From: Maribellus maritimus | GTDB lineage: Bacteria; Bacteroidota; Bacteroidia; Bacteroidales; Prolixibacteraceae | Assembly (NCBI RefSeq): GCF_022267315.1 | Contig: NZ_JAIKLE010000003.1 | Span: 1 to 64,000 of the forward strand | Length of the DNA stretch: 64,000 nt | Direction: 5' to 3' | In this document: positions 1 through 64,000 of the stretch, piece by piece | Layout: each line of letters begins with the position of its first letter | Position numbering within the stretch: position 1 is the stretch's first letter | Position numbers and translations under genes: made by a program | Notes under the pieces: generated by a model | Told to the model about the DNA's origin: nothing | The model's input: the letters and a program-made list of their open reading frames with translations, nothing else | The model's database searches: none

Positions 1-24
1 TAAATCAGTTCTTAGTCATATTTG

Positions 25-57
25 AAAAAAGGGTCCAGCTATAAATAGCTAAACCCT
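25..57 (-). terminator. Rho-independent terminator after the DsrE-like gene
   Basis: Read on the minus strand, positions 56-46 pair with 41-31 in an 11-bp stem (two G-U wobbles) around a TTTA loop, followed at once by six T residues (30-25). It lies about 60 bp beyond the stop of the DsrE-like gene and would end the minus-strand transcript coming from about 2.2 kb. Confidence 0.7.
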
Positions 58-117
58 CGGTATTTTTAATTTACACACTTTGTGAAACAGTGTCGGTTTT
101 TGTTTTTTTAAACCTTT

Positions 118-561
118 TTACAACGATAAAATGTGTCTGCCTTCTTTCATATAATCTGTTATTTCGCCCATGTATCTTACTTCAACACCTAATTCTTCCA
201 ACTTCTCCGAGATTCCATACATATCCGAGCAGCCCTTACATGCTTTCACTTCCGTTCCCTGCTCCATAATTTTTTTCACATAATCCTGAATATCCGGATT
301 TTCAACCATAACTTTTTGCGAGGGTCCCCAAATAACCAAGGTAATATCTTTCCACCACTCAAATCGTTTGGAATTAAAAGTGTACATCAACACCATTTTT
401 TCGGCAACTTCTTTGTCGCCACTGGCCCAAAGAACGACAAGTTTTTCCGATGCGGGAATTTCTTCCTGTTGATTTTGTGATTCAATAAAAGGCTCATTTG
501 CCAATCCGGCAAAAGAAAAGCCAATTAGAATAAACATTAAAATAAAGATTCGATTTTTCAT
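118..561 (-). CDS. Exported DsrE/DsrF-like sulfur-relay family protein
   Basis: A 147-residue protein with a Sec-type signal (residues 1-21, hydrophobic FILMFILIGF core). The rest fits the small alpha/beta DsrE fold: a first strand LVVLWASGD (about 41-49), a second strand ITLVIWGPS (73-81), and a helix before a Cys pair, C108 and C111, in ACKGCSD. Cytoplasmic DsrE proteins carry persulfide on a similarly placed Cys. Exported single-domain versions are common in Bacteroidota and their role is unknown. It lies 18 bp downstream of the nitroreductase gene on the same strand, so the two are probably co-transcribed. The fold assignment is fairly secure; the function is not. Confidence 0.7.
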   Translation of the reverse strand: MKNRIFILMFILIGFSFAGLANEPFIESQNQQEEIPASEKLVVLWASGDKEVAEKMVLMYTFNSKRFEWWKDITLVIWGPSQKVMVENPDIQDYVKKIMEQGTEVKACKGCSDMYGISEKLEELGVEVRYMGEITDYMKEGRHILSL

Positions 562-579
562 TTTTTTTAGTTTTTAGGA

Positions 580-1266
580 TTAAAATTTTTCTTTTACGAT
601 GAATTCCTCAAGGTTTTTCTTCTCTTTATCCGGCCATTGAAGCGGAATGCCAACCGGAGTAAAACAAACTCTGGTATATTCATTAGGAATAGTAAAAACG
701 CGTTTTGTTAACTCTTCAGAAAATGAATCGGTAATAAAAACGGTTCCATAGCCAAGGGCGCATGCAGCAAGCATCAAATAACCGGCTGCCAACGGGCCGT
801 CGTAATGATTATAAGTTGGATAACGGCTATTGTTATCGGTTAAAACCACAACATACGTTGAAGCCGATAAGTATCCTTTACTCAGTTGTTCGTCCGTTTG
901 TTTTAGTTGCTCTTCTAACTCTTCGCCCGAAAGCTTCTTTGAATCTTTTAAATAAGCTTCTGTTTCTTTTAGTTTTGCCGCTTTTAACGCCTCAATTTTT
1001 TCCCGGTCGTTAATAACTAAAAATTTCCAGGGTTGCTGATTTCCTGCGGTTGGCGCCATTCGGGCAGCATCGATAATTTTATTCATATCTGCTTCCGGAA
1101 CCGGGTCTGGTTTAAATGCGCGGACAGAGCGGCGTTTCTCCACCACTTCCCAAAAGGAATCTTCTGGTGGTGTTACAAAATTTCTTCCTGCTGCACCAAC
1201 TACAGGCGCAATGGCCAGGCCGGCAAGAACCGAAGCTCCTGCCTTCAAACTGTTTCTTCTGTTCAT
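580..1266 (-). CDS. Exported nitroreductase-family flavoprotein
   Basis: A 228-residue protein. The N-terminus has RR at residues 3-4 followed by a hydrophobic Ala/Gly/Val stretch, consistent with a Tat signal, so it is probably exported already folded with FMN. The nitroreductase fold begins at about residue 40 with the RRSVRAF motif that contacts FMN phosphate, followed by ARMAPTAGNQQPW, the family's FMN/substrate loop. GYLMLAACALGYGT near residue 165 is the usual mid-domain helix. Members reduce nitro compounds, quinones or flavins with NAD(P)H, or act as dehalogenases; the substrate cannot be told here. It shares a strand with the DsrE-like gene, 18 bp away, and is probably its operon partner. 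Confidence 0.85.
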   Translation of the reverse strand: MNRRNSLKAGASVLAGLAIAPVVGAAGRNFVTPPEDSFWEVVEKRRSVRAFKPDPVPEADMNKIIDAARMAPTAGNQQPWKFLVINDREKIEALKAAKLKETEAYLKDSKKLSGEELEEQLKQTDEQLSKGYLSASTYVVVLTDNNSRYPTYNHYDGPLAAGYLMLAACALGYGTVFITDSFSEELTKRVFTIPNEYTRVCFTPVGIPLQWPDKEKKNLEEFIVKEKF

Positions 1267-1376
1267 TTGTTTTGTTTTAATAGCCCAACTGCATCCACAT
1301 ATTTTCTGCTATGATTTTCTCAAAAATTGTCAGTACAGTTGTTCATTGTTTTTGTCTTATTGTGTGTAGATTATAT

Positions 1377-2231
1377 TTAATTCTCTTCTAAAAACGGAAG
1401 CGCAAAATCGATGTACATTACTTTATTTTGACAAGCATCGACATGACCATTATCCGGAAGAATTAATAATTTTGAATTGGGAATAATGGAATACATTCTT
1501 AAAAACTCTTCCACCGGGAAATATCCGTCTCTGTCTCCTCCTACAACCAATACCGGTGATTTTATTTCAGAGGCGGCTTTTTCGCTTATCCAGACAGGAT
1601 CATCATTAACTTTCATCAGCTTCTCGTAAAAATCGGTGAAGCGATCGGGCTGCGGCATTAACTTTTTACGGCTATCTACAAAATTTTTATTGGCAGCAAC
1701 AAACTCATCTGCAGTCATTTCTTTTTGCTGTTGTTTTCTTTTAGGAGTTTTATCTTTTGCGCCAAGTGCCCCAGCTATACTTACAACTTTCACTACCCGT
1801 TCCGGATAATCTGCAGCCAATTTAACAGCGGTAATTGCTCCTGAGCTAAATCCCATTATATCAATACGATCAATATTTTCTGCATTTAAAACCGCGATCA
1901 TGTCTTGAGCAAATAAATCATAGCTGTAATTCCTGTCCCCAATTTCAGATTTTCCGTGGCCGCGTAAAGCAACCGCAATAACCTTATGGTTTTTGGTCAG
2001 GAGAGGAAATATATTTTCAAATTCATTGATGTATCCATATACACTGCCATGAATCAATAAAATAGATTTGCCACTTCCGTAAATTTCATAATAAATTTTT
2101 GCGTCTTTGGTTTGAACATACTTCGCGGTTTCAGGATTGTTTCCATACGGTATTTGTGCAAATAGCTGAAGCGGTAACAGTACGGATACAAATATGAATA
2201 TCTTTTTTAAAATCGGATTCATTACTTTCAT
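1377..2231 (-). CDS. Secreted alpha/beta hydrolase
   Basis: A 284-residue alpha/beta-hydrolase with an N-terminal signal peptide (about 1-25, ending LFAQ). The oxyanion-hole HG is at 61-62, the nucleophile elbow GFSSG at 127-131 (Ser129), the probable acid Asp in GGDRDGYF (231-238), and the catalytic His263 in NGHVD, so the full triad is present. The RGHGKSE segment at about 90-96 resembles haloperoxidase/epoxide-hydrolase/lactonase relatives. The substrate cannot be predicted. A second ATG lies three codons in; either start gives the same mature protein. It lies 17 bp downstream of the concanavalin-like gene on the same strand, so co-transcription is likely. Confidence 0.85.
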   Translation of the reverse strand: MKVMNPILKKIFIFVSVLLPLQLFAQIPYGNNPETAKYVQTKDAKIYYEIYGSGKSILLIHGSVYGYINEFENIFPLLTKNHKVIAVALRGHGKSEIGDRNYSYDLFAQDMIAVLNAENIDRIDIMGFSSGAITAVKLAADYPERVVKVVSIAGALGAKDKTPKRKQQQKEMTADEFVAANKNFVDSRKKLMPQPDRFTDFYEKLMKVNDDPVWISEKAASEIKSPVLVVGGDRDGYFPVEEFLRMYSIIPNSKLLILPDNGHVDACQNKVMYIDFALPFLEEN

Positions 2232-2247
2232 ATTAACAATCTGAATA

Positions 2248-3336
2248 TCAATAAATTAATTTAACACCATTCAGATTTTCGAACCGGGCTTTAAATCCCC
2301 AGCCACCGAAGTTTTCAGCAACCATAACAATCACTTCATTTTTGCCATTCTTCAGGTCGAGATAAACGGAGTCAAAATACCCGATGGTTCCAAGGAAGCG
2401 GTAATCGCGGCTTCGGTAAATATCCGAACCAATCCAAACTGCCTTTCCGTTTACAAAAATTTTAGCGATATCGCTAAATGCAAAACTCATCATCTTTACC
2501 AAATCGGTTTCAGAAGTAATATCAATTTTTAAAAGAACAGCATTCTTCTTTTCGCCCAAAGCACCTGTTTGAGAGATGTTAAGCAGACCGTCGGCTTCGG
2601 TGTTAAATTCTTTGAACCGGAGTTTTTGAACAAAATTTGCGGGAAGAAGATTTTCATTAATCAAAGCTCCCATATCAAATAACTCCGAAACCTTGTATTT
2701 TTGAATAACCTCTTTATCTGCCTTTACTATCTCCTTAAACTCTCCGTTTAACTCCGGCGAGTCGAGGTTTGTAACTTTAACGCCGGCAAAACGCGCCGGA
2801 CCGTAAAATGCGATTTTACCATCGCGTTCACCTAATTTTAGTTCGTGAATCACCAAAATTGGTTTTTCCATTTCGGTAATGTAAACTTCTCCACGGGTTC
2901 CGGATATAACCAGCTTAACCTTAAACCATTCATCAAAAACATGTTCTTTGGCTGCCCCGTAGCCATCGCCGTAATACAATTGCCAGCCTGCATTTCCGTT
3001 GTATACCGGAGAGTATTGCATTGCATCGGGATTTCCGCTTTGATGTTTTCTAATGTAAAACTCCTCGGTGTTCGCAAGACCGTCGCCGTGGAAACGAATT
3101 CCGGCAAATCCACGCCCCGGTTGAATACACATGTTAAATTCGATTGTACCGTTTTTAAAATTTACACCTTTGGCAATGGCAACGCCTTCATCGGTTTTCA
3201 GACAGTCTTTTTCTTTGTAATTTTCATTAATAACCTTCCCCTCAAGTTGCCATTCAATTCCACTTAACTTTGCAGAATTCTGAGCACAAAGAGAAAAACT
3301 AAAAGTCATCAGCAGTAGATAAAAAATTGTTTTCAT
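2248..3336 (-). CDS. Secreted LamG/DUF1080-like domain protein
   Basis: A 362-residue protein counted from the ATG at 3336, which gives a clean Sec signal (KTIFYLLLMTFSFSLCAQ). A longer in-frame start at 3366 would put ten charged residues before that signal and is unlikely. The first ~190 residues look like a concanavalin-type beta-sandwich (GTIEFNM, GFAGIRFHGD, WFKVKLVISG, GKIAFYGPARFAGVKV), as in DUF1080/LamG glycan-binding proteins. The C-terminal ~150 residues form a second beta-rich unit (IAKIFVNGKAVW, NGKNEVIVMVAE) resembling galactose-binding-like modules. No catalytic motif is recognised. It is divergent from the membrane-spanning gene at 3487 and upstream of the alpha/beta hydrolase. 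Confidence 0.6.
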   Translation of the reverse strand: MKTIFYLLLMTFSFSLCAQNSAKLSGIEWQLEGKVINENYKEKDCLKTDEGVAIAKGVNFKNGTIEFNMCIQPGRGFAGIRFHGDGLANTEEFYIRKHQSGNPDAMQYSPVYNGNAGWQLYYGDGYGAAKEHVFDEWFKVKLVISGTRGEVYITEMEKPILVIHELKLGERDGKIAFYGPARFAGVKVTNLDSPELNGEFKEIVKADKEVIQKYKVSELFDMGALINENLLPANFVQKLRFKEFNTEADGLLNISQTGALGEKKNAVLLKIDITSETDLVKMMSFAFSDIAKIFVNGKAVWIGSDIYRSRDYRFLGTIGYFDSVYLDLKNGKNEVIVMVAENFGGWGFKARFENLNGVKLIY

Positions 3337-3486
3337 GATATTTCTGATTTTGATTTTCTGTAACAAAGTTCAGGAATAGCACAAAAAATCAGCAGTCAAA
3401 ACGTATTCAAAATCCAATCAAAGTTGATTCATATTTAAAAAATTCAAAGGTTCTTGTTAATTTAGACCTCAGAAAAAAAACGCATT

Positions 3487-4767
3487 ATGCAAAACGATAC
3501 TGACCGGGAAAAAATCTATATCGAAATTATCACTCAAAAAATTTCGGATGAATTTCAATTAGCTGCACCCGGACAGTGGCAACAACGCGATTTTGAAAAC
3601 CTGAGTTTTCAGATTGAAGAAAAGACCGGCATAAGTTTGAGCGTTTCCACGCTTAAAAGGATAAGCAAAAACCAATTTCAGAAAATACCACAAAAAAATA
3701 CGCTAAACGCTTTGGCGCAATTTGTTGGCTACAAAGATTGGTACGATTTAAAAACGAGTATTCCTGTTGACAATCCAATACAGGAGAGAAAGAAAACTCC
3801 CAGACGAAAATTTAAATGGACAAAAAAGATAATTTACATTCCTGTTGCCTCAATCGTGTTATTTTTTGCGATCCTGTTAATGCTAAACAGTCAACCTGCA
3901 CAAAGTTACTCCGAAGCAAAATTCTCGAGCAGGAAAAATGTAAGTGAAGGATTACCCAATACGGTGATTTTTGACTATGATATCTCCATGTATAATTTCG
4001 ACAGTGCGTTTATCCAACAATCGTGGGATATTCGCAGACGTGCAGAAATCAAAAAAAATGAAAAATATTCCACATCGGTTTATTATTACCCGGGATATCA
4101 CAGGGCAAAATTGTTGATTAACGACCAGCTCGTAAAAGAAATTCCGGTTTATATAACTACTGCCAACTGGTTAAATGTAATTCAGAATCCGGCAAACGAT
4201 ATCATTCCAATTTATGTGAAGGAAAATTGTATTTCAAACGGACAGATCTATATTTCGCCCGAAACTGTTAAAAATTACAACATTGATTTATCAAATAATA
4301 ACCATGCCACCTGTTTTTACTATGTGAATGAGGATTTTAGCGGCGACAGCGATAATTTCACATTTGAGACACGGCTCAAAAATAATCTGGAAGAAGGCGC
4401 CACGGTTTGTCAGGGATGTGAAGTCTCCATTTTTGGTGAGTTTGGCCGGCACTTTCTCCAACTTTGCGCCCCGGGGTGTATCGGCAGGTTATATTTAAAA
4501 TTTGGTAATGATTATATTTCGGGGCAAAACAATGATTTGTCGGCGTTTGGAACCAATTTAAATGTCTGGAACGATGTAAAAATGGATTTCAAAGATAAGG
4601 TCGTGACCATTTTTTTGAACGGTGTGGAAATTTATAAAACATCATACGAAGCCAGCAACGGGAGGATAAAAGGGGTTTATTACAATTTTGCCGGGAGCGG
4701 TGCCATCGATTATGCACGATTGTATGACGACAAAAAAAACCTGGTTTTTTCAGAGGATTTTGAATAA
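3487..4767 (+). CDS. Membrane-spanning protein: N-terminal HTH-like domain, C-terminal LamG-like domain
   Basis: A 426-residue protein of unknown function. Residues 1-100 are soluble and carry a pattern (SVSTLKRI, then TLNALAQFVGYKDWYDLK) that I associate with a DNA-binding-like domain of Bacteroidota regulators. A basic stretch (RKKTPRRKFKWTKK, about 101-114) precedes a single membrane helix, about residues 115-132 (YIPVASIVLFFAILLMLN), giving an N-in topology. The middle region (about 140-250) looks like a beta-sandwich. The last ~140 residues (NEDFSGDSDNFTFETRL to the end) resemble a LamG/DUF1080 sandwich with several Cys. The architecture suggests a one-component transmembrane sensor, an inference only. 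It is flanked on both sides by secreted concanavalin-like proteins. Confidence 0.6.
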   Translation: MQNDTDREKIYIEIITQKISDEFQLAAPGQWQQRDFENLSFQIEEKTGISLSVSTLKRISKNQFQKIPQKNTLNALAQFVGYKDWYDLKTSIPVDNPIQERKKTPRRKFKWTKKIIYIPVASIVLFFAILLMLNSQPAQSYSEAKFSSRKNVSEGLPNTVIFDYDISMYNFDSAFIQQSWDIRRRAEIKKNEKYSTSVYYYPGYHRAKLLINDQLVKEIPVYITTANWLNVIQNPANDIIPIYVKENCISNGQIYISPETVKNYNIDLSNNNHATCFYYVNEDFSGDSDNFTFETRLKNNLEEGATVCQGCEVSIFGEFGRHFLQLCAPGCIGRLYLKFGNDYISGQNNDLSAFGTNLNVWNDVKMDFKDKVVTIFLNGVEIYKTSYEASNGRIKGVYYNFAGSGAIDYARLYDDKKNLVFSEDFE

Positions 4768-4792
4768 AAAAGCCTGAAGTTTCCCTCAGGCT
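4766..4792 (-). terminator. Terminator after the DUF1080 gene
   Basis: AGCCTGA (4771-4777) and TCAGGCT (4786-4792) form a 7-bp perfect stem with an 8-nt loop. On the minus strand it is followed by six T residues, so it ends the DUF1080 transcript. The plus-strand gene also ends here, but its T-tail is poor. Confidence 0.65.
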
Positions 4793-4816
4793 TCGCATAT
4801 TTTAAAAAATTATTGT

Positions 4817-5569
4817 TTACAATTCCCGTATCCAAATATTACGAAAACTCACCGGGTTTCCGTGATCCTGTAACACAATACCTTTAGGACCATGTTTTTC
4901 AATAAAGTATTCAGGAATGCCAATATACTCAGTTGGGCCGCGCAGTTTTACATTATTCTGAACCAATACTCCGTTTTGCAAAACCGTAACGGTTGGCGGC
5001 GTGAAATAAGTTCCATCTTCATTAAACCGTGGGGCTGTGTATATAATGTCGTAGGTTTGCCACTGGCCCGGCTTTTTACAAACATTTACCAGTGGTGGAT
5101 GTTGTTTGTATAAACTCCCGGCTTGTCCGTTACGGTAGGTGCGGTTGTCGTAATTATCCAATACCTGTACTTCATACAATTCCTGAAGAAAGATACCACT
5201 GTTTCCGCGCCCCTGGCTTTTACCAACTACTTCAGCCGGAGCACGCCATTCGATGTGTAACTGGAAATCCCAAAAAACACGCTTTGTTTTAATAACTCCC
5301 GCTCCCTTTTTTACCGTAACGCAACCGTCTTCAACTGTCCATCCGGGTTTTGCTCCGTCAGCGCTGGTCCACTCGCTCTCCAGATCTACACCGTCAAATA
5401 AAACAATCGCATCAGAGGGTGCGTCGGCAGGAGTTTCTCCCGGTGTTACAACGCTCACTTCCGGATCCCATATTTCGGTCATTTCCGGTTTCATTTTTAC
5501 CGGCTCTTCCTGAGCCATAACTACAACTGCTGAAAACAGCAGTAAAAAGGTTAAAATATAATTTCTCAT
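4817..5569 (-). CDS. Secreted DUF1080 protein (3-keto-glycoside hydrolase-like)
   Basis: A 250-residue protein with a Sec signal ending VVVMAQ (about 1-20) and one DUF1080 concanavalin-like domain. Family hallmarks are VLFDGVDLESEW (about 66-77), the strand FQLHIEWRAP, and RGNSGIFLQ followed by YEVQVLD, which form the conserved face of the sandwich. DUF1080 proteins have been described as 3-keto-disaccharide/3-keto-glycoside hydrolases or lyases that act after a Gfo/Idh/MocA oxidoreductase oxidises the sugar C3. A Tat-exported MocA-type oxidoreductase lies at 41.3-42.7 kb, but linkage to it is speculation. It is convergent with the membrane-spanning gene and has its own terminator. Confidence 0.8.
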   Translation of the reverse strand: MRNYILTFLLLFSAVVVMAQEEPVKMKPEMTEIWDPEVSVVTPGETPADAPSDAIVLFDGVDLESEWTSADGAKPGWTVEDGCVTVKKGAGVIKTKRVFWDFQLHIEWRAPAEVVGKSQGRGNSGIFLQELYEVQVLDNYDNRTYRNGQAGSLYKQHPPLVNVCKKPGQWQTYDIIYTAPRFNEDGTYFTPPTVTVLQNGVLVQNNVKLRGPTEYIGIPEYFIEKHGPKGIVLQDHGNPVSFRNIWIREL

Positions 5570-5599
5570 GATTTAGTATTTTTTAGGTAATATCTAAAA

Positions 5600-7345
5600 T
5601 TAAAGTCCTAATTCTTCCATTATTACATCAATTTTTGCCTCGGCCTTTTCTTCAGCAGCATCAAAATCAGCCCTTGATTTCAACTCACCTTTTACCTCAA
5701 AATAAAACTTAATTTTGGGCTCTGTTCCCGACGGGCGGACAGAAATTTTTGTTCCGTCTTCTGTAAAAAACTGAAGTACATTTGACGTAATTTTCTGGTC
5801 AATTTTCACATTTTGGGGAATTATCAGGTTTTTAGCAACCAGAGTTGAATAATCTTTTACCCATTCCAGTTTTGCCCCCCCCAGTTCTTTTGGTGGATTT
5901 GAACGGAAATTATCCATGATTTGCTGAATTTCTTCGGCTCCCGATTTTCCTTTCCGAACGATGTATTTCATTTTTTCCTTAGAATAACCATATTCCAGAT
6001 AAATATCCTGCAAAAGCTCAAACAATGTTTTTCCCTGGTCAATTGCCCATGCTGTTATTTCTCCCATCAAAGCACAGGATGAAACAGCATCTTTATCCCG
6101 GACAAAATCGGCCGGCATAAAACCAAAACTTTCTTCCCCTCCGCCGATGTATTTTTTCTGGCCTTCCAGTTCACGAATAATTTCTGCAATAAACTTAAAT
6201 CCGGTATACACATCAAAATACTCAATGCTGTTTTTACTAGCTATTTCTGCAATCAACTCGGTTGTAACAATTGTTTTTACAATATATTCGTTTCCTTTAA
6301 TTGCTCCGGCTTCCTTCATTTTTGTAATGATGTAATAAATAAAAAGAAGCGCAGTTTGATTCCCGTTTACAATTATATATTCCCCTTTATCATTTTTTAC
6401 TGCAACGCCTATTCTGTCGGAATCAGGATCAGAAGCCATCACAACGTCTGCGTCAATTTCAGCCGCTTTTTTTGTAGCCATTTCCATTGCTGCGGGCTCT
6501 TCAGGATTGGGTGAAACAACAGTGGGAAAATCGCCACTGACAACATCCTGTTCCGGAATGTTAATGATGTTTGTAAAACCAAATTTACGCAAGGCTGCCG
6601 GTATCAATTTTACGCCAGTGCCGTGAATCGGTGTATAAATAATCTTTATATCCTTGTGTTTTTCAACTACGTCAGGAGAAATAGAAACAGTTTTTACCTG
6701 TTCAAGGAATTTTTGATCCATTTCGTCGCCCAGAATTTCGATCAGTTCATCCGGTCCGTCGAATTTAATATCTTCAGGTTTTATTTTGGCTACCTCGTTT
6801 ACAATGTTCACATCGTGCGGAGCAACAATTTGTGACCCGTCATCCCAATATGCCTTGTAACCATTGTACTCTTTCGGATTATGTGATGCGGTAAGAATAA
6901 TTCCGCTTTGGCATCCCAATTCACGAATCGCAAATGAAAGTTCCGGTGTTGGTCTTAAATCATCAAAAAGGTAAACTTTAATTCCGTTGGCAGCAAAAAT
7001 TTTCGCACTGCTTTCGGCAAACAGACGGCTGTTGTTACGACAGTCATGGCCAATGGCGACTTTTATCTCGTCAAGGCCGGCGAAATTTTGTTTTAAATAA
7101 TTGCTTAATCCTTGTGTTGCAGCACCAACAGTGTAAATATTCATCCGGTTGGTTCCCACTCCCATAATTCCTCTAAGCCCACCTGTTCCAAACTCAAGGC
7201 TTCTGTAAAAAGAATCTATCAGTTCTGACGAATCTTCGTTTTCCAGCAATTTTTGAACCTCGTTGCGTGTATTTTCATCGTAGGTGTCAGACAACCATTG
7301 TTTAGCTTTTTCTCTTACTTCCTGCAATAATTCCTGATTTTCCAT
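5600..7345 (-). CDS. pgcA: Phosphoglucomutase/phosphomannomutase (alpha-D-phosphohexomutase)
   Basis: A 581-residue phosphohexomutase of the PGM2-like type. It interconverts hexose-6-phosphate and hexose-1-phosphate through a phosphoserine. Visible motifs are FGTGGLRG (about 52-59), the catalytic loop TASHNPKEYNGYK with Ser154, the Mg-binding DPDSDR loop, the sugar loop GGGEESFG and the phosphate-binding RPSGTEPK near the C-terminus. Length and domain order are normal. It lies just downstream of rfbD on the same strand (5 bp), so it is probably part of the nucleotide-sugar operon, where it would supply glucose-1-phosphate to RfbA. Substrate preference (glucose or mannose) cannot be read from sequence alone. 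Confidence 0.92.
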   Translation of the reverse strand: MENQELLQEVREKAKQWLSDTYDENTRNEVQKLLENEDSSELIDSFYRSLEFGTGGLRGIMGVGTNRMNIYTVGAATQGLSNYLKQNFAGLDEIKVAIGHDCRNNSRLFAESSAKIFAANGIKVYLFDDLRPTPELSFAIRELGCQSGIILTASHNPKEYNGYKAYWDDGSQIVAPHDVNIVNEVAKIKPEDIKFDGPDELIEILGDEMDQKFLEQVKTVSISPDVVEKHKDIKIIYTPIHGTGVKLIPAALRKFGFTNIINIPEQDVVSGDFPTVVSPNPEEPAAMEMATKKAAEIDADVVMASDPDSDRIGVAVKNDKGEYIIVNGNQTALLFIYYIITKMKEAGAIKGNEYIVKTIVTTELIAEIASKNSIEYFDVYTGFKFIAEIIRELEGQKKYIGGGEESFGFMPADFVRDKDAVSSCALMGEITAWAIDQGKTLFELLQDIYLEYGYSKEKMKYIVRKGKSGAEEIQQIMDNFRSNPPKELGGAKLEWVKDYSTLVAKNLIIPQNVKIDQKITSNVLQFFTEDGTKISVRPSGTEPKIKFYFEVKGELKSRADFDAAEEKAEAKIDVIMEELGL

Positions 7346-7349
7346 ATCC

Positions 7350-8219
7350 TTATTTTTCTATTTTATTCATACAAACTTCCAAACTATCCTTCCAGTAAGG
7401 AATTTCCAGTGCAAAGGTATTTCTAATTTTCGACTTATTCAGCACACTGTAACTCGGACGCTTCGCCGGGGTTAGAAATTCTTTTGAAAGAACGGGAGAA
7501 ACCTTACACTTTAAGCCTGAAATTTCAAATACTGCTTTTGAAAAATCAAACCAACTGGCCACTCCTTCGTTGGAATAATGATAAATTCCCGACACAAACT
7601 TTTCAGGCTCTGTTTCTGCAATTTCGATAATCGACAGAATTGCAGCTGCCAAATCTCCAGCATAGGTTGGCGTTCCTATCTGATCAAAAACCACTTTTAA
7701 AGCATCACGCTCTTTGCCCAGCCGAAGCATTGTTTTTACAAAATTATTTCCAAACGCCGAGTACAACCAAGAAGTGCGGATAATAACAGATTCCGGATTC
7801 TCTTTTATACAATTTTTTTCGCCTTCCAATTTTGTTTTTCCGTAAATACCGGTTGGTTTAACCGGCTCTTCTTCGCTAAGTGGAAGAAAAGCTTCGCCCG
7901 AAAATACATAATCAGTAGAGATATGAATTATCTTCGCAGAAATTTCACTGGCAGCACTCGCAAGAATACCCGGTGCTGTTGCATTTATTTTTGTTGCCGT
8001 TTCAACCTCTGTTTCGGCCCGATCAACCGCAGTATAAGCTGCACAGTTTACAATAAAATCAGGCTGCGTTTTTTGGAAAAAATCAGCAACTGCTTTTTGA
8101 TTGGTAATATCTAAGGAATCAACATCGGTAAATATAAATTCCCATGCTGAATATTTTTCCGACAGTACTCTTATTTCATTTCCAAGCTGTCCGTAGGCAC
8201 CGGTAATTAAAATTTTCAT
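7350..8219 (-). CDS. rfbD: dTDP-4-dehydrorhamnose reductase
   Basis: A 289-residue extended short-chain reductase performing the last, NADPH-dependent step of dTDP-L-rhamnose synthesis. The Rossmann motif GAYGQLG is at residues 7-13, NCAAYTAVDRAE follows, then STDYVFSG and the catalytic YGKTK (Tyr126, Lys130). I take the ATG at 8219 as the start. The ORF could begin at a TTG at 8228, but that puts three extra residues before the conserved MKILITG opening. The gene starts 5 bp after the rfbC stop. It is part of the run rfbA-rfbC-rfbD-pgcA. Confidence 0.93.
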   Translation of the reverse strand: MKILITGAYGQLGNEIRVLSEKYSAWEFIFTDVDSLDITNQKAVADFFQKTQPDFIVNCAAYTAVDRAETEVETATKINATAPGILASAASEISAKIIHISTDYVFSGEAFLPLSEEEPVKPTGIYGKTKLEGEKNCIKENPESVIIRTSWLYSAFGNNFVKTMLRLGKERDALKVVFDQIGTPTYAGDLAAAILSIIEIAETEPEKFVSGIYHYSNEGVASWFDFSKAVFEISGLKCKVSPVLSKEFLTPAKRPSYSVLNKSKIRNTFALEIPYWKDSLEVCMNKIEK

Positions 8220-8224
8220 TCCGA

Positions 8225-8779
8225 TCAAAAATTAAAATTCATTTCAGCATCATCAAAAAACGGAGCGACTTGATCCTTTTCCGAAACAATTTGTTCAGAA
8301 GTTTTAATCTTCCAGTCGATGTTCAATTTAGGATCATTTATATTTATCGATCTTTCTGAATCCTTACTATACACATTATCGCACTTATAAGAAAAAATTG
8401 CCGTCTCACTTAAAACTGAAAAACCGTGAGCAAACCCCCGGGGAATAAACAATTGTTTCTTTTCGGCTTCGTTAAGTTCCAAGCCAAACCATTCGCCAAA
8501 TGTTGGTGAACCTTTTCGTAAGTCTACAGCCACGTCGTAAACACTTCCCTGAACAACCCGGACTAATTTTGACTGAGCAAAAGGAGCAAGCTGATAATGT
8601 AGTCCGCGAACCACACCCCGAACAGATCTTGATTCATTGTCCTGAATAAATTCTGCTCCCATCTGGTTCTGAAAATATCGTTCTTTATGATACGATTCAT
8701 AAAAATAGCCTCTGGAATCTTCAAAAACCCGTGGCTCAACAACAAACAGCCCCGGTATCGGTGTTTCTGTAATTTTCAT
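8225..8779 (-). CDS. rfbC: dTDP-4-dehydrorhamnose 3,5-epimerase
   Basis: A 184-residue cupin-fold epimerase converting dTDP-4-keto-6-deoxyglucose to dTDP-4-keto-L-rhamnose. Conserved segments include GYFYESYH (about 24-31), VVRGLHYQ with the active-site His, VDLRKGSPTFGEW, and FIPRGFAHGFSVLSETA with the second His region. Full length for the family. It lies 6 bp downstream of rfbA and 5 bp upstream of rfbD, in the order A-C-D. Confidence 0.95.
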   Translation of the reverse strand: MKITETPIPGLFVVEPRVFEDSRGYFYESYHKERYFQNQMGAEFIQDNESRSVRGVVRGLHYQLAPFAQSKLVRVVQGSVYDVAVDLRKGSPTFGEWFGLELNEAEKKQLFIPRGFAHGFSVLSETAIFSYKCDNVYSKDSERSININDPKLNIDWKIKTSEQIVSEKDQVAPFFDDAEMNFNF

Positions 8780-8785
8780 ACTGAG

Positions 8786-9667
8786 TTAAAAAGAAAATAT
8801 TTGTTTTTCTGCCAAACGTAATAAATATTCTCCATACTGATTTTTACTCAGAGGCTGAGCAAGCTTTATTAACTGTTCCTTATCAATAAAACCTTTTTTG
8901 TAAGCAATTTCTTCAATACAAGAAACCTTTAATCCCTGACGCTGCTCTATTGTAGCAATAAAATTAGAGGCTTGTAACAAGCTATCATGTGTTCCGGTAT
9001 CAAGCCAGGCAAAGCCCCGGCCCAATAATTTAGTATTCAACCTGTTTTCTTCCAGATATAAACGGTTTAGATCCGTAATTTCGAGTTCACCCCTTTTTGA
9101 TGGTTTTAAGCTTTTTGCTTTCTGAACCACGTCGTTGGAATAAAAATAAAGCCCGGTTACGGCGTAATTCGATTTTGGTTTTTCCGGTTTTTCTTCAATT
9201 GTAATTACTTTGCCTGTTTCATCAAACTCCACAACACCATATCTTTCCGGGTCGTTCACATAATAACCAAAAACATAGGCACCATCCTTCAATGAAGCGG
9301 CATCCTCCAAAATACTTCTGAAATTATAACCGTAGAAGATATTATCACCTAGAATCATACAAACACTGTCGTCGCCAATAAACTCTTCACCTAAAATAAA
9401 AGCTTGTGCCAATCCATCGGGTGAAGGCTGTATTTTATATGATATTTTTAATCCAAGTTGTTCCCCGTCTTCCAAAAGATTTTTATATAAACCAATGTCG
9501 GTGGGAGTTGATATTATTAAAATATCTCTAATCCCGGCAAGCATTAAAACCGACAACGGATAATAAATCATGGGTTTGTCGTAAACCGGAATTATTTGTT
9601 TTGAAATTGAACGTGTAATCGGATAGAGCCTGGTTCCGGCACCTCCAGCAAGAATAATACCTTTCAT
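8786..9667 (-). CDS. rfbA: Glucose-1-phosphate thymidylyltransferase
   Basis: A 293-residue nucleotidyltransferase that makes dTDP-glucose from dTTP and glucose-1-phosphate, the first step towards dTDP-rhamnose. The N-terminal signature [17 protein letters not shown] and [13 protein letters not shown] is intact, as are ILGDNIFYG (metal/nucleotide region) and the LDTGTHDSL segment. The gene heads the minus-strand operon rfbA-rfbC-rfbD-pgcA and is divergent from rpsA. The dehydratase rfbB, needed for the second step, is not in this window. Confidence 0.95.
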
Positions 9668-9766
9668 TTTTTCTTATTTTGAGTTTGGTAAAATAATAAT
9701 CTTCAACAATTTCGCCTTTTATTAGTTTTGAAAATATAAGCGTTTTTTTTTTGGGTCTTCCGGTTT

Positions 9767-9800
9767 CAAAATTAATAAAAGTAAATAAGGAGGCAACAAA
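9767..9800 (-). promoter_or_regulatory. Predicted promoter of the rfbACD-pgcA operon
   Basis: On the minus strand TAATTTTG (9774-9767) fits the Bacteroidota -7 consensus TAnnTTTG, with TTTG (9800-9797) 22 bp upstream as the -33 element. The spacing is at the long end. Transcription would start near 9760, leaving a leader of about 90 nt before rfbA. Confidence 0.4.
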
Positions 9801-9886
9801 AGAAAATTTATTAAAAATTGTAACGTTCAAAAAATTGTATCGAATTAAAATTGAAGTGGTAAATATCAATTAAAAGCAGTAAAACT

Positions 9887-9917
9887 TTTGAAATGATTGA
9901 ATTATATTCTATTTTTG
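9887..9917 (+). promoter_or_regulatory. Predicted rpsA promoter (Bacteroidota -33/-7 type)
   Basis: TTTG at 9887-9890 and TATTTTTG at 9910-9917, separated by 19 bp, match the Bacteroidota housekeeping consensus (TTTG, about 19-21 bp, TAnnTTTG). The start would be near 9924, about 45 nt upstream of the rpsA ATG at 9970. Confidence 0.65.
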
Positions 9918-9969
9918 CGCGCGATTTAAACAATAATAAAGTCTAACTCATTAATTTAATTAGAATTAC

Positions 9970-12006
9970 ATGACTGAAAAGAAAAATGAAAATCTTGAAC
10001 AGGAAGAGGTAAAACAAGAAGCCGCTTCTCCGGTTCAGGAAGAAAAAAAAGTTTCGGAAGAAACAACTGAAGAAACTCCTAAAGAAACAGCTGCTGGAGA
10101 AAAAGCAGAAGAAGTAGTAGCTGAAACAAAAGTTGGAGAAGCTACTACTGAAGAAAAAACTGAAGCCAAAGAAGAAGAAAAAACAGAAGAAGCATCTGCA
10201 GAGGAAGAAGTAGTTGCAGAAGAGACAAATGCTGAACCTGAAGAATTTGACTGGGCAAGCCTCGAAAGTGGTGTTGATGCTTATTCTGAAAAAGAAAGAA
10301 ATAAGCTTGAAGATCTTTACAACGACACCTTAAATACAGTTACAGAAAAAGAAGTTTTGGAAGGAACTGTAATTTCGTTAAACAAACGTGAAGTTGTTGT
10401 TGATATAGGTTATAAATCAGACGGTATTGTTAGTTTGAACGAATTCCGTTACAATCCGGAACTGAAGGTAGGCGATAAAGTAGATGTTTACATCGAAAGT
10501 CTGGAAGATAAAAAAGGACAGATGATTCTGTCGCACAAAAAAGCACGTGCTACCCGTTCCTGGGAGCGTGTTAATGAATCGCTTGAAAACGACGAAATCA
10601 TCAAGGGATACATCAAATGCCGCACTAAAGGTGGTATGATTGTGGATGTATTTGGTATTGAAGCATTCTTACCAGGTTCACAAATTGATGTTAAACCCAT
10701 TCGCGATTACGACGTATTTGTGGGCAAAACCATGGAGTTCAAAGTGGTTAAAATCAATCACGAATACCGTAACGTTGTTGTTTCACACAAAGCGCTTATT
10801 GAAGCTGAACTGGAACAACAGAAGAAAGAAATTATTGCTAAACTTGAAAAAGGACAGGTACTGGAAGGAACCGTTAAAAACGTTACATCTTACGGTGTAT
10901 TCATGGACCTTGGTGGCGTTGACGGCCTGATTCACATTACCGACCTTTCATGGGGACGTATTTCACATCCGAGTGAAATTGTTGAATTGGATCAGAAACT
11001 AAATGTAGTTATTCTTGATTTTGATGATGACAAAAAACGTATCGCTCTTGGCTTGAAACAATTGACTCCTCATCCATGGGATAAACTGGATGATAACCTT
11101 AAAGTTGGCGACTCAGTTAAAGGTAAAGTGGTTGTGATTGCCGACTACGGTGCTTTTGTTGAAATTGCTCCGGGAGTTGAAGGTTTAATTCACGTTTCGG
11201 AAATGTCGTGGAGCCAGCATTTGCGCAGCGCACAGGATTTCTTAAGTGTAGGCGACGAAGTTGAAGCTCAAATCCTTACGCTCGACCGTGAAGAACGCAA
11301 AATGTCGCTCGGCATTAAACAACTGAAAGAAGATCCATGGGAAAATATTGACACTCAATTTGGTGTGGGAAGCAAACACAAAGCAACCGTACGTAACTTT
11401 ACCAACTTTGGTGTATTTGTGGAAATTACCGAAGGCGTTGACGGATTAATCCATATCTCAGATTTGAGTTGGACGAAAAAAATCAAACATCCATCAGAAT
11501 TTACTGCAGTTGGTGAAGAAATAGAAGTTGTTGTTCTTGATATTGACAAAGAAAACCGTCGTTTGAGTTTAGGACACAAACAACTGGAAGAAAATCCATG
11601 GGATGTATTTGAAACCATTTTCACTGCAGACTCTATTCACGAAGGAACTGTGGTTGAGTTGATGGACAAAGGTGCTGTTATCGCTCTTCCATACGGTGTT
11701 GAAGGTTTCGCTACTCCACGTCACCTTGTTAAAGAAGATGGTTCTTCTGTAAAACAGGATGAAAAACTGGATTTCAAAGTGATTGAATTCAACAAATCAG
11801 CCAAAAGAATTATTGTTTCTCACTCGCGTGTTTACGAAGATGTTAAACGTGCCGAAGAAAATGCAAAACGTAAAACGCAAGGACGTTCCAACAAAAAAGC
11901 AGTTAAATCGGTTAACGACAATATCGAAAAGACTACTTTGGGAGACATCAGCGAATTGGCTGCTTTGAAATCGCAGATGGAAGCTGACGAGAAAAAAGAT
12001 AAATAA
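9970..12006 (+). CDS. rpsA: 30S ribosomal protein S1 with acidic N-terminal extension
   Basis: A 678-residue protein. Residues from about 115 onward contain six S1/OB-fold RNA-binding repeats, starting with VLEGTVISLNKREVVVDIG, then IIKGYIKCRTKGGMIVDV, VLEGTVKNVTSYGVFMDL, VKGKVVVIADYGAFVEI, HKATVRNFTNFGVFVEI and IHEGTVVELMDKGAVIAL. Repeats 3-5 carry the GLIH(I/V)(T/S)(D/E)(L/M)SW ending. S1 brings mRNA to the 30S subunit, and in Bacteroidota, where Shine-Dalgarno use is low, it is thought especially important. The first ~90 residues are a low-complexity Glu/Ala/Thr/Lys tract, longer than I would expect for a bare S1. A basic tail precedes the stop. The STAS gene follows after 45 bp. Confidence 0.95.
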   Translation: MTEKKNENLEQEEVKQEAASPVQEEKKVSEETTEETPKETAAGEKAEEVVAETKVGEATTEEKTEAKEEEKTEEASAEEEVVAEETNAEPEEFDWASLESGVDAYSEKERNKLEDLYNDTLNTVTEKEVLEGTVISLNKREVVVDIGYKSDGIVSLNEFRYNPELKVGDKVDVYIESLEDKKGQMILSHKKARATRSWERVNESLENDEIIKGYIKCRTKGGMIVDVFGIEAFLPGSQIDVKPIRDYDVFVGKTMEFKVVKINHEYRNVVVSHKALIEAELEQQKKEIIAKLEKGQVLEGTVKNVTSYGVFMDLGGVDGLIHITDLSWGRISHPSEIVELDQKLNVVILDFDDDKKRIALGLKQLTPHPWDKLDDNLKVGDSVKGKVVVIADYGAFVEIAPGVEGLIHVSEMSWSQHLRSAQDFLSVGDEVEAQILTLDREERKMSLGIKQLKEDPWENIDTQFGVGSKHKATVRNFTNFGVFVEITEGVDGLIHISDLSWTKKIKHPSEFTAVGEEIEVVVLDIDKENRRLSLGHKQLEENPWDVFETIFTADSIHEGTVVELMDKGAVIALPYGVEGFATPRHLVKEDGSSVKQDEKLDFKVIEFNKSAKRIIVSHSRVYEDVKRAEENAKRKTQGRSNKKAVKSVNDNIEKTTLGDISELAALKSQMEADEKKDK

Positions 12007-12051
12007 GTTCAGGTTTGGAATTTGTAATAAGAATTTCGTAAATTGAATGTC

Positions 12052-12405
12052 ATGACGTTCGAAATTCTAAAAAAGGGAAATTATACCTTGGTTAAGGTAA
12101 ATTCCGACAGATTAGATACAAATAATGCTCCTGATCTTAAGTCAGAATTGATTGTTATCAACAATGGGGGTGAAAAGAACATCGTTCTTGATTTAAGCAG
12201 TGTAAATTACTGCGATTCTTCCGGTTTAAGAGCTGTTTTAGTTGCTAACCGGCTCTGTGAAGATGCAATCGGTACCTTTGTTCTTTGCGGTCTCCAGCCC
12301 GATGTGGAAAACCTGGTAAAGATATCAATGCTTCATACGGTTCTTTTGATAACCAAAAACATCGAAGAAGCTGAAAATTTGCTGGAGAAAAAGGAAAATC
12401 TGTGA
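12052..12405 (+). CDS. STAS-domain protein (anti-sigma-factor antagonist family)
   Basis: A 117-residue single STAS domain beginning at the ATG at 12052; an in-frame TTG at 12043 would add three residues. The core LDLSSVNYCDSSGLRAV (about 47-63) contains the conserved Ser that partner-switching kinases phosphorylate in SpoIIAA/RsbV proteins. No cognate anti-sigma kinase or phosphatase is adjacent. It sits between rpsA and RNase Z, and its TGA overlaps the GTG start of rnz, implying translational coupling. The partner and regulon are unknown. Confidence 0.85.
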   Translation: MTFEILKKGNYTLVKVNSDRLDTNNAPDLKSELIVINNGGEKNIVLDLSSVNYCDSSGLRAVLVANRLCEDAIGTFVLCGLQPDVENLVKISMLHTVLLITKNIEEAENLLEKKENL

Positions 12406-13334
12406 AAACAGAAACGCCTTTTGAATTGACCATACTCGGAAGTAGTTCTGCATTACCAACATCTGACAGATATCCAACCGCCCAGGTACTTCGTGTACCT
12501 GGGCGGTTTTTTTTGATCGACTGTGGAGAAGGAACTCAGATCCAAATCCGTCGGCAAAAAATCAGCTTCAGCAAAATCAACCACATCTTTATATCCCATC
12601 TTCACGGCGACCATTTTTACGGGCTGATAGGTTTACTATCAACCTTTAATCTGCTTGGCTTAAAAAAGGACATTCACATTTACTCGCCATCTGAACTCAA
12701 AACTCTTATCCAGCCTCAGCTCGATCACCTAAAAGCCGATTTACAATTTAAAGTCATTTTTCATCCGCTAAATTTTAAAAAGCCACAAAAAATTTATTCC
12801 GATAAAAAAGTTGAAGTTTTTTCATTTCCACTAAAACACAGCAGTCCGGTTTGTGGTTTTCTTTTTAAAGAAGTCCCGAAACAGCCTAACATAAAAAAGG
12901 AATTTATAACACAATACAATATTCCAATTGTAGAAATAAAAAATATAAAGGGCGGAGCTGATTTTAAAACCGCTGACGGCAAAATCATTTCAAACGCAGA
13001 ATTAACTACTTTGCCACCCAAACCCCGTTCATACGCTTTTTGTTCCGATACTGTTTTCCTTCCGGAAATAGCAGAAATAATCAAAAACGTAGATTTATTG
13101 TACCACGAGGCTACATTTACTGAAAACATGAAGGACTGGGCAAAAAAAACGTTACATTCAACAGCTAAAGAAGCAGCTGAAATTGCCAGACTAGCCAATG
13201 CTGGCAAGTTAATCATCGGGCATTTTTCAGCTCGCTACAAGACCGTTTCAGAATTTAAGAAAGAAGCAAAATCGGTATTTGCAAATACTGAAACAGCTAT
13301 TGATGGAAATACTTACGAGGTGGAACAATACTAA
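12402..13334 (+). CDS. rnz: Ribonuclease Z (tRNA 3'-processing endonuclease)
   Basis: A 310-residue metallo-beta-lactamase-fold nuclease that removes 3' trailers from pre-tRNA. The opening FELTILGSSSALPTSDR is typical of the family, the zinc motif HLHGDH is at residues 66-71, and later ligands lie in LKHSSPVCGF, FCSDTVF, LYHEATF and IGHFSARY. The start is GTG at 12402, overlapping the preceding TGA; no alternative start keeps the conserved strand. tRNAs without an encoded CCA, such as the one at 38.6 kb, are its normal substrates. Confidence 0.93.
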   Translation: MKTETPFELTILGSSSALPTSDRYPTAQVLRVPGRFFLIDCGEGTQIQIRRQKISFSKINHIFISHLHGDHFYGLIGLLSTFNLLGLKKDIHIYSPSELKTLIQPQLDHLKADLQFKVIFHPLNFKKPQKIYSDKKVEVFSFPLKHSSPVCGFLFKEVPKQPNIKKEFITQYNIPIVEIKNIKGGADFKTADGKIISNAELTTLPPKPRSYAFCSDTVFLPEIAEIIKNVDLLYHEATFTENMKDWAKKTLHSTAKEAAEIARLANAGKLIIGHFSARYKTVSEFKKEAKSVFANTETAIDGNTYEVEQY

Positions 13335-13335
13335 A

Positions 13336-14775
13336 TCAGAGCTCCGTTCCTGCACTTTTAAAAAAATTCTTATTAAAATTTACAAGAAAAAGTTTTTCAG
13401 TCGGTCGTGTAAATGCTGTATACAACCAACGATAGTATTCTTTGTCGAGCATTTCTTCAACCAAATAACCATGATCCACAAAAACCGCTTTCCACTGCCC
13501 TCCCTGGGCTTTATGACAAGTTAAAGCGTAAGCATATTTTACCTGCAAAGCGTTAAAATAGGGGTTTTCTTTTATTTTTCTCCAGCGTTCTCTTTTGTTC
13601 CCTACATCCAAATAATCTTCTGATACGGCTTCAAAAAGTTCACGATTTCTCTCTTGCGAAAACGAGGCAGTTTCAATAGCAAGTGTTTCCAAAAAAATCT
13701 TACAATCAAGTTCAACATTTTCATAGTCTACAAACCGGAGGTTTACGTTTGCAAAACGAAATCCGTACAATTCCTCATAGCCGTATATCTTTTTAATTTC
13801 CGCGATATCACCATTGGCAATAAAATCAAGTTCGACACCTTCTCCGGCCCAGAAATAATTATTTTTAACGATCATTAAAAGGTCTCCTTGCTCAATCTCA
13901 TTTTCCTTATAGAGAATCGATCCCCTGATTCCTTTATTATACAAATTGGCTCTTTTATTAGAACGTGTGACCACCGTAGTTTCAAAAAATCCATACTTGT
14001 CGTAACAGGTACCTATCTTTTCAATCAATTCACCTCCGCCAATTCTATCTATGTCAGAAAACGATTCCAATTTAATCTCTAAAAATCCGGGGGCCTGTTC
14101 ATCTGCAGCAATCAGCCGGCGCATTTTCGTTGCATTAAATAAAACTCCGGAATCCGACTCCTGCCGAACAACTTCAGTTAACTCATATTCATTTACTGAA
14201 AACCCGTAATTTTCCAGCTGTAAGGCATCCAAAGCCGGGCTGATATTTACTCCCACCGGAGGAAGTTGCGCAGTATCTCCAACTAAAACCAAGCGACAAT
14301 TTTCGCCAGAATAAACGTATTCAAGCAAATCGTCGAGTAACCTGCCACTTCCAAAAACCGAACTGTCGCCCGGCTGATCAGAAATCATAGAAGACTCATC
14401 AACAATAAAATAGGTATTTTTATATAAATTTTTGTCAAGAACAAAATTTCCCATTCCGTCAGCAGAAGATTTTTGTCTGTAAATTTTTTTATGAATGGTA
14501 AATGCACTTTTCCCTGTGTAACCGGCAATAACCTTTGCAGCGCGGCCTGTTGGAGCCATTAAAACCGTTCTTATCTTTAATAAATTCAGTGCCTGAGCCA
14601 GGGCATTTATCATAGTTGTCTTCCCTGTTCCGGCATATCCTTTTATTAACATTATTTCATCAGGCCTGTCTGAAGAAATATAGTCTGCCAAACCTTCTAT
14701 TAGCCTTATCTGACAGGAGGTTGGAGAGAATTGAAGGTTTTGGGTCAATAAAGCCTGCAAATGATTTTTTATCAT
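13336..14775 (-). CDS. RecD-like/UvrD-family ATP-dependent DNA helicase
   Basis: A 479-residue superfamily 1 helicase. Walker A GYAGTGKTT is at residues 46-54, motif Ia TVLMAPTGRAA follows, then Walker B as VDESSM, motif III region LVLVGDTAQLPP, and the C-terminal UvrD_C_2 motifs ALTCHKAQGGQW and YTAFTRPTEKL. It lacks the long N-terminal region of RecD2, so it is a stand-alone short helicase of the kind widespread in Bacteroidota. A role in DNA repair or recombination is inferred from the family. Its 3' end is 1 bp from the convergent rnz stop. Confidence 0.88.
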   Translation of the reverse strand: MIKNHLQALLTQNLQFSPTSCQIRLIEGLADYISSDRPDEIMLIKGYAGTGKTTMINALAQALNLLKIRTVLMAPTGRAAKVIAGYTGKSAFTIHKKIYRQKSSADGMGNFVLDKNLYKNTYFIVDESSMISDQPGDSSVFGSGRLLDDLLEYVYSGENCRLVLVGDTAQLPPVGVNISPALDALQLENYGFSVNEYELTEVVRQESDSGVLFNATKMRRLIAADEQAPGFLEIKLESFSDIDRIGGGELIEKIGTCYDKYGFFETTVVTRSNKRANLYNKGIRGSILYKENEIEQGDLLMIVKNNYFWAGEGVELDFIANGDIAEIKKIYGYEELYGFRFANVNLRFVDYENVELDCKIFLETLAIETASFSQERNRELFEAVSEDYLDVGNKRERWRKIKENPYFNALQVKYAYALTCHKAQGGQWKAVFVDHGYLVEEMLDKEYYRWLYTAFTRPTEKLFLVNFNKNFFKSAGTEL

Positions 14776-14823
14776 AGCTGCTAAAATAACATTCTCTTAG
14801 GGAAGGTAATTTATTTTTTTTTT

Positions 14824-14831
14824 TAAATTTG
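14824..14831 (+). promoter_or_regulatory. -7 promoter element upstream of the 14870-16875 operon
   Basis: TAAATTTG matches TAnnTTTG exactly. No good TTTG lies at the -33 distance. Predicted start near 14838, about 32 nt before the ATG at 14870. Confidence 0.4.
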
Positions 14832-14869
14832 CAATCTATCGAAAAATAAAACTTACTAAAATTATAAAA

Positions 14870-15502
14870 ATGAGAACCGTTATTCAAATTTTGCTTTTCA
14901 TCGTTGCTGTTGTGCTGGCTTATATGATTTATCAAAGTATTCAGCGGCCAATTGATTTTCAAAAAGCTCAAAAAGCCAGGTACGATGTTACCATTGAAAA
15001 GTTAAAAGATATTAGAAAAGCCCAGCTGGCATTTAAAGATGTTTACGGAAGGTACACCGGAAGTTGGGACACACTTATTGATTTTGTGAAATATGATTCA
15101 GTAAGAAATGTTCGTAAAATTGGTGAACTTACCGATAGTATGATTGAAGAAGGCATCAGCGAAAAAAAAGCGATTCAGATGGGACTTCTTATTCGGGATA
15201 CCATAAAAGAAAGTGTTCTGGAGTCTCTTTTTGGAAAAGGTTATAACGCAGATCAACTTAAATATGTTCCGATTCCGGATACGCAAGCAGAATTTCATTT
15301 AGGAGCGACAGTCATTACAACCGGTTCAGGAATTAAAGTTCCGGTATTTGAAGCTAAAGCACATAATAATATAATTTTGAATGATCTTGATCGCCAGCTG
15401 GTTATTAACATGAATGACCAAAGCAGAACTAACGAAAAATATCCGGGACTAAAAGTAGGATCTCTTACCGAAGCCATCAATAATGCAGGTAACTGGGAGT
15501 AA
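14870..15502 (+). CDS. Conserved membrane-anchored protein, pseudopilin-like N-terminus
   Basis: A 210-residue protein with one N-terminal membrane segment (about residues 4-22) and the rest presumably periplasmic. After the anchor, the segment LKDIRKAQLAFKDVYGRYTGSWDTLIDFVK resembles the start of type II/IV pseudopilin globular domains, but no prepilin-peptidase Gly-Phe-x-x-x-Glu site is visible, so this is only a resemblance. It is followed after 9 bp by the DUF3822 gene and then rsmD, an order I recognise from other Bacteroidota. Function unknown. Confidence 0.7.
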   Translation: MRTVIQILLFIVAVVLAYMIYQSIQRPIDFQKAQKARYDVTIEKLKDIRKAQLAFKDVYGRYTGSWDTLIDFVKYDSVRNVRKIGELTDSMIEEGISEKKAIQMGLLIRDTIKESVLESLFGKGYNADQLKYVPIPDTQAEFHLGATVITTGSGIKVPVFEAKAHNNIILNDLDRQLVINMNDQSRTNEKYPGLKVGSLTEAINNAGNWE

Positions 15503-15511
15503 ATTTCATGC

Positions 15512-16345
15512 ATGGATATTGTAGCTGACGAATTATTTGATAAAGAAAATACTCAAGAATATTTATTATCCATCCAGATAAGTCTGGGTGGATTTTCTTT
15601 TATAGTAGCTTCTGCAAAAGAAAACCGATTACTCGCCTGGAAAAATACCCCCTTAACCATTACAAGTGTACAGTTTTTACAAAAACGATTTCAGGAATGG
15701 CTGGATATGGAAGAAATTCTGAAACAACAATATCAAAAAGTTCATTTAATTTTTGATACAAAGGAGTTTGTTCCGGTCCCTGAAAAATACTATGAAGAAC
15801 AGGAAAGCAAAAAATTGGTTGAGTCCGTTTTTGAATTGAGTAGTAGTGAGTTTGAAATAGCGGAAAACCAGGTTAATGTGCACGACTTAAGATTGCTTTT
15901 TACTCTTCCGAAAGGCCTAAAAGGCTATTTATCTGAACAATTTCCGGATTTAGAAATATTCCATCCCTTAACAATATGTATTGAAAATTTGCCAGAAATC
16001 AGTGCAGACAGAAATGGATTAATCATTCTTTTTAGCTCCGGTTATTTTTATCTGGTTTTATTTCGGGAACAAAAGCTATTGCTGGCAAACAGCTACAACC
16101 TTTCGCACAAAAATGATATTATATTTTATACGCTTTCAACAACAAAACAATATCATTTTAATCCAACAAAAACAGATGTTTTTATAGCTGGGGATATATA
16201 TGGTGGAGAAGAAACGATTTTGGAAATCAAAGAATATTTTACCTCAACCCAACTATTAAAACCTGCAAAAGACATTGAAATTAACACGGAAATTTTTAAT
16301 ACTCAGGAATACAGTTTATATAACCTGCAAAACTCCGTATTATGA
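15512..16345 (+). CDS. DUF3822 family protein
   Basis: A 277-residue protein that I recognise as DUF3822, a Bacteroidota family usually encoded immediately upstream of rsmD. The N-terminal strand LLSIQISLGGFSFIVAS and later NGLIILFSSGYFYLVLF and TDVFIAGDIYGG suggest duplicated alpha/beta sub-domains, perhaps a degenerate actin-like/PilM-type fold; that is speculation from pattern alone. No membrane segment or signal. Its TGA overlaps the rsmD ATG by 4 bp (ATGA). Function unknown. Confidence 0.8.
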   Translation: MDIVADELFDKENTQEYLLSIQISLGGFSFIVASAKENRLLAWKNTPLTITSVQFLQKRFQEWLDMEEILKQQYQKVHLIFDTKEFVPVPEKYYEEQESKKLVESVFELSSSEFEIAENQVNVHDLRLLFTLPKGLKGYLSEQFPDLEIFHPLTICIENLPEISADRNGLIILFSSGYFYLVLFREQKLLLANSYNLSHKNDIIFYTLSTTKQYHFNPTKTDVFIAGDIYGGEETILEIKEYFTSTQLLKPAKDIEINTEIFNTQEYSLYNLQNSVL

Positions 16346-16875
16346 GAATTGTTGGAGGAAAATATAAAGGCCGTATTTTTAGTCCGAGTAAAAAAATGAG
16401 TGGCCGGCCAACTACTGACATTGCGAAAGAAGGCTTGTTTAATATTCTGGAAAATCGTATTGACTTTTCAAATAAAACAGTACTCGATTTATTTTCAGGA
16501 ACAGGAAGCATGGGCTATGAGTTTGTTAGCCGTGGCGCAAAAGAAGTAACCTTTATTGAAAAAAACTTCCAACACTACCAGTTTATTTTAAGCGTTATAA
16601 AAAAACTAGAAATTGATAATGTAAGAGCTTTCAAAACCGATGTTTTTAAGTTTCTGTTCAAATACCAGGGACAATTTGATATCGTTTTTGCAGACCCTCC
16701 TTTTGACCTCCCGCAATTTGCAGAGGTCCCTGCTGCCGTTTTTTCCGGGAATATTTTAAAAAACAAGGGCCTATTTATACTGGAACATCCCAAGGAATAT
16801 AGCTTCACTTCTCACCCTAATTTCAAAGAAATCAGAAATTACGGGAAAGTAAATTTTAGTTTTTTCGAAGCATAA
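16342..16875 (+). CDS. rsmD: 16S rRNA (guanine(966)-N(2))-methyltransferase
   Basis: A 177-residue class I methyltransferase that methylates G966 of 16S rRNA using S-adenosylmethionine. It opens with the family-specific MRIVGGKYKGR, the SAM loop LDLFSGTGSMG is at 48-58, and the catalytic motif FADPPF at 116-121 takes the place of NPPY. Full length. ATGA overlap with DUF3822 supports translational coupling in one operon with the 14870 gene. Confidence 0.93.
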   Translation: MRIVGGKYKGRIFSPSKKMSGRPTTDIAKEGLFNILENRIDFSNKTVLDLFSGTGSMGYEFVSRGAKEVTFIEKNFQHYQFILSVIKKLEIDNVRAFKTDVFKFLFKYQGQFDIVFADPPFDLPQFAEVPAAVFSGNILKNKGLFILEHPKEYSFTSHPNFKEIRNYGKVNFSFFEA

Positions 16876-16892
16876 AAAAGCCCTTCGCTTTT
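16874..16892 (-). terminator. Weak terminator between rsmD and the redoxin gene
   Basis: AAAAGC (16876-16881) and GCTTTT (16887-16892) pair around a 5-nt loop. On the minus strand the stem runs into six T residues, so it best fits the end of the redoxin transcript. The stem is only 6 bp. Confidence 0.4.
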
Positions 16893-16931
16893 CAGGAAAG
16901 AACTAATCTATTTCAATTTAAAACCGTTCGT

Positions 16932-17540
16932 TTATTGAATTTTTCTTTTAATGCTGCACCCTGTAGGTTTTGTTTCGGTTACTGCAATTTTTTCATTATT
17001 TGCCAAACTGATAATCGCATCTTTCAAATATGCCTGGTTTACCTCGTCAGCACTTTTATAACTGTCGTCAATAGCACCTTTGTAGGCAAGTTCCATATTA
17101 CTGTCGAATAAAAATACGTGTGGCGTAGTTTGTCCACCAAATGCATTTGCTATCTGACTTTCTTCATCAACTACATAATGAAAATTGTAACCTTTGGTTT
17201 CGGCATGCTTTTGCATTGCTTCGTATGAGTCAACTCCATCGCGGTTCTGATAATTTGAATTTAATACCATCATCCCAACGTCGTTTTTGTCGGCCCATTT
17301 TTTAATTTCGGGGTAACGATCTTCCCATTGTTTTACAAACGGACAAGTGTTACAAGAAAATATAACAACTAAGCCATTATCTTTTTGTGCCTCACCAAGA
17401 GAAATTTTCTCACCGGAAACATCAAGCATTTTTACGTGTGTCAATGCCGCTTTATCTCCCAGATCCATCTTCCCGTCACCATTTCCTGCCATTACTGAGA
17501 CAGACAACAACATGATAAAAACACCAATCAACTTTTTCAT
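16932..17540 (-). CDS. Exported thioredoxin-fold (redoxin/AhpC-TSA) protein
   Basis: A 202-residue protein with a signal peptide (about 1-18, ending VMAG). The redoxin domain has a CNTC active site at residues 63-66 inside IFSCNTCPFVKQW, and the cis-Pro region is TTPHVFLF. The downstream GAIDDSYKS with an insertion is typical of the periplasmic redoxins in Bacteroidota that resemble alkyl hydroperoxide reductase/thiol oxidoreductases. It is probably involved in periplasmic disulfide or peroxide chemistry. Monocistronic, convergent with rsmD. Confidence 0.85.
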   Translation of the reverse strand: MKKLIGVFIMLLSVSVMAGNGDGKMDLGDKAALTHVKMLDVSGEKISLGEAQKDNGLVVIFSCNTCPFVKQWEDRYPEIKKWADKNDVGMMVLNSNYQNRDGVDSYEAMQKHAETKGYNFHYVVDEESQIANAFGGQTTPHVFLFDSNMELAYKGAIDDSYKSADEVNQAYLKDAIISLANNEKIAVTETKPTGCSIKRKIQ

Positions 17541-17675
17541 GACAATTTAAATTTTGGGTTAATAAAATACTAATTACTCTTTTTATGAAACGAAATGAAA
17601 AATCAAAAAGTTCAATTGATTCATCTTTTTTTAAACATTCTGTTCTTTAATCAGTTATTTGAAAAAAGTACAACG

Positions 17676-18311
17676 ATGAAAATCGATTCAGTTAGGAGAG
17701 AATATACATATGCCGATTTGTCGCGCGAAACTATAAGTGAAAACCCGGTTGCCCAATTTAGTATTTGGCTGGATGAAGCTGTAGGCACAAACATTGATGA
17801 TTCAACTGCCATGTCGCTTGTTACTTTCGGAACAGATGGTTTTCCTCAGTCAAGAATTGTATTATTAAAATATTTCGACGAAAACGGATTTGTTTTCTTT
17901 ACCAACTACAAGAGCGAAAAAGGAATTTCCATTGAAAATAATCCTGCTGTCGGTCTTCACTTTTACTGGCCAAAGCTTGAACGGCAGGTTCGAATTTCAG
18001 GATTTGCCTCAAAAACTGAAACAAATTTATCCGATAAATATTTTCACTCTCGTCCGCTTATGAGTCAAATCAGTGCCATTATTTCAGAACAAAGTACAGA
18101 AATTCCTTCAAGAAAATATTTAGAGAATCAGTTTGAGATTTTACAAAATCAACTGCAAAACGGGAAACCAGCCCGACCTGAAAACTGGGGAGGCTACCGG
18201 GTAAAACCGGAGAAATTTGAATTTTGGCAAGGACGTGAAAACCGTCTCCACGACAGAATATCGTATGAAAAACAGGGAGATGGCTGGTTGATCAAGCGAC
18301 TTGCTCCTTAA
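17676..18311 (+). CDS. pdxH: Pyridoxamine 5'-phosphate oxidase
   Basis: A 211-residue FMN enzyme that makes pyridoxal 5'-phosphate, the cofactor of several proteins in this window (threonine aldolase, class IV aminotransferase). The conserved opening MKIDSVRREYT starts at the ATG at 17676. The ORF extends 27 codons upstream, but that stretch is hydrophobic and unlike the family. Motifs: FPQSRIVLLKYFDENGFVFFTNYKSEKG (FMN phosphate binding), VRISGFA, PLMSQISAIISEQS, and the C-terminal FEFWQGRENRLHDR with RLAP at the end. Normal length. Confidence 0.95.
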   Translation: MKIDSVRREYTYADLSRETISENPVAQFSIWLDEAVGTNIDDSTAMSLVTFGTDGFPQSRIVLLKYFDENGFVFFTNYKSEKGISIENNPAVGLHFYWPKLERQVRISGFASKTETNLSDKYFHSRPLMSQISAIISEQSTEIPSRKYLENQFEILQNQLQNGKPARPENWGGYRVKPEKFEFWQGRENRLHDRISYEKQGDGWLIKRLAP

Positions 18312-18406
18312 TTTCCGGAAATGATGAATTCAATTGAGTTTGCAAATGAGAAACGTTCTGAAATTTCAGATAAAAGACAGACAGAGACTGGTGATGAAAA
18401 CTGAAG

Positions 18407-19036
18407 TCACCCGCCAAAATCAAGATTAAACTTTTGCTTTAAAACAGCCAGTTGAGGATTCTTTTTTACCATTTCATCAAATTTTTCCGAATCAGTGTAA
18501 ATAATCCTTCCTTTAATTGTTTCGGTTATTTTTGTAACAAGATGAATATGAGAGTTTTTCAACTCTTTCCTCAACCACGAAACCAATTCGGGTTTTATGC
18601 TGTTAATGAGGTTTTCCTGAACTGTATTTTCTATTTCAAGCAATAACCTGTAGTTTTCCTGAATTTGCGGAAGTCTTGATAATGTAGATTTTAGATTCGG
18701 GCGATCATCAAAACGAGCGGTAAACTGTTCCCATTTTTGTTGTAACGCTTCTTCAGAAAAATATTCTTTTTCATCCGATTGGTTGTAAATCTGGTGTTGT
18801 TCTTTTGCTGAAATCTGGTCTTCTTCAAACTTTCCCTCCAAAGCATCTTTTATTGAAGGAACACCCATACTGCGCGATGCTCTTTTAGCAATTTTACGTG
18901 GCCTTGAATTTAGAGAAGGCTCAGGGCGTTTGGGCATTTGCCTGTCTTCTGATTTTGATACTTCTTGTTTGGAACTTTCTTTTATCTCTGAAAAAATGGG
19001 CTCCAGCATATCATCAGCCTGCGAAGCGTCATTTAT
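18407..19036 (-). CDS. dnaX: DNA polymerase III tau C-terminal part, -1 frame continuation of dnaX
   Basis: A reading frame encoding about 209 residues, open from position 19036 to the stop at 18407. It continues the upstream dnaX frame after a -1 shift at the A10 run. The first ATG inside it is at 19009, which an automatic caller would take as the start of a separate ~200-residue gene. It has the Bacteroidota tau tail: a charged linker, then EEALQQKWEQFTARF (about residue 98 of the part) and the closing VKKNPQLAVLKQKFNLDF. This domain links the clamp loader to polymerase and helicase in tau. Whether it is made by slippage or the break is an assembly error cannot be decided here. Confidence 0.8.
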   Translation of the reverse strand: MNDASQADDMLEPIFSEIKESSKQEVSKSEDRQMPKRPEPSLNSRPRKIAKRASRSMGVPSIKDALEGKFEEDQISAKEQHQIYNQSDEKEYFSEEALQQKWEQFTARFDDRPNLKSTLSRLPQIQENYRLLLEIENTVQENLINSIKPELVSWLRKELKNSHIHLVTKITETIKGRIIYTDSEKFDEMVKKNPQLAVLKQKFNLDFGG

Positions 19037-20136
19037 TTTTTTTTTAAGGAGAGCTGTGCCATCCGAATCAGCGCAAGTTCAACCAACAGTCTTTTATTCT
19101 GACTTAATTTGTATTGCAGGTCACATTCATTGCTTATTTTCAGAGCCTCCAATAAAAAATCCTGAGGGCAACTTTGAGCCTGCCCCTTATATCGCTCTTT
19201 TATTTCGCCACCAACTTCTAAAAGCTGAACGGTTACCGGGTCTTTACAAACCAGCAAATCACGAATATGCCCGCTCAAACCTGTTATAAAATGATGCCCG
19301 TCAAAACCGTGATTTAAAATGTCATTAAATGTCAGCAGCGCTTCCGTTACATCATTTTTCAAAAACTGGTCGATTAAACGGAAATAATAATCGTAATCCA
19401 GTACATTTAAATTTGTGATGACATCCTGGTAGGTAATCTTCTTTCCCGAAAAGCTTACAATCTGGTCAAAAATCGACAATGCATCACGCATGGCTCCATC
19501 GGCTTTCTGAGCAACGATATTCAAACCTTCGCTTTCAACCTCTACACCTTCGCTTTTTGCTACATATTCCAAATGTTCAGCTATATCTTCAACTTTAATT
19601 CTGTTAAAATCAAAGATCTGGCAACGCGATAAAATAGTAGGTATTATTTTATGTTTTTCGGTGGTAGCTAAAACAAAAAGGGCATGTTTGGGCGGTTCTT
19701 CCAGCGTTTTAAGAAAAGCATTAAAGGCCTGTTGTGAAAGCATGTGAACCTCATCGATAATATACACGCTGTATTTTCCCATTTGCGGGGGGACACGAAC
19801 CTGATCGGTAAGATTTCGGATATCATCCACCGAATTATTTGAAGCAGCATCCAACTCATGGATATTAAACGAACGGCTCGAATTAAATGCTTTACACGAT
19901 TCACATTCATTACACGCCTCGTTTTCTGGAGTCAGGTTCGTACAATTTATTGTTTTTGCAAAAATACGTGCACAGGTAGTCTTTCCAACACCACGCGGTC
20001 CGCAAAACAAATAGGCATGTGCCAGTTGTTTGCTTTTAATGGCATTTTTCAGGGTATTGGTAATCGACGATTGAGCAACAACCGTATCAAATGAGTCTGG
20101 CCTGTATTTTCGTGCTGAAACAATAAAATTCTCCAT
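19033..20136 (-). CDS. dnaX: DNA polymerase III subunit gamma (tau after slippage)
   Basis: The AAA+ clamp-loader ATPase. From the ATG at 20136 (MENFIVSARKYRP; a TTG at 20166 is in frame but unlikely) it encodes 367 residues. Walker A GPRGVGKT is at 46-53, the zinc cysteines are C65, C75, C78 and C81, Walker B is DEVH at 128-131, and ATTEKHKI and the arginine finger LSRCQIF follow. The frame ends in LSLKKK then TAA directly after ten A residues. This would be a gamma-type product. Slipping -1 at the run gives a tau product of about 576 residues, near the usual Bacteroidota length. Confidence 0.92.
   Translation of the reverse strand: MENFIVSARKYRPDSFDTVVAQSSITNTLKNAIKSKQLAHAYLFCGPRGVGKTTCARIFAKTINCTNLTPENEACNECESCKAFNSSRSFNIHELDAASNNSVDDIRNLTDQVRVPPQMGKYSVYIIDEVHMLSQQAFNAFLKTLEEPPKHALFVLATTEKHKIIPTILSRCQIFDFNRIKVEDIAEHLEYVAKSEGVEVESEGLNIVAQKADGAMRDALSIFDQIVSFSGKKITYQDVITNLNVLDYDYYFRLIDQFLKNDVTEALLTFNDILNHGFDGHHFITGLSGHIRDLLVCKDPVTVQLLEVGGEIKERYKGQAQSCPQDFLLEALKISNECDLQYKLSQNKRLLVELALIRMAQLSLKKK
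19036..19045 (-). promoter_or_regulatory. A10 slippery run in dnaX: candidate programmed frameshift/slippage site
   Basis: The minus strand reads TCC TTA AAA AAA AAA TAA in the gamma frame. Re-reading the last A gives ATA AAT GAC and enters the tau tail. Adding one A by polymerase stuttering has the same effect. No strong stem-loop follows; the best is a 4-bp GGCT/AGCC pair. There is no Shine-Dalgarno-like sequence upstream, so RNA polymerase slippage, as described for Thermus dnaX, seems more likely than E. coli-type ribosomal shifting. Confidence 0.6.
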
Positions 20137-20269
20137 AAACTTTGCCTTCCCGCAGTGTTTGACCAAAGATAATCAAAACTACCTTTTTTACACGGTTTTT
20201 TTATTAACAACAAATCCAGTAATTTTATGATTCTGTTGATTTGCAGTTGGATACTAAACATTCATTTTT

Positions 20270-20803
20270 ATGAAAAAATTTCTGCTTCTTTTTTGTATGA
20301 CAATTTCGGTACAATCATTCAGCCAATACAAAACATTATACGATTTTACGGCTATAACTATTGATGGAAAAAAGTTTGATTTTTCAACTTTAAAAGGCAA
20401 GAAGGTTTTGATTGTAAATACGGCCTCGGAATGTGCTTTAACACCGCAATTCAAAAAATTACAGGAATTGTACGAAGAATTCGGTGGTGACGACTTTGAG
20501 ATTATTGGTTTTCCTTGCAACGATTTTGGCAAACAAGATCCGGGCGACAATGGACAAATTTTGGAATTCTGTACACAGAAATACGGTGTTTCATTCCCGA
20601 TGATGGAAAAAATATCAATCAAAGAAAATCCACCTCCAATTTATCAGTGGTTAACCAGCAGTGAGGAAAACGGTACTTTGGATGCCAATGTACTGTGGAA
20701 TTTTCAAAAATTTATGATCGATGAAGAAGGAAGTGTTGTTGATTTTGTCCCACCTTTTAAAGGTCCAAAAAACCGAAGAATAACGGAATGGCTGCAGGAA
20801 TAA
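20270..20803 (+). CDS. Exported glutathione peroxidase-family thiol peroxidase
   Basis: A 177-residue GPx-fold protein with a signal peptide (1-18, ending SFSQ). The peroxidatic residue is Cys55 (codon TGT, not selenocysteine) in NTASECALTPQFKKL. The GPx motif GFPCNDFGKQDPG follows, with a second Cys available as resolving residue, and the Trp-Asn-Phe-x-Lys-Phe segment near residue 145 completes the family triad. Such Cys-GPx enzymes usually use thioredoxin-type reductants rather than glutathione. Export suggests a periplasmic peroxide defence role. Monocistronic, divergent from dnaX. Confidence 0.9.
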   Translation: MKKFLLLFCMTISVQSFSQYKTLYDFTAITIDGKKFDFSTLKGKKVLIVNTASECALTPQFKKLQELYEEFGGDDFEIIGFPCNDFGKQDPGDNGQILEFCTQKYGVSFPMMEKISIKENPPPIYQWLTSSEENGTLDANVLWNFQKFMIDEEGSVVDFVPPFKGPKNRRITEWLQE

Positions 20804-20806
20804 TTT

Positions 20807-21118
20807 TTATTTGTTAAATATTTTTTCGGGTCGTTCGCTGTTTTTGGGAACTTTCCCATGAATATTTCCCCCCTCCCACTCTGTCCGGTTTTTTGTTTTT
20901 TTGAACTGAACCGATTTTGACTTTTCATTTTTAAAATTCTGTTTAAAATATTCAACCGAATACAACGGAATAAAAACCACAAAAAAAACAATTAAACCTC
21001 CGGTTATCCATGGTTTTGCATTTTCGCTGGTAAACAAATGCACAAAAATAGCAACCACTTCAACCACCACTACACCCGGCCCCGCTGCATACAATACTAT
21101 CTTTTTAAACTTTTCCAT
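20807..21118 (-). CDS. Small two-helix membrane protein
   Basis: A 103-residue protein I do not recognise. Two hydrophobic stretches (about 7-27 and 37-54) are followed by a basic, probably cytoplasmic tail. Its ATG overlaps the photolyase TAA by one base (TAATG), so it is translationally coupled to the photolyase and likely the last gene of the GPP34-photolyase operon. Confidence 0.6.
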   Translation of the reverse strand: MEKFKKIVLYAAGPGVVVVEVVAIFVHLFTSENAKPWITGGLIVFFVVFIPLYSVEYFKQNFKNEKSKSVQFKKTKNRTEWEGGNIHGKVPKNSERPEKIFNK

Positions 21119-22419
21119 TATTTTAAAGCTTCTTTGTAAGTTTTTAAGGCTCTTTCCCGGGCAAACTTGTGTTCAACCAAAGGATGTGGATACCTCATCG
21201 TGCCGTATTCGGGAATCCATTTCAGAATGTATTTTGCCTGCGGGTCAAACTTTTTTTGTTGCGATTCCGGGTTAAAAATCCGGAAATAAGGTACCGCATC
21301 GCAACCGGTTCCAGCCGCCCACTGCCAATTTCCGTTGTTGGAGGCCAATTCGTAATCGAGCAATTTTTCTGCAAAGTACGCTTCGCCCCACCGCCAGTCG
21401 ACCAATAAATGTTTGGTTAAAAAACTGGCTGCCACCATTCGCACACGATTATGCATAAAACCCGTTTTATTTAATTCACGCATTCCGGCATCTACCATTG
21501 GGTAGCCGGTTTCTCCCCTGCACCATTTTTCAAATTCTTTTTCATTGTTTCGCCATTGAATTAAATCGTATTTTGACTTAAATGCTCTGTCAACCACATG
21601 CGGAAAATGCCATAGGATATCGATAAAAAAGTTCCTCCAAATGAGTTCATTCAGAAACGTTTCGGAAAGTCTTTGTGCAATTCTTGTCAGTGCTCTAATA
21701 CTCACGGTCCCAAACCTTAGGTGTATCCCTAAACGGGTTGTTCCCTCGATGGCGGGTATGTTACGTGTTTTTGAGTAATCGGAAATTATCTTGTCGGAAA
21801 TTATTGGCTTCGAAACCTCAATGGAGCTTTTTTGAAAACCCAAATCCTCCAATTTCTGACTTTTAAATGGCTTTGTTTTTAAAAAATTCGCCACATGATT
21901 TTCCGATTGAAATTCAGGAATTTCCTGATTTCCGAGAATCTGTTTCCATCTCTTACTGTAAGGCGTAAAAATTGTATAAGGGGTACCGTCATCTTTCAAA
22001 ATTTCATTTTCATCAAAAATAACCTGATCCTTAAACGAATAAAAATCAATTCCTTTTTTCTGAAGAAAATCGCCGACATCTTTATCCCGCAGGATAGCAT
22101 AAGGTTCATAGTCTTTATTAGTGTAAACAGCGCTTATCTCATATTCGGCGACTAACTTTTGAAACGCTTCCAAAGGTTTCATTTGAAAAATCTTCAATGA
22201 ACCTCCGTTCTTTTCAAGCGTATCTTTTATCTTTTGGATTTCAGCATAAATAAAAAAAACCCGGGCATCCTTTTTATCACTCAACTTGTTCAGAATTTCG
22301 GAGTCAAAAATAAAAACAGGGAGCACGGGAAGCTCCGACTGTAATGCTTTACACAAGCCGTGGTTATCATTTAACCGCAAATCGCGACGAAACCAAAATA
22401 TGTTAATTTTCTCTTTCAT
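21118..22419 (-). CDS. phrB: Deoxyribodipyrimidine photolyase
   Basis: A 433-residue class I photolyase/cryptochrome. The N-terminal antenna domain starts with INIFWFRRDLRLNDNHGL. The FAD-binding domain shows GTTRLGIHLRFGTVSIR, WRNFFIDILWHFP, RVRMVAASFLTKHLLVDWRWGE and NNGNWQWAAGTGCDA, all typical of CPD photolyases. Normal length. The gene begins 6 bp after the GPP34-like gene. It repairs UV-induced pyrimidine dimers using light, so the organism or its ancestors meet sunlight. Confidence 0.95.
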   Translation of the reverse strand: MKEKINIFWFRRDLRLNDNHGLCKALQSELPVLPVFIFDSEILNKLSDKKDARVFFIYAEIQKIKDTLEKNGGSLKIFQMKPLEAFQKLVAEYEISAVYTNKDYEPYAILRDKDVGDFLQKKGIDFYSFKDQVIFDENEILKDDGTPYTIFTPYSKRWKQILGNQEIPEFQSENHVANFLKTKPFKSQKLEDLGFQKSSIEVSKPIISDKIISDYSKTRNIPAIEGTTRLGIHLRFGTVSIRALTRIAQRLSETFLNELIWRNFFIDILWHFPHVVDRAFKSKYDLIQWRNNEKEFEKWCRGETGYPMVDAGMRELNKTGFMHNRVRMVAASFLTKHLLVDWRWGEAYFAEKLLDYELASNNGNWQWAAGTGCDAVPYFRIFNPESQQKKFDPQAKYILKWIPEYGTMRYPHPLVEHKFARERALKTYKEALK

Positions 22420-22425
22420 TTTTCA

Positions 22426-23100
22426 TTATGATGTAGCTGCAACAGTAGCGGCTGTTGATACAGCAACAGAAGCAGCTACTGCCTGCGATGCTGAAATAGC
22501 ATCGGCAACTGCATCTGAAACCGGATTTTCATCCATGATATTTTTTAATTTTCGGGAAGCTATTTTTCGCTTTTCTTTTTCAGGAAAAAGCCGCTTCATC
22601 AATCCTGCCGGTTCTAAGAACGACAATAGCATAATTTCTTCCTCGTTTACCGTCCCTTTTAAGATATGGTTTTCGATTTCTGATAGCAAATGGTAAAGGG
22701 CTTGTTTATTAACGATAACCGGAGAATTCCATTTTAAAAAAAGAAACCGTTTGTGTTTGACTTTTATAATTTGCTTGTTTACCAGTCCCTGTTGAACTTC
22801 ACCACGAATATACTTTAACGAAAAATACAGGCGATTCATCCAACGCGAAATTTTTAAATCGCGTTTCGATTTTTTTAGTTTTTGAATTAAAAAATTGTGC
22901 AGCGGAATTTCCGTTTTTTTATTTTTGAGAACAATCCTCTTTTTCTCAAAACTTATATTTTTATTTTGATAAAGTTCAAGAAAAAGCGTTCCAAGCAAAA
23001 CATAATCCATTGCGGTATTAGCTGCTGAAATAACTCCACCTTTTTGGGGATGAATCCCCAGCAGATATATTTTCTGGGATAAAGGAATTGGTTCGTTCAT
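22426..23100 (-). CDS. GPP34 (GOLPH3-like) family protein
   Basis: A 224-residue protein resembling GPP34/GOLPH3. It starts LSQKIYLLGIHPQKGGVI, then AMDYVLLGTLFLELYQNKNISFEKKRIVL, matching the family's helix-rich opening and its first strand. A basic middle segment (KKSKRDLKISRWMNRL) could bind membrane phospholipid, as eukaryotic GOLPH3 does with PI4P. The last ~30 residues are an Ala/Val/Ser/Thr-rich low-complexity tail. Bacterial GPP34 proteins have no established role. It is first in an operon with the photolyase. The family call is by pattern and moderately sure. Confidence 0.6.
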   Translation of the reverse strand: MNEPIPLSQKIYLLGIHPQKGGVISAANTAMDYVLLGTLFLELYQNKNISFEKKRIVLKNKKTEIPLHNFLIQKLKKSKRDLKISRWMNRLYFSLKYIRGEVQQGLVNKQIIKVKHKRFLFLKWNSPVIVNKQALYHLLSEIENHILKGTVNEEEIMLLSFLEPAGLMKRLFPEKEKRKIASRKLKNIMDENPVSDAVADAISASQAVAASVAVSTAATVAATS

Positions 23101-23190
23101 TTTTTGTACTTTCGGTTCTTTCTAAATTCATAGAAAAAATTTACTGAAAGTTACAAAGAATCTGAGAAACCGAGTAATATCAACATTATT

Positions 23191-24219
23191 ATGAAAAAAG
23201 GATTTGCGAGCGACAATAATTCCGGGATCCACCCTGCAATTTTAAAAGCAATTGAAGACGCCAATATCGGACATGTAGTTGGTTACGGAGATGATCGATA
23301 CACACAAAAAGCGATTGAAATATTTAAAGAAAAATTTGGCGGGGAAACCGAAGTTTTTTTTGTTTTTAACGGAACAGGCGCAAATGTTCTGGGCTTATCA
23401 TCAGTAACACAAAGTTTTAATTCAATCATTTGTGCTGAAACGGCACATATTCAGGAAGACGAATGTGGAGCTCCTGAAAAATTTACAGGATGTAAGTTGC
23501 TTCCTGTAAATCCTGTAAACGGCAAACTTAGCCCCGAATCAATCCAACACCATCTAAAAGGTTTTGATTTCGAGCACCATTCGCAACCTAAAGTCATTTC
23601 CATTTCGCAAGTTACAGAAATGGGAACTGTTTACCAACCGAACGAAATTGTTGCTTTAGCAGATCTGGCGCATAAAAACAATATGTTTTTGCATATGGAT
23701 GGTGCGCGACTTGCCAATGCTGCGGTTGCACTGAATATGGATTTTAGGGAATTTACCAAAAACTGCGGGGTAGATATTCTTTCCTTTGGTGGAACAAAAA
23801 ACGGGATGATGATGGGAGAAGCGGTCCTTTTTTTTAATCCTGAACTAATAAAATACACCAAATACATTCGCAAACAAAGTATGCAGTTGTATTCAAAAAT
23901 GCGATTTATAGGAGCGCAATTTTTGGCTTACTTTGAGAATGATTTATGGAAACAAAATGCCAGCCACTCTAACAATATGGCCAGGCTGTTAAAAAACGAA
24001 CTTGCAAAAATTCCGGAAATAAAAATCACACAACCTGTAGAAGCCAATGGCGTGTTTGCTATTGTTCCATCTGAAATTATTGCACCTTTAAAAGAACGCT
24101 TCTTTTTCTACATGTGGAATGATGCAATGTCTGAAGTTCGCTGGATGACTTCATTTGACACAACAGAGGAAGATATTTATGAATTTACAGGGTTAATTAA
24201 AAATATGCTCTCCAGTTAA
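23191..24219 (+). CDS. ltaE: Low-specificity L-threonine aldolase
   Basis: A 342-residue fold-type I PLP enzyme cleaving L-threonine/allo-threonine to glycine and acetaldehyde. The opening KGFASDNNSGIHPAI, the PLP-stacking His86 in CAETAH, the LHMDGARLANA Asp motif and the Schiff-base Lys203 in SFGGTKNGMMMGEA are all present. Typical length. Monocistronic as far as visible. Its 3' flank carries the large palindrome at 24311-24338. Confidence 0.92.
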   Translation: MKKGFASDNNSGIHPAILKAIEDANIGHVVGYGDDRYTQKAIEIFKEKFGGETEVFFVFNGTGANVLGLSSVTQSFNSIICAETAHIQEDECGAPEKFTGCKLLPVNPVNGKLSPESIQHHLKGFDFEHHSQPKVISISQVTEMGTVYQPNEIVALADLAHKNNMFLHMDGARLANAAVALNMDFREFTKNCGVDILSFGGTKNGMMMGEAVLFFNPELIKYTKYIRKQSMQLYSKMRFIGAQFLAYFENDLWKQNASHSNNMARLLKNELAKIPEIKITQPVEANGVFAIVPSEIIAPLKERFFFYMWNDAMSEVRWMTSFDTTEEDIYEFTGLIKNMLSS

Positions 24220-24310
24220 TTTGCTTAAATTTAATTTTGAGACACAGGTGAAGAAACATCCAAATACAAAATAATAGGCATCCTCAGAAGTTCAGCACTA
24301 ATATTTTCAA

Positions 24311-24338
24311 AATAATCAAATTTTAAAATTTGATTATT
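24311..24338. repeat. 28-bp perfect palindrome
   Basis: AATAATCAAATTTT followed by its exact reverse complement, centred at 24324/24325. It lies between ltaE and the rhomboid gene, 46 bp upstream of the latter's ATG. Looser arms at 24258-24270 and 24347-24359 (12 of 13 complementary) flank it. The T-tail is too poor for a confident terminator. Confidence 0.75.
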
Positions 24339-24383
24339 GCTTCTTATTTGTATTTTGATGCTTAAAGTTTGGAATTTTACAGC

Positions 24384-25154
24384 ATGGGCATATTTAAATA
24401 CTATCCAAGCAACCCCAAAAAGCTCGACCCTGAAATGGAAAAACGGATTTTTATCCACAGCCTGATTTTTCCGGCGGCTTTTGTTTTTGTATTCTGGATA
24501 GTAGAAATAATTGAACAGACCCTTGGAGTTACATTTGTTCGTTTGGGTGTTTACCCGCTTCATGTAAAGGGCTTGCCCGGGATTTTATTTTCCCCGTTTA
24601 TCCACTCCGATTTTGATCACCTCATTTCTAATTCCATTCCGTTTTTTATTCTGATGTTTATGCTCATTTATTTTTACCGGCGTATTTCGTACCGTATTTT
24701 TATTCAACTGTATTTGCTTGCCGGACTTTGTGTATGGCTCTCGGGGCGGGAAGCATGGCACATTGGAGCAAGTGGTGTGGTTTATGCCATGGCCGCATTT
24801 CATTTTATCAGCGGGATAATCAGGAATGATGTGCGTTTACTTACTTTGTCGGTTGTAGTTGTTTTTTTATATGGGGGAATGGTGTGGGGAATGTTTCCCA
24901 TTAACCCGGATGTTTCATGGGAAGGTCACCTTTGGGGGGCAGTTTCAGGAGTGGCACTGGCTGTTTACTACAGAAAATATACTATCAGACGTGATAAATT
25001 TGACTGGGAGGACGAAGAGGAGGAAGACACAGAGATTGACGATGAAGAATCTCAGTTTACTGTAGGGGAAGAAAATACCGATTCGCAGTCTTCGGTTGAA
25101 AAAAAAGATGATGATAAAAAATGGGGGGATATTAGTCACACCGGAGAATTTTAA
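24384..25154 (+). CDS. Rhomboid family intramembrane serine protease
   Basis: A 256-residue polytopic protein from the ATG at 24384; an in-frame TTG at 24369 is less likely. About six membrane helices are visible. The nucleophile is the Ser of GASGVVYAMA (about 138) and the catalytic His lies in WEGHLWGAVSG (about 192). The HSDFDHLISN segment corresponds to the rhomboid H-x-x-x-x-H-x-x-x-N loop. It ends in a ~50-residue acidic cytoplasmic tail (EEEEDTEIDDEE). Substrate unknown. Both catalytic residues are present, so activity is plausible. Confidence 0.85.
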   Translation: MGIFKYYPSNPKKLDPEMEKRIFIHSLIFPAAFVFVFWIVEIIEQTLGVTFVRLGVYPLHVKGLPGILFSPFIHSDFDHLISNSIPFFILMFMLIYFYRRISYRIFIQLYLLAGLCVWLSGREAWHIGASGVVYAMAAFHFISGIIRNDVRLLTLSVVVVFLYGGMVWGMFPINPDVSWEGHLWGAVSGVALAVYYRKYTIRRDKFDWEDEEEEDTEIDDEESQFTVGEENTDSQSSVEKKDDDKKWGDISHTGEF

Positions 25155-25272
25155 CGTTTCTTAAAAATGAGAGGATTGCAGGAATTCCTGAATTTGAAAA
25201 ACAAAATATTTAATCTTGTGTTTCTATTTTTCAGAAAAGAGAAAGAATGTCGCGGCATTTTCAAAAAAAGTT

Positions 25273-25280
25273 TAATTTTG
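25273..25280 (+). promoter_or_regulatory. -7 promoter element of the nusB operon
   Basis: TAATTTTG matches TAnnTTTG; no TTTG at -33. Predicted start near 25287, about 22 nt before the nusB ATG. Confidence 0.4.
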
Positions 25281-25308
25281 CCGCCTGTAACATACGAAGT
25301 TCATTAGA

Positions 25309-26259
25309 ATGATTAGCAGAAGGATTATCCGTACGAAAGTATTACAAGTTTTATACGCTTACTATTCGTCAGAAGAAAAGTCTCTTAACAACACTGAAAA
25401 AGAACTCTTTTTTTGTATCCAAAAGTCGTACGATTTGTACCATTACTTGTTTGCCATGGTACTCGATATTGCAGATTACGCAGAAGACCGGATCGAAATC
25501 AGAAGAAACAAACATCAACCCACACACGAAGATCTTCATCCCAATACCAAATTTATTACCAATCAGGTTATTCATCAATTACGTTCGAACAGACAGCTAA
25601 ATGCTTATCTTGAACAAAAAAAATTAAGTTGGAGGGACTATCCTGAACTGGTAAAAGAATTGTATTTATTTATGGTTGAATCGGACTTTTACAAAGAATA
25701 CATGGCCGACAAAACCCGTTCGTTTATCGACGACCGTAAATTTATTGAAAAGCTTTTCAACAAAATAGTATTGGTTGCCGAGGATTTATATATTGTTCTG
25801 GAAGAACAGAGCATCTACTGGAACGACGATGTTGAGTTTGTAGTTTCGATGATAGTAAAAACGCTAAAAAAATTTAACGAGCTTTCTGATTCAGACCAGC
25901 GCTTAATGCCGATGTTTAAAGACCAGGAAGATCGGGACTTTGCAAAAGACTTGATTCGGAAAACAATTATCAACCACGACGAACTGCGGGAACTAATTAA
26001 AGAACACTCAAAAAACTGGGATGTGGAACGTATTGCATTTATGGATATTCTTGTAATGCAACTGGCAATTACCGAGTTTCTTTATTTCCCTTCCATTCCA
26101 ACCAAAGTTTCGCTGAACGAATACATCGAGCTTTCAAAATTTTACAGTACCGAAAAAAGCCGGAATTTTATTAACGGAATTCTGGACAAAACATTAAAAG
26201 ACTTAAAAAAATCGGGAAAGATTAATAAAGCCGGCCGTGGATTAATAGGTGAATCCTGA
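25309..26259 (+). CDS. nusB: Transcription antitermination factor NusB
   Basis: A 316-residue NusB, about twice the length of the E. coli protein, as is usual in Bacteroidota because of a large N-terminal/insert region. It starts MISRRIIRTKVLQVLYAYYSS, the family's first helix, and the C-terminal half has WDVERIAFMDILVMQLAITEFLYFPSIPTKVSLNEYIELSKFYSTEKSRNFINGILD, the RNA/S10-binding core. NusB acts with NusE/S10 in rRNA antitermination. Its TGA overlaps the DUF1573 ATG by one base. Operon nusB-DUF1573-yajC. Confidence 0.93.
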   Translation: MISRRIIRTKVLQVLYAYYSSEEKSLNNTEKELFFCIQKSYDLYHYLFAMVLDIADYAEDRIEIRRNKHQPTHEDLHPNTKFITNQVIHQLRSNRQLNAYLEQKKLSWRDYPELVKELYLFMVESDFYKEYMADKTRSFIDDRKFIEKLFNKIVLVAEDLYIVLEEQSIYWNDDVEFVVSMIVKTLKKFNELSDSDQRLMPMFKDQEDRDFAKDLIRKTIINHDELRELIKEHSKNWDVERIAFMDILVMQLAITEFLYFPSIPTKVSLNEYIELSKFYSTEKSRNFINGILDKTLKDLKKSGKINKAGRGLIGES

Positions 26260-26687
26260 TGAAAGACATTCTGCTTACACTGCTTGTTGTTTTTCTTTTG
26301 TCTTGCGGAAACCAGAACGAACAGAACTCAAAAGCAACACAGCAGGAAACAAACATCATAACAGAATTTGAGTTTAACGAAGAAATGCATAATTTTGGTT
26401 CGCTTCAAGCGGGTGAAATTGTTGTTTTTACTTTTGAATTTAAAAATTCGGGGAAAAATAATTTATTGATACAAAAAGTTGAAAGTGATTGTGGTTGTAT
26501 CAGAGCTGAATTTTCGAAAGAAAATGTGTTACCGGGAGAAAGCGGAATTATTGAAGTCGAATTTGATTCTTCCGGACTATGGGGAAAACAGTTCAAAACA
26601 ATTGAAGTCTATGCGAATACTAAAAAACCAAAACAATTGGCTATTTTTGCCGATGTACAAAACGAAGAAATAGAAATTAAATATTAA
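26259..26687 (+). CDS. DUF1573 lipoprotein
   Basis: A 142-residue lipoprotein with a lipobox LLSC (Cys at about residue 16) after a short signal. The mature part is a DUF1573 immunoglobulin-like beta-sandwich (MHNFGSLQAGEIVVFTFEFKNSGKNNLLIQKVESDCGC), the classic family signature with its Cys pair. Role unknown; probably outer-membrane or periplasmic. It overlaps nusB by one base and precedes yajC by 12 bp, an order common in Bacteroidota. Confidence 0.9.
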   Translation: MKDILLTLLVVFLLSCGNQNEQNSKATQQETNIITEFEFNEEMHNFGSLQAGEIVVFTFEFKNSGKNNLLIQKVESDCGCIRAEFSKENVLPGESGIIEVEFDSSGLWGKQFKTIEVYANTKKPKQLAIFADVQNEEIEIKY

Positions 26688-26699
26688 AAACTAAAAGAA

Positions 26700-27017
26700 A
26701 TGATGAATATTATTTTAATGATGCAACCTGAAGGCCAGGATGCAAATCCATGGATGAGTTTTCTCCCGCTTTTATTGATTATAGTTGTTTTTTACTTTTT
26801 TATGATTCGTCCTCAGGTAAAACGCCAGAAAGAAACCCGCCAGTTTCGCGAAAGTCTTTCAAAAGGCGATAAAGTGGTTACCACAGGTGGAATTTACGGT
26901 AAAATTATTGAAGTAAAAGAAACAACGATTATTTTGGAGGTTGCCAAAGATGTTCAGATTAAAGTAGACAAAAATGGAATTATAAAAGATATGAGCGACG
27001 CTCCTCAGCAGCGTTAA
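26700..27017 (+). CDS. yajC: Preprotein translocase accessory subunit YajC
   Basis: A 105-residue single-pass membrane protein. The helix FLPLLLIIVVFYFFMI (about 20-36) is followed by the family motif RPQVKRQKE and the small beta domain GDKVVTTGGIYGKI. YajC associates with SecDF at the SecYEG translocon. A second ATG lies at 26703. Last gene of the nusB operon, followed by a strong terminator. Confidence 0.93.
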   Translation: MMNIILMMQPEGQDANPWMSFLPLLLIIVVFYFFMIRPQVKRQKETRQFRESLSKGDKVVTTGGIYGKIIEVKETTIILEVAKDVQIKVDKNGIIKDMSDAPQQR

Positions 27018-27033
27018 TCTAAACTTTGCAACA

Positions 27034-27073
27034 AAAAAAGGGTTGGCCATATCAAATGAGGTCAACCCTTTTT
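27034..27073. terminator. Bidirectional terminator between yajC and ychF
   Basis: AAAAAGGGTTGGCC and GGTCAACCCTTTTT form a 14-bp stem with one G-U wobble, A-tracts on one side and T-tracts on the other. It serves the convergent yajC and ychF transcripts. Confidence 0.8.
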
Positions 27074-27098
27074 ATTTTGAATTCAAACAAAAAAATTT

Positions 27099-28199
27099 CT
27101 ATACATTAAACCTGAAATGTAGAATATCTCCGTCCTGAACAATGTACTCTTTTCCTTCCACACCAATCTTGCCTGCTTCCCGGCAAGCGTGTTCCGAGCC
27201 ATATTTTACGTAATTATCGTACTTAATTACTTCAGCCCTGATAAATCCTTTTTCAAAATCAGTGTGAATGATACCTGCAGCCTGTGGCGCTTTGGTTCCT
27301 TTTTTAAATGTCCATGCACGGCTTTCATCCGGTCCGGTGGTAAAGTAGGTTTTCAACTGAAGCAAACGGTAAGCAGCATGTATAAGTTTATTTACTCCCG
27401 GCTCATCTAAGCCCAGCTCTTCAAGGAACATTTGCTTTTCCTCATATTCTTCCAGTTCCGCAATATCGGCTTCGGTGGCCGCAGCAATTACAAGGATCTC
27501 AGCATTCTCGTCCTTCACAGCCTCGCGTACCGCTTCCACATACTTGTTGCCATTTTTTGCTGAAGCCTCATCAACGTTACAAACATACATTACGGGCTTG
27601 TTGGTCAACAGGAAAAGTTCTTTAGCCACTCTGGCCTCTTCATCATATAACTGTAATGTTCTTGCCGATTTACCCTCTTCCAGCACCTTTTTATACCTCA
27701 CTGCCAGCTCGTACATCTTTTTAACCTTCGGATCATTTCCGTGACGGGCCTGCTTCTCCAGCCTTTCGATACGACTTTCAACTGTTTCAAGGTCTTTTAA
27801 TTGCAGTTCGGTATCAATTACCTCCTTATCGCGAACCGGGTCGATTGAACCGTCAACGTGTGTAATGTTATCGTTTTCAAAACAACGTAAAACATGGATA
27901 ACAGCATCTGTTTCACGTATATTTCCAAGAAACTGGTTTCCCAATCCTTCACCTTTACTCGCCCCTTTTACCAATCCGGCAATATCTACAATTTCAACGG
28001 TTGTAGGAATTACTTTTTTCGGATTATCAATTTCCGCCAGTTTTATCAGCCTGTCATCAGGTACAGTAATAATTCCAACATTAGGTTCGATTGTACAGAA
28101 CGGGAAGTTTGCCGATTGTGCTTTTGCACTTGATAAACAATTAAACAGTGTTGATTTACCTACATTTGGTAAACCAACAATACCACATTTCAATGCCAT
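27099..28199 (-). CDS. ychF: Ribosome-binding ATPase/GTPase YchF
   Basis: A 366-residue OBG-family P-loop protein. G1 is GLPNVGKSTLFN (about 9-20), G3 is DIAGLVKGASKGEGLGNQFL, and the NVDE segment replaces NKxD, consistent with YchF's ATP preference. The C-terminal TGS domain (about 280-366) contains FTTGPDESRAW and AAGIIHTDFEKGFIRAEV, highly conserved in the family. Widespread, involved in translation and stress. Monocistronic. Confidence 0.96.
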   Translation of the reverse strand: MALKCGIVGLPNVGKSTLFNCLSSAKAQSANFPFCTIEPNVGIITVPDDRLIKLAEIDNPKKVIPTTVEIVDIAGLVKGASKGEGLGNQFLGNIRETDAVIHVLRCFENDNITHVDGSIDPVRDKEVIDTELQLKDLETVESRIERLEKQARHGNDPKVKKMYELAVRYKKVLEEGKSARTLQLYDEEARVAKELFLLTNKPVMYVCNVDEASAKNGNKYVEAVREAVKDENAEILVIAAATEADIAELEEYEEKQMFLEELGLDEPGVNKLIHAAYRLLQLKTYFTTGPDESRAWTFKKGTKAPQAAGIIHTDFEKGFIRAEVIKYDNYVKYGSEHACREAGKIGVEGKEYIVQDGDILHFRFNV

Positions 28200-28223
28200 T
28201 TCTTCAAATTAAAAATTGCGCTG

Positions 28224-28231
28224 CAAAGGTA
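28224..28231 (-). promoter_or_regulatory. -7 promoter element of ychF
   Basis: On the minus strand TACCTTTG fits TAnnTTTG. Predicted start near 28217, about 18 nt before the ATG. Confidence 0.4.
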
Positions 28232-28350
28232 ATGGTTTATTCAATTTTGAATCTCTTTTTTTGAACTTAATTGCTGGTGCCTGATTTTACCAAAACATTT
28301 ACATTCAGGAACTAATTTTTAGATAAAATCAAAAAAACCATTTCATTTTG

Positions 28351-28358
28351 TACATTTG
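28351..28358 (+). promoter_or_regulatory. -7 promoter element of the Nudix regulator gene
   Basis: TACATTTG fits TAnnTTTG. It would start transcription near 28365, leaving a very short (about 9 nt) leader before the ATG at 28374. Confidence 0.35.
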
Positions 28359-28373
28359 CTAAAATTCGTCTTT

Positions 28374-29123
28374 ATGATACTACGAAACATTTCTGTTGAT
28401 TGTGTGATTTTCGGATTTCATAACGAAAAGCTGCATGTTCTTTTGTGGCAAGCCGAGCCGGAGTTGCTTGAAAATTTTCTGACAACAAAAAAAGAACTGG
28501 AAGAAATTAAAATTCTTTTTGAAAAGAATCCCGCGCTAGGAAATTCGCAGGAATTCTGGGGGCTAATTGGTACACACCTTCCCACTGAAGAAGATTTAGA
28601 CGGATATGCAAAAAAAATACTCCAGATAACAACAGGAATTGAAGACGTCTACCTAAAACAGGTACGAACTTTTGGCGCGTTGGATCGGGTTCCTCATTAC
28701 AGGGTTTTAACGGTGGGCTATTATGCGCTAATTAACCCCAACTATCACGATTTAAAACTTTCTCCGCTGGCAAAAGCAGTTAAATGGTTTGAAATAGATA
28801 ATCTGCCGGAAGTTATATTTGACGCAAAGGAAGTAATAGAGTACTCTTTAAAAAAATTAAGGGATGAAGTAAAATATCATCCGGTTGGATTTCACCTTTT
28901 GCCGAAAAAATTTACGCTTACTCAACTACAAACGCTTTACGAGGTAATCCTGGATGAAAAATTAGATACCAGAAATTTTAGAAAAAAAATTTTAAATATG
29001 GGCTTACTGGTTGATACAAACGAAAAACAAAAAAATGTAGCTCATCGCGCAGCAAAGCTTTATTCTTTCGATGTTGAGATATACAATAAACTCAAAGAAG
29101 AGGGATTGAATTTCAGGATTTAA
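28374..29123 (+). CDS. Nudix-fold transcriptional regulator (NrtR/AraR-like)
   Basis: A 249-residue protein starting at the ATG at 28374 (MILRNISVDCVIFGF); a TTG at 28356 is in frame. Residues 1-~150 form a Nudix fold, but the Nudix box is degenerate: in the stretch that should read REuxEExGu it has KKILQITTGIEDVY, without the metal-binding Glu pair, so hydrolysis is unlikely. FGALDRVPHYRVLTVGYYALI is the typical strand after the box. The C-terminal ~80 residues (KFTLTQLQTLYEVILDEKLDTRNFRKKIL) form the winged helix of the NrtR/AraR group. It probably senses an NAD- or sugar-related ligand; target genes are not evident nearby. Confidence 0.85.
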   Translation: MILRNISVDCVIFGFHNEKLHVLLWQAEPELLENFLTTKKELEEIKILFEKNPALGNSQEFWGLIGTHLPTEEDLDGYAKKILQITTGIEDVYLKQVRTFGALDRVPHYRVLTVGYYALINPNYHDLKLSPLAKAVKWFEIDNLPEVIFDAKEVIEYSLKKLRDEVKYHPVGFHLLPKKFTLTQLQTLYEVILDEKLDTRNFRKKILNMGLLVDTNEKQKNVAHRAAKLYSFDVEIYNKLKEEGLNFRI

Positions 29124-29176
29124 TTTATATTTAAACCTTCAACGCCATTCAGTGTCATTACTAAAAATACTTTTTT

Positions 29177-29725
29177 ATGGATTATGACGACAGTGGAATT
29201 ATTGCCGACCTAAAGCAGGATACCAAAAAGGATCTTGCTTTTCATATGTTGGTCAATAAATACCAGGAACGTTTGTATTGGCACATCCGTAAAATTGTTA
29301 TGAACCATGACGATGCTGACGATGTTCTTCAAAATACATTTGTTAAGGTTTGGAAAAGTATTGATAAATTCAGGGAAGAATCGAGCCTTTACACCTGGTT
29401 GTACAGAATTGCAACCAACGAATCAATATCATTTTTAAACGCAAATAAAAAGCGAAGCTTTATGCCGTTGAATGATGTAAGTGAATATTTGGTAAAAAAC
29501 CTGGAATCGGATCCTTATTTTGAAGGAGATGAAATTCAATTAAAATTACAGGAAGCAATTGTTCGCTTACCCGAAAAACAGCGAATAGTTTTTAACATGA
29601 AATATTTTGACGAAATGAAATATGAAGACATGTCAAAAATCCTTGACACGTCAGTTGGAGCTTTAAAAGCCTCTTATTTCCATGCGGCAAAAAAAATAGA
29701 AGACTTTTTAAAAAATACAGATTAA
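29177..29725 (+). CDS. ECF RNA polymerase sigma factor
   Basis: A 182-residue sigma-70 family protein of the extracytoplasmic-function class. Region 2 shows HMLVNKYQERLYWHIRKIVMNHDDADDVLQNTFVKVWKSIDKFREESSLYTWLYRIATNESI, with the DDADD core. Region 4 shows LPEKQRIVFNMKYFDEMKYEDMSKILDTSVGALKASYFHAAKKI, the HTH. It is followed after 56 bp by a single-pass membrane protein in the anti-sigma position and then a Spy-like periplasmic protein, so an envelope-responsive unit is likely. Confidence 0.95.
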   Translation: MDYDDSGIIADLKQDTKKDLAFHMLVNKYQERLYWHIRKIVMNHDDADDVLQNTFVKVWKSIDKFREESSLYTWLYRIATNESISFLNANKKRSFMPLNDVSEYLVKNLESDPYFEGDEIQLKLQEAIVRLPEKQRIVFNMKYFDEMKYEDMSKILDTSVGALKASYFHAAKKIEDFLKNTD

Positions 29726-29781
29726 ATGGTTGAAATTAAACCTTTTTAAAAGGATTCAGTCAAACAACAAAACATGGTTAA

Positions 29782-30237
29782 ATGGATAATTTAAAAGAAA
29801 ATACACCCGAGTTATCAAAAATAAAAAAAGAGAATCCCTTCCGGGTTCCTGAAAATTATTTTGATGATTTCTCTGCCAGATTACAAATGAAAATCGAAGC
29901 AGAGAAAAAGGTTGTTCCTGGGCCAAAAAGGCGTATAATCCAATTACTTAAACCAGCGATTAGTTTGGCAGCAAGCTTTGCACTAATCTTTCTTCTGGTT
30001 TACTGGCCGCTAAAAAGCTTTTTACCCGGTAAGTTTGCGGAAAGCAATACGATAGAAATTGAATCATACGATAATGAAAACCAATATCTGACCTTACTTG
30101 AAGGTATAGATGAAAATTCATTTTATGCCCTAATCGATGAACCTTCTGCAACAGTCGAGTTCAGCGATGACGAACTGATCAATTACATTAATACAAATAT
30201 GTCGGAGTACGATATTTATTTAGGAACTGATAATTAA
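29782..30237 (+). CDS. Single-pass membrane protein, putative anti-sigma factor
   Basis: A 151-residue protein encoded directly after the ECF sigma gene. The cytoplasmic N-terminus (about 1-55) contains the segment NPFRVPENYFDDFSARL that I associate with Bacteroidota sigma-operon proteins. One membrane helix follows (LLKPAISLAASFALIFLLVYWPL, about 54-76), then an acidic periplasmic tail. No zinc-binding anti-sigma (ZAS) His-Cys motif is present. Anti-sigma function is inferred from position and topology only. Confidence 0.6.
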   Translation: MDNLKENTPELSKIKKENPFRVPENYFDDFSARLQMKIEAEKKVVPGPKRRIIQLLKPAISLAASFALIFLLVYWPLKSFLPGKFAESNTIEIESYDNENQYLTLLEGIDENSFYALIDEPSATVEFSDDELINYINTNMSEYDIYLGTDN

Positions 30238-30243
30238 AACAAC

Positions 30244-30717
30244 ATGAAAAATAAAGTTTTATTAGTTGTCCTGCTTATTTTCATCTTTTTTGGTTCATTT
30301 TTATCAAACGCACAAGATAAAAAGGATGGCATGAGTCGTTGGGAAAAATTCAGAGCTGAAAAGGTTTCTTTTTTAACTGAAAAACTTGAATTAACCCCAA
30401 CGGAAGCGCAAAAATTTTGGCCCGTATACAACGAATTGGAAAAAAGCAGATGGGAAGCGCAAAAAGCGAGAAGAGAACTGGAAGCTAAAGTTCATGATGT
30501 TGAGGACAAAAATCTTTCAAAAAAGGAAATCATTCAATTAACACGAGATTTCTCCAGCAGTATGGAAAAAGAAGGTCAACTGTATGTGAAGTATAACGAA
30601 GAATTTCTAAAGATACTACCTCCCGAAAAGGTTTTAATATTGTACCGTTCTGAAAATGAATTCAGAATGCATATGATACGAAAGTATAGAGACAGAGATA
30701 AAAAAGAAGACAACTAA
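30244..30717 (+). CDS. Periplasmic Spy/CpxP-like helical protein
   Basis: A 157-residue protein with a signal peptide (1-23, ending LSNAQ). The mature region is almost entirely helical and charged, with LELTPTEAQKFWPVYNELEKSRWEAQK, close to the LTxxQ-type repeats of Spy/CpxP chaperone-like proteins. It is the third gene of the ECF sigma operon, 6 bp after the putative anti-sigma factor, and may be its sensor or an output of the envelope-stress response. The family assignment is by pattern. Confidence 0.65.
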   Translation: MKNKVLLVVLLIFIFFGSFLSNAQDKKDGMSRWEKFRAEKVSFLTEKLELTPTEAQKFWPVYNELEKSRWEAQKARRELEAKVHDVEDKNLSKKEIIQLTRDFSSSMEKEGQLYVKYNEEFLKILPPEKVLILYRSENEFRMHMIRKYRDRDKKEDN

Positions 30718-30744
30718 AAAAACAGGCAAAAGCCTGTTTTTTTA
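30716..30744. terminator. Bidirectional terminator after the sigma operon
   Basis: AAAAAACAGGC, an AAAA loop, then GCCTGTTTTTTT: a perfect stem with flanking A- and T-tracts, between the convergent Spy-like and DUF4870 genes. Confidence 0.8.
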
Positions 30745-30761
30745 TATCATTTCCATAGTAA

Positions 30762-31049
30762 TTAAATCGCTTTAAACCAATCCTGAAAATACTTACCAAC
30801 AAACGGTGTTTCTTTTAATTCTCCCTGGGCGGCCCCAATTAAACTTAAAATCCAGAATACAAAACCAGCAATTGAAATTATCCAACCAATAACAGGGATA
30901 ACTGCAAGGAAAACTAAAAGATAAATTCCCAACAACTGCCTGATATAATAGCTTGCAAATTCGTCTTTTTCTGTACTGTTTAAAACCAGCGCAATTATCC
31001 AACCAAAAATTGTAATATGCGCAATAATTGCCTTTGTTTTTCCATCCAT
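30762..31049 (-). CDS. DUF4870 membrane protein
   Basis: A 95-residue protein from the ATG at 31049 (MDGKTKAIIAHITIFGWIIALVL). The ORF extends 26 codons further upstream but that part is not family-like. Three hydrophobic segments (about 7-22, 42-57 and 59-78). The pattern AHxxIFGWIIALVLN...SYYIRQLLGIYLL and the ending PFVGKYFQDWFK are typical of the DUF4870/YukD-like small membrane family. Function unknown. Downstream of the sulfatase on the same strand, 77 bp away. Confidence 0.75.
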   Translation of the reverse strand: MDGKTKAIIAHITIFGWIIALVLNSTEKDEFASYYIRQLLGIYLLVFLAVIPVIGWIISIAGFVFWILSLIGAAQGELKETPFVGKYFQDWFKAI

Positions 31050-31126
31050 ACTTATTGACTTTAATGAATTATTTTTTTTGAATAAATTTACGGAATAAAT
31101 CCTGCATTCAAGAATAAAAAGTACCA

Positions 31127-32680
31127 CTAAAAAGAATCGCCCAATTGTTTTATCTTGAATCGTTCAATTTCAGCAGGTGTATGCTCCTGTTTAAAAATTG
31201 CTTCAATCTCTTTCACTACTTCCGGATAGTTGGCAGACACATCGTTCAATTCCTGAATATCGTTTTCCAAATTGTAAAGCTGAACCCGCATGCTGTCTTT
31301 AAAAATATTCTTTCTGATGCCTTTCCATTGTCCCATTCTTACAGCTTGTTGTCCTCCTGAGGCAGGGAACTCCCAGTACAATAAGCGATGCTTCTCCTGT
31401 TCTTCGCTACTCAAAAGAGTGGGCAAAAAGCTAATTCCGTCAACATCCTCCGGAGTCCTAACCTTTACGACATCGCAAATGGTTGGTAAAACGTCATAAA
31501 AAGCAGAAATGTGATTGGTTTCAGAACCGGCTTTGATATTTCCCGGCCATTGTACAATCATAGGCACACGAATACCTCCTTCGGTTACATTGCCTTTTCC
31601 CCACCCTCCTTCACTTTTAAACGGTTTTGCACTATCAAACCATGGAGAATCAGCACCACCGGTATATGTTGGCCCATTGTCGCTGCTAAACATGATTATG
31701 GTATTTTCATACAAACCCAGTTCTTTTAATTTGGCAACAATCTCTCCAACCTGTTCATCAAGATAAGAAACCATTGCGGCATAACAGGCATGAGGATAAC
31801 GATGTGGAAAATATCCTTTACTCCCGTCATAGGGTTTTTCGTCTCCAAACTTTTCAACATAATAATCGACCCACCGTTTAGGCGCCTGCAACGGATTATG
31901 TGGAATTGGTGTTGCATAGTACATAAAAAACGACTGATCTCTGTTCTCTTCGATAAAATTCAGAACTTCGTTTTGCATTAACTCAGGCGAATATTCAGAC
32001 AACCAGTAATCCTTGTAGGAATCGGGGGCATATAAATCCGCTCCTTCCGGTAATTTGGTCCGGGGAGGAACCATTTTATTATTTAACAATACTTTTATCG
32101 TATCTTTCCACAAATGAACCGGAAAATAGGTGTGCGCCTGCCGCTGGCAGTTGTATCCAAAAAAGAAATCAAAGCCCTGTTTATTTGGGATCCCCTCCGT
32201 TAAAGGAGCACCAAGCCCCCATTTCCCAACTATTCCGGTTTTATATCCTGCACTTTGCAGCAGCCTTCCAATGGTTTTTGTACGTGGTTTCAAAGGACGT
32301 TGTCCCTCCAGATTTGGATCTTTTGCCATGGCTTCAAAATTCCAGACATCACCGCGGGCAGCCCACTCATCATTTCCCCTTATTTGAGCATGGCCCAAAT
32401 GTTTTCCTGTGAGCAAAACACAACGTGAGGGGGCACAAACAGGTGCTCCGGCATAATGTTGTGTAAAACGCATCCCATTGGTTGCCAAATCATCAATGTT
32501 TGGAGTTTCAATTTTATCCTGCCCATAACAGCCAACTTCGGCATATCCTAAATCATCGGCAAGAATATAGATGATATTTGGTTTTGAGCTTTCTACTTTA
32601 TCGACTTGATTGCATCCGAAAAGAAAAACAGCCAAGGCCGTTAATACGATTGAGTAGGAAAAAAAGTTGATTTTCTGCAT
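31127..32680 (-). CDS. Lipoprotein sulfatase (type I, formylglycine-dependent)
   Basis: A 517-residue arylsulfatase-family protein. A lipobox LFGC (Cys23) suggests attachment to the outer membrane or periplasmic face. The metal ligands ADD (41-43) and the signature CAPSR at residues 82-86 are present; Cys82 is the residue converted to formylglycine. The signature continues CAPSRCVLLTGKHLGHAQIRGN. FSSDNGP completes the metal site. Likely removes sulfate from a polysaccharide. It depends on a radical-SAM maturase (anSME) not present in this window. No SusCD pair or glycoside hydrolase is adjacent. Confidence 0.92.
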   Translation of the reverse strand: MQKINFFSYSIVLTALAVFLFGCNQVDKVESSKPNIIYILADDLGYAEVGCYGQDKIETPNIDDLATNGMRFTQHYAGAPVCAPSRCVLLTGKHLGHAQIRGNDEWAARGDVWNFEAMAKDPNLEGQRPLKPRTKTIGRLLQSAGYKTGIVGKWGLGAPLTEGIPNKQGFDFFFGYNCQRQAHTYFPVHLWKDTIKVLLNNKMVPPRTKLPEGADLYAPDSYKDYWLSEYSPELMQNEVLNFIEENRDQSFFMYYATPIPHNPLQAPKRWVDYYVEKFGDEKPYDGSKGYFPHRYPHACYAAMVSYLDEQVGEIVAKLKELGLYENTIIMFSSDNGPTYTGGADSPWFDSAKPFKSEGGWGKGNVTEGGIRVPMIVQWPGNIKAGSETNHISAFYDVLPTICDVVKVRTPEDVDGISFLPTLLSSEEQEKHRLLYWEFPASGGQQAVRMGQWKGIRKNIFKDSMRVQLYNLENDIQELNDVSANYPEVVKEIEAIFKQEHTPAEIERFKIKQLGDSF

Positions 32681-32797
32681 GGTTTTCGAAAAATCTAGTT
32701 TTTAAATAATGTAAGTTACCTAAAAATAGACGAAAAACACATACAAAACTTCTATTCAGATTATATGAATTGTATGAATATCAAAAAAGATTAAAAA

Positions 32798-34024
32798 CTA
32801 TCTGTCGTAATTAAAATTTCGGAGGTGGTGTCCCATCCTGTCCCTTTTTGTTTTCAGATATTTCTGGTTGTGCTCATTGGGTTCAATTTCTACAGGTAAT
32901 ATTTCCACCACTTCCAAACCAAAACCTTCCAGGCCTACACGTTTCACAGGATTATTTGTGAGTAGCCGCATTTTTGTGACTCCCAAATTTCTTAAAATCT
33001 GAGCTCCAACACCATAATCACGTTCATCGGCTTTAAACCCTAAGTGAATGTTTGCATCAATGGTATCCAATCCCTGATCCTGCAATTTGTACGCAGCTAT
33101 TTTATTTAGTAAACCAATTCCACGGCCTTCCTGCATCATGTATACAATTACACCTTTGCCTTCTTTGTCAATCATTTCCATTGCCTTTTGCAACTGATCT
33201 CCACATTCACACCGCAGTGAACCAAAAATATCTCCTGTCATACACGAGGAATGCACACGGGCCAATATAGGTTCATTCGCTTCCCATTGGCCCTTTATCA
33301 AAGCAACGTGCTCTGCTCCGTTTGATTTTTGACGAAAAGGAACAATCCTGAAGTCGCCAAACTTGGTTGGCAGCATTACCTCTTCTCCCCTTTCAATCAG
33401 GCTTTCACTTTGAAATAAAAATGAAATCAGATCCTTAATAGAAATCAATTTGAGGTCAAACTTTTTAGCAATTTCATTCAGTTGTGGCAAGCGGGCCATT
33501 GTTCCGTCCTCGTTCATTATTTCGACCAAAACACCAGAAGGATAAAGTCCTGCCAACCGCGCCAAATCTACAGCAGCTTCTGTATGACCGCTTCTTCGGA
33601 GTACTCCCCTGTCTTTTGCTTTTAGTGGGAAAATATGTCCCGGGCGCCCCAAATCGCCGGGCTTTGTTTTCTGGTCTACCAGCATTTTTACTGTGATAGC
33701 CCTGTCTTTTGCAGATATTCCTGTGGTTACATCAGGATGAATAGCATCAACCGATACTGTAAACTGAGTTTCATGATACGAAGTGTTTTTCCCCACCATC
33801 AAATCCAAATCCAGTTCATCACAACGCTGTTCGGTCAAGGCAATACAAATCAGCCCACGGCCATGAATGGTCATAAAATTGACAATCTCGGGGCTAACCA
33901 ACTCTGATGCAACTATAAAATCCCCTTCATTCTCTCGGTCTTCATCATCTACAACAATCACCAGTTCGCCATTTCGAATTGCCGTAATCGCTTCGGGGAT
34001 TGTATTTAATTTTATCTCACTCAT
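32798..34024 (-). CDS. ribBA: Bifunctional 3,4-dihydroxy-2-butanone 4-phosphate synthase/GTP cyclohydrolase II
   Basis: A 408-residue riboflavin-synthesis enzyme. The N-terminal DHBP synthase (about 1-205) has [57 protein letters not shown] and ILVEI-type metal sites. The C-terminal GTP cyclohydrolase II (about 210-408) has [22 protein letters not shown] (zinc Cys) and [18 protein letters not shown]. Both active sites look intact. Supplies FMN/FAD for flavoenzymes in this window (NqrB, NqrC, NqrF, PdxH, photolyase). No FMN riboswitch seen upstream. Confidence 0.96.
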
Positions 34025-34046
34025 CCTTCGATTTTTGAATCAGGCG

Positions 34047-34054
34047 CAAAATTA
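34047..34054 (-). promoter_or_regulatory. -7 promoter element of ribBA
   Basis: On the minus strand TAATTTTG fits TAnnTTTG. Predicted start near 34040, about 16 nt before the ATG, too short a leader for an FMN riboswitch. Confidence 0.4.
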
Positions 34055-34090
34055 CAATAAATTATCCAGAAAGATATGATTTTAGAACAC

Positions 34091-35278
34091 CTAAGCTCTT
34101 TTCGACTTTTCCCATGTTACCGCCTGTCTCCCTTTCAAAAACCTTATTATTCCTCTTATTTCAGCATAATTTATAGCAACAAAATAGTAGGGTACAAAAA
34201 GGATCTTAAGTCGCAACTTCTGATTCTCAAAATACCAGCCAATAAAAGCAAACACATACAAAACAAGCTGCAAAGCCAGGAAAAGGAAGTAAAAACCGAA
34301 AACATCAAAATTACCGTTTTCAAAAACCACCAGAATATTCAGAGGCAGAAGTAAAAACAGGGAAACCGGGGCCAATGTCCACCGTAAAACTTTGTGCGAA
34401 AAATATTGCCACGAAAGTGTTCCGTACCGAAAAGGATTTAAAAGAGATTTTAACCTGAAGATAGTCTGAACACCTCCTGCAGCGATTCTGATTTTTCGTT
34501 TTAATTCTTCATTAACATTTAGTGACGCTGTTTCTTCTGCATAAGCTCCCGGTGAATATGCTATTCTGAATTTTTTTTGCGCAATTCGAAGCGAAATAAC
34601 AAAATCATCAAGAATGGTATCTGCTTCAACTGCTTCAAAAAGCTCAGTTCGTATGGCAAAAAGTTCACCAACTGCACCAACTGCCGAGTTTAAATTGGAA
34701 TCCATTTTTTTTATCCATGATTCAAACTTCCAATACAAGCCCTCACCTGCACCGGCAGCCCCATCTTCCTTTTTATCAGTTATTCGCTTCTCTCCGGCAA
34801 CACAGCCGATCTTTGGATTGCTAAAATGTGCAACAATTTCACGTACTGAGTTTTTTCCCAGCCGCGTATTTGTATCGGAGAAAATTACAACAGGCGCTTT
34901 TACAAAATGCATCCCCCGGTTCATTGCGTGCATTTTTCCACGCCTTTCAGGCAAATGGTGAACTTCCAGGTCTTCGTAAGCTTTTAGTATGTCGGGAGTG
35001 CCATCGTCAGAACCATCGGTTATCCATAAATACTGAATTTTTTCCTTTGGATAGTCAAGCGAAAACGAATTTTCTACCTTTCGTTTTACAAAATCCCTTT
35101 CATTAAAAGCAGTAACAAAAAGGCAAACATCAGGCTCGTAATCCTCGTGTCCGGGTACTTCTTCCGACTTAAAAAACCACTTTTTAATTAAATTCAGAAT
35201 GAATAACAAAACTGCATACCCCAGGTAGGTGTAAAAAAGGATAAAGAAAAATATCCAGAAAAAGAGTTTTAAAATCAT
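34091..35278 (-). CDS. Membrane-bound family 2 glycosyltransferase
   Basis: A 395-residue GT2 enzyme. An N-terminal membrane helix (about 2-28) is followed by the GT-A domain: VCLFVTAFNERDFVKRKV, LWITDGSDDGTPDIL (nucleotide site), FSDTNTRLGKN (DxN-type metal motif), and DDFVISLRIAQKKFRI (acceptor/ED region). Two to three further helices close the protein (about 300-370). Architecture resembles cellulose-synthase/NdvC-type transferases that extrude glycans. ATGA-type 4-bp overlap with the GT4 gene puts it in one operon with the LptF permease and GT4 enzyme. Confidence 0.88.
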   Translation of the reverse strand: MILKLFFWIFFFILFYTYLGYAVLLFILNLIKKWFFKSEEVPGHEDYEPDVCLFVTAFNERDFVKRKVENSFSLDYPKEKIQYLWITDGSDDGTPDILKAYEDLEVHHLPERRGKMHAMNRGMHFVKAPVVIFSDTNTRLGKNSVREIVAHFSNPKIGCVAGEKRITDKKEDGAAGAGEGLYWKFESWIKKMDSNLNSAVGAVGELFAIRTELFEAVEADTILDDFVISLRIAQKKFRIAYSPGAYAEETASLNVNEELKRKIRIAAGGVQTIFRLKSLLNPFRYGTLSWQYFSHKVLRWTLAPVSLFLLLPLNILVVFENGNFDVFGFYFLFLALQLVLYVFAFIGWYFENQKLRLKILFVPYYFVAINYAEIRGIIRFLKGRQAVTWEKSKRA

Positions 35279-36477
35279 TGAGTATGCTGTTTATAAAAAT
35301 CAACCAAAGAGGCCGATGCAGCTAAATTATCAAATTTTTTATGAATATACTCAATTGCATTTTTACCAACAATATGAAAAAATTCTTTGTCCTCAACCAA
35401 TTGGGAAACAGATTCGATAAACTCTTCTCGTTTTTCCGCAATTAATATATTTGTTCCGGAGGTTGTTGAAATTCCTTCGGTACCGATGGGAGTCGTAACA
35501 ATTGATTTACCCAAAGCCATTCCTTCAATAATTTTAATACGCATTCCACTTCCCGAAAATAAAGGAACAATCATTATGGCTTTTGAATTCATAAAATCAT
35601 ACGCATCTTCCACTTCTCCCAGAAAAACAATATTTGGCCCAACTATTTTTTGCACAAGCCATTGTGGTGCATTTCTTCCTGCGACATAAAATTTCAGGTC
35701 GGGGAAACGGTCGTGAATTTCTTCCCAGCAGTTCTCAATAAACCAGATTATTCCTTCCTGGTTTGGTGCCCATTCCAGCGAACCAATGTGAAACAACGAA
35801 GGATATTCAAGTGATTTTGCGTTGGGAATCAATACCGAAGAGTCAATTCCGGTTTGAGAAACATATTTAGGTTTCTTATTTCCAAGTTCATCTAAAATTA
35901 TTCCGTCTCTTTCGGTTATCGGCACAAGCAGATCGTATTTATTCTGAACATTCTTTTCAAACCGTTTAATCCTTTTTGACAGATTTCTTAAATACAATTT
36001 TTTCCAGCCCTTTGCGAGTTCTGATGTCCTTTCCCAAATTTCGTGTTCAATATTATGTGCGCGATAAACAATTTTTGCATTTGAATATTTGCGGATTACA
36101 GGGATATACGGACAAACATACAAACCCTCCAACTGAATAACATCAAACTTCTTTCCCTTTAATATTCCGATCAGTTCATTTTCAAATGATTTATCAACAA
36201 AACGAACCGCATTGTATGGTTCTGAAGAAAACAGCAAGTTTTGTATTGCCTCCCGTTTCGAAATCCGGGCGTCAACTTTTACAAACTTAAAATCTGCCAA
36301 ATCACGCACTGATTCGGGTATCTCTTCAACAGATGTTTTGTGTTTCAATGTATTCATTGCCAGAACAGTTACTTTGTGTCCCAGCAAAGAAAATCCACGG
36401 GTAAGATTCATGCAGGCAATTGCACCTCCATCAATTGTTGGGTAAGGCACTTTATTTGCTACCTGCAAAATATTCAT
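35275..36477 (-). CDS. Family 4 (GT-B) glycosyltransferase
   Basis: A 400-residue GT-B enzyme. The N-terminus (MNILQVANKVPYPTIDGGAIACMNLTRGFSLLGHKVTVL) is a typical acceptor-binding domain, and the donor domain has LFHIGSLEWAPNQEGIIWF, KAIMIVPLFSGSGMRIKIIEGMALGKSIVTTPIGTEGI, the E-x7-E-like motif. Soluble or peripheral. It overlaps the LptF-type permease by 4 bp upstream and the GT2 gene by 4 bp downstream. Probably makes a surface polysaccharide or lipid-linked glycan. Confidence 0.9.
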   Translation of the reverse strand: MNILQVANKVPYPTIDGGAIACMNLTRGFSLLGHKVTVLAMNTLKHKTSVEEIPESVRDLADFKFVKVDARISKREAIQNLLFSSEPYNAVRFVDKSFENELIGILKGKKFDVIQLEGLYVCPYIPVIRKYSNAKIVYRAHNIEHEIWERTSELAKGWKKLYLRNLSKRIKRFEKNVQNKYDLLVPITERDGIILDELGNKKPKYVSQTGIDSSVLIPNAKSLEYPSLFHIGSLEWAPNQEGIIWFIENCWEEIHDRFPDLKFYVAGRNAPQWLVQKIVGPNIVFLGEVEDAYDFMNSKAIMIVPLFSGSGMRIKIIEGMALGKSIVTTPIGTEGISTTSGTNILIAEKREEFIESVSQLVEDKEFFHIVGKNAIEYIHKKFDNLAASASLVDFYKQHTQ

Positions 36478-37955
36478 TTCTTTTTTTTCCTCCTTCTGAA
36501 AATTTTACTTAGCCCCATTTTTTCAAAAAACTTCATATAAGTTTCGGAACTCATAATTGCAGAATCGGTTGCAGCTTTATAACTCAGCCAGATGCCGACC
36601 GGTAAAAATATAAAGGATGAAAACCACATCCCGTTAAACATTGACCATACGTCTTCCCTGGCCGATTTTTCTCCCGTCATAGAAACAATATAATAAGCAA
36701 TAAAAAGCAAAATTGAAACAACAACAGGCATTCCCAGGCCTCCTTTACGAATAATTGCCCCCAATGGCGCGCCTATAAAAAAGAAAATAAGTACAGCTAC
36801 TGACAGTGTAAATTTACGGTGACGCTCCATCTCATACTTATTGATCATTTTTTTTCGGTTATACAACTGATCCTGAAACAAGTTTATATTTTGCATGTTG
36901 GTACGAGTATTCCCAAGAGCGGAACTGGCAATCTCTGCCTGTACCCACTTTTCGAGCCCGCCAAAATATTCATCAAAATGGATAACTGTATCCTGCCCTG
37001 CAATTTCCACATCCCGTTTTAGAGAATCATCCGTAGCTGTTAAATTATACATTCTTTTGGTAATCGGAGAGTTGAGATTAATCTGCAACATAAAATTCCG
37101 CAACCGGTTGTAATATTCAATATTCAGCGAGTCTTCCATTACAACCAACTGCTCGGTGTTTAACATTCGGTATGTATTTTTAAAAATACTTTCGTCACGT
37201 CGGTTAAAATCAAAATTTCTAACTTTTACACGAATTGTTTGCTCTTCAAATATTCCTCTTCTGAAAGGATAAGTCCGCTCATCGCGCCTTGCATTATCTT
37301 TAGTCTCTGCATAATTAACACCATGAAACAAATTGAGAACCATATATTTTTTATCCTCTGTGATTCTCAAATATCCTGAATCGGCTACTGTTACACTTTG
37401 GTTTGGTTTACTTTGAGTATGGTCGTATATCAATAAATCGTATAACATATTTGTTTTTCGATCTTTAGATCCCACTTTTATACTGTAACCATCCATTTCG
37501 TTTGTAAACACCCCTTCCTGTAAAACCAACTCCGGCCTTTGTTCTTTTACACTGTACAGTAAAGTAGTAAACCGAAGATTTGTATGAGGCAAAACATAAT
37601 TTGAAAAGTAAAAAGCAGTAAACGTTACAAAAACTGCAATTACAATCAGTGGGCGCATTATACGAAACAACGAAATTCCTGACGATTTTATGGCTACAAG
37701 TTCATAGTTTTCACCCAGTGCTCCCAAAGTCATTATCGACGCGAGCAGCATAGCCAGCGGAAAAGCATAGGGCAAAAGCGCAAACGACGCATAAAACATC
37801 ATCTCGCCTAACACATCAAACTCAAGACCTTTTCCAACCAGATCGTCAACGTACTTCCACAAGAACTGCATCAACAGTACAAACAATACGATAAAAAAGG
37901 TCATAAAAAATGGCCCTAAAAAAGATTTGATAATATACCAGTGCAACCGTTTCAT
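36474..37955 (-). CDS. LptF/LptG-family lipopolysaccharide export permease
   Basis: A 493-residue permease of the YjgP/YjgQ family that pulls LPS from the inner membrane with LptB. N-terminal helices (MKRLHWYIIKSFLGPFFMTFFIVLFVLLMQFLWKYVDDL), the ALLPYAFPLAMLLASIMTLGALGENYELVAIKSSGI segment, a large periplasmic beta-jellyroll (about 130-380) and three C-terminal helices (HRKFTLSVAVLIFFFIGAPLGAIIRKGGLGMP). The jellyroll is longer than in proteobacteria, as is common in Bacteroidota. First gene of the operon with two glycosyltransferases; which of LptF or LptG it is cannot be told. Confidence 0.92.
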   Translation of the reverse strand: MKRLHWYIIKSFLGPFFMTFFIVLFVLLMQFLWKYVDDLVGKGLEFDVLGEMMFYASFALLPYAFPLAMLLASIMTLGALGENYELVAIKSSGISLFRIMRPLIVIAVFVTFTAFYFSNYVLPHTNLRFTTLLYSVKEQRPELVLQEGVFTNEMDGYSIKVGSKDRKTNMLYDLLIYDHTQSKPNQSVTVADSGYLRITEDKKYMVLNLFHGVNYAETKDNARRDERTYPFRRGIFEEQTIRVKVRNFDFNRRDESIFKNTYRMLNTEQLVVMEDSLNIEYYNRLRNFMLQINLNSPITKRMYNLTATDDSLKRDVEIAGQDTVIHFDEYFGGLEKWVQAEIASSALGNTRTNMQNINLFQDQLYNRKKMINKYEMERHRKFTLSVAVLIFFFIGAPLGAIIRKGGLGMPVVVSILLFIAYYIVSMTGEKSAREDVWSMFNGMWFSSFIFLPVGIWLSYKAATDSAIMSSETYMKFFEKMGLSKIFRRRKKKK

Positions 37956-37980
37956 TTAAAATTTTTTACGGAAACGAGTA

Positions 37981-37988
37981 CAAAACTA
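37981..37988 (-). promoter_or_regulatory. -7 promoter element of the lptF-glycosyltransferase operon
   Basis: On the minus strand TAGTTTTG fits TAnnTTTG. Predicted start near 37974, about 20 nt before the ATG. Confidence 0.4.
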
Positions 37989-38078
37989 AGTTATTTTGAG
38001 AATTTGGAAAGTAAAAATAAGTTAAGAAGATCTGAATTTTTATAAAACGTCTGATTTATCGTCGTTCTTAACTTTTAT

Positions 38079-38456
38079 TCAAGAACCAAGAATGTGTTTC
38101 AAATCGGCAACCTGCGTATTCCATAATTCCCTGGTTTCATCCTGCTCATCTTCCTCTGTAAAGTCATTAACAATTAACGATACATCTCCTGTCAGTTCAT
38201 CTTGTGTTATCCTAAATTCGAAATAAGTATCTTCCTCATCAACCCAGGTGTAACGCACCAAACGGTTTTCTTTGTGCAATGTCATTTCAGCCGTTTGTTC
38301 AGCTCCTTCCCAGATAAACGTAAATTTCTTTCCTCTGACCCGAACATCTTCGGCAAACCATTCCGACAAGCCGGAAGCGGTGCTTAACCTGTTATATAAC
38401 ACCTTGGGCGAGCAATTAATTACGTACTCAAGTTGAATTTTGATTTTATCTGTCAT
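38079..38456 (-). CDS. START-like (SRPBCC) domain protein
   Basis: A 125-residue protein from the ATG at 38456 (MTDKIKIQLEYVINCSPKVLYNRLSTASGLSEWFAEDV). A longer ORF start at 38513 adds 19 hydrophobic residues not expected in the family. It is a single helix-grip fold of the AHSA1/START-like type conserved in Bacteroidota, with GLSEWFA and FEFRITQDELTGDVSLIVNDF. Ligand unknown; cytoplasmic. Monocistronic. Confidence 0.85.
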   Translation of the reverse strand: MTDKIKIQLEYVINCSPKVLYNRLSTASGLSEWFAEDVRVRGKKFTFIWEGAEQTAEMTLHKENRLVRYTWVDEEDTYFEFRITQDELTGDVSLIVNDFTEEDEQDETRELWNTQVADLKHILGS

Positions 38457-38573
38457 GTTCCTGATTTTCGGCAATATAATTATTCTGAATGGAAGAAACA
38501 ATATAATCAACATTTCGAAAACAACTTTACGTCAATTTTCTCAAAAAAAATAAACGTAGAAAAAAATAAATAC

Positions 38574-38581
38574 TATATTTG
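38574..38581 (+). promoter_or_regulatory. -7 promoter element of the tRNA gene
   Basis: TATATTTG fits TAnnTTTG. Predicted start near 38588, about 16 nt upstream of the mature tRNA 5' end. Confidence 0.5.
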
Positions 38582-38603
38582 CACCTCGAAAATTTAAGGT
38601 CAT

Positions 38604-38677
38604 GGCGAGGTAGCTCAGCTGGTTAGAGCGCATGATTCATAATCATGAGGTCGGCGGTTCAAGCCCGCCTCTCGCTA
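38604..38677 (+). tRNA. tRNA with CAU anticodon, probably elongator tRNA-Met
   Basis: A 74-nt cloverleaf. The acceptor stem GGCGAGG pairs with TCTCGCT (two G-U), the D-arm GCTC...GAGC contains AGCTGGTTA, the anticodon arm is CATGA-TTCATAA-TCATG with anticodon CAU, and the T-arm is GGCGG-TTCAAGC-CCGCC. CCA is not encoded. First pair G-U rather than the mismatch of initiator tRNA argues against fMet. A lysidine-modified tRNA-Ile2(CAU) cannot be fully excluded without comparison. Confidence 0.92.
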
Positions 38678-38688
38678 CAAATAAAAAT

Positions 38689-38719
38689 AAACACTTACAT
38701 TTTTTATGTAGGTGTTTTT
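38689..38719 (+). terminator. Terminator after the tRNA
   Basis: AAACACTTACAT and ATGTAGGTGTTT form a 12-bp stem (one G-U) around a TTTTT loop, followed by T residues. Confidence 0.75.
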
Positions 38720-38928
38720 AATTTCTTTCTCATTCGCCCAAAACACTCCGAAAACTGCAAAAACCAATAATCAAGCGGCGTAACAGTATCTTTGAATATA
38801 GTCAACTACATTTTATTCAATATCTCCAAACTTGATGTTCTACAACAATTTGCCTTCAAATCTGATTAAAATCCTACTATTTCGGGATTGATTTTTATAA
38901 ATTTATAAGAAATCAAAAATCACTAACC

Positions 38929-41211
38929 ATGTCCAAAATTAGACGAATAGACGCCCTGGATTATCATGAAAAAGAACGCCCGGGAAAAATTGAAGTTGTT
39001 CCTACAAAACCACACAACACACAGTACGATCTGTCGCTGGCCTATACCCCGGGAGTCGCCCAGCCTTGTCTCGAAATTCACAAAAACCGTGATGATGTAT
39101 ACCGCTACACTTCAAAAGGAAATCTTGTTGCTGTGATTTCAAACGGAACGGCTGTTCTCGGCCTTGGCGATATTGGTCCTGAAGCAGGGAAACCGGTAAT
39201 GGAGGGGAAAGGACTGCTGTTTAAAATTTTTGCCGATGTTGATGTTTTTGATATTGAAGTAAATGAAAAAGACCCAAAAAAACTGATTGAAGTTGTAAAA
39301 GCCATTGCTCCAACTTTTGGAGGAATAAACCTTGAAGATATAAAAGCTCCAGAATGTTTTGAGATCGAAGAAACCTTAAAACGCGAACTGGACATCCCGG
39401 TTTTTCATGACGACCAGCACGGTACTGCCATAATTTCGGCGGCGGGATTAATAAACGCCCTCGAATTAAACAGTAAAGCCATTGAAAATATAAAAGTGGT
39501 TGTAAACGGTGCCGGTGCAGCTGCTGTCTCCTGTATCCGATTGTATTTTAGCCTTGGAGTAAAACCCGAAAACGTAGTGATGGTTGACAGTAAAGGAGTT
39601 TTGAACCAATCGCGAACCGATTTAAATCCGATAAAACAGCAATTTGTTACAGAACAAAAAATTAACACGCTGGAAGAAGCTTTGGTTGACGCCGATGTTT
39701 TCCTCGGACTTTCGGTAGGAAATGTTGTTACAAAAAAGATGATTCGCTCGATGGCCAAAGATCCCATCGTTTTTGCCATGGCAAATCCGAATCCGGAAAT
39801 CACTTATGAAGATGCAACGTTAGCGCGCGAAGATATTATCATGGCTACCGGAAGAAGTGATTATCCCAACCAGATTAACAATGTGCTTGGATTTCCTTTT
39901 ATTTTCAGGGGGGCACTTGATGTTCGTGCTACTCACATCAACGAGGAAATGAAAATTGCTGCTGCCAAAGCATTGGCAAATTTGGCAAAAGAGTATGTGC
40001 CCGAATTGGTAGCCAAAGCGTACAACAAACAAAACATCGTTTTTGGAAGAGACTATATCATTCCCAAACCTCTTGACCCGCGCTTAATACATAACGTGTC
40101 AATAGCTGTTGCAAAAGCCGCAATGAAAACCGGTGTAGCCCAAAATCCCATAAAAAACTGGACAGCCTACAAACAGAAATTATCAAGCCGGATGGGAATT
40201 GACAATAAACTTATCATGGCCATCCGAAACAAAGCAAAACAGGAACCTAAACGTGTTGTGTTTGCTGAAGCCAACAATTTTAAAGTATTAAAAGCAGTTC
40301 AATTTGTCATTCGGGAAGGAATTGCCAGGCCTGTTCTTTTGGGAAATGAAGAAAAAATTAAGGCTTTAATTGAAGAAAATCAGTTGCAAATTGAAAATGT
40401 AACAGTTATCGATTTATTTAAATCGGTTTCAGACGACCAAAGACACAGGTATGCAAAAATTCTTTATGAAAAGCGCAGAAGAAAAGGAATGACCTACGAC
40501 GAAGCTGTTGAAAAAATGTATAACCGCGATTATTTTGGTGCCATGATGGTGGAAACAGGCGAAGCTGATGCTTTTATTTCCGGCTTTTCCAGAAAGTACT
40601 CCGACACCATTCGTCCGGCGCTCCAGGTAATTGGAGTAAAAGAACAGTTTAATCATATTGCAGGAATGTATATTCTGATAACCAAAAAAGGCCCCATTTT
40701 TCTGGCCGACACAACCGTAAATATGGATCCGGCTCCCCAAACCTTAGTTGATACCACTATTTTAACGGCTGCAGAAGTTCAGAAATTTAACATCATTCCC
40801 AAAATAGCATTACTCTCCTATTCCAATTTTGGAGCATTCAAAGGGAATGGGAGTCCGGTTAGAGTAAAAGAAGCCGTAAAAATATTACACGAAAAATACC
40901 CGGACTTGATTGTAGACGGAGAAATGCAGGCAAATTATGCCTTAAACGGAAAATTACGTTACAAAAGATATCCGTTTAGCAAATTGGGTGACAGCGATGC
41001 AAACACATTGATCTTCCCCAACCTGAGTTCCGGTAATATTTGTTATAAAATTTTACAAACTATGGGGGCAGCCGAAGCCATTGGTCCCGTGCTGATGGGG
41101 ATGAAAAAACCGATTCATATTTTGCAGCGCGACAGTTCTGTACGTGAAATAATTAACATGGTTGCCATTGCCGTTGTTGACGCACAGGCCGTTCCCGGAA
41201 CAGGAGAATAA
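38929..41211 (+). CDS. maeB: NADP-dependent malic enzyme with C-terminal phosphotransacetylase-like domain
   Basis: A 760-residue MaeB-type enzyme that decarboxylates malate to pyruvate with NADPH formation. Malic domain: YDLSLAYTPGVAQPCLEI, GNLVAVISNGTAVLGLGDIGPEAGKPVMEGK, INLEDIKAPECFEIE, and VFHDDQHGTAI with metal ligands. NAD(P) domain: VVVNGAGAAAVSCIRLY and ANPNPEI. From about residue 430 a phosphate acetyltransferase-like domain (RVVFAEANNFKVLKAVQF, DAFISGFSRKYSDTIRPALQVIG), which in MaeB proteins is regulatory rather than catalytic, binding acetyl-CoA. Normal hybrid length. Monocistronic with a strong terminator. Confidence 0.95.
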   Translation: MSKIRRIDALDYHEKERPGKIEVVPTKPHNTQYDLSLAYTPGVAQPCLEIHKNRDDVYRYTSKGNLVAVISNGTAVLGLGDIGPEAGKPVMEGKGLLFKIFADVDVFDIEVNEKDPKKLIEVVKAIAPTFGGINLEDIKAPECFEIEETLKRELDIPVFHDDQHGTAIISAAGLINALELNSKAIENIKVVVNGAGAAAVSCIRLYFSLGVKPENVVMVDSKGVLNQSRTDLNPIKQQFVTEQKINTLEEALVDADVFLGLSVGNVVTKKMIRSMAKDPIVFAMANPNPEITYEDATLAREDIIMATGRSDYPNQINNVLGFPFIFRGALDVRATHINEEMKIAAAKALANLAKEYVPELVAKAYNKQNIVFGRDYIIPKPLDPRLIHNVSIAVAKAAMKTGVAQNPIKNWTAYKQKLSSRMGIDNKLIMAIRNKAKQEPKRVVFAEANNFKVLKAVQFVIREGIARPVLLGNEEKIKALIEENQLQIENVTVIDLFKSVSDDQRHRYAKILYEKRRRKGMTYDEAVEKMYNRDYFGAMMVETGEADAFISGFSRKYSDTIRPALQVIGVKEQFNHIAGMYILITKKGPIFLADTTVNMDPAPQTLVDTTILTAAEVQKFNIIPKIALLSYSNFGAFKGNGSPVRVKEAVKILHEKYPDLIVDGEMQANYALNGKLRYKRYPFSKLGDSDANTLIFPNLSSGNICYKILQTMGAAEAIGPVLMGMKKPIHILQRDSSVREIINMVAIAVVDAQAVPGTGE

Positions 41212-41216
41212 AAGAA

Positions 41217-41257
41217 TAAAAAAAGTCCCTAAGTTCTTTTCCTTAGGGACATTTTTT
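41217..41257. terminator. Bidirectional terminator between maeB and the MocA-type gene
   Basis: GTCCCTAAG (41225-41233) and CTTAGGGAC (41242-41250) form a perfect 9-bp stem with A-tract upstream and T6 downstream, between convergent genes. Confidence 0.85.
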
Positions 41258-41259
41258 CG

Positions 41260-42741
41260 TTATAGGCTCCAGCCATTTTGGTAGGTATGTTTAACCCATT
41301 CTTCGCACATTTCCTGTGCATTCCATTCAACGTTTTCTTTTGATTCACGTTCAACTTTCCGGGTAACAACATCTTCCGCAAAAGGCAAAAGTTTGGTTGT
41401 TCTTAGTTTCTCATCGGGTGAAATATTGGTAACCTTCATATTCTCACTGTCCCAAAGCAATGTTTTTTGCAACGACTGCATACGAACAGCAAGATTACCC
41501 ATTACAACCATTTCGTTGAATGGTCCTGCATATTCAAAACTGGAAGCTGGGGTCCCACCGTTTTTGCAGCAATTTACAAAATGCATTTCATGACGGCCTC
41601 CTCCATTCGGATCATCAGGTATTCTTTCCAGTTTTACTTTTGGCTTTGGAGTAAACTCTTCTCCGTTTTTATATACTTTCCATTTGGCGCCGTAACTTTC
41701 TGCAATCAATGTCGCTTCTGAACCAACAAACATAAAACCTCCTCCCGGGTTCATCGGAGCATCCAGCGGCAAATCAAACGGACGAGCAGGCATAAAACCT
41801 CCGTCGTACCATGTTAATTCCAATTCAGGTAACGCGCAGTAAGGTAAATTCTTCCTTGCCGGGAAGAGATAAGAAACCTTTGCGGCAACCGGCGCACTTT
41901 CAGTATTTACCAACGATGAGCTGGCCTGAAATGCAACAGGAGCACCCAATTGAAGCGCAAAATTGGGGACATCAAGCAAATGACATCCCATGTCGCCCAA
42001 AGCGCCTGTTCCGTAATCCCACCATCCTCTCCAAATCCATGGATGATATTCCGGATTATAAGGCCGCATTTTTGCCGGGCCAATAAATAAATCCCAGGCG
42101 AGTGTTTTGGGCACTTTCACCTCTTTTAAAGGTTTGGCCATTCCCTGACGCCAAATTGGGCGGTTGGTCCATACATGTGCTTCTTTAATAACCCCCAAAC
42201 AGCCTCCCTGAACAACTTCGGCTACTTCGTAAACCTCATCATTCGAATGACCTTCATTTCCCATTTGGGTAACAACCCCGGTCTTTTCTGCCAGTTTGGT
42301 CAAATACCTCGACTCCCAAACCGAATGGGTTAATGGTTTTTGCAAATAAGTATGTTTTCCCAATTCCATTGCAGCGGCAGCAGACAAAGCATGCGTGTGA
42401 TCCGGAGTAGCGATCACAACGGCCTCAATATCTTTTTGTTTTTCCAGCATTTCGCGGAAATCTTTGTATTTCTTCGCGCCCGGATAGGTATCAAAAACCG
42501 GTTGCGCATAATCCCAGTCAACATCGCAAAGAGCGACAATATTTTGTCCCGGCATATTCCGAAGGTTTACTTTTCCTTTTCCTCCAATACCAATTCCTGC
42601 AATGTTTAATTTATCGCTGGGTGCAACATGCCCAAGCCCCGCAACCGTATGACGCGGAACAATTGAAAATCCTGCTGCTACAGCTGCAGTTGTGCCAATA
42701 AAATTTCTTCTGGATACATTTACTTTCTTTTGAGATTTCAT
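41260..42741 (-). CDS. Tat-exported Gfo/Idh/MocA family oxidoreductase
   Basis: A 493-residue NAD(P)-binding oxidoreductase with a Tat signal (SRRNFIGTTAAVAAG, RR at 11-12). The Rossmann region begins KLNIAGIGIGGKGKVNLRN and has IVALCDVDW; VVIATPDHTHALSAAAAMELGKHTYLQKPLTH carries the conserved EKP-like (here QKP) motif. The C-terminal domain has GALGDMGCHLLDVPNFAL with the catalytic-type Asp/His. Periplasmic relatives in Bacteroidota oxidise glycosides at C3, upstream of DUF1080 hydrolases such as the one at 4.8 kb. Function by homology only. In QKP a Gln replaces the usual Glu, which is common in this secreted subgroup as far as I recall. Confidence 0.88.
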   Translation of the reverse strand: MKSQKKVNVSRRNFIGTTAAVAAGFSIVPRHTVAGLGHVAPSDKLNIAGIGIGGKGKVNLRNMPGQNIVALCDVDWDYAQPVFDTYPGAKKYKDFREMLEKQKDIEAVVIATPDHTHALSAAAAMELGKHTYLQKPLTHSVWESRYLTKLAEKTGVVTQMGNEGHSNDEVYEVAEVVQGGCLGVIKEAHVWTNRPIWRQGMAKPLKEVKVPKTLAWDLFIGPAKMRPYNPEYHPWIWRGWWDYGTGALGDMGCHLLDVPNFALQLGAPVAFQASSSLVNTESAPVAAKVSYLFPARKNLPYCALPELELTWYDGGFMPARPFDLPLDAPMNPGGGFMFVGSEATLIAESYGAKWKVYKNGEEFTPKPKVKLERIPDDPNGGGRHEMHFVNCCKNGGTPASSFEYAGPFNEMVVMGNLAVRMQSLQKTLLWDSENMKVTNISPDEKLRTTKLLPFAEDVVTRKVERESKENVEWNAQEMCEEWVKHTYQNGWSL

Positions 42742-42911
42742 TTTTGATTTAGTTTTAATTGGTCAGAAATATCTAAAATAAGGAAAGAAAGGTAATTCAA
42801 AAAGTTTGAAAATAAAAGAAACCGCTTAAAACTTTCTTTTATGAAATGAGAAAGTAAGGATTCAAAGAAAGAAAAATCAGTAAATACTACTTTTTTATTA
42901 CATTTTCATTT

Positions 42912-42919
42912 TACTTTTG
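42912..42919 (+). promoter_or_regulatory. -7 promoter element of recR
   Basis: TACTTTTG fits TAnnTTTG; predicted start near 42926, about 11 nt before the ATG. Confidence 0.35.
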
Positions 42920-42936
42920 AACTGAAAAATGCAGGA

Positions 42937-43563
42937 ATGAATATTGAAAAATACCCATCAAAACTACTGGAGAATGCTGTAAACGAATTTTCCAAACTTC
43001 CCGGAATTGGAAGAAAAAGCGCACTTCGCCTGGTGTTACACTTGCTCAGGCAGGAGGCTTCGGAGGTAAGCGCCTTTGGAAATAGTTTGATTCAATTAAG
43101 AAATGAAATAAAACATTGCAAGGTCTGCCATAATATATCGGATACCGAGACATGCCAGATTTGTGCAAACCCGTCGAGAAACAATTCGGTAATTTGCGTA
43201 GTTGAAAACATCCGTGATGTTATGTCGGTGGAAAACACACAGCAATACAATGGATTATACCATGTACTGGGAGGAATTATTTCACCAATGGACGGAATAG
43301 GCCCCTCTGATTTGGAGATTGAATCGTTAATTAAACGCGTTGGTTCAGGTGAAGTGATTGAAGTTATTCTTGCACTTTCTACTACAATGGAAGGAGACAC
43401 TACCAATTTTTATATCTACCGGAAACTAAAGGGAAAGGACGTTAAAGTAACCACATTGGCGCGCGGAGTTTCAATTGGCGATGATCTGGAGTATACCGAT
43501 GAAATCACCCTGGGGCGTTCGTTGGTAAACCGGGTGAATTATGAAAATTCGCTGGGAAAATAG
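42937..43563 (+). CDS. recR: Recombination mediator RecR
   Basis: A 208-residue RecR. The helix-hairpin-helix [20 protein letters not shown] (about 18-37) binds DNA, the zinc cysteines are C61, C64, C73 and C76, and the Toprim domain has [17 protein letters not shown] and [19 protein letters not shown]. With RecF/RecO it loads RecA on gapped DNA. 84 bp before the GT2-fusion gene on the same strand. Confidence 0.96.
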
Positions 43564-43647
43564 AAGCTCTCCAATATCAGAAATCCAAAACTTTTCCGTT
43601 ATCCAAAAGGAATCAATACATTTGAAAAAAATTGCGAAGCCAAACGA

Positions 43648-45606
43648 ATGGAACTTTCGGTAATTATCGTCAACTACAACGTAAAACATTTTCTGGAGCA
43701 GTGTTTACACTCGGTTTTAAAAGCTTCAAAAAATATTTCCACTGAAATTTTTGTGGTTGATAATAATTCTGTGGATGGTTCGGTTCAGCTCATCCCTGAA
43801 AAATTTCCGGAAGTTGAATTTATCGTCAATAAGAAAAATTTAGGATTTTCAAAAGCCAACAATCAAGCCATCAAAAAAGCAAAAGGGAAATATATTTTGC
43901 TCTTGAATCCTGATACTGTAGTGGAAGAAGATACTTTTGAAAAAGTAATCGAATTTATGGACTTCCATGCGGATGCAGGCGGACTTGGTGTAAAAATGAT
44001 TGACGGAAAAGGAAATTTTCTTCCTGAGTCGAAAAGAGGCTTGCCAACACCGTGGGTTGCTTTTTACAAAATGTTTGGATTATCAGGATTATTTCCAAAG
44101 TCAAAAAAATTTGGGAAATACCATCTCTCCTTCCTCGATGAAAACAAAATTCATGAAGTAGATGTTTTGGCCGGTGCTTTTATGGTATTACGAAAAACCG
44201 TGCTCGACAAAATTGGCTTACTCGATGAAACTTTTTTTATGTATGGAGAAGACATCGATCTTTCCTACCGGATTACAAAGGCAGGATTCAAAAATTACTA
44301 TTTCCCAAAAACTACAATCATCCACTACAAAGGAGAAAGTACAAAAAAAGGCTCGTTGAATTATGTAAAAGTATTTTACAATGCAATGAACATTTTTGCA
44401 CGGAAACATTTTTCCGGTGGAAAAGCAGATATTTTTTCGCTTTTTATCCATTTTGCCATTTATTTCAGGGCATTTATCTCCATCACGGGAAGAATATTCA
44501 ACAAAATTTACACACCGCTTTTTGATGTAGTTTTTATTTATACCGGTTTTTTATTTTTAACCCCCTTTTGGGAAAATTTCAAATTTGAACCCGGACACTA
44601 CCCGCCAGAATTTCTTCGTTTTGTTGTTCCTATTTATATTATTTTCTGGATTCTGGGGATATTGTTTTCAGGGGGTTACAAAAAGCCAATCAACCTCTTA
44701 AAAATTACTCGCGGTTTAATTTGGGGATCGGTGGCCATTTTACTGGTGTATTCACTCGTTGACATTCAGTTCCGGTTTTCACGGGCACTCATCCTCCTCG
44801 GGTCTCTGTGGGCAGTTACAGTTCTGATTTTTTATCGTCTCGTTTTTCACTGGCTAAAATTTAAAGGTTTCAGACTGGATATTAAAAAGACCAAAAAAAT
44901 TGCGATTGTAGGTCATTCATCTGAAGCAGCGCGTATTCAGAAATTACTGGAACAAACACCAATTCGTTCAGAAATAGCTGGTTTTGTAGCCATTGACAAA
45001 ACCGACCGCGGACAAAACTACATCGGCCAGCTGTCACAGCTCAAGGAAATTCTGAGTATCAACCGGATTGACGAAGTTGTATTTTGTGCAGAAAATATTA
45101 GTTCTGCCGAAATTATTAAATCGATGCTTGATTTAACCCAACTAAATGTTGACTATAAAATTGCACCGCCGGAAAGTATTAGTATTATTGGCAGCAATTC
45201 AATTCATACGGCTGGAGACCTGTATGTTTTAAATTTAAATACTATCTCAAAAACATCAAATAAAAGAAAAAAACGGATCTTTGATATTGTTTTTTCACTG
45301 GCTATTTTTGTTTTGAGCCCTGTTATTATTTGGTTTTTTAAAAAGAAATCATCGTTTGTCGGAAATATTTTCAAAACATTAGGCGGGAAAAAAACCTGGG
45401 TGGGGTATACTTCCGTTTCAGAAACAAATAAAATGCTACCCGAATTAAAACCCGGTGTGTTAAATCCGGGCGATATGTTCTTAGATCTGAAACTGGACGC
45501 AGAAAAAGAAAAGCAATTAAATGTACTTTACGCAAAAGATTACAGTATTTTAACCGATGCTGAAATTGTATTAAAAGGATGGAAAAACCTCGACAGACAA
45601 AAATGA
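43648..45606 (+). CDS. GT2 glycosyltransferase fused to a degenerate polyprenyl-phosphate sugar transferase
   Basis: A 652-residue protein. Residues 1-~245 are a GT2 domain: LSVIIVNYN, VVDNNSVDGS, LLLNPDTVV and GEDIDLSYRI. Four or five membrane helices follow (about 265-400), then a Rossmann-like CoA_binding_3 domain (from about 417, IAIVGHSSEAARIQ). From about 542, KRIFDIVFSLAIFVLSPVI matches the membrane start of WcaJ/WbaP-type hexose-1-P transferases. GGKKTWVGY and KPGVLNPG then LTDAEIVLKGWKNL match their C-terminal end, but the catalytic core between (FxxxKFRTM and DE) is missing. So the second half cannot be a transferase. Its TGA overlaps the GNAT start (ATGA). Confidence 0.82.
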   Translation: MELSVIIVNYNVKHFLEQCLHSVLKASKNISTEIFVVDNNSVDGSVQLIPEKFPEVEFIVNKKNLGFSKANNQAIKKAKGKYILLLNPDTVVEEDTFEKVIEFMDFHADAGGLGVKMIDGKGNFLPESKRGLPTPWVAFYKMFGLSGLFPKSKKFGKYHLSFLDENKIHEVDVLAGAFMVLRKTVLDKIGLLDETFFMYGEDIDLSYRITKAGFKNYYFPKTTIIHYKGESTKKGSLNYVKVFYNAMNIFARKHFSGGKADIFSLFIHFAIYFRAFISITGRIFNKIYTPLFDVVFIYTGFLFLTPFWENFKFEPGHYPPEFLRFVVPIYIIFWILGILFSGGYKKPINLLKITRGLIWGSVAILLVYSLVDIQFRFSRALILLGSLWAVTVLIFYRLVFHWLKFKGFRLDIKKTKKIAIVGHSSEAARIQKLLEQTPIRSEIAGFVAIDKTDRGQNYIGQLSQLKEILSINRIDEVVFCAENISSAEIIKSMLDLTQLNVDYKIAPPESISIIGSNSIHTAGDLYVLNLNTISKTSNKRKKRIFDIVFSLAIFVLSPVIIWFFKKKSSFVGNIFKTLGGKKTWVGYTSVSETNKMLPELKPGVLNPGDMFLDLKLDAEKEKQLNVLYAKDYSILTDAEIVLKGWKNLDRQK

Positions 45607-46133
45607 GCGACGAACTAACATACGGAAAAATTATACTTCGGGCACTTGAGCCGGAAGATATTGAGCTTTTATATTCATGGGAAAATAACCTTGAAATCTG
45701 GACGGTGAGCAATACAAAGACCCCATTTTCAAAATATATTCTGGCACAGTATTTAAAGGAGTCGGCAAAAGATATCTATGAAGTCAAACAACTGAGACTG
45801 ATAATTCAAAACAAAGACCTTCACGCAGTTGGAGCCGTTGATTTATTTGATTTTGAACCTTACCACTTGAGAGCCGGTGTTGGAATCATGATCCATAACA
45901 TCAACGAGCGAAAAAAAGGGTATGCTACCGACGCATTAATGGCACTATCAAATTATGCGTTAAATGTTCTTGGACTCAAACAATTATATGCCCATATTGC
46001 TGCTGACAATCTCCCAAGTATTCGATTGTTTAAAAAGGCAGGTTTTGAAAAAGCCGGGATAAAAAAAGACTGGCTCAAGACGATGAACGGCTGGAAAGAT
46101 GAGTTTATCTGTCAGAAGATTTTAACAACCTAA
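45603..46133 (+). CDS. GNAT-family N-acetyltransferase
   Basis: A 176-residue acetyltransferase starting at the ATG at 45603, which overlaps the GT2-fusion TGA. Like RimJ/RimL-type and sugar N-acetyltransferases it opens LRALEPEDIELLYSWENN, and NERKKGYATDALMALSNYALN carries the acetyl-CoA pyrophosphate loop. IAADNLPSIRLFKKAGF is the usual C-terminal motif. The coupling to a glycosyltransferase suggests an amino-sugar substrate, but this is inference; ribosomal or other acceptors are possible. Confidence 0.88.
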   Translation: MSDELTYGKIILRALEPEDIELLYSWENNLEIWTVSNTKTPFSKYILAQYLKESAKDIYEVKQLRLIIQNKDLHAVGAVDLFDFEPYHLRAGVGIMIHNINERKKGYATDALMALSNYALNVLGLKQLYAHIAADNLPSIRLFKKAGFEKAGIKKDWLKTMNGWKDEFICQKILTT

Positions 46134-46145
46134 AATCCAGACTCA

Positions 46146-46679
46146 GTGAAAACAAAGCATATATTGCGACTAATGATAACCCTTACTTTTTCTCTTTTTT
46201 TTCTGAATAACCTGCAGAGTCAAATTGCAGAAAAAATGTTACTGGTTTCCAAAATTTCAAAGCCTGAAAAAGTTCGCCATATTGCCAATGGTACGAGACT
46301 AAAAATCCAAACGCAAACGGGCGCATATATCCGGGCAAGACTACAATCAGTTGGAAAAAATTATCTGCTTACACAACGGCAGGACACCATTTATTTTAAT
46401 GATATCTATTCCTTCAGGGCACAGCGGAAATTAAACAAAGCCGAATTTTTTACCGGAGTTCCGGTATTGATTGCCGGAATTGCTGCCTCAGTTGGCGGAG
46501 TTCCTTTAAGTATAATTTTAATTCTTATGCAGGAAGCCGGCCCTGGTATTTTTTTAGTGCCGCTTGCCGGGGTGGTAACAACAGTTGCCGGAATAAAACT
46601 GGTTGGCCGAAGTACTTACAGAATGAACAAATGGAGGGTATTTTCAGAGGATCACTTAGAATCCCGGAATATCCTGTAA
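46146..46679 (+). CDS. Exported protein of unknown function with one or two membrane segments
   Basis: A 177-residue protein I do not recognise. It starts with GTG at 46146, which gives a full signal peptide (HILRLMITLTFSLFFLNNLQSQ); an ATG at 46173 would keep only its hydrophobic core. After the signal there is a beta-rich region (GTRLKIQTQTGAYIRARLQSVG), then a hydrophobic stretch (about 105-150, TGVPVLIAGIAASVGG and IFLVPLAGVVTTVAGIKLV). It is 12 bp after the GNAT gene. Its last 24 bp overlap, tail to tail, the HsdR_N-domain gene. Confidence 0.6.
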   Translation: MKTKHILRLMITLTFSLFFLNNLQSQIAEKMLLVSKISKPEKVRHIANGTRLKIQTQTGAYIRARLQSVGKNYLLTQRQDTIYFNDIYSFRAQRKLNKAEFFTGVPVLIAGIAASVGGVPLSIILILMQEAGPGIFLVPLAGVVTTVAGIKLVGRSTYRMNKWRVFSEDHLESRNIL

Positions 46680-47105
46680 AAAAGTATAGCTATTCTTTTC
46701 ATAATCAATTTCACAGGCAAAATGTTGCATTCCATTGGAAATCAAAATGTATTTCACTTTCAAAGCCATGTTGTAACGCACAGCCTGGTCAAAAGTTTCC
46801 TGTGTAACTTTAACCGACGGTGCTTTAAATTCAACAATTACACGGGCTTGTCCTTTGCGGTTGTAGATAAGCAAATCAAACCGTTGCGGCTGGTGGTTCA
46901 CCATAAGTTTTTTTTCGACCGCCATCAACGATGCAGGATAATTCTTTTCATGAATTAAATACTGAATAAAATTTTGCCGGACCCACTCTTCAGGAGTTAA
47001 AACCACATACTTTTTTCGAATAAAATCATAAATAAGTTCCTTTCCGCCATCGGTTTGAACTTTAAAAGTATATGAAGGCAAATTTAATTTCCTCATCGAA
47101 ATCAT
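46656..47105 (-). CDS. HsdR_N-domain (PD-(D/E)xK-like) protein
   Basis: A 149-residue protein matching the type I restriction enzyme R N-terminal domain (HSDR_N_2), here as a stand-alone module. RFDLLIYNRKGQARVIVEFKAP contains the Asp and Glu-x-Lys of a PD-(D/E)xK nuclease core. No helicase, methylase or specificity genes accompany it, so it is not a restriction system. This short form is common in Bacteroidota near holA and AMP nucleosidase. Start uncertain: ATG at 47105 or, more family-like, 47096 (MRKLNLPSY). Function unknown. Confidence 0.8.
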   Translation of the reverse strand: MISMRKLNLPSYTFKVQTDGGKELIYDFIRKKYVVLTPEEWVRQNFIQYLIHEKNYPASLMAVEKKLMVNHQPQRFDLLIYNRKGQARVIVEFKAPSVKVTQETFDQAVRYNMALKVKYILISNGMQHFACEIDYEKNSYTFLQDIPGF

Positions 47106-47125
47106 TTTTTTACTTATTAACTCCT

Positions 47126-47157
47126 TTTGGCTGACGAAAACTAAAAACGTATTTTTG
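47126..47157 (+). promoter_or_regulatory. Predicted promoter of the AMP nucleosidase-holA operon
   Basis: TTTG at 47126-47129 and TATTTTTG at 47150-47157, spaced 20 bp, match the Bacteroidota consensus. Predicted start near 47164, about 43 nt before the ATG at 47207. Confidence 0.6.
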
Positions 47158-47206
47158 CGTTAGCCTATAAATTACTCTGATTTTTGTTGATAAAGTAAAG
47201 CAATTT

Positions 47207-47977
47207 ATGAAGACAAAAAAAGATATTGTTGAAAACTGGTTGCCCCGGTATACAGGAAAAACCCTGGATGAAATCGGAAAATACATTTTGTTGACCAATT
47301 TCCAGAATTATGTTGACAGTTTTGCCCGCCGTTTCGAAGTTGCGGTGGAAGGGGGAAACAAAAACTTCCCGAGTGCTACTGCCGAAGGAATCACTATAAT
47401 TAACTTTGGAATGGGAAGCCCAAACGCAGCAACGGTAATGGATTTGCTAAGCGCAATTAAACCCAAAAGTGTTTTATTCCTTGGAAAATGCGGGGGCTTG
47501 AAACGAAAAAACCAATTGGGCGATTTAATTTTACCGATTGCTGCCATCAGGCGCGAAGGTACATCCGACGATTATTTACCGCCTGAAGTTCCTGCATTGC
47601 CTGCTTTTAACTTACAACGTGCGGTCTCACATATTTTAAGAAATTCAAGCCAGGATTACTGGACAGGAGTAGTTTTTACTACCAACCGCCGCGTTTGGGA
47701 ATATGATGACAGGTTTAAAAAATACCTAAAAAAAACACGTGCGATGGCTATCGACATGGAAACAGCAACGCTTTTTACCGCAGGCTTTGCCAACCAGATT
47801 CCTACCGGAGCTTTACTTTTGGTTTCCGACCAGCCGATGATTTCATCCGGAGTAAAAACCACAGAAAGCGACGAGAAGGTCACATCGAGTTATGTGGAAA
47901 GACATTTGCAAGCTGGAATCGATGCATTGTTTGAAATAAAAAATAACGGGCTTTCCGTAAAACACCTGAGATTTTAA
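47207..47977 (+). CDS. amn: AMP nucleosidase
   Basis: A 256-residue phosphorylase-fold protein of the short AMP nucleosidase type, which splits AMP into adenine and ribose-5-phosphate. It opens KKDIVENWLPRYTGKTLDEIGKYILLTNFQNYVDSFA, and has GMGSPNAATVMDLL, LGKCGGLKRKNQLGDLILP, AIDMETATLFTAGFANQIPTGALLLVSDQPM, the last with the catalytic Asp region. Lacks the N-terminal regulatory domain of the long E. coli enzyme. 1 bp before holA. Confidence 0.93.
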   Translation: MKTKKDIVENWLPRYTGKTLDEIGKYILLTNFQNYVDSFARRFEVAVEGGNKNFPSATAEGITIINFGMGSPNAATVMDLLSAIKPKSVLFLGKCGGLKRKNQLGDLILPIAAIRREGTSDDYLPPEVPALPAFNLQRAVSHILRNSSQDYWTGVVFTTNRRVWEYDDRFKKYLKKTRAMAIDMETATLFTAGFANQIPTGALLLVSDQPMISSGVKTTESDEKVTSSYVERHLQAGIDALFEIKNNGLSVKHLRF

Positions 47978-47978
47978 T

Positions 47979-48980
47979 ATGGAATTTGAAACTATCATCC
48001 AAAACCTGAAAAGCAAAACCTACAGTCCAATTTATCTTCTTCAGGGTGAAGAGCCTTATTTTATTGACATCATTTCAAACTACATTGAAAAGAATGTACT
48101 TTTGGAAGCTGAATGTGGATTTAATCAAACCGTTTTTTACGGAAAAGATTCTGATCCGATTGTAATTGCTGAAAGTGCGATGCGTTTCCCAATGATGGCT
48201 AACCAGCAGGTAATTATAGTAAAAGAAGCACAAAGTTTAAATAAAATAGAGACCCTTGCATCATACGCTGAGAAACCACTCTCCTCAACTATTTTAGTGC
48301 TGAATTACAAGTATAAAAACCTCGACTCGAGAACCCGGTTGGCAAAAGCCATTAAAAAAAACGGGGTTGTCTTTACCTCAAAAAAAATATATGAAAACAA
48401 AGTTCCCAACTGGATTGAAACGTACCTGAAAGGAAAAAACTATACCATAACTCCGCAGGCTGCACAAATATTAACCGCCTATCTGGGTAACGACCTGAGT
48501 AAAGTAGCCAACGAATTGGAAAAACTGGTAATTGCAGTAAAAGATACCACCAAAATCACACCCGAACACATTGAAAAAAATATCGGATTAAGTAAAGACT
48601 ATAATATTTTCGAATTGCAAAATGCCCTGGGCGAAAAAAATATTTTTAAAACCAACCAAATTATCCAGTATTTTGGAGCAAATCCGTCAACCAACCCGAT
48701 CCAGAAAACAATATCAAATCTTTATTTCTATTTCTCAAAATTATTTACTTATCATTTCCTGAAAGACAAATCGGAACGAAACGTGAGCGCAGAACTGCGT
48801 GTTCATCCTTTTATAGCAAAATCGTATATTGCAGCGGCAAAACGATATTCGCCAACAAAACTGTACGAGATAATGGGAATTCTGCGCGATTATGATATGA
48901 AGAGCAAAGGTTTTGAAGTGTCGACTATGGTTGATACGGCCGATTTACAAAAAGAAATGATTTACAAAATATTACATTAA
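47979..48980 (+). CDS. holA: DNA polymerase III subunit delta
   Basis: A 333-residue clamp-loader subunit that opens the beta clamp. N-terminal PIYLLQGEEPYFIDIISNYIEK and the later TSKKIYENKVPNWIETYLKGKNYTITPQAAQILTAYLGNDLSKVANELEKL match DNA polymerase III delta. It works with DnaX from 18.4-20.1 kb. Follows amn by 1 bp and abuts the rhomboid gene. Confidence 0.93.
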   Translation: MEFETIIQNLKSKTYSPIYLLQGEEPYFIDIISNYIEKNVLLEAECGFNQTVFYGKDSDPIVIAESAMRFPMMANQQVIIVKEAQSLNKIETLASYAEKPLSSTILVLNYKYKNLDSRTRLAKAIKKNGVVFTSKKIYENKVPNWIETYLKGKNYTITPQAAQILTAYLGNDLSKVANELEKLVIAVKDTTKITPEHIEKNIGLSKDYNIFELQNALGEKNIFKTNQIIQYFGANPSTNPIQKTISNLYFYFSKLFTYHFLKDKSERNVSAELRVHPFIAKSYIAAAKRYSPTKLYEIMGILRDYDMKSKGFEVSTMVDTADLQKEMIYKILH

Positions 48981-49592
48981 ATGACTACTTGGTTTATTAT
49001 CGGGATAACAGCTTTTATTTCATACATGGGTTTTCAAAACCGTGATTTGATGACCAAATTGCAGTTTAACGCAGCAAAAATTATTCAGGAGAAGGAGTAT
49101 TACCGACTGGTAACACATGCTTTTATTCACGCCAACTGGTCGCACCTGATAGTCAACATGCTGGTGCTTTATTTTTTTGGCCCGCATATTGAAAGTTTTT
49201 TTGGCTATTACTTTGGAAACAAAGCCACGGCATTCTACTTGCTTCTTTATTTTGGAGGAATTCTGACTTCAAACCTCTGGAGCCTTGTCAAAAACAAGAA
49301 CAACTATTATTACAATGCGGTTGGAGCTTCCGGTGCTGTTTCCGCAGTATTGTTTGCCTTTATATTTTTTGCCCCCCTGGAAAAACTTTTACTCTTTTTT
49401 GTACTTCCAATTCCAGCCATTTTATTTGCAATTGGTTACCTGTTTTATTCTTACCAGATGAGCAAACAAAAAAACGATAATGTGGCGCACGATGCACACT
49501 TCCTTGGTTCTGTTTTTGGATTTATTTTCCCCATTTTATTAAAACCCGGATTATTCGAAAATTTTATTGATAAACTGTTTGCATTTCTTTAA
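48981..49592 (+). CDS. Rhomboid family intramembrane serine protease (second copy)
   Basis: A 203-residue compact rhomboid with about six membrane helices. HAFIHANWSHLIVNMLVLYFFG is the conserved H-x-x-x-N loop, GASGAVSAVLFAF carries the nucleophile Ser (about 117), and AHDAHFLGSVFGF the catalytic His (about 173). It starts immediately after the holA stop, so it belongs to the amn-holA operon. Distinct in sequence from the rhomboid at 24.4 kb, which has an acidic tail. Substrate unknown. Confidence 0.9.
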   Translation: MTTWFIIGITAFISYMGFQNRDLMTKLQFNAAKIIQEKEYYRLVTHAFIHANWSHLIVNMLVLYFFGPHIESFFGYYFGNKATAFYLLLYFGGILTSNLWSLVKNKNNYYYNAVGASGAVSAVLFAFIFFAPLEKLLLFFVLPIPAILFAIGYLFYSYQMSKQKNDNVAHDAHFLGSVFGFIFPILLKPGLFENFIDKLFAFL

Positions 49593-49593
49593 A

Positions 49594-50427
49594 ATGGACC
49601 GTTTTCTGATTTACAACGGCAAAATTGTTGAAAAAGGTGAACCCGATCTTTTCCTTTTTTTTACAGATGACACCTTAAAAATCACCCGGAAAATATGGTA
49701 CGGTTTTGGGGGAATTCCATTATTTAACGAAAATATTGACTTGCTGGTCAAACAAATTGACATGCTGCAACTTCCCGTTCCTGCATCTTTAAAAGACAAA
49801 CGCGAGCTTTTCCGCATTACCAAACGCATGCTCAACAAAAACCGTTTATACCGTTCAGGATTTGTTTTTTTTCAGTTGCTATGGAACAAAAATGGATTTA
49901 ACTTCCTTGTCACCAGCCAGCCCTCCAGCACTTTTGAATTTCCTCTTTCCCCCAGGGGAGTTTTGCTAAACCACTCGGGCATTAAAAAATATTCTGCAAA
50001 TAAATTTAACCGTTTTCCTTTTTTTAATGAATCAACATGGAAAGCTGCTTTGGCTCAAAACCGCGGTACTTTTTTTCAAAATACGATTTTATTCAACGAA
50101 AAGAAATCGATTTGTGAATGTGTGGCTGCCAACATCTTTCTATTCAAAAAAAGTGAGTTGATAACCCCGGGGCTCTCTGCAGGTTCTTTTGAAGATACAC
50201 TTCGTCAAATTGTAATCGATATCGCCAAAGACCTTGGTTTTAAGGTTTCTGAATCCGATGAAATTACGCCGGAAGACATCTCTCACGTTGACGAGCTTTT
50301 TATTGCAAGTGAGGAAGCGGGGATTCAGTGGGTATTGGGTGTGGAAAACAAACGATTTGTTCACGAACATTCAGTAACAATTCACGAAAAGCTAAATACG
50401 CTCCTGCGGGAAAAAGTGAAAAATTAA
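49594..50427 (+). CDS. Class IV PLP-dependent aminotransferase (PabC/IlvE/Dat family)
   Basis: A 277-residue fold-type IV aminotransferase starting at the ATG at 49594, 1 bp after the rhomboid stop; the ORF extends nine codons upstream into that gene. NKFNRFPFFNESTWKAALAQNRG carries the probable catalytic Lys, EKKSICECVAANIFLF the E-x-x-x-x-N-I-F motif, and TPGLSAGSFEDTLRQIVI the cofactor phosphate region. Could act on branched-chain amino acids, D-amino acids or aminodeoxychorismate; no PabA/PabB is adjacent. Last gene of the amn-holA operon, overlapping the YqgE gene 3' end by 4 bp. Confidence 0.85.
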   Translation: MDRFLIYNGKIVEKGEPDLFLFFTDDTLKITRKIWYGFGGIPLFNENIDLLVKQIDMLQLPVPASLKDKRELFRITKRMLNKNRLYRSGFVFFQLLWNKNGFNFLVTSQPSSTFEFPLSPRGVLLNHSGIKKYSANKFNRFPFFNESTWKAALAQNRGTFFQNTILFNEKKSICECVAANIFLFKKSELITPGLSAGSFEDTLRQIVIDIAKDLGFKVSESDEITPEDISHVDELFIASEEAGIQWVLGVENKRFVHEHSVTIHEKLNTLLREKVKN

Positions 50428-51014
50428 TTCAGCGAAGGATTTTCCGGAAAATTTTCCCAAATGGTATAACGTTGGCCGGCTTTTTTTACAAAATCGGCCC
50501 ACGACGCCTGGTTGAGTTCCCGCATCACAACCTCTTCCTCAACATCGGTCACCAACCACGAGTCTTCTTTTATTTCCTGTTCCAGCTGACCGGAATCCCA
50601 CCCTGAGTATCCCAGAAAGAAGCGAACATCGGAAGGCTGTAATAAACCAATTTTGATCTGTCTTTTTAACTCCACAAAATCTCCGCCCCAGTAAAGATCT
50701 CCGAGGACATGTATACTTCCGGGAATCTGATCCCCCAGTTTATGGATAAAATAAACGGAATCGGTTGAAACCGGGCCGCCAAGATAAACTTTAGCATCGA
50801 ACTCCGGAAAATCCGGAAATACTTCGTGGATAGGAAATTCAACCCGTTTGTTCAAAATAAAACCTACTGCCCCTTTTAAACTGTGTGCAACAAGCAACAC
50901 TACGGAACGATTAAAATAATTGCCTGAAAGAAATGGTTCTGCAATTAAAATACGACCTTTTTGCGGTGCAATATTGTTTGTTTTTATTTTGAATATGTCG
51001 AGATCTTTACCCAT
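50424..51014 (-). CDS. YqgE/AlgH family protein
   Basis: A 196-residue YqgE/AlgH protein from the ATG at 51014 (MGKDLDIFKIKTNN); an ATG at 51047 is also in frame but adds 11 residues absent from the family as I know it. Motifs: GRILIAEPFLSGNYFNRSVVLLVAHSLKGAVGFILNKR, VYLGGPVSTDSVYFIHKLGD, and FFLGYSGWDSGQLEQEIKEDSWLV. Role unclear; the AlgH name came from a transcription effect in Pseudomonas. Convergent with the aminotransferase. Confidence 0.9.
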   Translation of the reverse strand: MGKDLDIFKIKTNNIAPQKGRILIAEPFLSGNYFNRSVVLLVAHSLKGAVGFILNKRVEFPIHEVFPDFPEFDAKVYLGGPVSTDSVYFIHKLGDQIPGSIHVLGDLYWGGDFVELKRQIKIGLLQPSDVRFFLGYSGWDSGQLEQEIKEDSWLVTDVEEEVVMRELNQASWADFVKKAGQRYTIWENFPENPSLN

Positions 51015-51089
51015 ACTTTGAGCAATATAAGAAATTTTAACTACCATTCAAACAGATAAAACTATCTTAACATATAATTTATAAAAGGA

Positions 51090-51398
51090 CTAATCTTCCT
51101 GAATTACGATAAAAACATCTTCGTCGGGCTTTGACATGAGGTACTGTTCGCGGGCAAATTTTTCCAGTTCTTCCTTCCCCGCATTTAAATCTTCCAGTTT
51201 CTGTTTGTCTGATGCAATGCGTTCAATATAGTATTCTTTCTGCTCTGTAAGTTCGTTCAGGCGGCTTTTATTTTTTTGATGTGAAACAATACTGTTCTCG
51301 TCAAAAAATAAAATCCATATCAAAAAAATAACCGAAGCAATAAAATACTTATTGCTTATTATTTTCAATACTCGATATTTCACTCCCTTCTTCTCCAT
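51090..51398 (-). CDS. FtsB/DivIC-type septum formation initiator
   Basis: A 102-residue bitopic protein from the ATG at 51398; TTG at 51401 is in frame. Short basic cytoplasmic N-terminus, one membrane helix (about 18-36, YFIASVIFLIWILFF), then a coiled coil (NKSRLNELTEQKEYYIERIASDKQKLEDLNAG) and the FAREQYLMSKPDEDVFIV ending that defines the family. FtsB/DivIC forms a complex with FtsL and FtsQ at the division septum. 76 bp upstream of YqgE on the same strand. Confidence 0.9.
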   Translation of the reverse strand: MEKKGVKYRVLKIISNKYFIASVIFLIWILFFDENSIVSHQKNKSRLNELTEQKEYYIERIASDKQKLEDLNAGKEELEKFAREQYLMSKPDEDVFIVIQED

Positions 51399-51440
51399 CA
51401 AAAAATAAAATATGATGTAAAAGTAAAATATTCAGGAGGT

Positions 51441-51477
51441 AAAAAAAAGAGAGGTGTAAAAAAACACCTCTCTTTTT
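51441..51477 (-). terminator. Terminator after the P5C dehydrogenase gene
   Basis: AGAGAGGTGT (51448-51457) and ACACCTCTCT (51464-51473) form a perfect 10-bp stem; on the minus strand eight T residues follow. Ends the P5C dehydrogenase transcript before the FtsB/DivIC gene. Confidence 0.85.
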
Positions 51478-51493
51478 ATAAACAATTTAAAGT

Positions 51494-53131
51494 TTAGTCT
51501 TCATCCGGTTGAAAATTCGGATAAGTATATTGTTGCGGAATAACAAATGTCTCTTTAATGGTGCGGATAGAAGTCCAGCGCAGGAAGTTAAAAATCGCGC
51601 CGGCTTTATCGTCGGTACCTGAGCCACGTGCGCCTCCAAAAGGCTGTTGTCCCACCACTGCTCCGGTTGGTTTATCGTTGATATAAAAGTTACCGGCAGC
51701 ATGTTCCAGCCGTTTGGTAATTTTTTCAATACTGTAACGGTCCTGCGAAAATACTGCGCCTGTTAAGGCATAAATCGAAGTGGCGTCAAGAATATCAAGC
51801 GTTTCGTCCATTTTTTCATCTTCATACACATAAATGGTTAAAACCGGTCCGAACAACTCTTCCTGCATGGTCTCATAATCAGCTTTTTTAGCCTGAATTA
51901 CAGTTGGTTCAATAAAATAACCAACCGATTTATCACAATTTCCGCCAAAAATCACCTCTGCATCTTCGTCTTCACGTGCGCGATCGATAAAACCTTTTAG
52001 TTTATCAAACGATGCTTCATCGATAACCGCGTTAACAAAATTGGTAAAATCTTCGGGTGGTCCCATTTTTACCGTTGCCAGTTCTTTTCCGAATATTTCT
52101 TTTACTTCCGGCCAGATACTTTCCGGGATATAAACACGTGAAGCTGCTGAACATTTTTGTCCCTGGTACTCAAAAGCTCCTCTTAACATGGCAATTGCCA
52201 AACCTCGTTTATCGGCAGTATTGTCTGCAAAAATGAAGTCTTTTCCTCCGGTTTCACCCACAATACGAGGATAAGTTTTGTATTTATAAATATTGTCTCC
52301 TATCTTTTTCCAGATGCTTTGAAATACTCCTGTTGATCCGGTGAAGTGAATACCTGCAAAATCAGCATGTGTTAAAACTACATCGGCAGCTACAGGACCT
52401 GAAGCAAATACAAGATTAATAACACCATCGGGCAATCCTGCTTCTTTAAATACTTCCATGATAACTCCGGCGGAATAAATAGCTGTTTTGGATGGTTTCC
52501 AAACCACAACATTTCCCATTAGGGCAGGCGCAGCAGGAAGGTTTCCTGCGATGGAAGTAAAATTAAACGGAGTAAGGGCATAAATAAAACCTTCCAGCGG
52601 ACGGTACTCGCTGTAATTCCACATTCCCCTTGCCGACTCCGGCTGAATTTTATAAATATTTGTCATTTCCTGAACACCAAACCTAAAAAAGTCAGCCAAC
52701 TCGCAAGCTGCATCAATTTCCGACTGGAAAGCATTTTTTGACTGCCCCAACATTGTAGCAGCATTGATTTTTGCACGGTAGGGACCTGCAAGTAAATCAG
52801 CAGCTTTTAAAAAAATGGAAGCCCTGTGTTGCCATGAAAGATTTGCCCATTTTTCTTTCGCTTCCAAAGCAGCATCAATAGCCATTTCCACATGACTGGC
52901 GACACCCTGGTTATAATATCCCAGTGTATGTTCAATTTCATGAGGTGGAAACATTCTTTCTTTGCGATCGGTATAAACTTCATTGCCCCCGATAATCATT
53001 GGCAGTTCAACCTCAGTCGACCGCAATTCCGCTATTTTTGCCTGAAGTTCTTTTCTTTCAGGCGTACCCGGAGCGTAGGTCAACACTGGTTCGTTTTTAG
53101 CTACAGGCACATTAAAAAATCCTTTTGACAT
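51494..53131 (-). CDS. pruA: L-glutamate gamma-semialdehyde (1-pyrroline-5-carboxylate) dehydrogenase
   Basis: A 545-residue aldehyde dehydrogenase of the eukaryote-like P5CDH type usual in Bacteroidota; oxidises P5C/glutamate semialdehyde to glutamate with NAD+. NAD-binding FTGSTGVFQSIWKKIG, the general base in VGETGGKDFIF, and the catalytic Cys in GAFEYQGQKCSAASRVYIP are present. The ending GGARGSGTDDKAGAIFNFLRWTSIRTIKETF is family-typical. Stand-alone, so proline dehydrogenase must be encoded elsewhere. Has its own terminator. Confidence 0.93.
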   Translation of the reverse strand: MSKGFFNVPVAKNEPVLTYAPGTPERKELQAKIAELRSTEVELPMIIGGNEVYTDRKERMFPPHEIEHTLGYYNQGVASHVEMAIDAALEAKEKWANLSWQHRASIFLKAADLLAGPYRAKINAATMLGQSKNAFQSEIDAACELADFFRFGVQEMTNIYKIQPESARGMWNYSEYRPLEGFIYALTPFNFTSIAGNLPAAPALMGNVVVWKPSKTAIYSAGVIMEVFKEAGLPDGVINLVFASGPVAADVVLTHADFAGIHFTGSTGVFQSIWKKIGDNIYKYKTYPRIVGETGGKDFIFADNTADKRGLAIAMLRGAFEYQGQKCSAASRVYIPESIWPEVKEIFGKELATVKMGPPEDFTNFVNAVIDEASFDKLKGFIDRAREDEDAEVIFGGNCDKSVGYFIEPTVIQAKKADYETMQEELFGPVLTIYVYEDEKMDETLDILDATSIYALTGAVFSQDRYSIEKITKRLEHAAGNFYINDKPTGAVVGQQPFGGARGSGTDDKAGAIFNFLRWTSIRTIKETFVIPQQYTYPNFQPDED

Positions 53132-53168
53132 AATTATTGTATTTAAATTGTTGTTCTTCTATTTTTCA

Positions 53169-53176
53169 CAAAACTA
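53169..53176 (-). promoter_or_regulatory. -7 promoter element of the P5C dehydrogenase gene
   Basis: On the minus strand TAGTTTTG fits TAnnTTTG; predicted start near 53162, about 31 nt upstream of the ATG. The nearest upstream TTTG is too far (26 bp). Confidence 0.4.
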
Positions 53177-53386
53177 CTGAATCAATATGTTGTAAATCAT
53201 AACAAATATCAGGAAGTGTATTTTTCACACCCCACTAAGAAACTCATTTATAAACGGATATGCATAACCCATTCAAAAACAAAACTTTTGTCATATTTTA
53301 CAAATCAAATTGCCGAATAGTTTTTTTGTTTTGAAAACTTCTCCTGAAATTCTTTGAAATTGTAGCTTTATACTTATTTTTATAAC

Positions 53387-53422
53387 ATTGAGCAAAAGGT
53401 CGCATCATATTGAGTAAAAGGT
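53387..53422 (+). repeat. Tandem 14-bp near-repeat at the histidine kinase start
   Basis: ATTGAGCAAAAGGT (53387-53400) and ATTGAGTAAAAGGT (53409-53422) differ at one base and are 22 bp apart. The second contains the TTG start codon of the kinase; the first offers a TTG opening a nine-codon mini-ORF ending at the TAA within the second. Confidence 0.6.
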
Positions 53423-55491
53423 TTTCCCATATTATTTCTGAAAAATTTTGGAGCCATGTTTCAGATGAAGAGCAGCAACGGCTTTTTAGTCTTTTCATTA
53501 TCATAACATTAGCACAATTTACCGCTGTTGCAAATCTTGTGTATAAACTGTTCTTTTATTCCGGCAACAGCTGCTTTGTTTGCAATGCCGGGTTGGTGGC
53601 CATAATGATACTCGCAGGTGTTTTTTGTTTACGTGGAAAAATAAACAGCATTTTATATACAGCTTTTACAATCCCGTTGTTTATATATGCATATTACATT
53701 TCCGATTTTAACGATCATCCACCATTAATCGAAACCACTTATTACAGTTTATGGTGGTTATTGGGAGGTTTACTTGTTCTCATCTATTTTGCCGAATCAG
53801 AATCGCTAATCACAACTTATTCCATTATTTCGCTGTTTACACTCGGATTTCAGCTTTTAAAGGCAAACCGTTTATTTGATTCTTTTTCATTTTATGAACC
53901 TTATGTTACCCATCCCTTACTGATTTTTGTTGCTTTTTATGGCATTACAATTGGTTTGCGGTTAAAGGCAAAAAGGCTGACACACCGCTTCACCGAAAAA
54001 CTAACGGTCATTAACCATGGAATTTCAAAAGTTTTTCAGGAATCAGGTTTTTCAATCGTCCAGATAAAAGCAGAACGAGACGAGGATGACAATATCATAA
54101 ACTTGTGGATTGAAAAAGTTAACAATGCATTTGAGTCTTCGTTTAAGTTAAATTTATATGAAGTTCAAAACCAGGAGGCAGGTTATGTATTCAATCTCAT
54201 CTTCCGAAATCATTTCGATGTAAACAAAACACTGCTCCTGAATAAAAAGAAAACAAAGGAATTTTATGCTAAAAACCTGGAGCGTTATTTTAAGGCATAT
54301 ATTTTAAAGCCTGAATTTAACCGCTTCTATATTATCTTTGAAGACATTACCAGAATGAAACTAAAGGTAGCCGAACTGGAAGAAAACAAAAGACGCTACA
54401 AAGTTCTGCTGGAAGCCATTCCTGATATTTTCTTTGTCATTGATAAAGAGGGAACATACGAAGACTTTGTCATCAAGGAAAGCGATTTGTTTAAAATTGA
54501 AGATGCAAACATTATCGGAAATACCATTTATGATGTAGGCTTTCCGGATAACATGGCCGATAAGATTTACGCCTGTATTCAAACAAGTTTAAAAACGAAT
54601 TCCATTGAAACCATTGAATATTCGCTGAATACCCACAACGGAACTTTTATGTTCGAAATGCGACTGGCAAAACTCACATCGCACTCGGTTATTTCGATTG
54701 CCCGTGATATTACACGCCGGAAAACAACCGAATTTAAACTTGAGCGGGCATTAAGCAAAGCAGAAGAATCGGATCGTTTAAAATCGGCTTTCCTTGCCAA
54801 TTTATCGCACGAAATACGCACACCGCTAAACATTATTACCAACTTCACACGGATGATGGCTGAACCCGATATTGAGCAGCAGGAAAGAATGGAATTGTCT
54901 GATGCCATTTCACAAAACGGGCAGCAGCTTTTAAATATGATAGACAATACCATCCATCTTTCCCGAATTGAAACGGAAGCGGTAGAAGTTCATGTCGATT
55001 TTTGCAAAATAAACAATTTATTAAGAGACATTTACAATAAATACCGACCGCTAATCCCCGATACCAAGGATATCAGAATCAACATGAACCTTGATGTTCC
55101 CAATCCGGCCTTTGGTTTCGAAACAGACGCAAAACTCCTGCGCGAAGTTCTGAGTATTCTGGTTGACAACGCAATTAAATACTCAATCAAAGGAGACGTT
55201 TCTCTGGGCTATGAAATGATACTGAACGAAGCAGTACAATTTTATGTCTCCGACAATGGAATTGGAATTCCTGAAGACGAAACGGAAAATATTTTTAGCC
55301 GCTTTTACCGGATAAAAAACAACATTAACGAAACCACGTCCGGTTCAGGATTGGGACTTCCGATTGCGCAACACTATGTAAGTTTATTGGGAAGCGAGCT
55401 GGAATTAAAGTCAGTATCCGGACAGGGAACAAGATTCTGGTTTACGCTCCCATTCAGAGAAGGAAAAGGATTTCTAAAAATTGTAAGTTAA
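53410..55491 (+). CDS. Membrane-bound PAS-domain sensor histidine kinase
   Basis: A 693-residue protein. Six or so N-terminal membrane helices (about 26-185) form an unrecognised sensor region, followed by one or two PAS-like domains (about 195-310 and 325-440). The HisKA phosphoacceptor is His467 in FLANLSHEIRTPLN, then the N box LVDNAIKYS, the G1 box DNGIGIP and G2 GSGLGLPIAQH. The start must be the TTG at 53410: the frame upstream has only ATA/ATC before a stop at 53389, and no ATG occurs before the second helix. No receiver domain and no response regulator is adjacent, so it is an orphan kinase. Confidence 0.88.
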   Translation: MSKRFSHIISEKFWSHVSDEEQQRLFSLFIIITLAQFTAVANLVYKLFFYSGNSCFVCNAGLVAIMILAGVFCLRGKINSILYTAFTIPLFIYAYYISDFNDHPPLIETTYYSLWWLLGGLLVLIYFAESESLITTYSIISLFTLGFQLLKANRLFDSFSFYEPYVTHPLLIFVAFYGITIGLRLKAKRLTHRFTEKLTVINHGISKVFQESGFSIVQIKAERDEDDNIINLWIEKVNNAFESSFKLNLYEVQNQEAGYVFNLIFRNHFDVNKTLLLNKKKTKEFYAKNLERYFKAYILKPEFNRFYIIFEDITRMKLKVAELEENKRRYKVLLEAIPDIFFVIDKEGTYEDFVIKESDLFKIEDANIIGNTIYDVGFPDNMADKIYACIQTSLKTNSIETIEYSLNTHNGTFMFEMRLAKLTSHSVISIARDITRRKTTEFKLERALSKAEESDRLKSAFLANLSHEIRTPLNIITNFTRMMAEPDIEQQERMELSDAISQNGQQLLNMIDNTIHLSRIETEAVEVHVDFCKINNLLRDIYNKYRPLIPDTKDIRINMNLDVPNPAFGFETDAKLLREVLSILVDNAIKYSIKGDVSLGYEMILNEAVQFYVSDNGIGIPEDETENIFSRFYRIKNNINETTSGSGLGLPIAQHYVSLLGSELELKSVSGQGTRFWFTLPFREGKGFLKIVS

Positions 55492-55589
55492 AGTGCAGGC
55501 AGCTCATTTTAGGTTTGCATTCCTGTTCTTTTGGCAAAGTGAGAAAAGGTTACCGCCCTGCAAAAAAAATACATTTTAATCGGAGTAAA

Positions 55590-56360
55590 CTAGATTACCC
55601 CCAGCTTCGCAGCCATTCTCACCGCTTCAGAGGTGTTGGAAACATTTAGTTTCTCAATCATATTGCGCCTGTGATTGTTTACAGTATTTACACTTATAAA
55701 AAGTTTCTCCGCAATTTGTGCACTTTTGTGTCCCTCTGAAATTAACTCAAGTACCTGCTTTTCACGAGGGCTAATTTTGTCAGCTTCTGAACTTTTTCCC
55801 TGAAGCGAGTATATAATTTCATCACTAAATTTATCTTTAAAAATAAATTGTCCCGGAGTATGTAAATCCTGATTGGGGGAGAAATCACAAAGTTTCAGGT
55901 CGATCCACATGTTTCCTTTTTTATCCAATTCAAGAATATCATTCTGAATTATTAACCTGATCCATTTATCATTATCATTTTTGATCCTGAATTCATGAAT
56001 TAATCGAAAATCTTTGCGTTTCTCTACTGGTTGCTCATAAAAATATTTCAAAGCCCAGATACTCCCTTCATTAATAATATAATCATCAGGGTGAAAGCGT
56101 CGGCGAAACCATTCATTTCCCGTAACCGGTAATCTGTTTTTCTGAAAACCAAAAACAGAATTAAAATTGTCGGAAACAAAATAGTAATCGCGTTTATAAA
56201 AATCAGATGCAACTACAATACTGGTTTGTAATGAATCAATTAATTGGAGAAAGGGAATATATTTTTGATTTGCCTCGTCGTAATTGATGTCTTCCGGCTG
56301 AATTTTTATATTGCTGAATAATTGGGCGTGGTTCTTGATACTTTGCTTCAACTTATCCAT
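55590..56360 (-). CDS. PAS-LuxR transcriptional regulator
   Basis: A 256-residue regulator from the ATG at 56360; the TTG at 56387 would add nine residues. The first ~175 residues hold a PAS_3-type domain (TSIVVASDFYKRDYYFVSDNFNSVFGF ... DYIINEG ... RIKNDNDKWIRLIIQNDIL). The C-terminal ~65 residues are a LuxR/GerE HTH (SPREKQVLELISEGHKSAQIAEKLFISVNTVNNHRRNMIEKL). It lacks a receiver domain, so it is not a classical partner of the neighbouring kinase and probably senses a small molecule or redox state itself. A 20-bp interrupted palindrome lies 19 bp upstream of its ATG. Confidence 0.9.
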   Translation of the reverse strand: MDKLKQSIKNHAQLFSNIKIQPEDINYDEANQKYIPFLQLIDSLQTSIVVASDFYKRDYYFVSDNFNSVFGFQKNRLPVTGNEWFRRRFHPDDYIINEGSIWALKYFYEQPVEKRKDFRLIHEFRIKNDNDKWIRLIIQNDILELDKKGNMWIDLKLCDFSPNQDLHTPGQFIFKDKFSDEIIYSLQGKSSEADKISPREKQVLELISEGHKSAQIAEKLFISVNTVNNHRRNMIEKLNVSNTSEAVRMAAKLGVI

Positions 56361-56378
56361 AAAACATTTTGTGTTAAA

Positions 56379-56398
56379 AATAGTCAAAAATGACTATT
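56379..56398. promoter_or_regulatory. Interrupted palindrome upstream of the PAS-LuxR gene: candidate operator
   Basis: AATAGTCA (56379-56386), spacer AAAA, TGACTATT (56391-56398): a perfect 8-bp dyad, 20 bp overall, the size of LuxR-type operators. It sits 19 bp before the ATG of the PAS-LuxR gene, where it could be an autoregulatory site. Confidence 0.5.
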
Positions 56399-56539
56399 GC
56401 CCAACAATCATGAAGTAAGCATTTTTGTATTGCTTTATACAAGCAAATGAGGTTTGACAGTAATAATTATACAGCATTTTTATAAGATATATTTTTCTTA
56501 AATCAAAATTTTATCAATAGGGAATAGATCAAGAAAAAA

Positions 56540-56590
56540 ATTGGAGCGGATATATAGTTCTTTACCGCTAAAAACTGTATATCCCCCACC
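56540..56590 (-). terminator. Possible terminator after the T9SS plug gene
   Basis: GGATATATAG (56548-56557) and CTGTATATCC (56575-56584) are complementary apart from one G-U, with a 17-nt loop; an A-run (56531-56540) would give a T-tract on the minus strand 7 nt past the stem. Spacing is poor. Confidence 0.3.
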
Positions 56591-56595
56591 CCCTT

Positions 56596-57879
56596 TTAAT
56601 TCCGGTTTTCTTTTGAATTTAATTGTCTGAATCCTACCAGCCTGTCATAACGACTTCCCAAGTCGTGATAATACACAAAAATCTGATAATCATTTTCTGT
56701 CATCCAAAAACTACCCTCAAAATTTTTATGATCGGCCACCGACGCCCCCTGCGGAACATAAACATACATAAAGTTGTAGTAGCCCTGTTTTAAAAGCATC
56801 GTTAATTCATACTGGCTGGTTTCAAAATTCCATGTCATCTCATTGCTTTTGTTCGCATTCCAATTGCTTAATGCACCAAAAACATTAACACTTCCACCCA
56901 GTATCACGGACTCGAGCGGTAAACTAAAATGAACAAAAAAATAATCACAATCCAAATCATAATCCTGTACCCGGTCTTGTGATTCTACCACGTATTCGCC
57001 ATTCATCTCTTCATATTCAAAATACCTTTTGTTTGTCCTCACTTCATCAACCATAAGTGTTTTGTGAAAATAGGGTCTGAAGAACTCCGTTGAGGCCACG
57101 TTTTCACCGTTCATCCGGTTGGTTCGTATATCAAAATACCTGAATTCGTTACCGGCAACAAAAACGTTTTCACGATTATAATCATAAACCAACTCATTGG
57201 GTCGTACAAACAAGGGTTTTAAATTCCGAATGGCATTGTCCCACCGGTTATTTTGCATTATAACCACCTTGACTTCCTGTTGTGGATTATTGATAATCAA
57301 CTGATCGTGATAAATGGTAAAATCCACCTCCTGGTTTTCTCCCTTATATGCATCCAGCGTTGCACGCCTCACTGTTCCTTCAATTTGAGTTAAAGGTTCA
57401 ACCACATAAAACCGTTTTGAAAGAACAATTTTTTCTTTATCGTTATCTTCAAAAACAACCAGTGCGTAGTTTCCCGAGGTTTTAAACTGAATATTATCAT
57501 TCGGAATTTTTAACTGATAATTAACATACTTAAAAGTAGTATTAAAAGAAAAGGCATAATCATCAAGCGGATTCTCTGTAAATCCTTCTATATAATCAGG
57601 TTGCGAGATAAAACTTTCGTTCCAGTCTGTATCGCAATGAATGATTGTGTAGTAGTAGTCTTTTACTTCACCCGACAAATCGTCGAACTTTAAAACAAGT
57701 TGAGCGTCTTCATCCAATTCCAAAATCGGATTTGACAATTCAAATCCGTCTCGATGTAACAAAACCGTTTTAATGTCTTCGTTAAAAACCGCATTCTCGT
57801 AATAAAAGTTTTCTTCCTGAGAAAATGATAAAAAACTAAAAATCAACAAAATAAAACCAAGTATAAGATATTTTTTCAT
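56596..57879 (-). CDS. Type IX secretion system plug protein (DUF5103 family)
   Basis: A 427-residue protein with a signal peptide (about 1-20, ending FSFSQ). It matches the Bacteroidota DUF5103 family, which includes the protein that plugs the SprA channel of the type IX secretion system: an opening YYENAVFNEDIKTVLLHRDGFELSNPIL, the middle YYTIIHCDTDWN...SQPDYIEGF, and WNFETSQYELTMLLKQGYYNFMYVY. Two or more beta-sandwich units are apparent. It implies the cell has a type IX system, used to export CAZymes and gliding adhesins. Divergent from nqrA. Confidence 0.88.
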   Translation of the reverse strand: MKKYLILGFILLIFSFLSFSQEENFYYENAVFNEDIKTVLLHRDGFELSNPILELDEDAQLVLKFDDLSGEVKDYYYTIIHCDTDWNESFISQPDYIEGFTENPLDDYAFSFNTTFKYVNYQLKIPNDNIQFKTSGNYALVVFEDNDKEKIVLSKRFYVVEPLTQIEGTVRRATLDAYKGENQEVDFTIYHDQLIINNPQQEVKVVIMQNNRWDNAIRNLKPLFVRPNELVYDYNRENVFVAGNEFRYFDIRTNRMNGENVASTEFFRPYFHKTLMVDEVRTNKRYFEYEEMNGEYVVESQDRVQDYDLDCDYFFVHFSLPLESVILGGSVNVFGALSNWNANKSNEMTWNFETSQYELTMLLKQGYYNFMYVYVPQGASVADHKNFEGSFWMTENDYQIFVYYHDLGSRYDRLVGFRQLNSKENRN

Positions 57880-58054
57880 TCCTTTTTCTTTTTCAAAGTC
57901 AGTTCAAAATTCTAAAATTTATATGAATAACGCTAAAAATGTTAATTTAATCTGAAATTTCTGATTTTTACGGCTCTTATTTAAAAAGGCTTCTTTCTGC
58001 TACGCATGACATAAATCAACGAACATATTGACTTATTTGTATATTTTGAACATT

Positions 58055-58078
58055 GCAACTTTCCGCTGGAAAGATTGC
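58055..58078. promoter_or_regulatory. Inverted repeat upstream of the nqr operon
   Basis: GCAACTTTCC, GCT, GGAAAGATTGC: a 10-bp dyad with one bulged A, at the -33 region of the predicted nqr promoter (the -7 element is 58098-58105). Could be an operator or a leader-independent hairpin. Confidence 0.4.
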
Positions 58079-58097
58079 GAAAAGCCAATTAATTATT

Positions 58098-58105
58098 TAC
58101 TTTTG
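58098..58105 (+). promoter_or_regulatory. -7 promoter element of the nqr operon
   Basis: TACTTTTG fits TAnnTTTG, with a weak ATTG 20 bp upstream. Predicted start near 58112, about 27 nt before the nqrA ATG. Confidence 0.45.
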
Positions 58106-58138
58106 CCCACCTAAAAATAATACTATTCTTAGTTAAAA

Positions 58139-59485
58139 ATGTCAGAAGTAATCAAGTTAAGGAAGGGGCTGAATATCAAGCTTAAAGGAAGTGCCGAGAA
58201 AGTACTGGAAACATTACCTGTTCCGGCTACTGTAGCACTCAAACCTACCGATTTCCCAGGACTTACTCCCAAGTTGAGCGTTAAAGCGGACAACGAAGTA
58301 AAAGCCGGAGACGCTTTGTTTTACGACAAGTATCACCCGGAAGTCGTTTTTACTTCTCCTGTGGGAGGTAAGGTTGTTTCTATTAATCGCGGCGAGCGGC
58401 GAAAAATTCTGGAAATTGTTATTGAAACAAACGAGAATGCCGGCTCTGTTGAATTCAAAAAAACAGATCCAAACTCATTAAGTGGAGATGAAATAAAGGA
58501 ACAGCTTTTAAAAAGCGGTTTGTGGCCGTTTATTAAAAGACGTCCCTACGGAATTGTAGCTTCACCTGATGACAAGCCACTGGCTATTTTTATTTCAACA
58601 TTTGATACCGCACCACTGGCTCCGGATTATAATTTTGTTCTGGATGGTCAGATGGACACATTTCAAACCGGTATCAATGCATTAAAAAAATTAACCGATG
58701 GTAATGTTTACCTGGGAGTAAATGAAAATTCTGCGTTTACTTCTGTTAAAAACGTTGGAATAAACCAATTCTCAGGGCCACATCCGGCCGGAAATGTTGG
58801 GATTCAAATTCATCATACAAAACCAATCAATAAAGGGGAGGTTGTCTGGACTGTCAATGTTCAGGATGTGCTTTTTATTGGCCGTTTGTTCGAAAGCGGA
58901 AAAGTTGATTTTTCCAGAATCATTGCCTTTGCAGGCTCAGAAGTTGAAAAACCAAAATATTACAAAACGATTTTGGGAGCGCCGGTGGAATCAGCAATTA
59001 AGGGAAAATTAAAAAAAGCAGATTACAAACAGCGAATCATCAGCGGAAATGTGCTTACCGGAACCCGTGTAAAACAACAGACATTTCTTGGATTTTATGA
59101 TTCGATGGTTACAGTTATACCAGAAGGCGACGATTATGAATTTTTAGGCTGGGCTACTCCAGGTGCAAACAAATTTAGCGCATCAAAAACATTTCTTACC
59201 AGTTTATTCCCGAAAAAGGAGTATGAAATGAACGCCAATATGCATGGTGGCGACAGGGCATTTGTTCTTAGCGGACAGTATGAAAAGTTCGTTCCAATGG
59301 ATATTCTTCCGGTATATTTGCTCAAAGCAATCCTGGTAAACGATATCGATAAAATGGAACAATTGGGAATTTACGAAGTTATTGAGGAAGATTTTGCTCT
59401 GTGTGAATACGCCTGTACCTCAAAAATAAAAGTTCAGGATATTCTGCGTACTGGAATCAACACTATGATAAAAGAATTGGGTTAA
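58139..59485 (+). CDS. nqrA: Na+-translocating NADH:quinone reductase subunit A
   Basis: A 448-residue peripheral cytoplasmic subunit of the Na+-NQR complex. Family features: LRKGLNIKLKGSAEKVLETLPVPATVALKPTDFPGLTPKLSVKADNEVKAGDALFYDK at the N-terminus, RRPYGIVASPDDKPLAIFIS, and SGPHPAGNVGIQIHHTKPINKGEVVWTVNVQDVLFIGRLF in the middle. First gene of the complete nqrABCDEF operon, which couples NADH oxidation to Na+ export. Confidence 0.96.
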   Translation: MSEVIKLRKGLNIKLKGSAEKVLETLPVPATVALKPTDFPGLTPKLSVKADNEVKAGDALFYDKYHPEVVFTSPVGGKVVSINRGERRKILEIVIETNENAGSVEFKKTDPNSLSGDEIKEQLLKSGLWPFIKRRPYGIVASPDDKPLAIFISTFDTAPLAPDYNFVLDGQMDTFQTGINALKKLTDGNVYLGVNENSAFTSVKNVGINQFSGPHPAGNVGIQIHHTKPINKGEVVWTVNVQDVLFIGRLFESGKVDFSRIIAFAGSEVEKPKYYKTILGAPVESAIKGKLKKADYKQRIISGNVLTGTRVKQQTFLGFYDSMVTVIPEGDDYEFLGWATPGANKFSASKTFLTSLFPKKEYEMNANMHGGDRAFVLSGQYEKFVPMDILPVYLLKAILVNDIDKMEQLGIYEVIEEDFALCEYACTSKIKVQDILRTGINTMIKELG

Positions 59486-59518
59486 TAATTTGCTGAAAAC
59501 ATAAATCAGTTTTAAGAG

Positions 59519-60691
59519 ATGAAATTCATTAAAGATTTTTTTGAAAAAACAGAACCTCTGGTTCAGAAAGGAGCTAAGTATCACTGGCTCCATTCAGTTC
59601 ACGACGGTTTCTTCACATTTTTATATGTGCCCAAAAGTACATCCAAAACTGGTACGCATATTCACGATCATATCGATTTAAAACGTACTATGACTGTTGT
59701 TGTACTTTCACTTGTCCCTGCCATTTTAATGGGGATGTACAATACGGGGTACCAACATTTCAGGGCAATTGGAGAATTAGCTTCTACCGGATTTATTGAG
59801 GTATTTATTTATGGGCTTTTAAAAGTTCTGCCCGTTATAATTGTATCTTATGTTGTTGGTTTAGGGCTTGAATTTGTCTTCGCTCAGCTCAGGGGGCACG
59901 AAATAAATGAAGGATTCCTTGTTTCAGGTATCCTCATCCCGCTTGTGATGCCAATTGAAACGCCTTTGTGGATGGTTGCTATAGCAACCGCTTTTGCAGT
60001 TATTCTGGGAAAAGAGGTATTTGGAGGCACCGGAATGAACATTTGGAACCCGGCGCTGGTAGCGCGTGCTTTTTTATTTTTTGCTTATCCTGCACAAATG
60101 TCCGGAGACTCTGTTTGGGTAGCATTAGGAAACGCGGATAAAGTTGTCGACAGTTTTTCTGGAGCAACTCCTATGGCTCAGGCTGCTGCCGCAACAAGCG
60201 TTAACGACATTAACTTTAGTGTCGCCGATGCGTTTTTGGGTCTAATTCCCGGGTCAATCGGGGAAACATCAACCCTGGCTATTTTACTGGGTGCTGTAAT
60301 TTTAATTGTTACAGGTATTGGCAGCTGGAGAATCATGATTTCAACGGTTGCCGGAGGTGTTTTTATGGGAGTTCTTTTGAATATTTTTGCCGTTAATGCA
60401 TATATGGAAATGCCTTTCTGGGAACACCTTATTATTGGTGGATTTGCCTTTGGTGCTGTGTTTATGGCTACCGACCCGGTTTCAGCAGCACAAACACAAA
60501 AAGGAAAATGGATTTACGGATTCCTTATCGGTGTGCTTGCTATTTTAATTCGTGTAATTAATCCGGCTTTCCCCGAAGGAATGATGCTTGCCATTTTATT
60601 GATGAACACATTTGCACCGTTAATCGACCACTATGTTGTTGGCGCACATGTAAAACGAAGAATGAAAAGGGCTAAAGTCTCTGCAAATTAA
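59519..60691 (+). CDS. nqrB: Na+-translocating NADH:quinone reductase subunit B
   Basis: A 390-residue multi-helix membrane subunit carrying covalent FMN. The FMN-attachment Thr is T217 in SGATPMAQA. About ten helices are visible; ENDEGFLV-type HEINEGFLVSGILIPLVMP and GGTGMNIWNPALVARAFLFFAYP are strongly conserved. Riboflavin and the quinone site also lie in this subunit. 33 bp after nqrA. Confidence 0.96.
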   Translation: MKFIKDFFEKTEPLVQKGAKYHWLHSVHDGFFTFLYVPKSTSKTGTHIHDHIDLKRTMTVVVLSLVPAILMGMYNTGYQHFRAIGELASTGFIEVFIYGLLKVLPVIIVSYVVGLGLEFVFAQLRGHEINEGFLVSGILIPLVMPIETPLWMVAIATAFAVILGKEVFGGTGMNIWNPALVARAFLFFAYPAQMSGDSVWVALGNADKVVDSFSGATPMAQAAAATSVNDINFSVADAFLGLIPGSIGETSTLAILLGAVILIVTGIGSWRIMISTVAGGVFMGVLLNIFAVNAYMEMPFWEHLIIGGFAFGAVFMATDPVSAAQTQKGKWIYGFLIGVLAILIRVINPAFPEGMMLAILLMNTFAPLIDHYVVGAHVKRRMKRAKVSAN

Positions 60692-60702
60692 AATTACAGA
60701 TC

Positions 60703-61401
60703 ATGGACAGAAACGGTAATACTTATACATTTATTTATGCAGCAGTGATGGTAATATTGGTTGCTGCAGTTTTGGCCTCTGTTTCAATGGCATTAAAGCC
60801 CCTTCAACAGAAAAATGTTGAAATTGAAAAGAAACAAAATATACTTGCCTCGGTTAATATTGAAAGCTCTGCAGAAAACGCTGAAAAATTATATGCCGAA
60901 AAAATAGTAAATGAATATGTAGTAAATGTAAACGGAGAACAAGCAGAAGGAGATGCATTTACTACCGACTTAAAAAAAGAAAGAGCAAAAGATGCTCAGG
61001 ATATGTTGCTGCCTGTTTTCGAATGTCAAACTGAAGACGGACTTAAATATGTACTTCCCGTGAGAGGAGCCGGACTTTGGGGGCCAATCTGGGGTTACAT
61101 TTCACTTAATGAGGATATGAATACCATTTACGGAGCCAATTTCGACCACGAAGGCGAGACTCCGGGATTAGGTGCAGAAATTTCATCGACTCCTTTTGAA
61201 GAACCATTTAAAGGAAAAACAATTTTTGACGAATCAGGCAACCTGGTTTCTATTAGCGTATTAAAATCAGGTCAGGTTGCTCCTGAAGAACATAGCGTTG
61301 ATGGTATCTCAGGAGGAACAATAACAAGTAAAGGTCTTGAAAAAATGCTTCAGGATGATTTTAGTAGCTATAAAGAATTCTTAATTAAGAAAAAATCATA
61401 G
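60703..61401 (+). CDS. nqrC: Na+-translocating NADH:quinone reductase subunit C
   Basis: A 232-residue subunit with one N-terminal membrane helix (about 9-27) and a periplasmic FMN domain. The FMN-phosphothreonine is T206 in DGISGGT, the motif D-x-x-(S/T)-G-x-T flavinylated by ApbE, whose gene is not in this window. GAGLWGPIWGYISL and GETPGLGAEI match the family. 11 bp after nqrB. Confidence 0.95.
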   Translation: MDRNGNTYTFIYAAVMVILVAAVLASVSMALKPLQQKNVEIEKKQNILASVNIESSAENAEKLYAEKIVNEYVVNVNGEQAEGDAFTTDLKKERAKDAQDMLLPVFECQTEDGLKYVLPVRGAGLWGPIWGYISLNEDMNTIYGANFDHEGETPGLGAEISSTPFEEPFKGKTIFDESGNLVSISVLKSGQVAPEEHSVDGISGGTITSKGLEKMLQDDFSSYKEFLIKKKS

Positions 61402-61404
61402 GCA

Positions 61405-62049
61405 ATGAGTGAACCATTATTTTCAAAAAAGAATATAAAATTACTGTCAGATCCAATAAACGATAGTAATCCTATTACAGTACAGGTGCTGGGAATTTGT
61501 TCTGCTCTTGCTGTTACCGCACAACTAAAACCATCCATTGTAATGGCTATTTCAGTAACTGCTGTATTGGCTTTGGCAAATGTGATTGTCTCACTTTTAC
61601 GAAACACGATTCCGAACCGAATCAGAATCATCGTTCAATTGGTTATTATCGCAGCTTTGGTAATTTTGGTAGACCAGGTGTTAAAAGCATTTGTTTACGA
61701 CGTAAGTAAACAGCTTTCAGTTTTTGTTGGGCTAATCATTACCAACTGTATCATCATGGGGCGTCTGGAAGCTTTTGCTTTAGGAAACCGCCCATGGCAA
61801 TCTTTCCTTGACGGTATAGGAAACGCTGCTGGTTATGGTGTCATCCTTATTATTGTCGGTTTTTTCAGAGAGCTGCTTGGATCCGGAAGCTTATTAGGTT
61901 ACAATATTATCCCGGAAAGCTGGTATATTGCCAATGGTGGATTTTATGAAAACAACGGCTTAATGGTATTGTCTCCGATGGCGCTTATTGTTGTTGGAAT
62001 CATTATTTGGGTGCAACGTGGCAGAAACCGAAAATTAATTGAAGACTAA
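61405..62049 (+). CDS. nqrD: Na+-translocating NADH:quinone reductase subunit D
   Basis: A 214-residue integral membrane subunit with about six helices, one of the inverted-repeat pair with NqrE that builds the Na+ pathway and holds an Fe centre. [25 protein letters not shown] contains the Cys ligand region, and [34 protein letters not shown] the second. 3 bp after nqrC. Confidence 0.95.
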
Positions 62050-62073
62050 TTGCTAACACAAAATTGAATAACA

Positions 62074-62691
62074 ATGGAAAACCTGATAAATATATTTGTA
62101 AAATCAATTTTTATTGAAAACATGGTTTTTGCTTATTTCTTTGGAATGTGCTCTTATCTGGCCGTTTCAAAAAAAGTAAGCACTGCCACAGGGCTGGGGA
62201 TTGCCGTAATTTTTGTGTTGGGAATCACTGTGCCGGTTAACTATCTTCTTGAAAAATTTGTATTAAACGAAGGAGCCCTTGTATGGCTTGGAGAAGGATT
62301 TGCTAATGTCGATTTAAGTTTCCTCCGTTTTATCATGTTTATAGCCATAATCGCATCAATGGTGCAATTGGTTGAAATGATTGTTGAGAAATTTGCACCG
62401 GATCTCTATAACCAGTTGGGAATTTTTCTTCCGTTAATCGCTGTAAACTGTGCCATTCTTGGAGGGTCACTGTTCCTTCAGCAAAAAGCTTTTATCAATG
62501 TTGGTGAAGCAACCGTTTATGGAATTGGCTCAGGTGTTGGCTGGTTTTTGGCCATTGTTGGTATTGCCGCCATCCGGGAAAAAATTGAATATTCCAATGT
62601 TCCTGCGCCTTTACGCGGACTGGGAATAACATTTATTGTTACCGGCTTAATGGGACTGGCTTTTATGGGCTTTGGAGGAATTAAATTATAA
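62074..62691 (+). CDS. nqrE: Na+-translocating NADH:quinone reductase subunit E
   Basis: A 205-residue integral membrane subunit, about six helices, paralogous to Nqr[31 protein letters not shown] carries the first conserved Cys region, and [19 protein letters not shown] the second; together with NqrD these coordinate the membrane iron centre. 24 bp after nqrD. Confidence 0.95.
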
Positions 62692-62712
62692 AACAAAAAA
62701 TCAATTAACAAG

Positions 62713-63975
62713 ATGATATTATTATCGTTACAATCTACCGTAGTTATTGCCAGTGTGGTAGTATTCCTTGGAATTATTATTCTGTTGGTTGCCATTTTGC
62801 TTTTTGCTAAGAAAAAACTGACTCCGGCCGGAGTTGTGAAGGTCTCAATAAATGAGGGAGATTTGGAAATTGAAACGGAACCGGGAAATACACTTTTATC
62901 GACACTCGGAAACAACAAAATTCTACTTCCGTCAGCATGCGGTGGAGGTGGTACCTGTGCCATGTGTCGCTGCCAGGTTGAAGATGGTGGCGGTTCAATC
63001 CTGCCCACTGAAACCGGATTCTTTACACGAAAAGAACAAAATGAAAACTGGCGGTTAGCATGCCAGGTGAAAGTAAAAGAGGACATGCAAATAAAAGTTC
63101 CTCAGGAAGTTCTTGGTGTAAAAAAATGGGAATGCGAAGTGGTTTCAAATAACAATGTTGCAACTTTTATTAAAGAATTTGTAGTAAAACTTCCGGAAGG
63201 CGAAAACCTTGATTTTAAATCAGGTGGTTATATTCAAATTGATGTTCCCAAGATTGACGTAGACTTTAAAGATATGGACGTGGATGAAAAATTCCGCGAT
63301 GAATGGGAAAAATTTGGAATGTTCGATTTGAAAATGAAAAATCCGGAACCAACTTTCCGTGCATATTCAATGGCCAACCACCCCGCTGAAGGAAACATTG
63401 TTATGCTAAACATTCGGATCGCTACGCCACCGTGGGACAGAGCAAACAACGGATTCAAAAAAGTTAACCCTGGGATTTGCTCCTCATATATTTTCTCTCG
63501 TAAGCCAGGCGATAAAGTAACAGTATCGGGTCCTTACGGAGAATTCTTTTTAAAAGACAACGAAAATGAAATGATGTTTATTGGTGGTGGTGCAGGAATG
63601 GCCCCAATGCGTTCGCATCTTTTCCACCTTTTCCATACCGTAAAAGAAGAAAAAAAGAATGTTACTTTCTGGTACGGAGCCCGTTCATGGAAAGAAGTTT
63701 TCTATTACGATCAATTCCGTGCCATTGAAGACAAATTCCCTAATTTCAAATTTCATTTGGCACTCTCGGAACCACTTCCGGAAGACAAGTGGGATGGACC
63801 GGTTGGATTTATTCACCAGGTAATTTACGACAACTACCTGAGCAAACATGAGGAGCCCGAAGAAATTGATTACTATCTCTGTGGTCCGCCAATGATGAAT
63901 GATGCAGTTCAAAAGATGCTTTATAACTTAGGCGTTCCTGACGAAAATGTATTGTTCGACGATTTTGGGTCTTAA
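62713..63975 (+). CDS. nqrF: Na+-translocating NADH:quinone reductase subunit F
   Basis: A 420-residue NADH-oxidising subunit. One N-terminal membrane helix (about 10-34), a 2Fe-2S ferredoxin domain with Cys76, Cys82, Cys85 and Cys117 (C-x5-C-x2-C...C), an FAD domain with RAYSMAN, and an NADH domain with MFIGGGAGMAPMRSH and YYLCGPPMM. Complete, ending in the usual DDFGS-type tail. Last nqr gene; 25 bp follow before the window ends. Confidence 0.97.
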   Translation: MILLSLQSTVVIASVVVFLGIIILLVAILLFAKKKLTPAGVVKVSINEGDLEIETEPGNTLLSTLGNNKILLPSACGGGGTCAMCRCQVEDGGGSILPTETGFFTRKEQNENWRLACQVKVKEDMQIKVPQEVLGVKKWECEVVSNNNVATFIKEFVVKLPEGENLDFKSGGYIQIDVPKIDVDFKDMDVDEKFRDEWEKFGMFDLKMKNPEPTFRAYSMANHPAEGNIVMLNIRIATPPWDRANNGFKKVNPGICSSYIFSRKPGDKVTVSGPYGEFFLKDNENEMMFIGGGAGMAPMRSHLFHLFHTVKEEKKNVTFWYGARSWKEVFYYDQFRAIEDKFPNFKFHLALSEPLPEDKWDGPVGFIHQVIYDNYLSKHEEPEEIDYYLCGPPMMNDAVQKMLYNLGVPDENVLFDDFGS

Positions 63976-64000
63976 GTGCAAATACAACATGTCGATATAT

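Follow-up and report, generated by a model that had tools for sequence, protein, structure and literature searches.

A conserved adenine run at the gamma-tau junction of a Bacteroidota dnaX gene, a probable transcriptional slippage site

The dnaX gene of the window (the whole stretch of 64,000 nucleotides that was analysed) is split by an unbroken run of ten adenines (A10), and the junction is most likely a conserved slippage site that would yield both gamma and tau. Transcriptional slippage on A10 is the best-supported reading and is quite probable; it is favoured because a run length near ten is kept while the phase between head and tail varies, because the other frames close fast, and because no clear stimulator is found. 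The surprising part for a specialist is that the fork appears to be kept through most of the sampled class, and in other forms in some lineages where the A run is absent. The comparisons tip, by a modest degree, towards lasting selection in the class for making gamma and tau, with lineages that have no run having reinvented the fork through a +1 shift at an AGG-C element (28 genomes), UAG readthrough (six genomes) and T9 slippage (four genomes).

If this is true, dnaX would gain two routes not described for it before, the +1 shift and readthrough, and bacteria would have in the AGG-C site a counterpart to that of yeast Ty1. The need for gamma would become testable by comparison of lineages, and the dnaX runs would supply a natural set of slippage sites covering all three phases; gene callers may split this replicase gene in two.

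Layout of dnaX in the window

On the minus strand, frame 0 of dnaX runs from an ATG at 20136 through 367 codons to a TAA, and the ten bases preceding the TAA are all A (junction letters, CTC TCC TTA AAA AAA AAA TAA ATG AC). Reading on from the A10 run in the -1 frame gives K K K I N D A S ... and 212 open codons up to the stop at 18407, so that one extra A, or two fewer, joins the head and the tau tail into a protein of 576 residues. A sequence-only reading of this DNA had described a TAA directly after ten A's and a tau tail that goes on in the -1 frame; the window letters bear this out, and its product sizes (367 and 576 residues), its coordinates and its arithmetic of one more or two fewer A's are correct as well. 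The features of the locus are given in Table 1.

Table 1. Features of the dnaX locus in the window
Feature	Position	Strand	Remarks
dnaX, whole locus	20136-18407	minus	Head ORF and tau tail
dnaX head = gamma ORF (AAA+ ATPase, lid, domain III)	19033..20136	minus	367 codons and TAA
A10 run, proposed RNA polymerase slippage site	19036..19045	minus	A9-A11 in 113/113 genus and family genes read
TAA closing gamma on ten-A transcripts	19033..19035	minus	Frame 0
TGA closing the third frame (nine- or twelve-A transcripts)	19029..19031	minus	Non-tau frames 0 and 2 codons long (L001)
tau tail, -1 frame, open from the A10 run to the stop at 18407-18409	18407..19045	minus	Tail matches the end of PRK14971

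The head alone scores 746.4 bits against NCBIfam PRK14971 (DnaX), above the curated cut-off of 685, and Pfam also identifies it as DnaX. The tau tail alone matches positions 423-612 of the 614 of PRK14971 (E 1.3e-23); no Pfam family was matched by the tail alone. The fork of E. coli dnaX sits at the end of domain III, as does that of the window.

The letters TAAATGA downstream of the run stop both non-tau frames. The slippery heptamer A_AAA_AAG is absent, since the run is followed by T, leaving A_AAA_AAA only. The 60 nt after the run have a folding z of -0.09 and show no clear stem-loop, and no word resembling a Shine-Dalgarno (SD) sequence was found upstream of the run, in agreement with the earlier statement that no strong stem or SD-like stimulator is visible. 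Two other runs of at least ten A's occur on the minus strand of the window (9743-9752 and 14814-14824), both between long ORFs. As these lie outside long ORFs, and as the dnaX run is present in all 113 of the genes read in the genus and family, the A10 in dnaX is beyond what chance would give.

Conservation of the run and of its frame relations

The site was compared in related genomes. In the family, DnaX was matched in 130 of 140 genomes and the junction was read in 113, with 17 of the 130 left out; the 113 genes comprise 35 of the genus (window included) and 78 from other members of the family. All 113 carry an uninterrupted run at the junction, of ten A's in 102, eleven in nine and nine in two, and the head is out of frame with tau in 109 and in frame in four, all of which have A11. 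The nearest relative (G065), whose DnaX is 99% identical and whose assembly is a single contig, also has A10 (L113); the closest named relative by DnaX is a metagenome-assembled genome of Sunxiuqinia (82% identical), a genus of Prolixibacteraceae, Marinilabiliales, Bacteroidota. With nine to eleven A's at this place in 113 of 113 genes, the A10 split is no sequencing slip. The sequence-only reading had held that relatives with 11 or 8 A's would count against slippage. This expectation fails: four of the 113 have A11 in frame and two have A9, which is what a phase-indifferent slippage site would be expected to give.

Over all groups, the family included, 272 dnaX loci were anchored by tblastn. 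Runs of A9-A13 stand at the junction in 235 of the 272, and only four runs of A9 or longer occur elsewhere in the same genes (474.5 kb), in which T9 is not found elsewhere at all. Among the 235 runs, 192 are A10, 21 A11, 19 A9, one A12 and two A13; A8 was found at the junction in none of the 272 loci and in two loci of the order read later (L299, L404). In other orders of the same class, an even sample of the phylum has A9-A11 at the junction in 50 of 52 genomes (52 of 53 were fetched, G317 being left out), and among named loci the run is present in 61 of 80. Within the order of the window its distribution is patchy, with four of the ten other families sampled first having the run. Outside the class and within the phylum, seven of 17 loci read have it (162 genomes matched, 17 read, 145 left out). 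AAA makes up 72% of Lys codons in dnaX heads, so three consecutive AAA codons would not be rare; ten unbroken A's at a single site, and almost nowhere else, still are.

The number of A's needed to connect head and tail is zero in 81 of the 235 run-bearing loci, one in 148 and two in six. A tree of 148 heads requires no fewer than 22 changes of the phase to tau for its 121 run-bearers (mean of 200 shuffles 41, minimum 35). For the 89 heads with exactly A10 it requires 12 (shuffles: mean 31, minimum 23); because phase changes occur among genes with exactly ten A's, miscounted A's cannot explain them. The phase to tau thus tracks descent in part, yet is not fixed.

Both non-tau frames are closed within six codons in 75-100% of genes, depending on the group, versus 14% of 4977 control positions in tails. 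The letters TAGCTGA or TAGTTGA, which halt both non-tau frames at an out-of-frame A10, follow the run in 77 of the 235 run-bearing loci, all groups pooled. Outside the window's family, the frame not required for a -1 ribosomal shift is closed within six codons in 75% of in-frame genes (n = 77; control, 37%) and in 86% of one-A genes (n = 42; control, 41%). No downstream structure follows the run on average (mean z -0.08, n = 120), and SD-like words occur in eight of 120 genes versus 4.9 expected, so that no stimulator stands out. Within the family, the 60 nt past the run show slightly more structure than is seen elsewhere in the gene (n = 112, mean z -0.43).

Slippage by RNA polymerase and its alternatives

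In the proposed mechanism, RNA polymerase would slip on A10 while copying dnaX and produce mRNAs with mixed A counts. An mRNA with 11 A's, and equally one with 8 or 14, would be translated in the ordinary way into tau, of about 576 residues; on the remaining mRNAs translation would stop within about two codons past the run to give gamma, of about 367 residues. That the polymerase slips, that the transcripts are mixed and that both proteins are made and useful is what we infer from sequence. Transcriptional slippage making gamma and tau had been proposed by the sequence-only reading, and the wider comparison favours it as well.

The slip could instead lie with the ribosome, through programmed -1 frameshifting or sliding at A_AAA_AAA beside the stop, so that tau would come from a uniform mRNA. 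The heptamer is present at the site, as it is in every A10, where ribosomes could slip too; tau lies in the -1 frame in the 148 one-A loci, and sliding of ribosomes on poly-A is on record (PMC4363877). A stop within six codons is found in the -1 frame of 99% of the in-frame genes outside the family, versus 75% for the third frame, and this better-kept -1 stop would also be expected of ribosomal shifting, as would the rarity of two-A phases (6/235). Several features do not fit: neither a stem-loop nor an SD-like word is prominent, the third frame is quickly closed as well, and seven A's would be enough for the heptamer, yet all 235 runs have at least nine. Six run-bearing genes need +2 or -1 base, outside the reach of a -1 shift, and as described for E. 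coli, A_AAA_AAA is far less prone to shifting than A_AAA_AAG (PMC5009743). An exclusively ribosomal origin of tau is accordingly unlikely. Ribosomal slippage on the same A run may nevertheless contribute, a share suggested by the slight structure downstream within the family, the better-kept -1 stop of in-frame genes and the scarcity of two-A phases.

Three further explanations have far less in their favour than slippage during transcription. The run might be a contingency (phase-variable) tract, in which replication slippage would give cells with A10, making gamma only, or A11, making full tau; A9 or A11 is indeed found in 11 of the 113 genus and family members, but A10 is dominant in every phase (192/235), and a subunit of the replicase is an improbable gene for on/off switching, which leaves this explanation very improbable. 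That the tau tail is translated separately from an internal start is hardly credible: in the window an in-frame ATG stands at 19009, ten codons down the tail, yet 91 of 108 split genes of the genus and family have no ATG within the first 40 tail codons, and even when GTG and TTG are admitted a start codon is found there in 53 of the 108. An own start for the tail was rejected in the window's family. Sequencing error or a pseudogene has a probability close to nil; the source assembly is in 201 contigs and homopolymers are error-prone, but the identical split and A10 occur in single-contig genomes (for example, G065 and G008), and head and tail are both conserved across the family.

Transcriptional slippage at dnaX also has precedents. 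The sequence-only reading knew of no description of such a site for this group. A split dnaX with ten A's is a kind already described in 2013, with slippage proposed, and the window adds a member: Antonov et al. (2013; PMC3711429) list 17 two-ORF dnaX genes from 12 genera, of which 12 have poly-A and nine have ten A's. The window shares with these genes the two-ORF dnaX, the -1 relation in DNA and the ten A's at the join; it is the free phase and the conservation across the class that come from the present study and are absent from the dnaX section of that paper, whose main text has the word 'Bacteroidetes' once, in a table of scanned genomes. The criterion for transcriptional realignment given there is the occurrence of both shift directions within one gene family (PMC3711429).

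Thermus thermophilus dnaX resembles that of the window in having poly-A, gamma and tau, and near-run stops in the other frames, and differs in having nine A's with tau in the unslipped frame, whereas the window has ten A's with gamma in the unslipped frame (PMC1088944, PMC5009743). The window accordingly shows two features of the Thermus type (at least nine A's in the coding strand and near stops in both non-tau frames) and does not show the third, tau in the unslipped frame, which is found in four of the 113 genus and family genes. E. coli likewise makes gamma and tau from one dnaX gene, by a -1 ribosomal frameshift; unlike E. coli, the window has no A_AAA_AAG, SD-like word or clear stem-loop, and the roles of the frames are reversed (PMC5009743, PMC3711429). 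According to a 2012 review, most bacteria outside the enterobacteria and Thermus lack a dnaX frameshift signature and may make no gamma (PMC3290774). A literature search, to which subscription papers were mostly closed, found no report of a class-wide pattern of dnaX A runs, or of a +1 shift or readthrough in dnaX.

Other junction types in the order

In a sister family of the same order (f2, centred on G019), 38 of 40 genomes were matched and 36 were readable across the junction, the truncated genes of G509 and G516 being left out. Of the 36, three have an in-frame A run, five are fused with neither signal, and 28 are split, lack an A run and continue into tau in the +1 frame (L031, L306, L307, L309-L311, L313, L314, L316, L317, L319-L332, L334, L375, L376, L379). 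L090, being the same gene as L322, was removed from the counts. The dnaX junction of this sister lineage carries the element AGGCAAUC. The block AGGCAAYC is invariant in 28 of 28 split genes, with AGG in frame 0, and is followed by RCRGGAG in 22, RUGAGG in five and RCGAGGC in one. Of the 40 f2 genomes, 21 contain the 15-mer AGGCAATCRCRGGAG, as a single copy in each, on the dnaX contig and just past the head; its reversed control has no match in the 40. Across 247 genomes of the order, AGGCAATCRCRGGAG is found in five, three of them f2 genomes with the match at dnaX and two others in which no dnaX was found at the match, and the reversed control matches once.

These features point to a +1 ribosomal frameshift at the AGG-C element of f2. 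In the five RUGAGG genes a frame-0 UGA stands nine bases past the A of AGG, and in L330 the +1 frame is blocked up to two bases before AGG, so that, if one mechanism serves all, the shift would fall inside the AGGCAAYC block. AGG is otherwise uncommon in f2, making up 19 of the 411 remaining Arg codons in 25 heads, and AGG followed by C occurs in frame four further times in the 28 heads, from which it follows that AGG then C is insufficient by itself. The codon preceding AGG is GUC in 19 genes, GCC in four, GCG in two, GCU in two and UCU in one; as this codon seems to have little chance of +1 re-pairing, skipping of the A of AGG (compare Ty3) is more likely than tRNA slippage. The +1 site of yeast Ty1, CUU_AGG_C, as described in PMC5009743, shares with f2 an AGG in frame with C as the next base (the slow-codon half of the site), a longer +1 product and the uncommonness of AGG; it differs in that CUU precedes AGG, whereas f2 has GUC, GCN or UCU, a longer invariant AGGCAAYC and a location in a bacterial chromosomal gene. 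No conserved structure was found around the f2 element (n = 28; mean z of -0.10 for the 50 nt downstream and 0.05 for those upstream). An ATG stands within the first 40 codons of 12 of the 28 AGG-C tails, which makes rejection of an own start less clear here than in the window's family.

An in-frame UAG follows 366-371 dnaX codons in six genomes of one clade, comprising L112 and five from the G370 family, in which 39 genes were read (the truncated gene of G529 apart); the UAG-type loci are L094 (same genome as L363), L112, L359, L367, L368 and L369. The UAG is followed by AU(U/A)GC(A/U)AG(G/A) and then by a tail in the same frame that is open for 201-254 codons, with an ATG in the first 40 codons in two of the six tails. 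From its sequence this junction is a candidate for programmed readthrough. A profile built on 232 tau tails from genomes with the A run matches each of the 34 tails that belong to the +1 and UAG types and none of 68 readings in the other frames. A hairpin after the UAG is plausible by eye and is not claimed, as 8-88% of the windows taken from the same genes fold at least as stably. Rfam gave a single sub-threshold match across six loci, judged to be chance.

In four further genes of the G370 family (L336-L339), T9 takes the place of the A run at the junction (about codon 361); head and tail are fused in frame, and the other frames stop four and six codons on, so that the site is possibly one of poly-U slippage.

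A tree of 161 heads from the order was built by a quick method, has 60 well-supported forks at most and is enriched for two families picked for missing the run. Its rows divide into 61 with the A run, 28 with AGG-C, seven with UAG (six genomes), four with T9, 57 fused without a visible signal and four short without a signal; the minimum number of changes is three for AGG-C, one for UAG, one for T9 and 23 for the A run. Because 57 of the 161 are fused without a signal, a second dnaX product is not universal in the order. Three of the four short rows stop at or close to a contig end or within a suspect stretch, and the fourth (L357, in G530) is an unexplained remainder, in which dnaX stops after 376 codons and a +1 open frame of 200 codons comes next, with neither an A run nor AGGCAAYC.

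Among the fused genes without the run, L039, L046, L047, L056, L057 and L282 share at their junctions a word of the form GGGC-loop-GCCC (GGGCGUAGCCC, GGGCAUAGCCC, GGGCGCAAGCCC). In several of them the -1 frame contains a UAG there, and the word may simply encode the peptide GRSP. In f2, the tree places the in-frame A10 gene L377 (G491) within a group of AGG-C genes, as though one signal had given way to the other.
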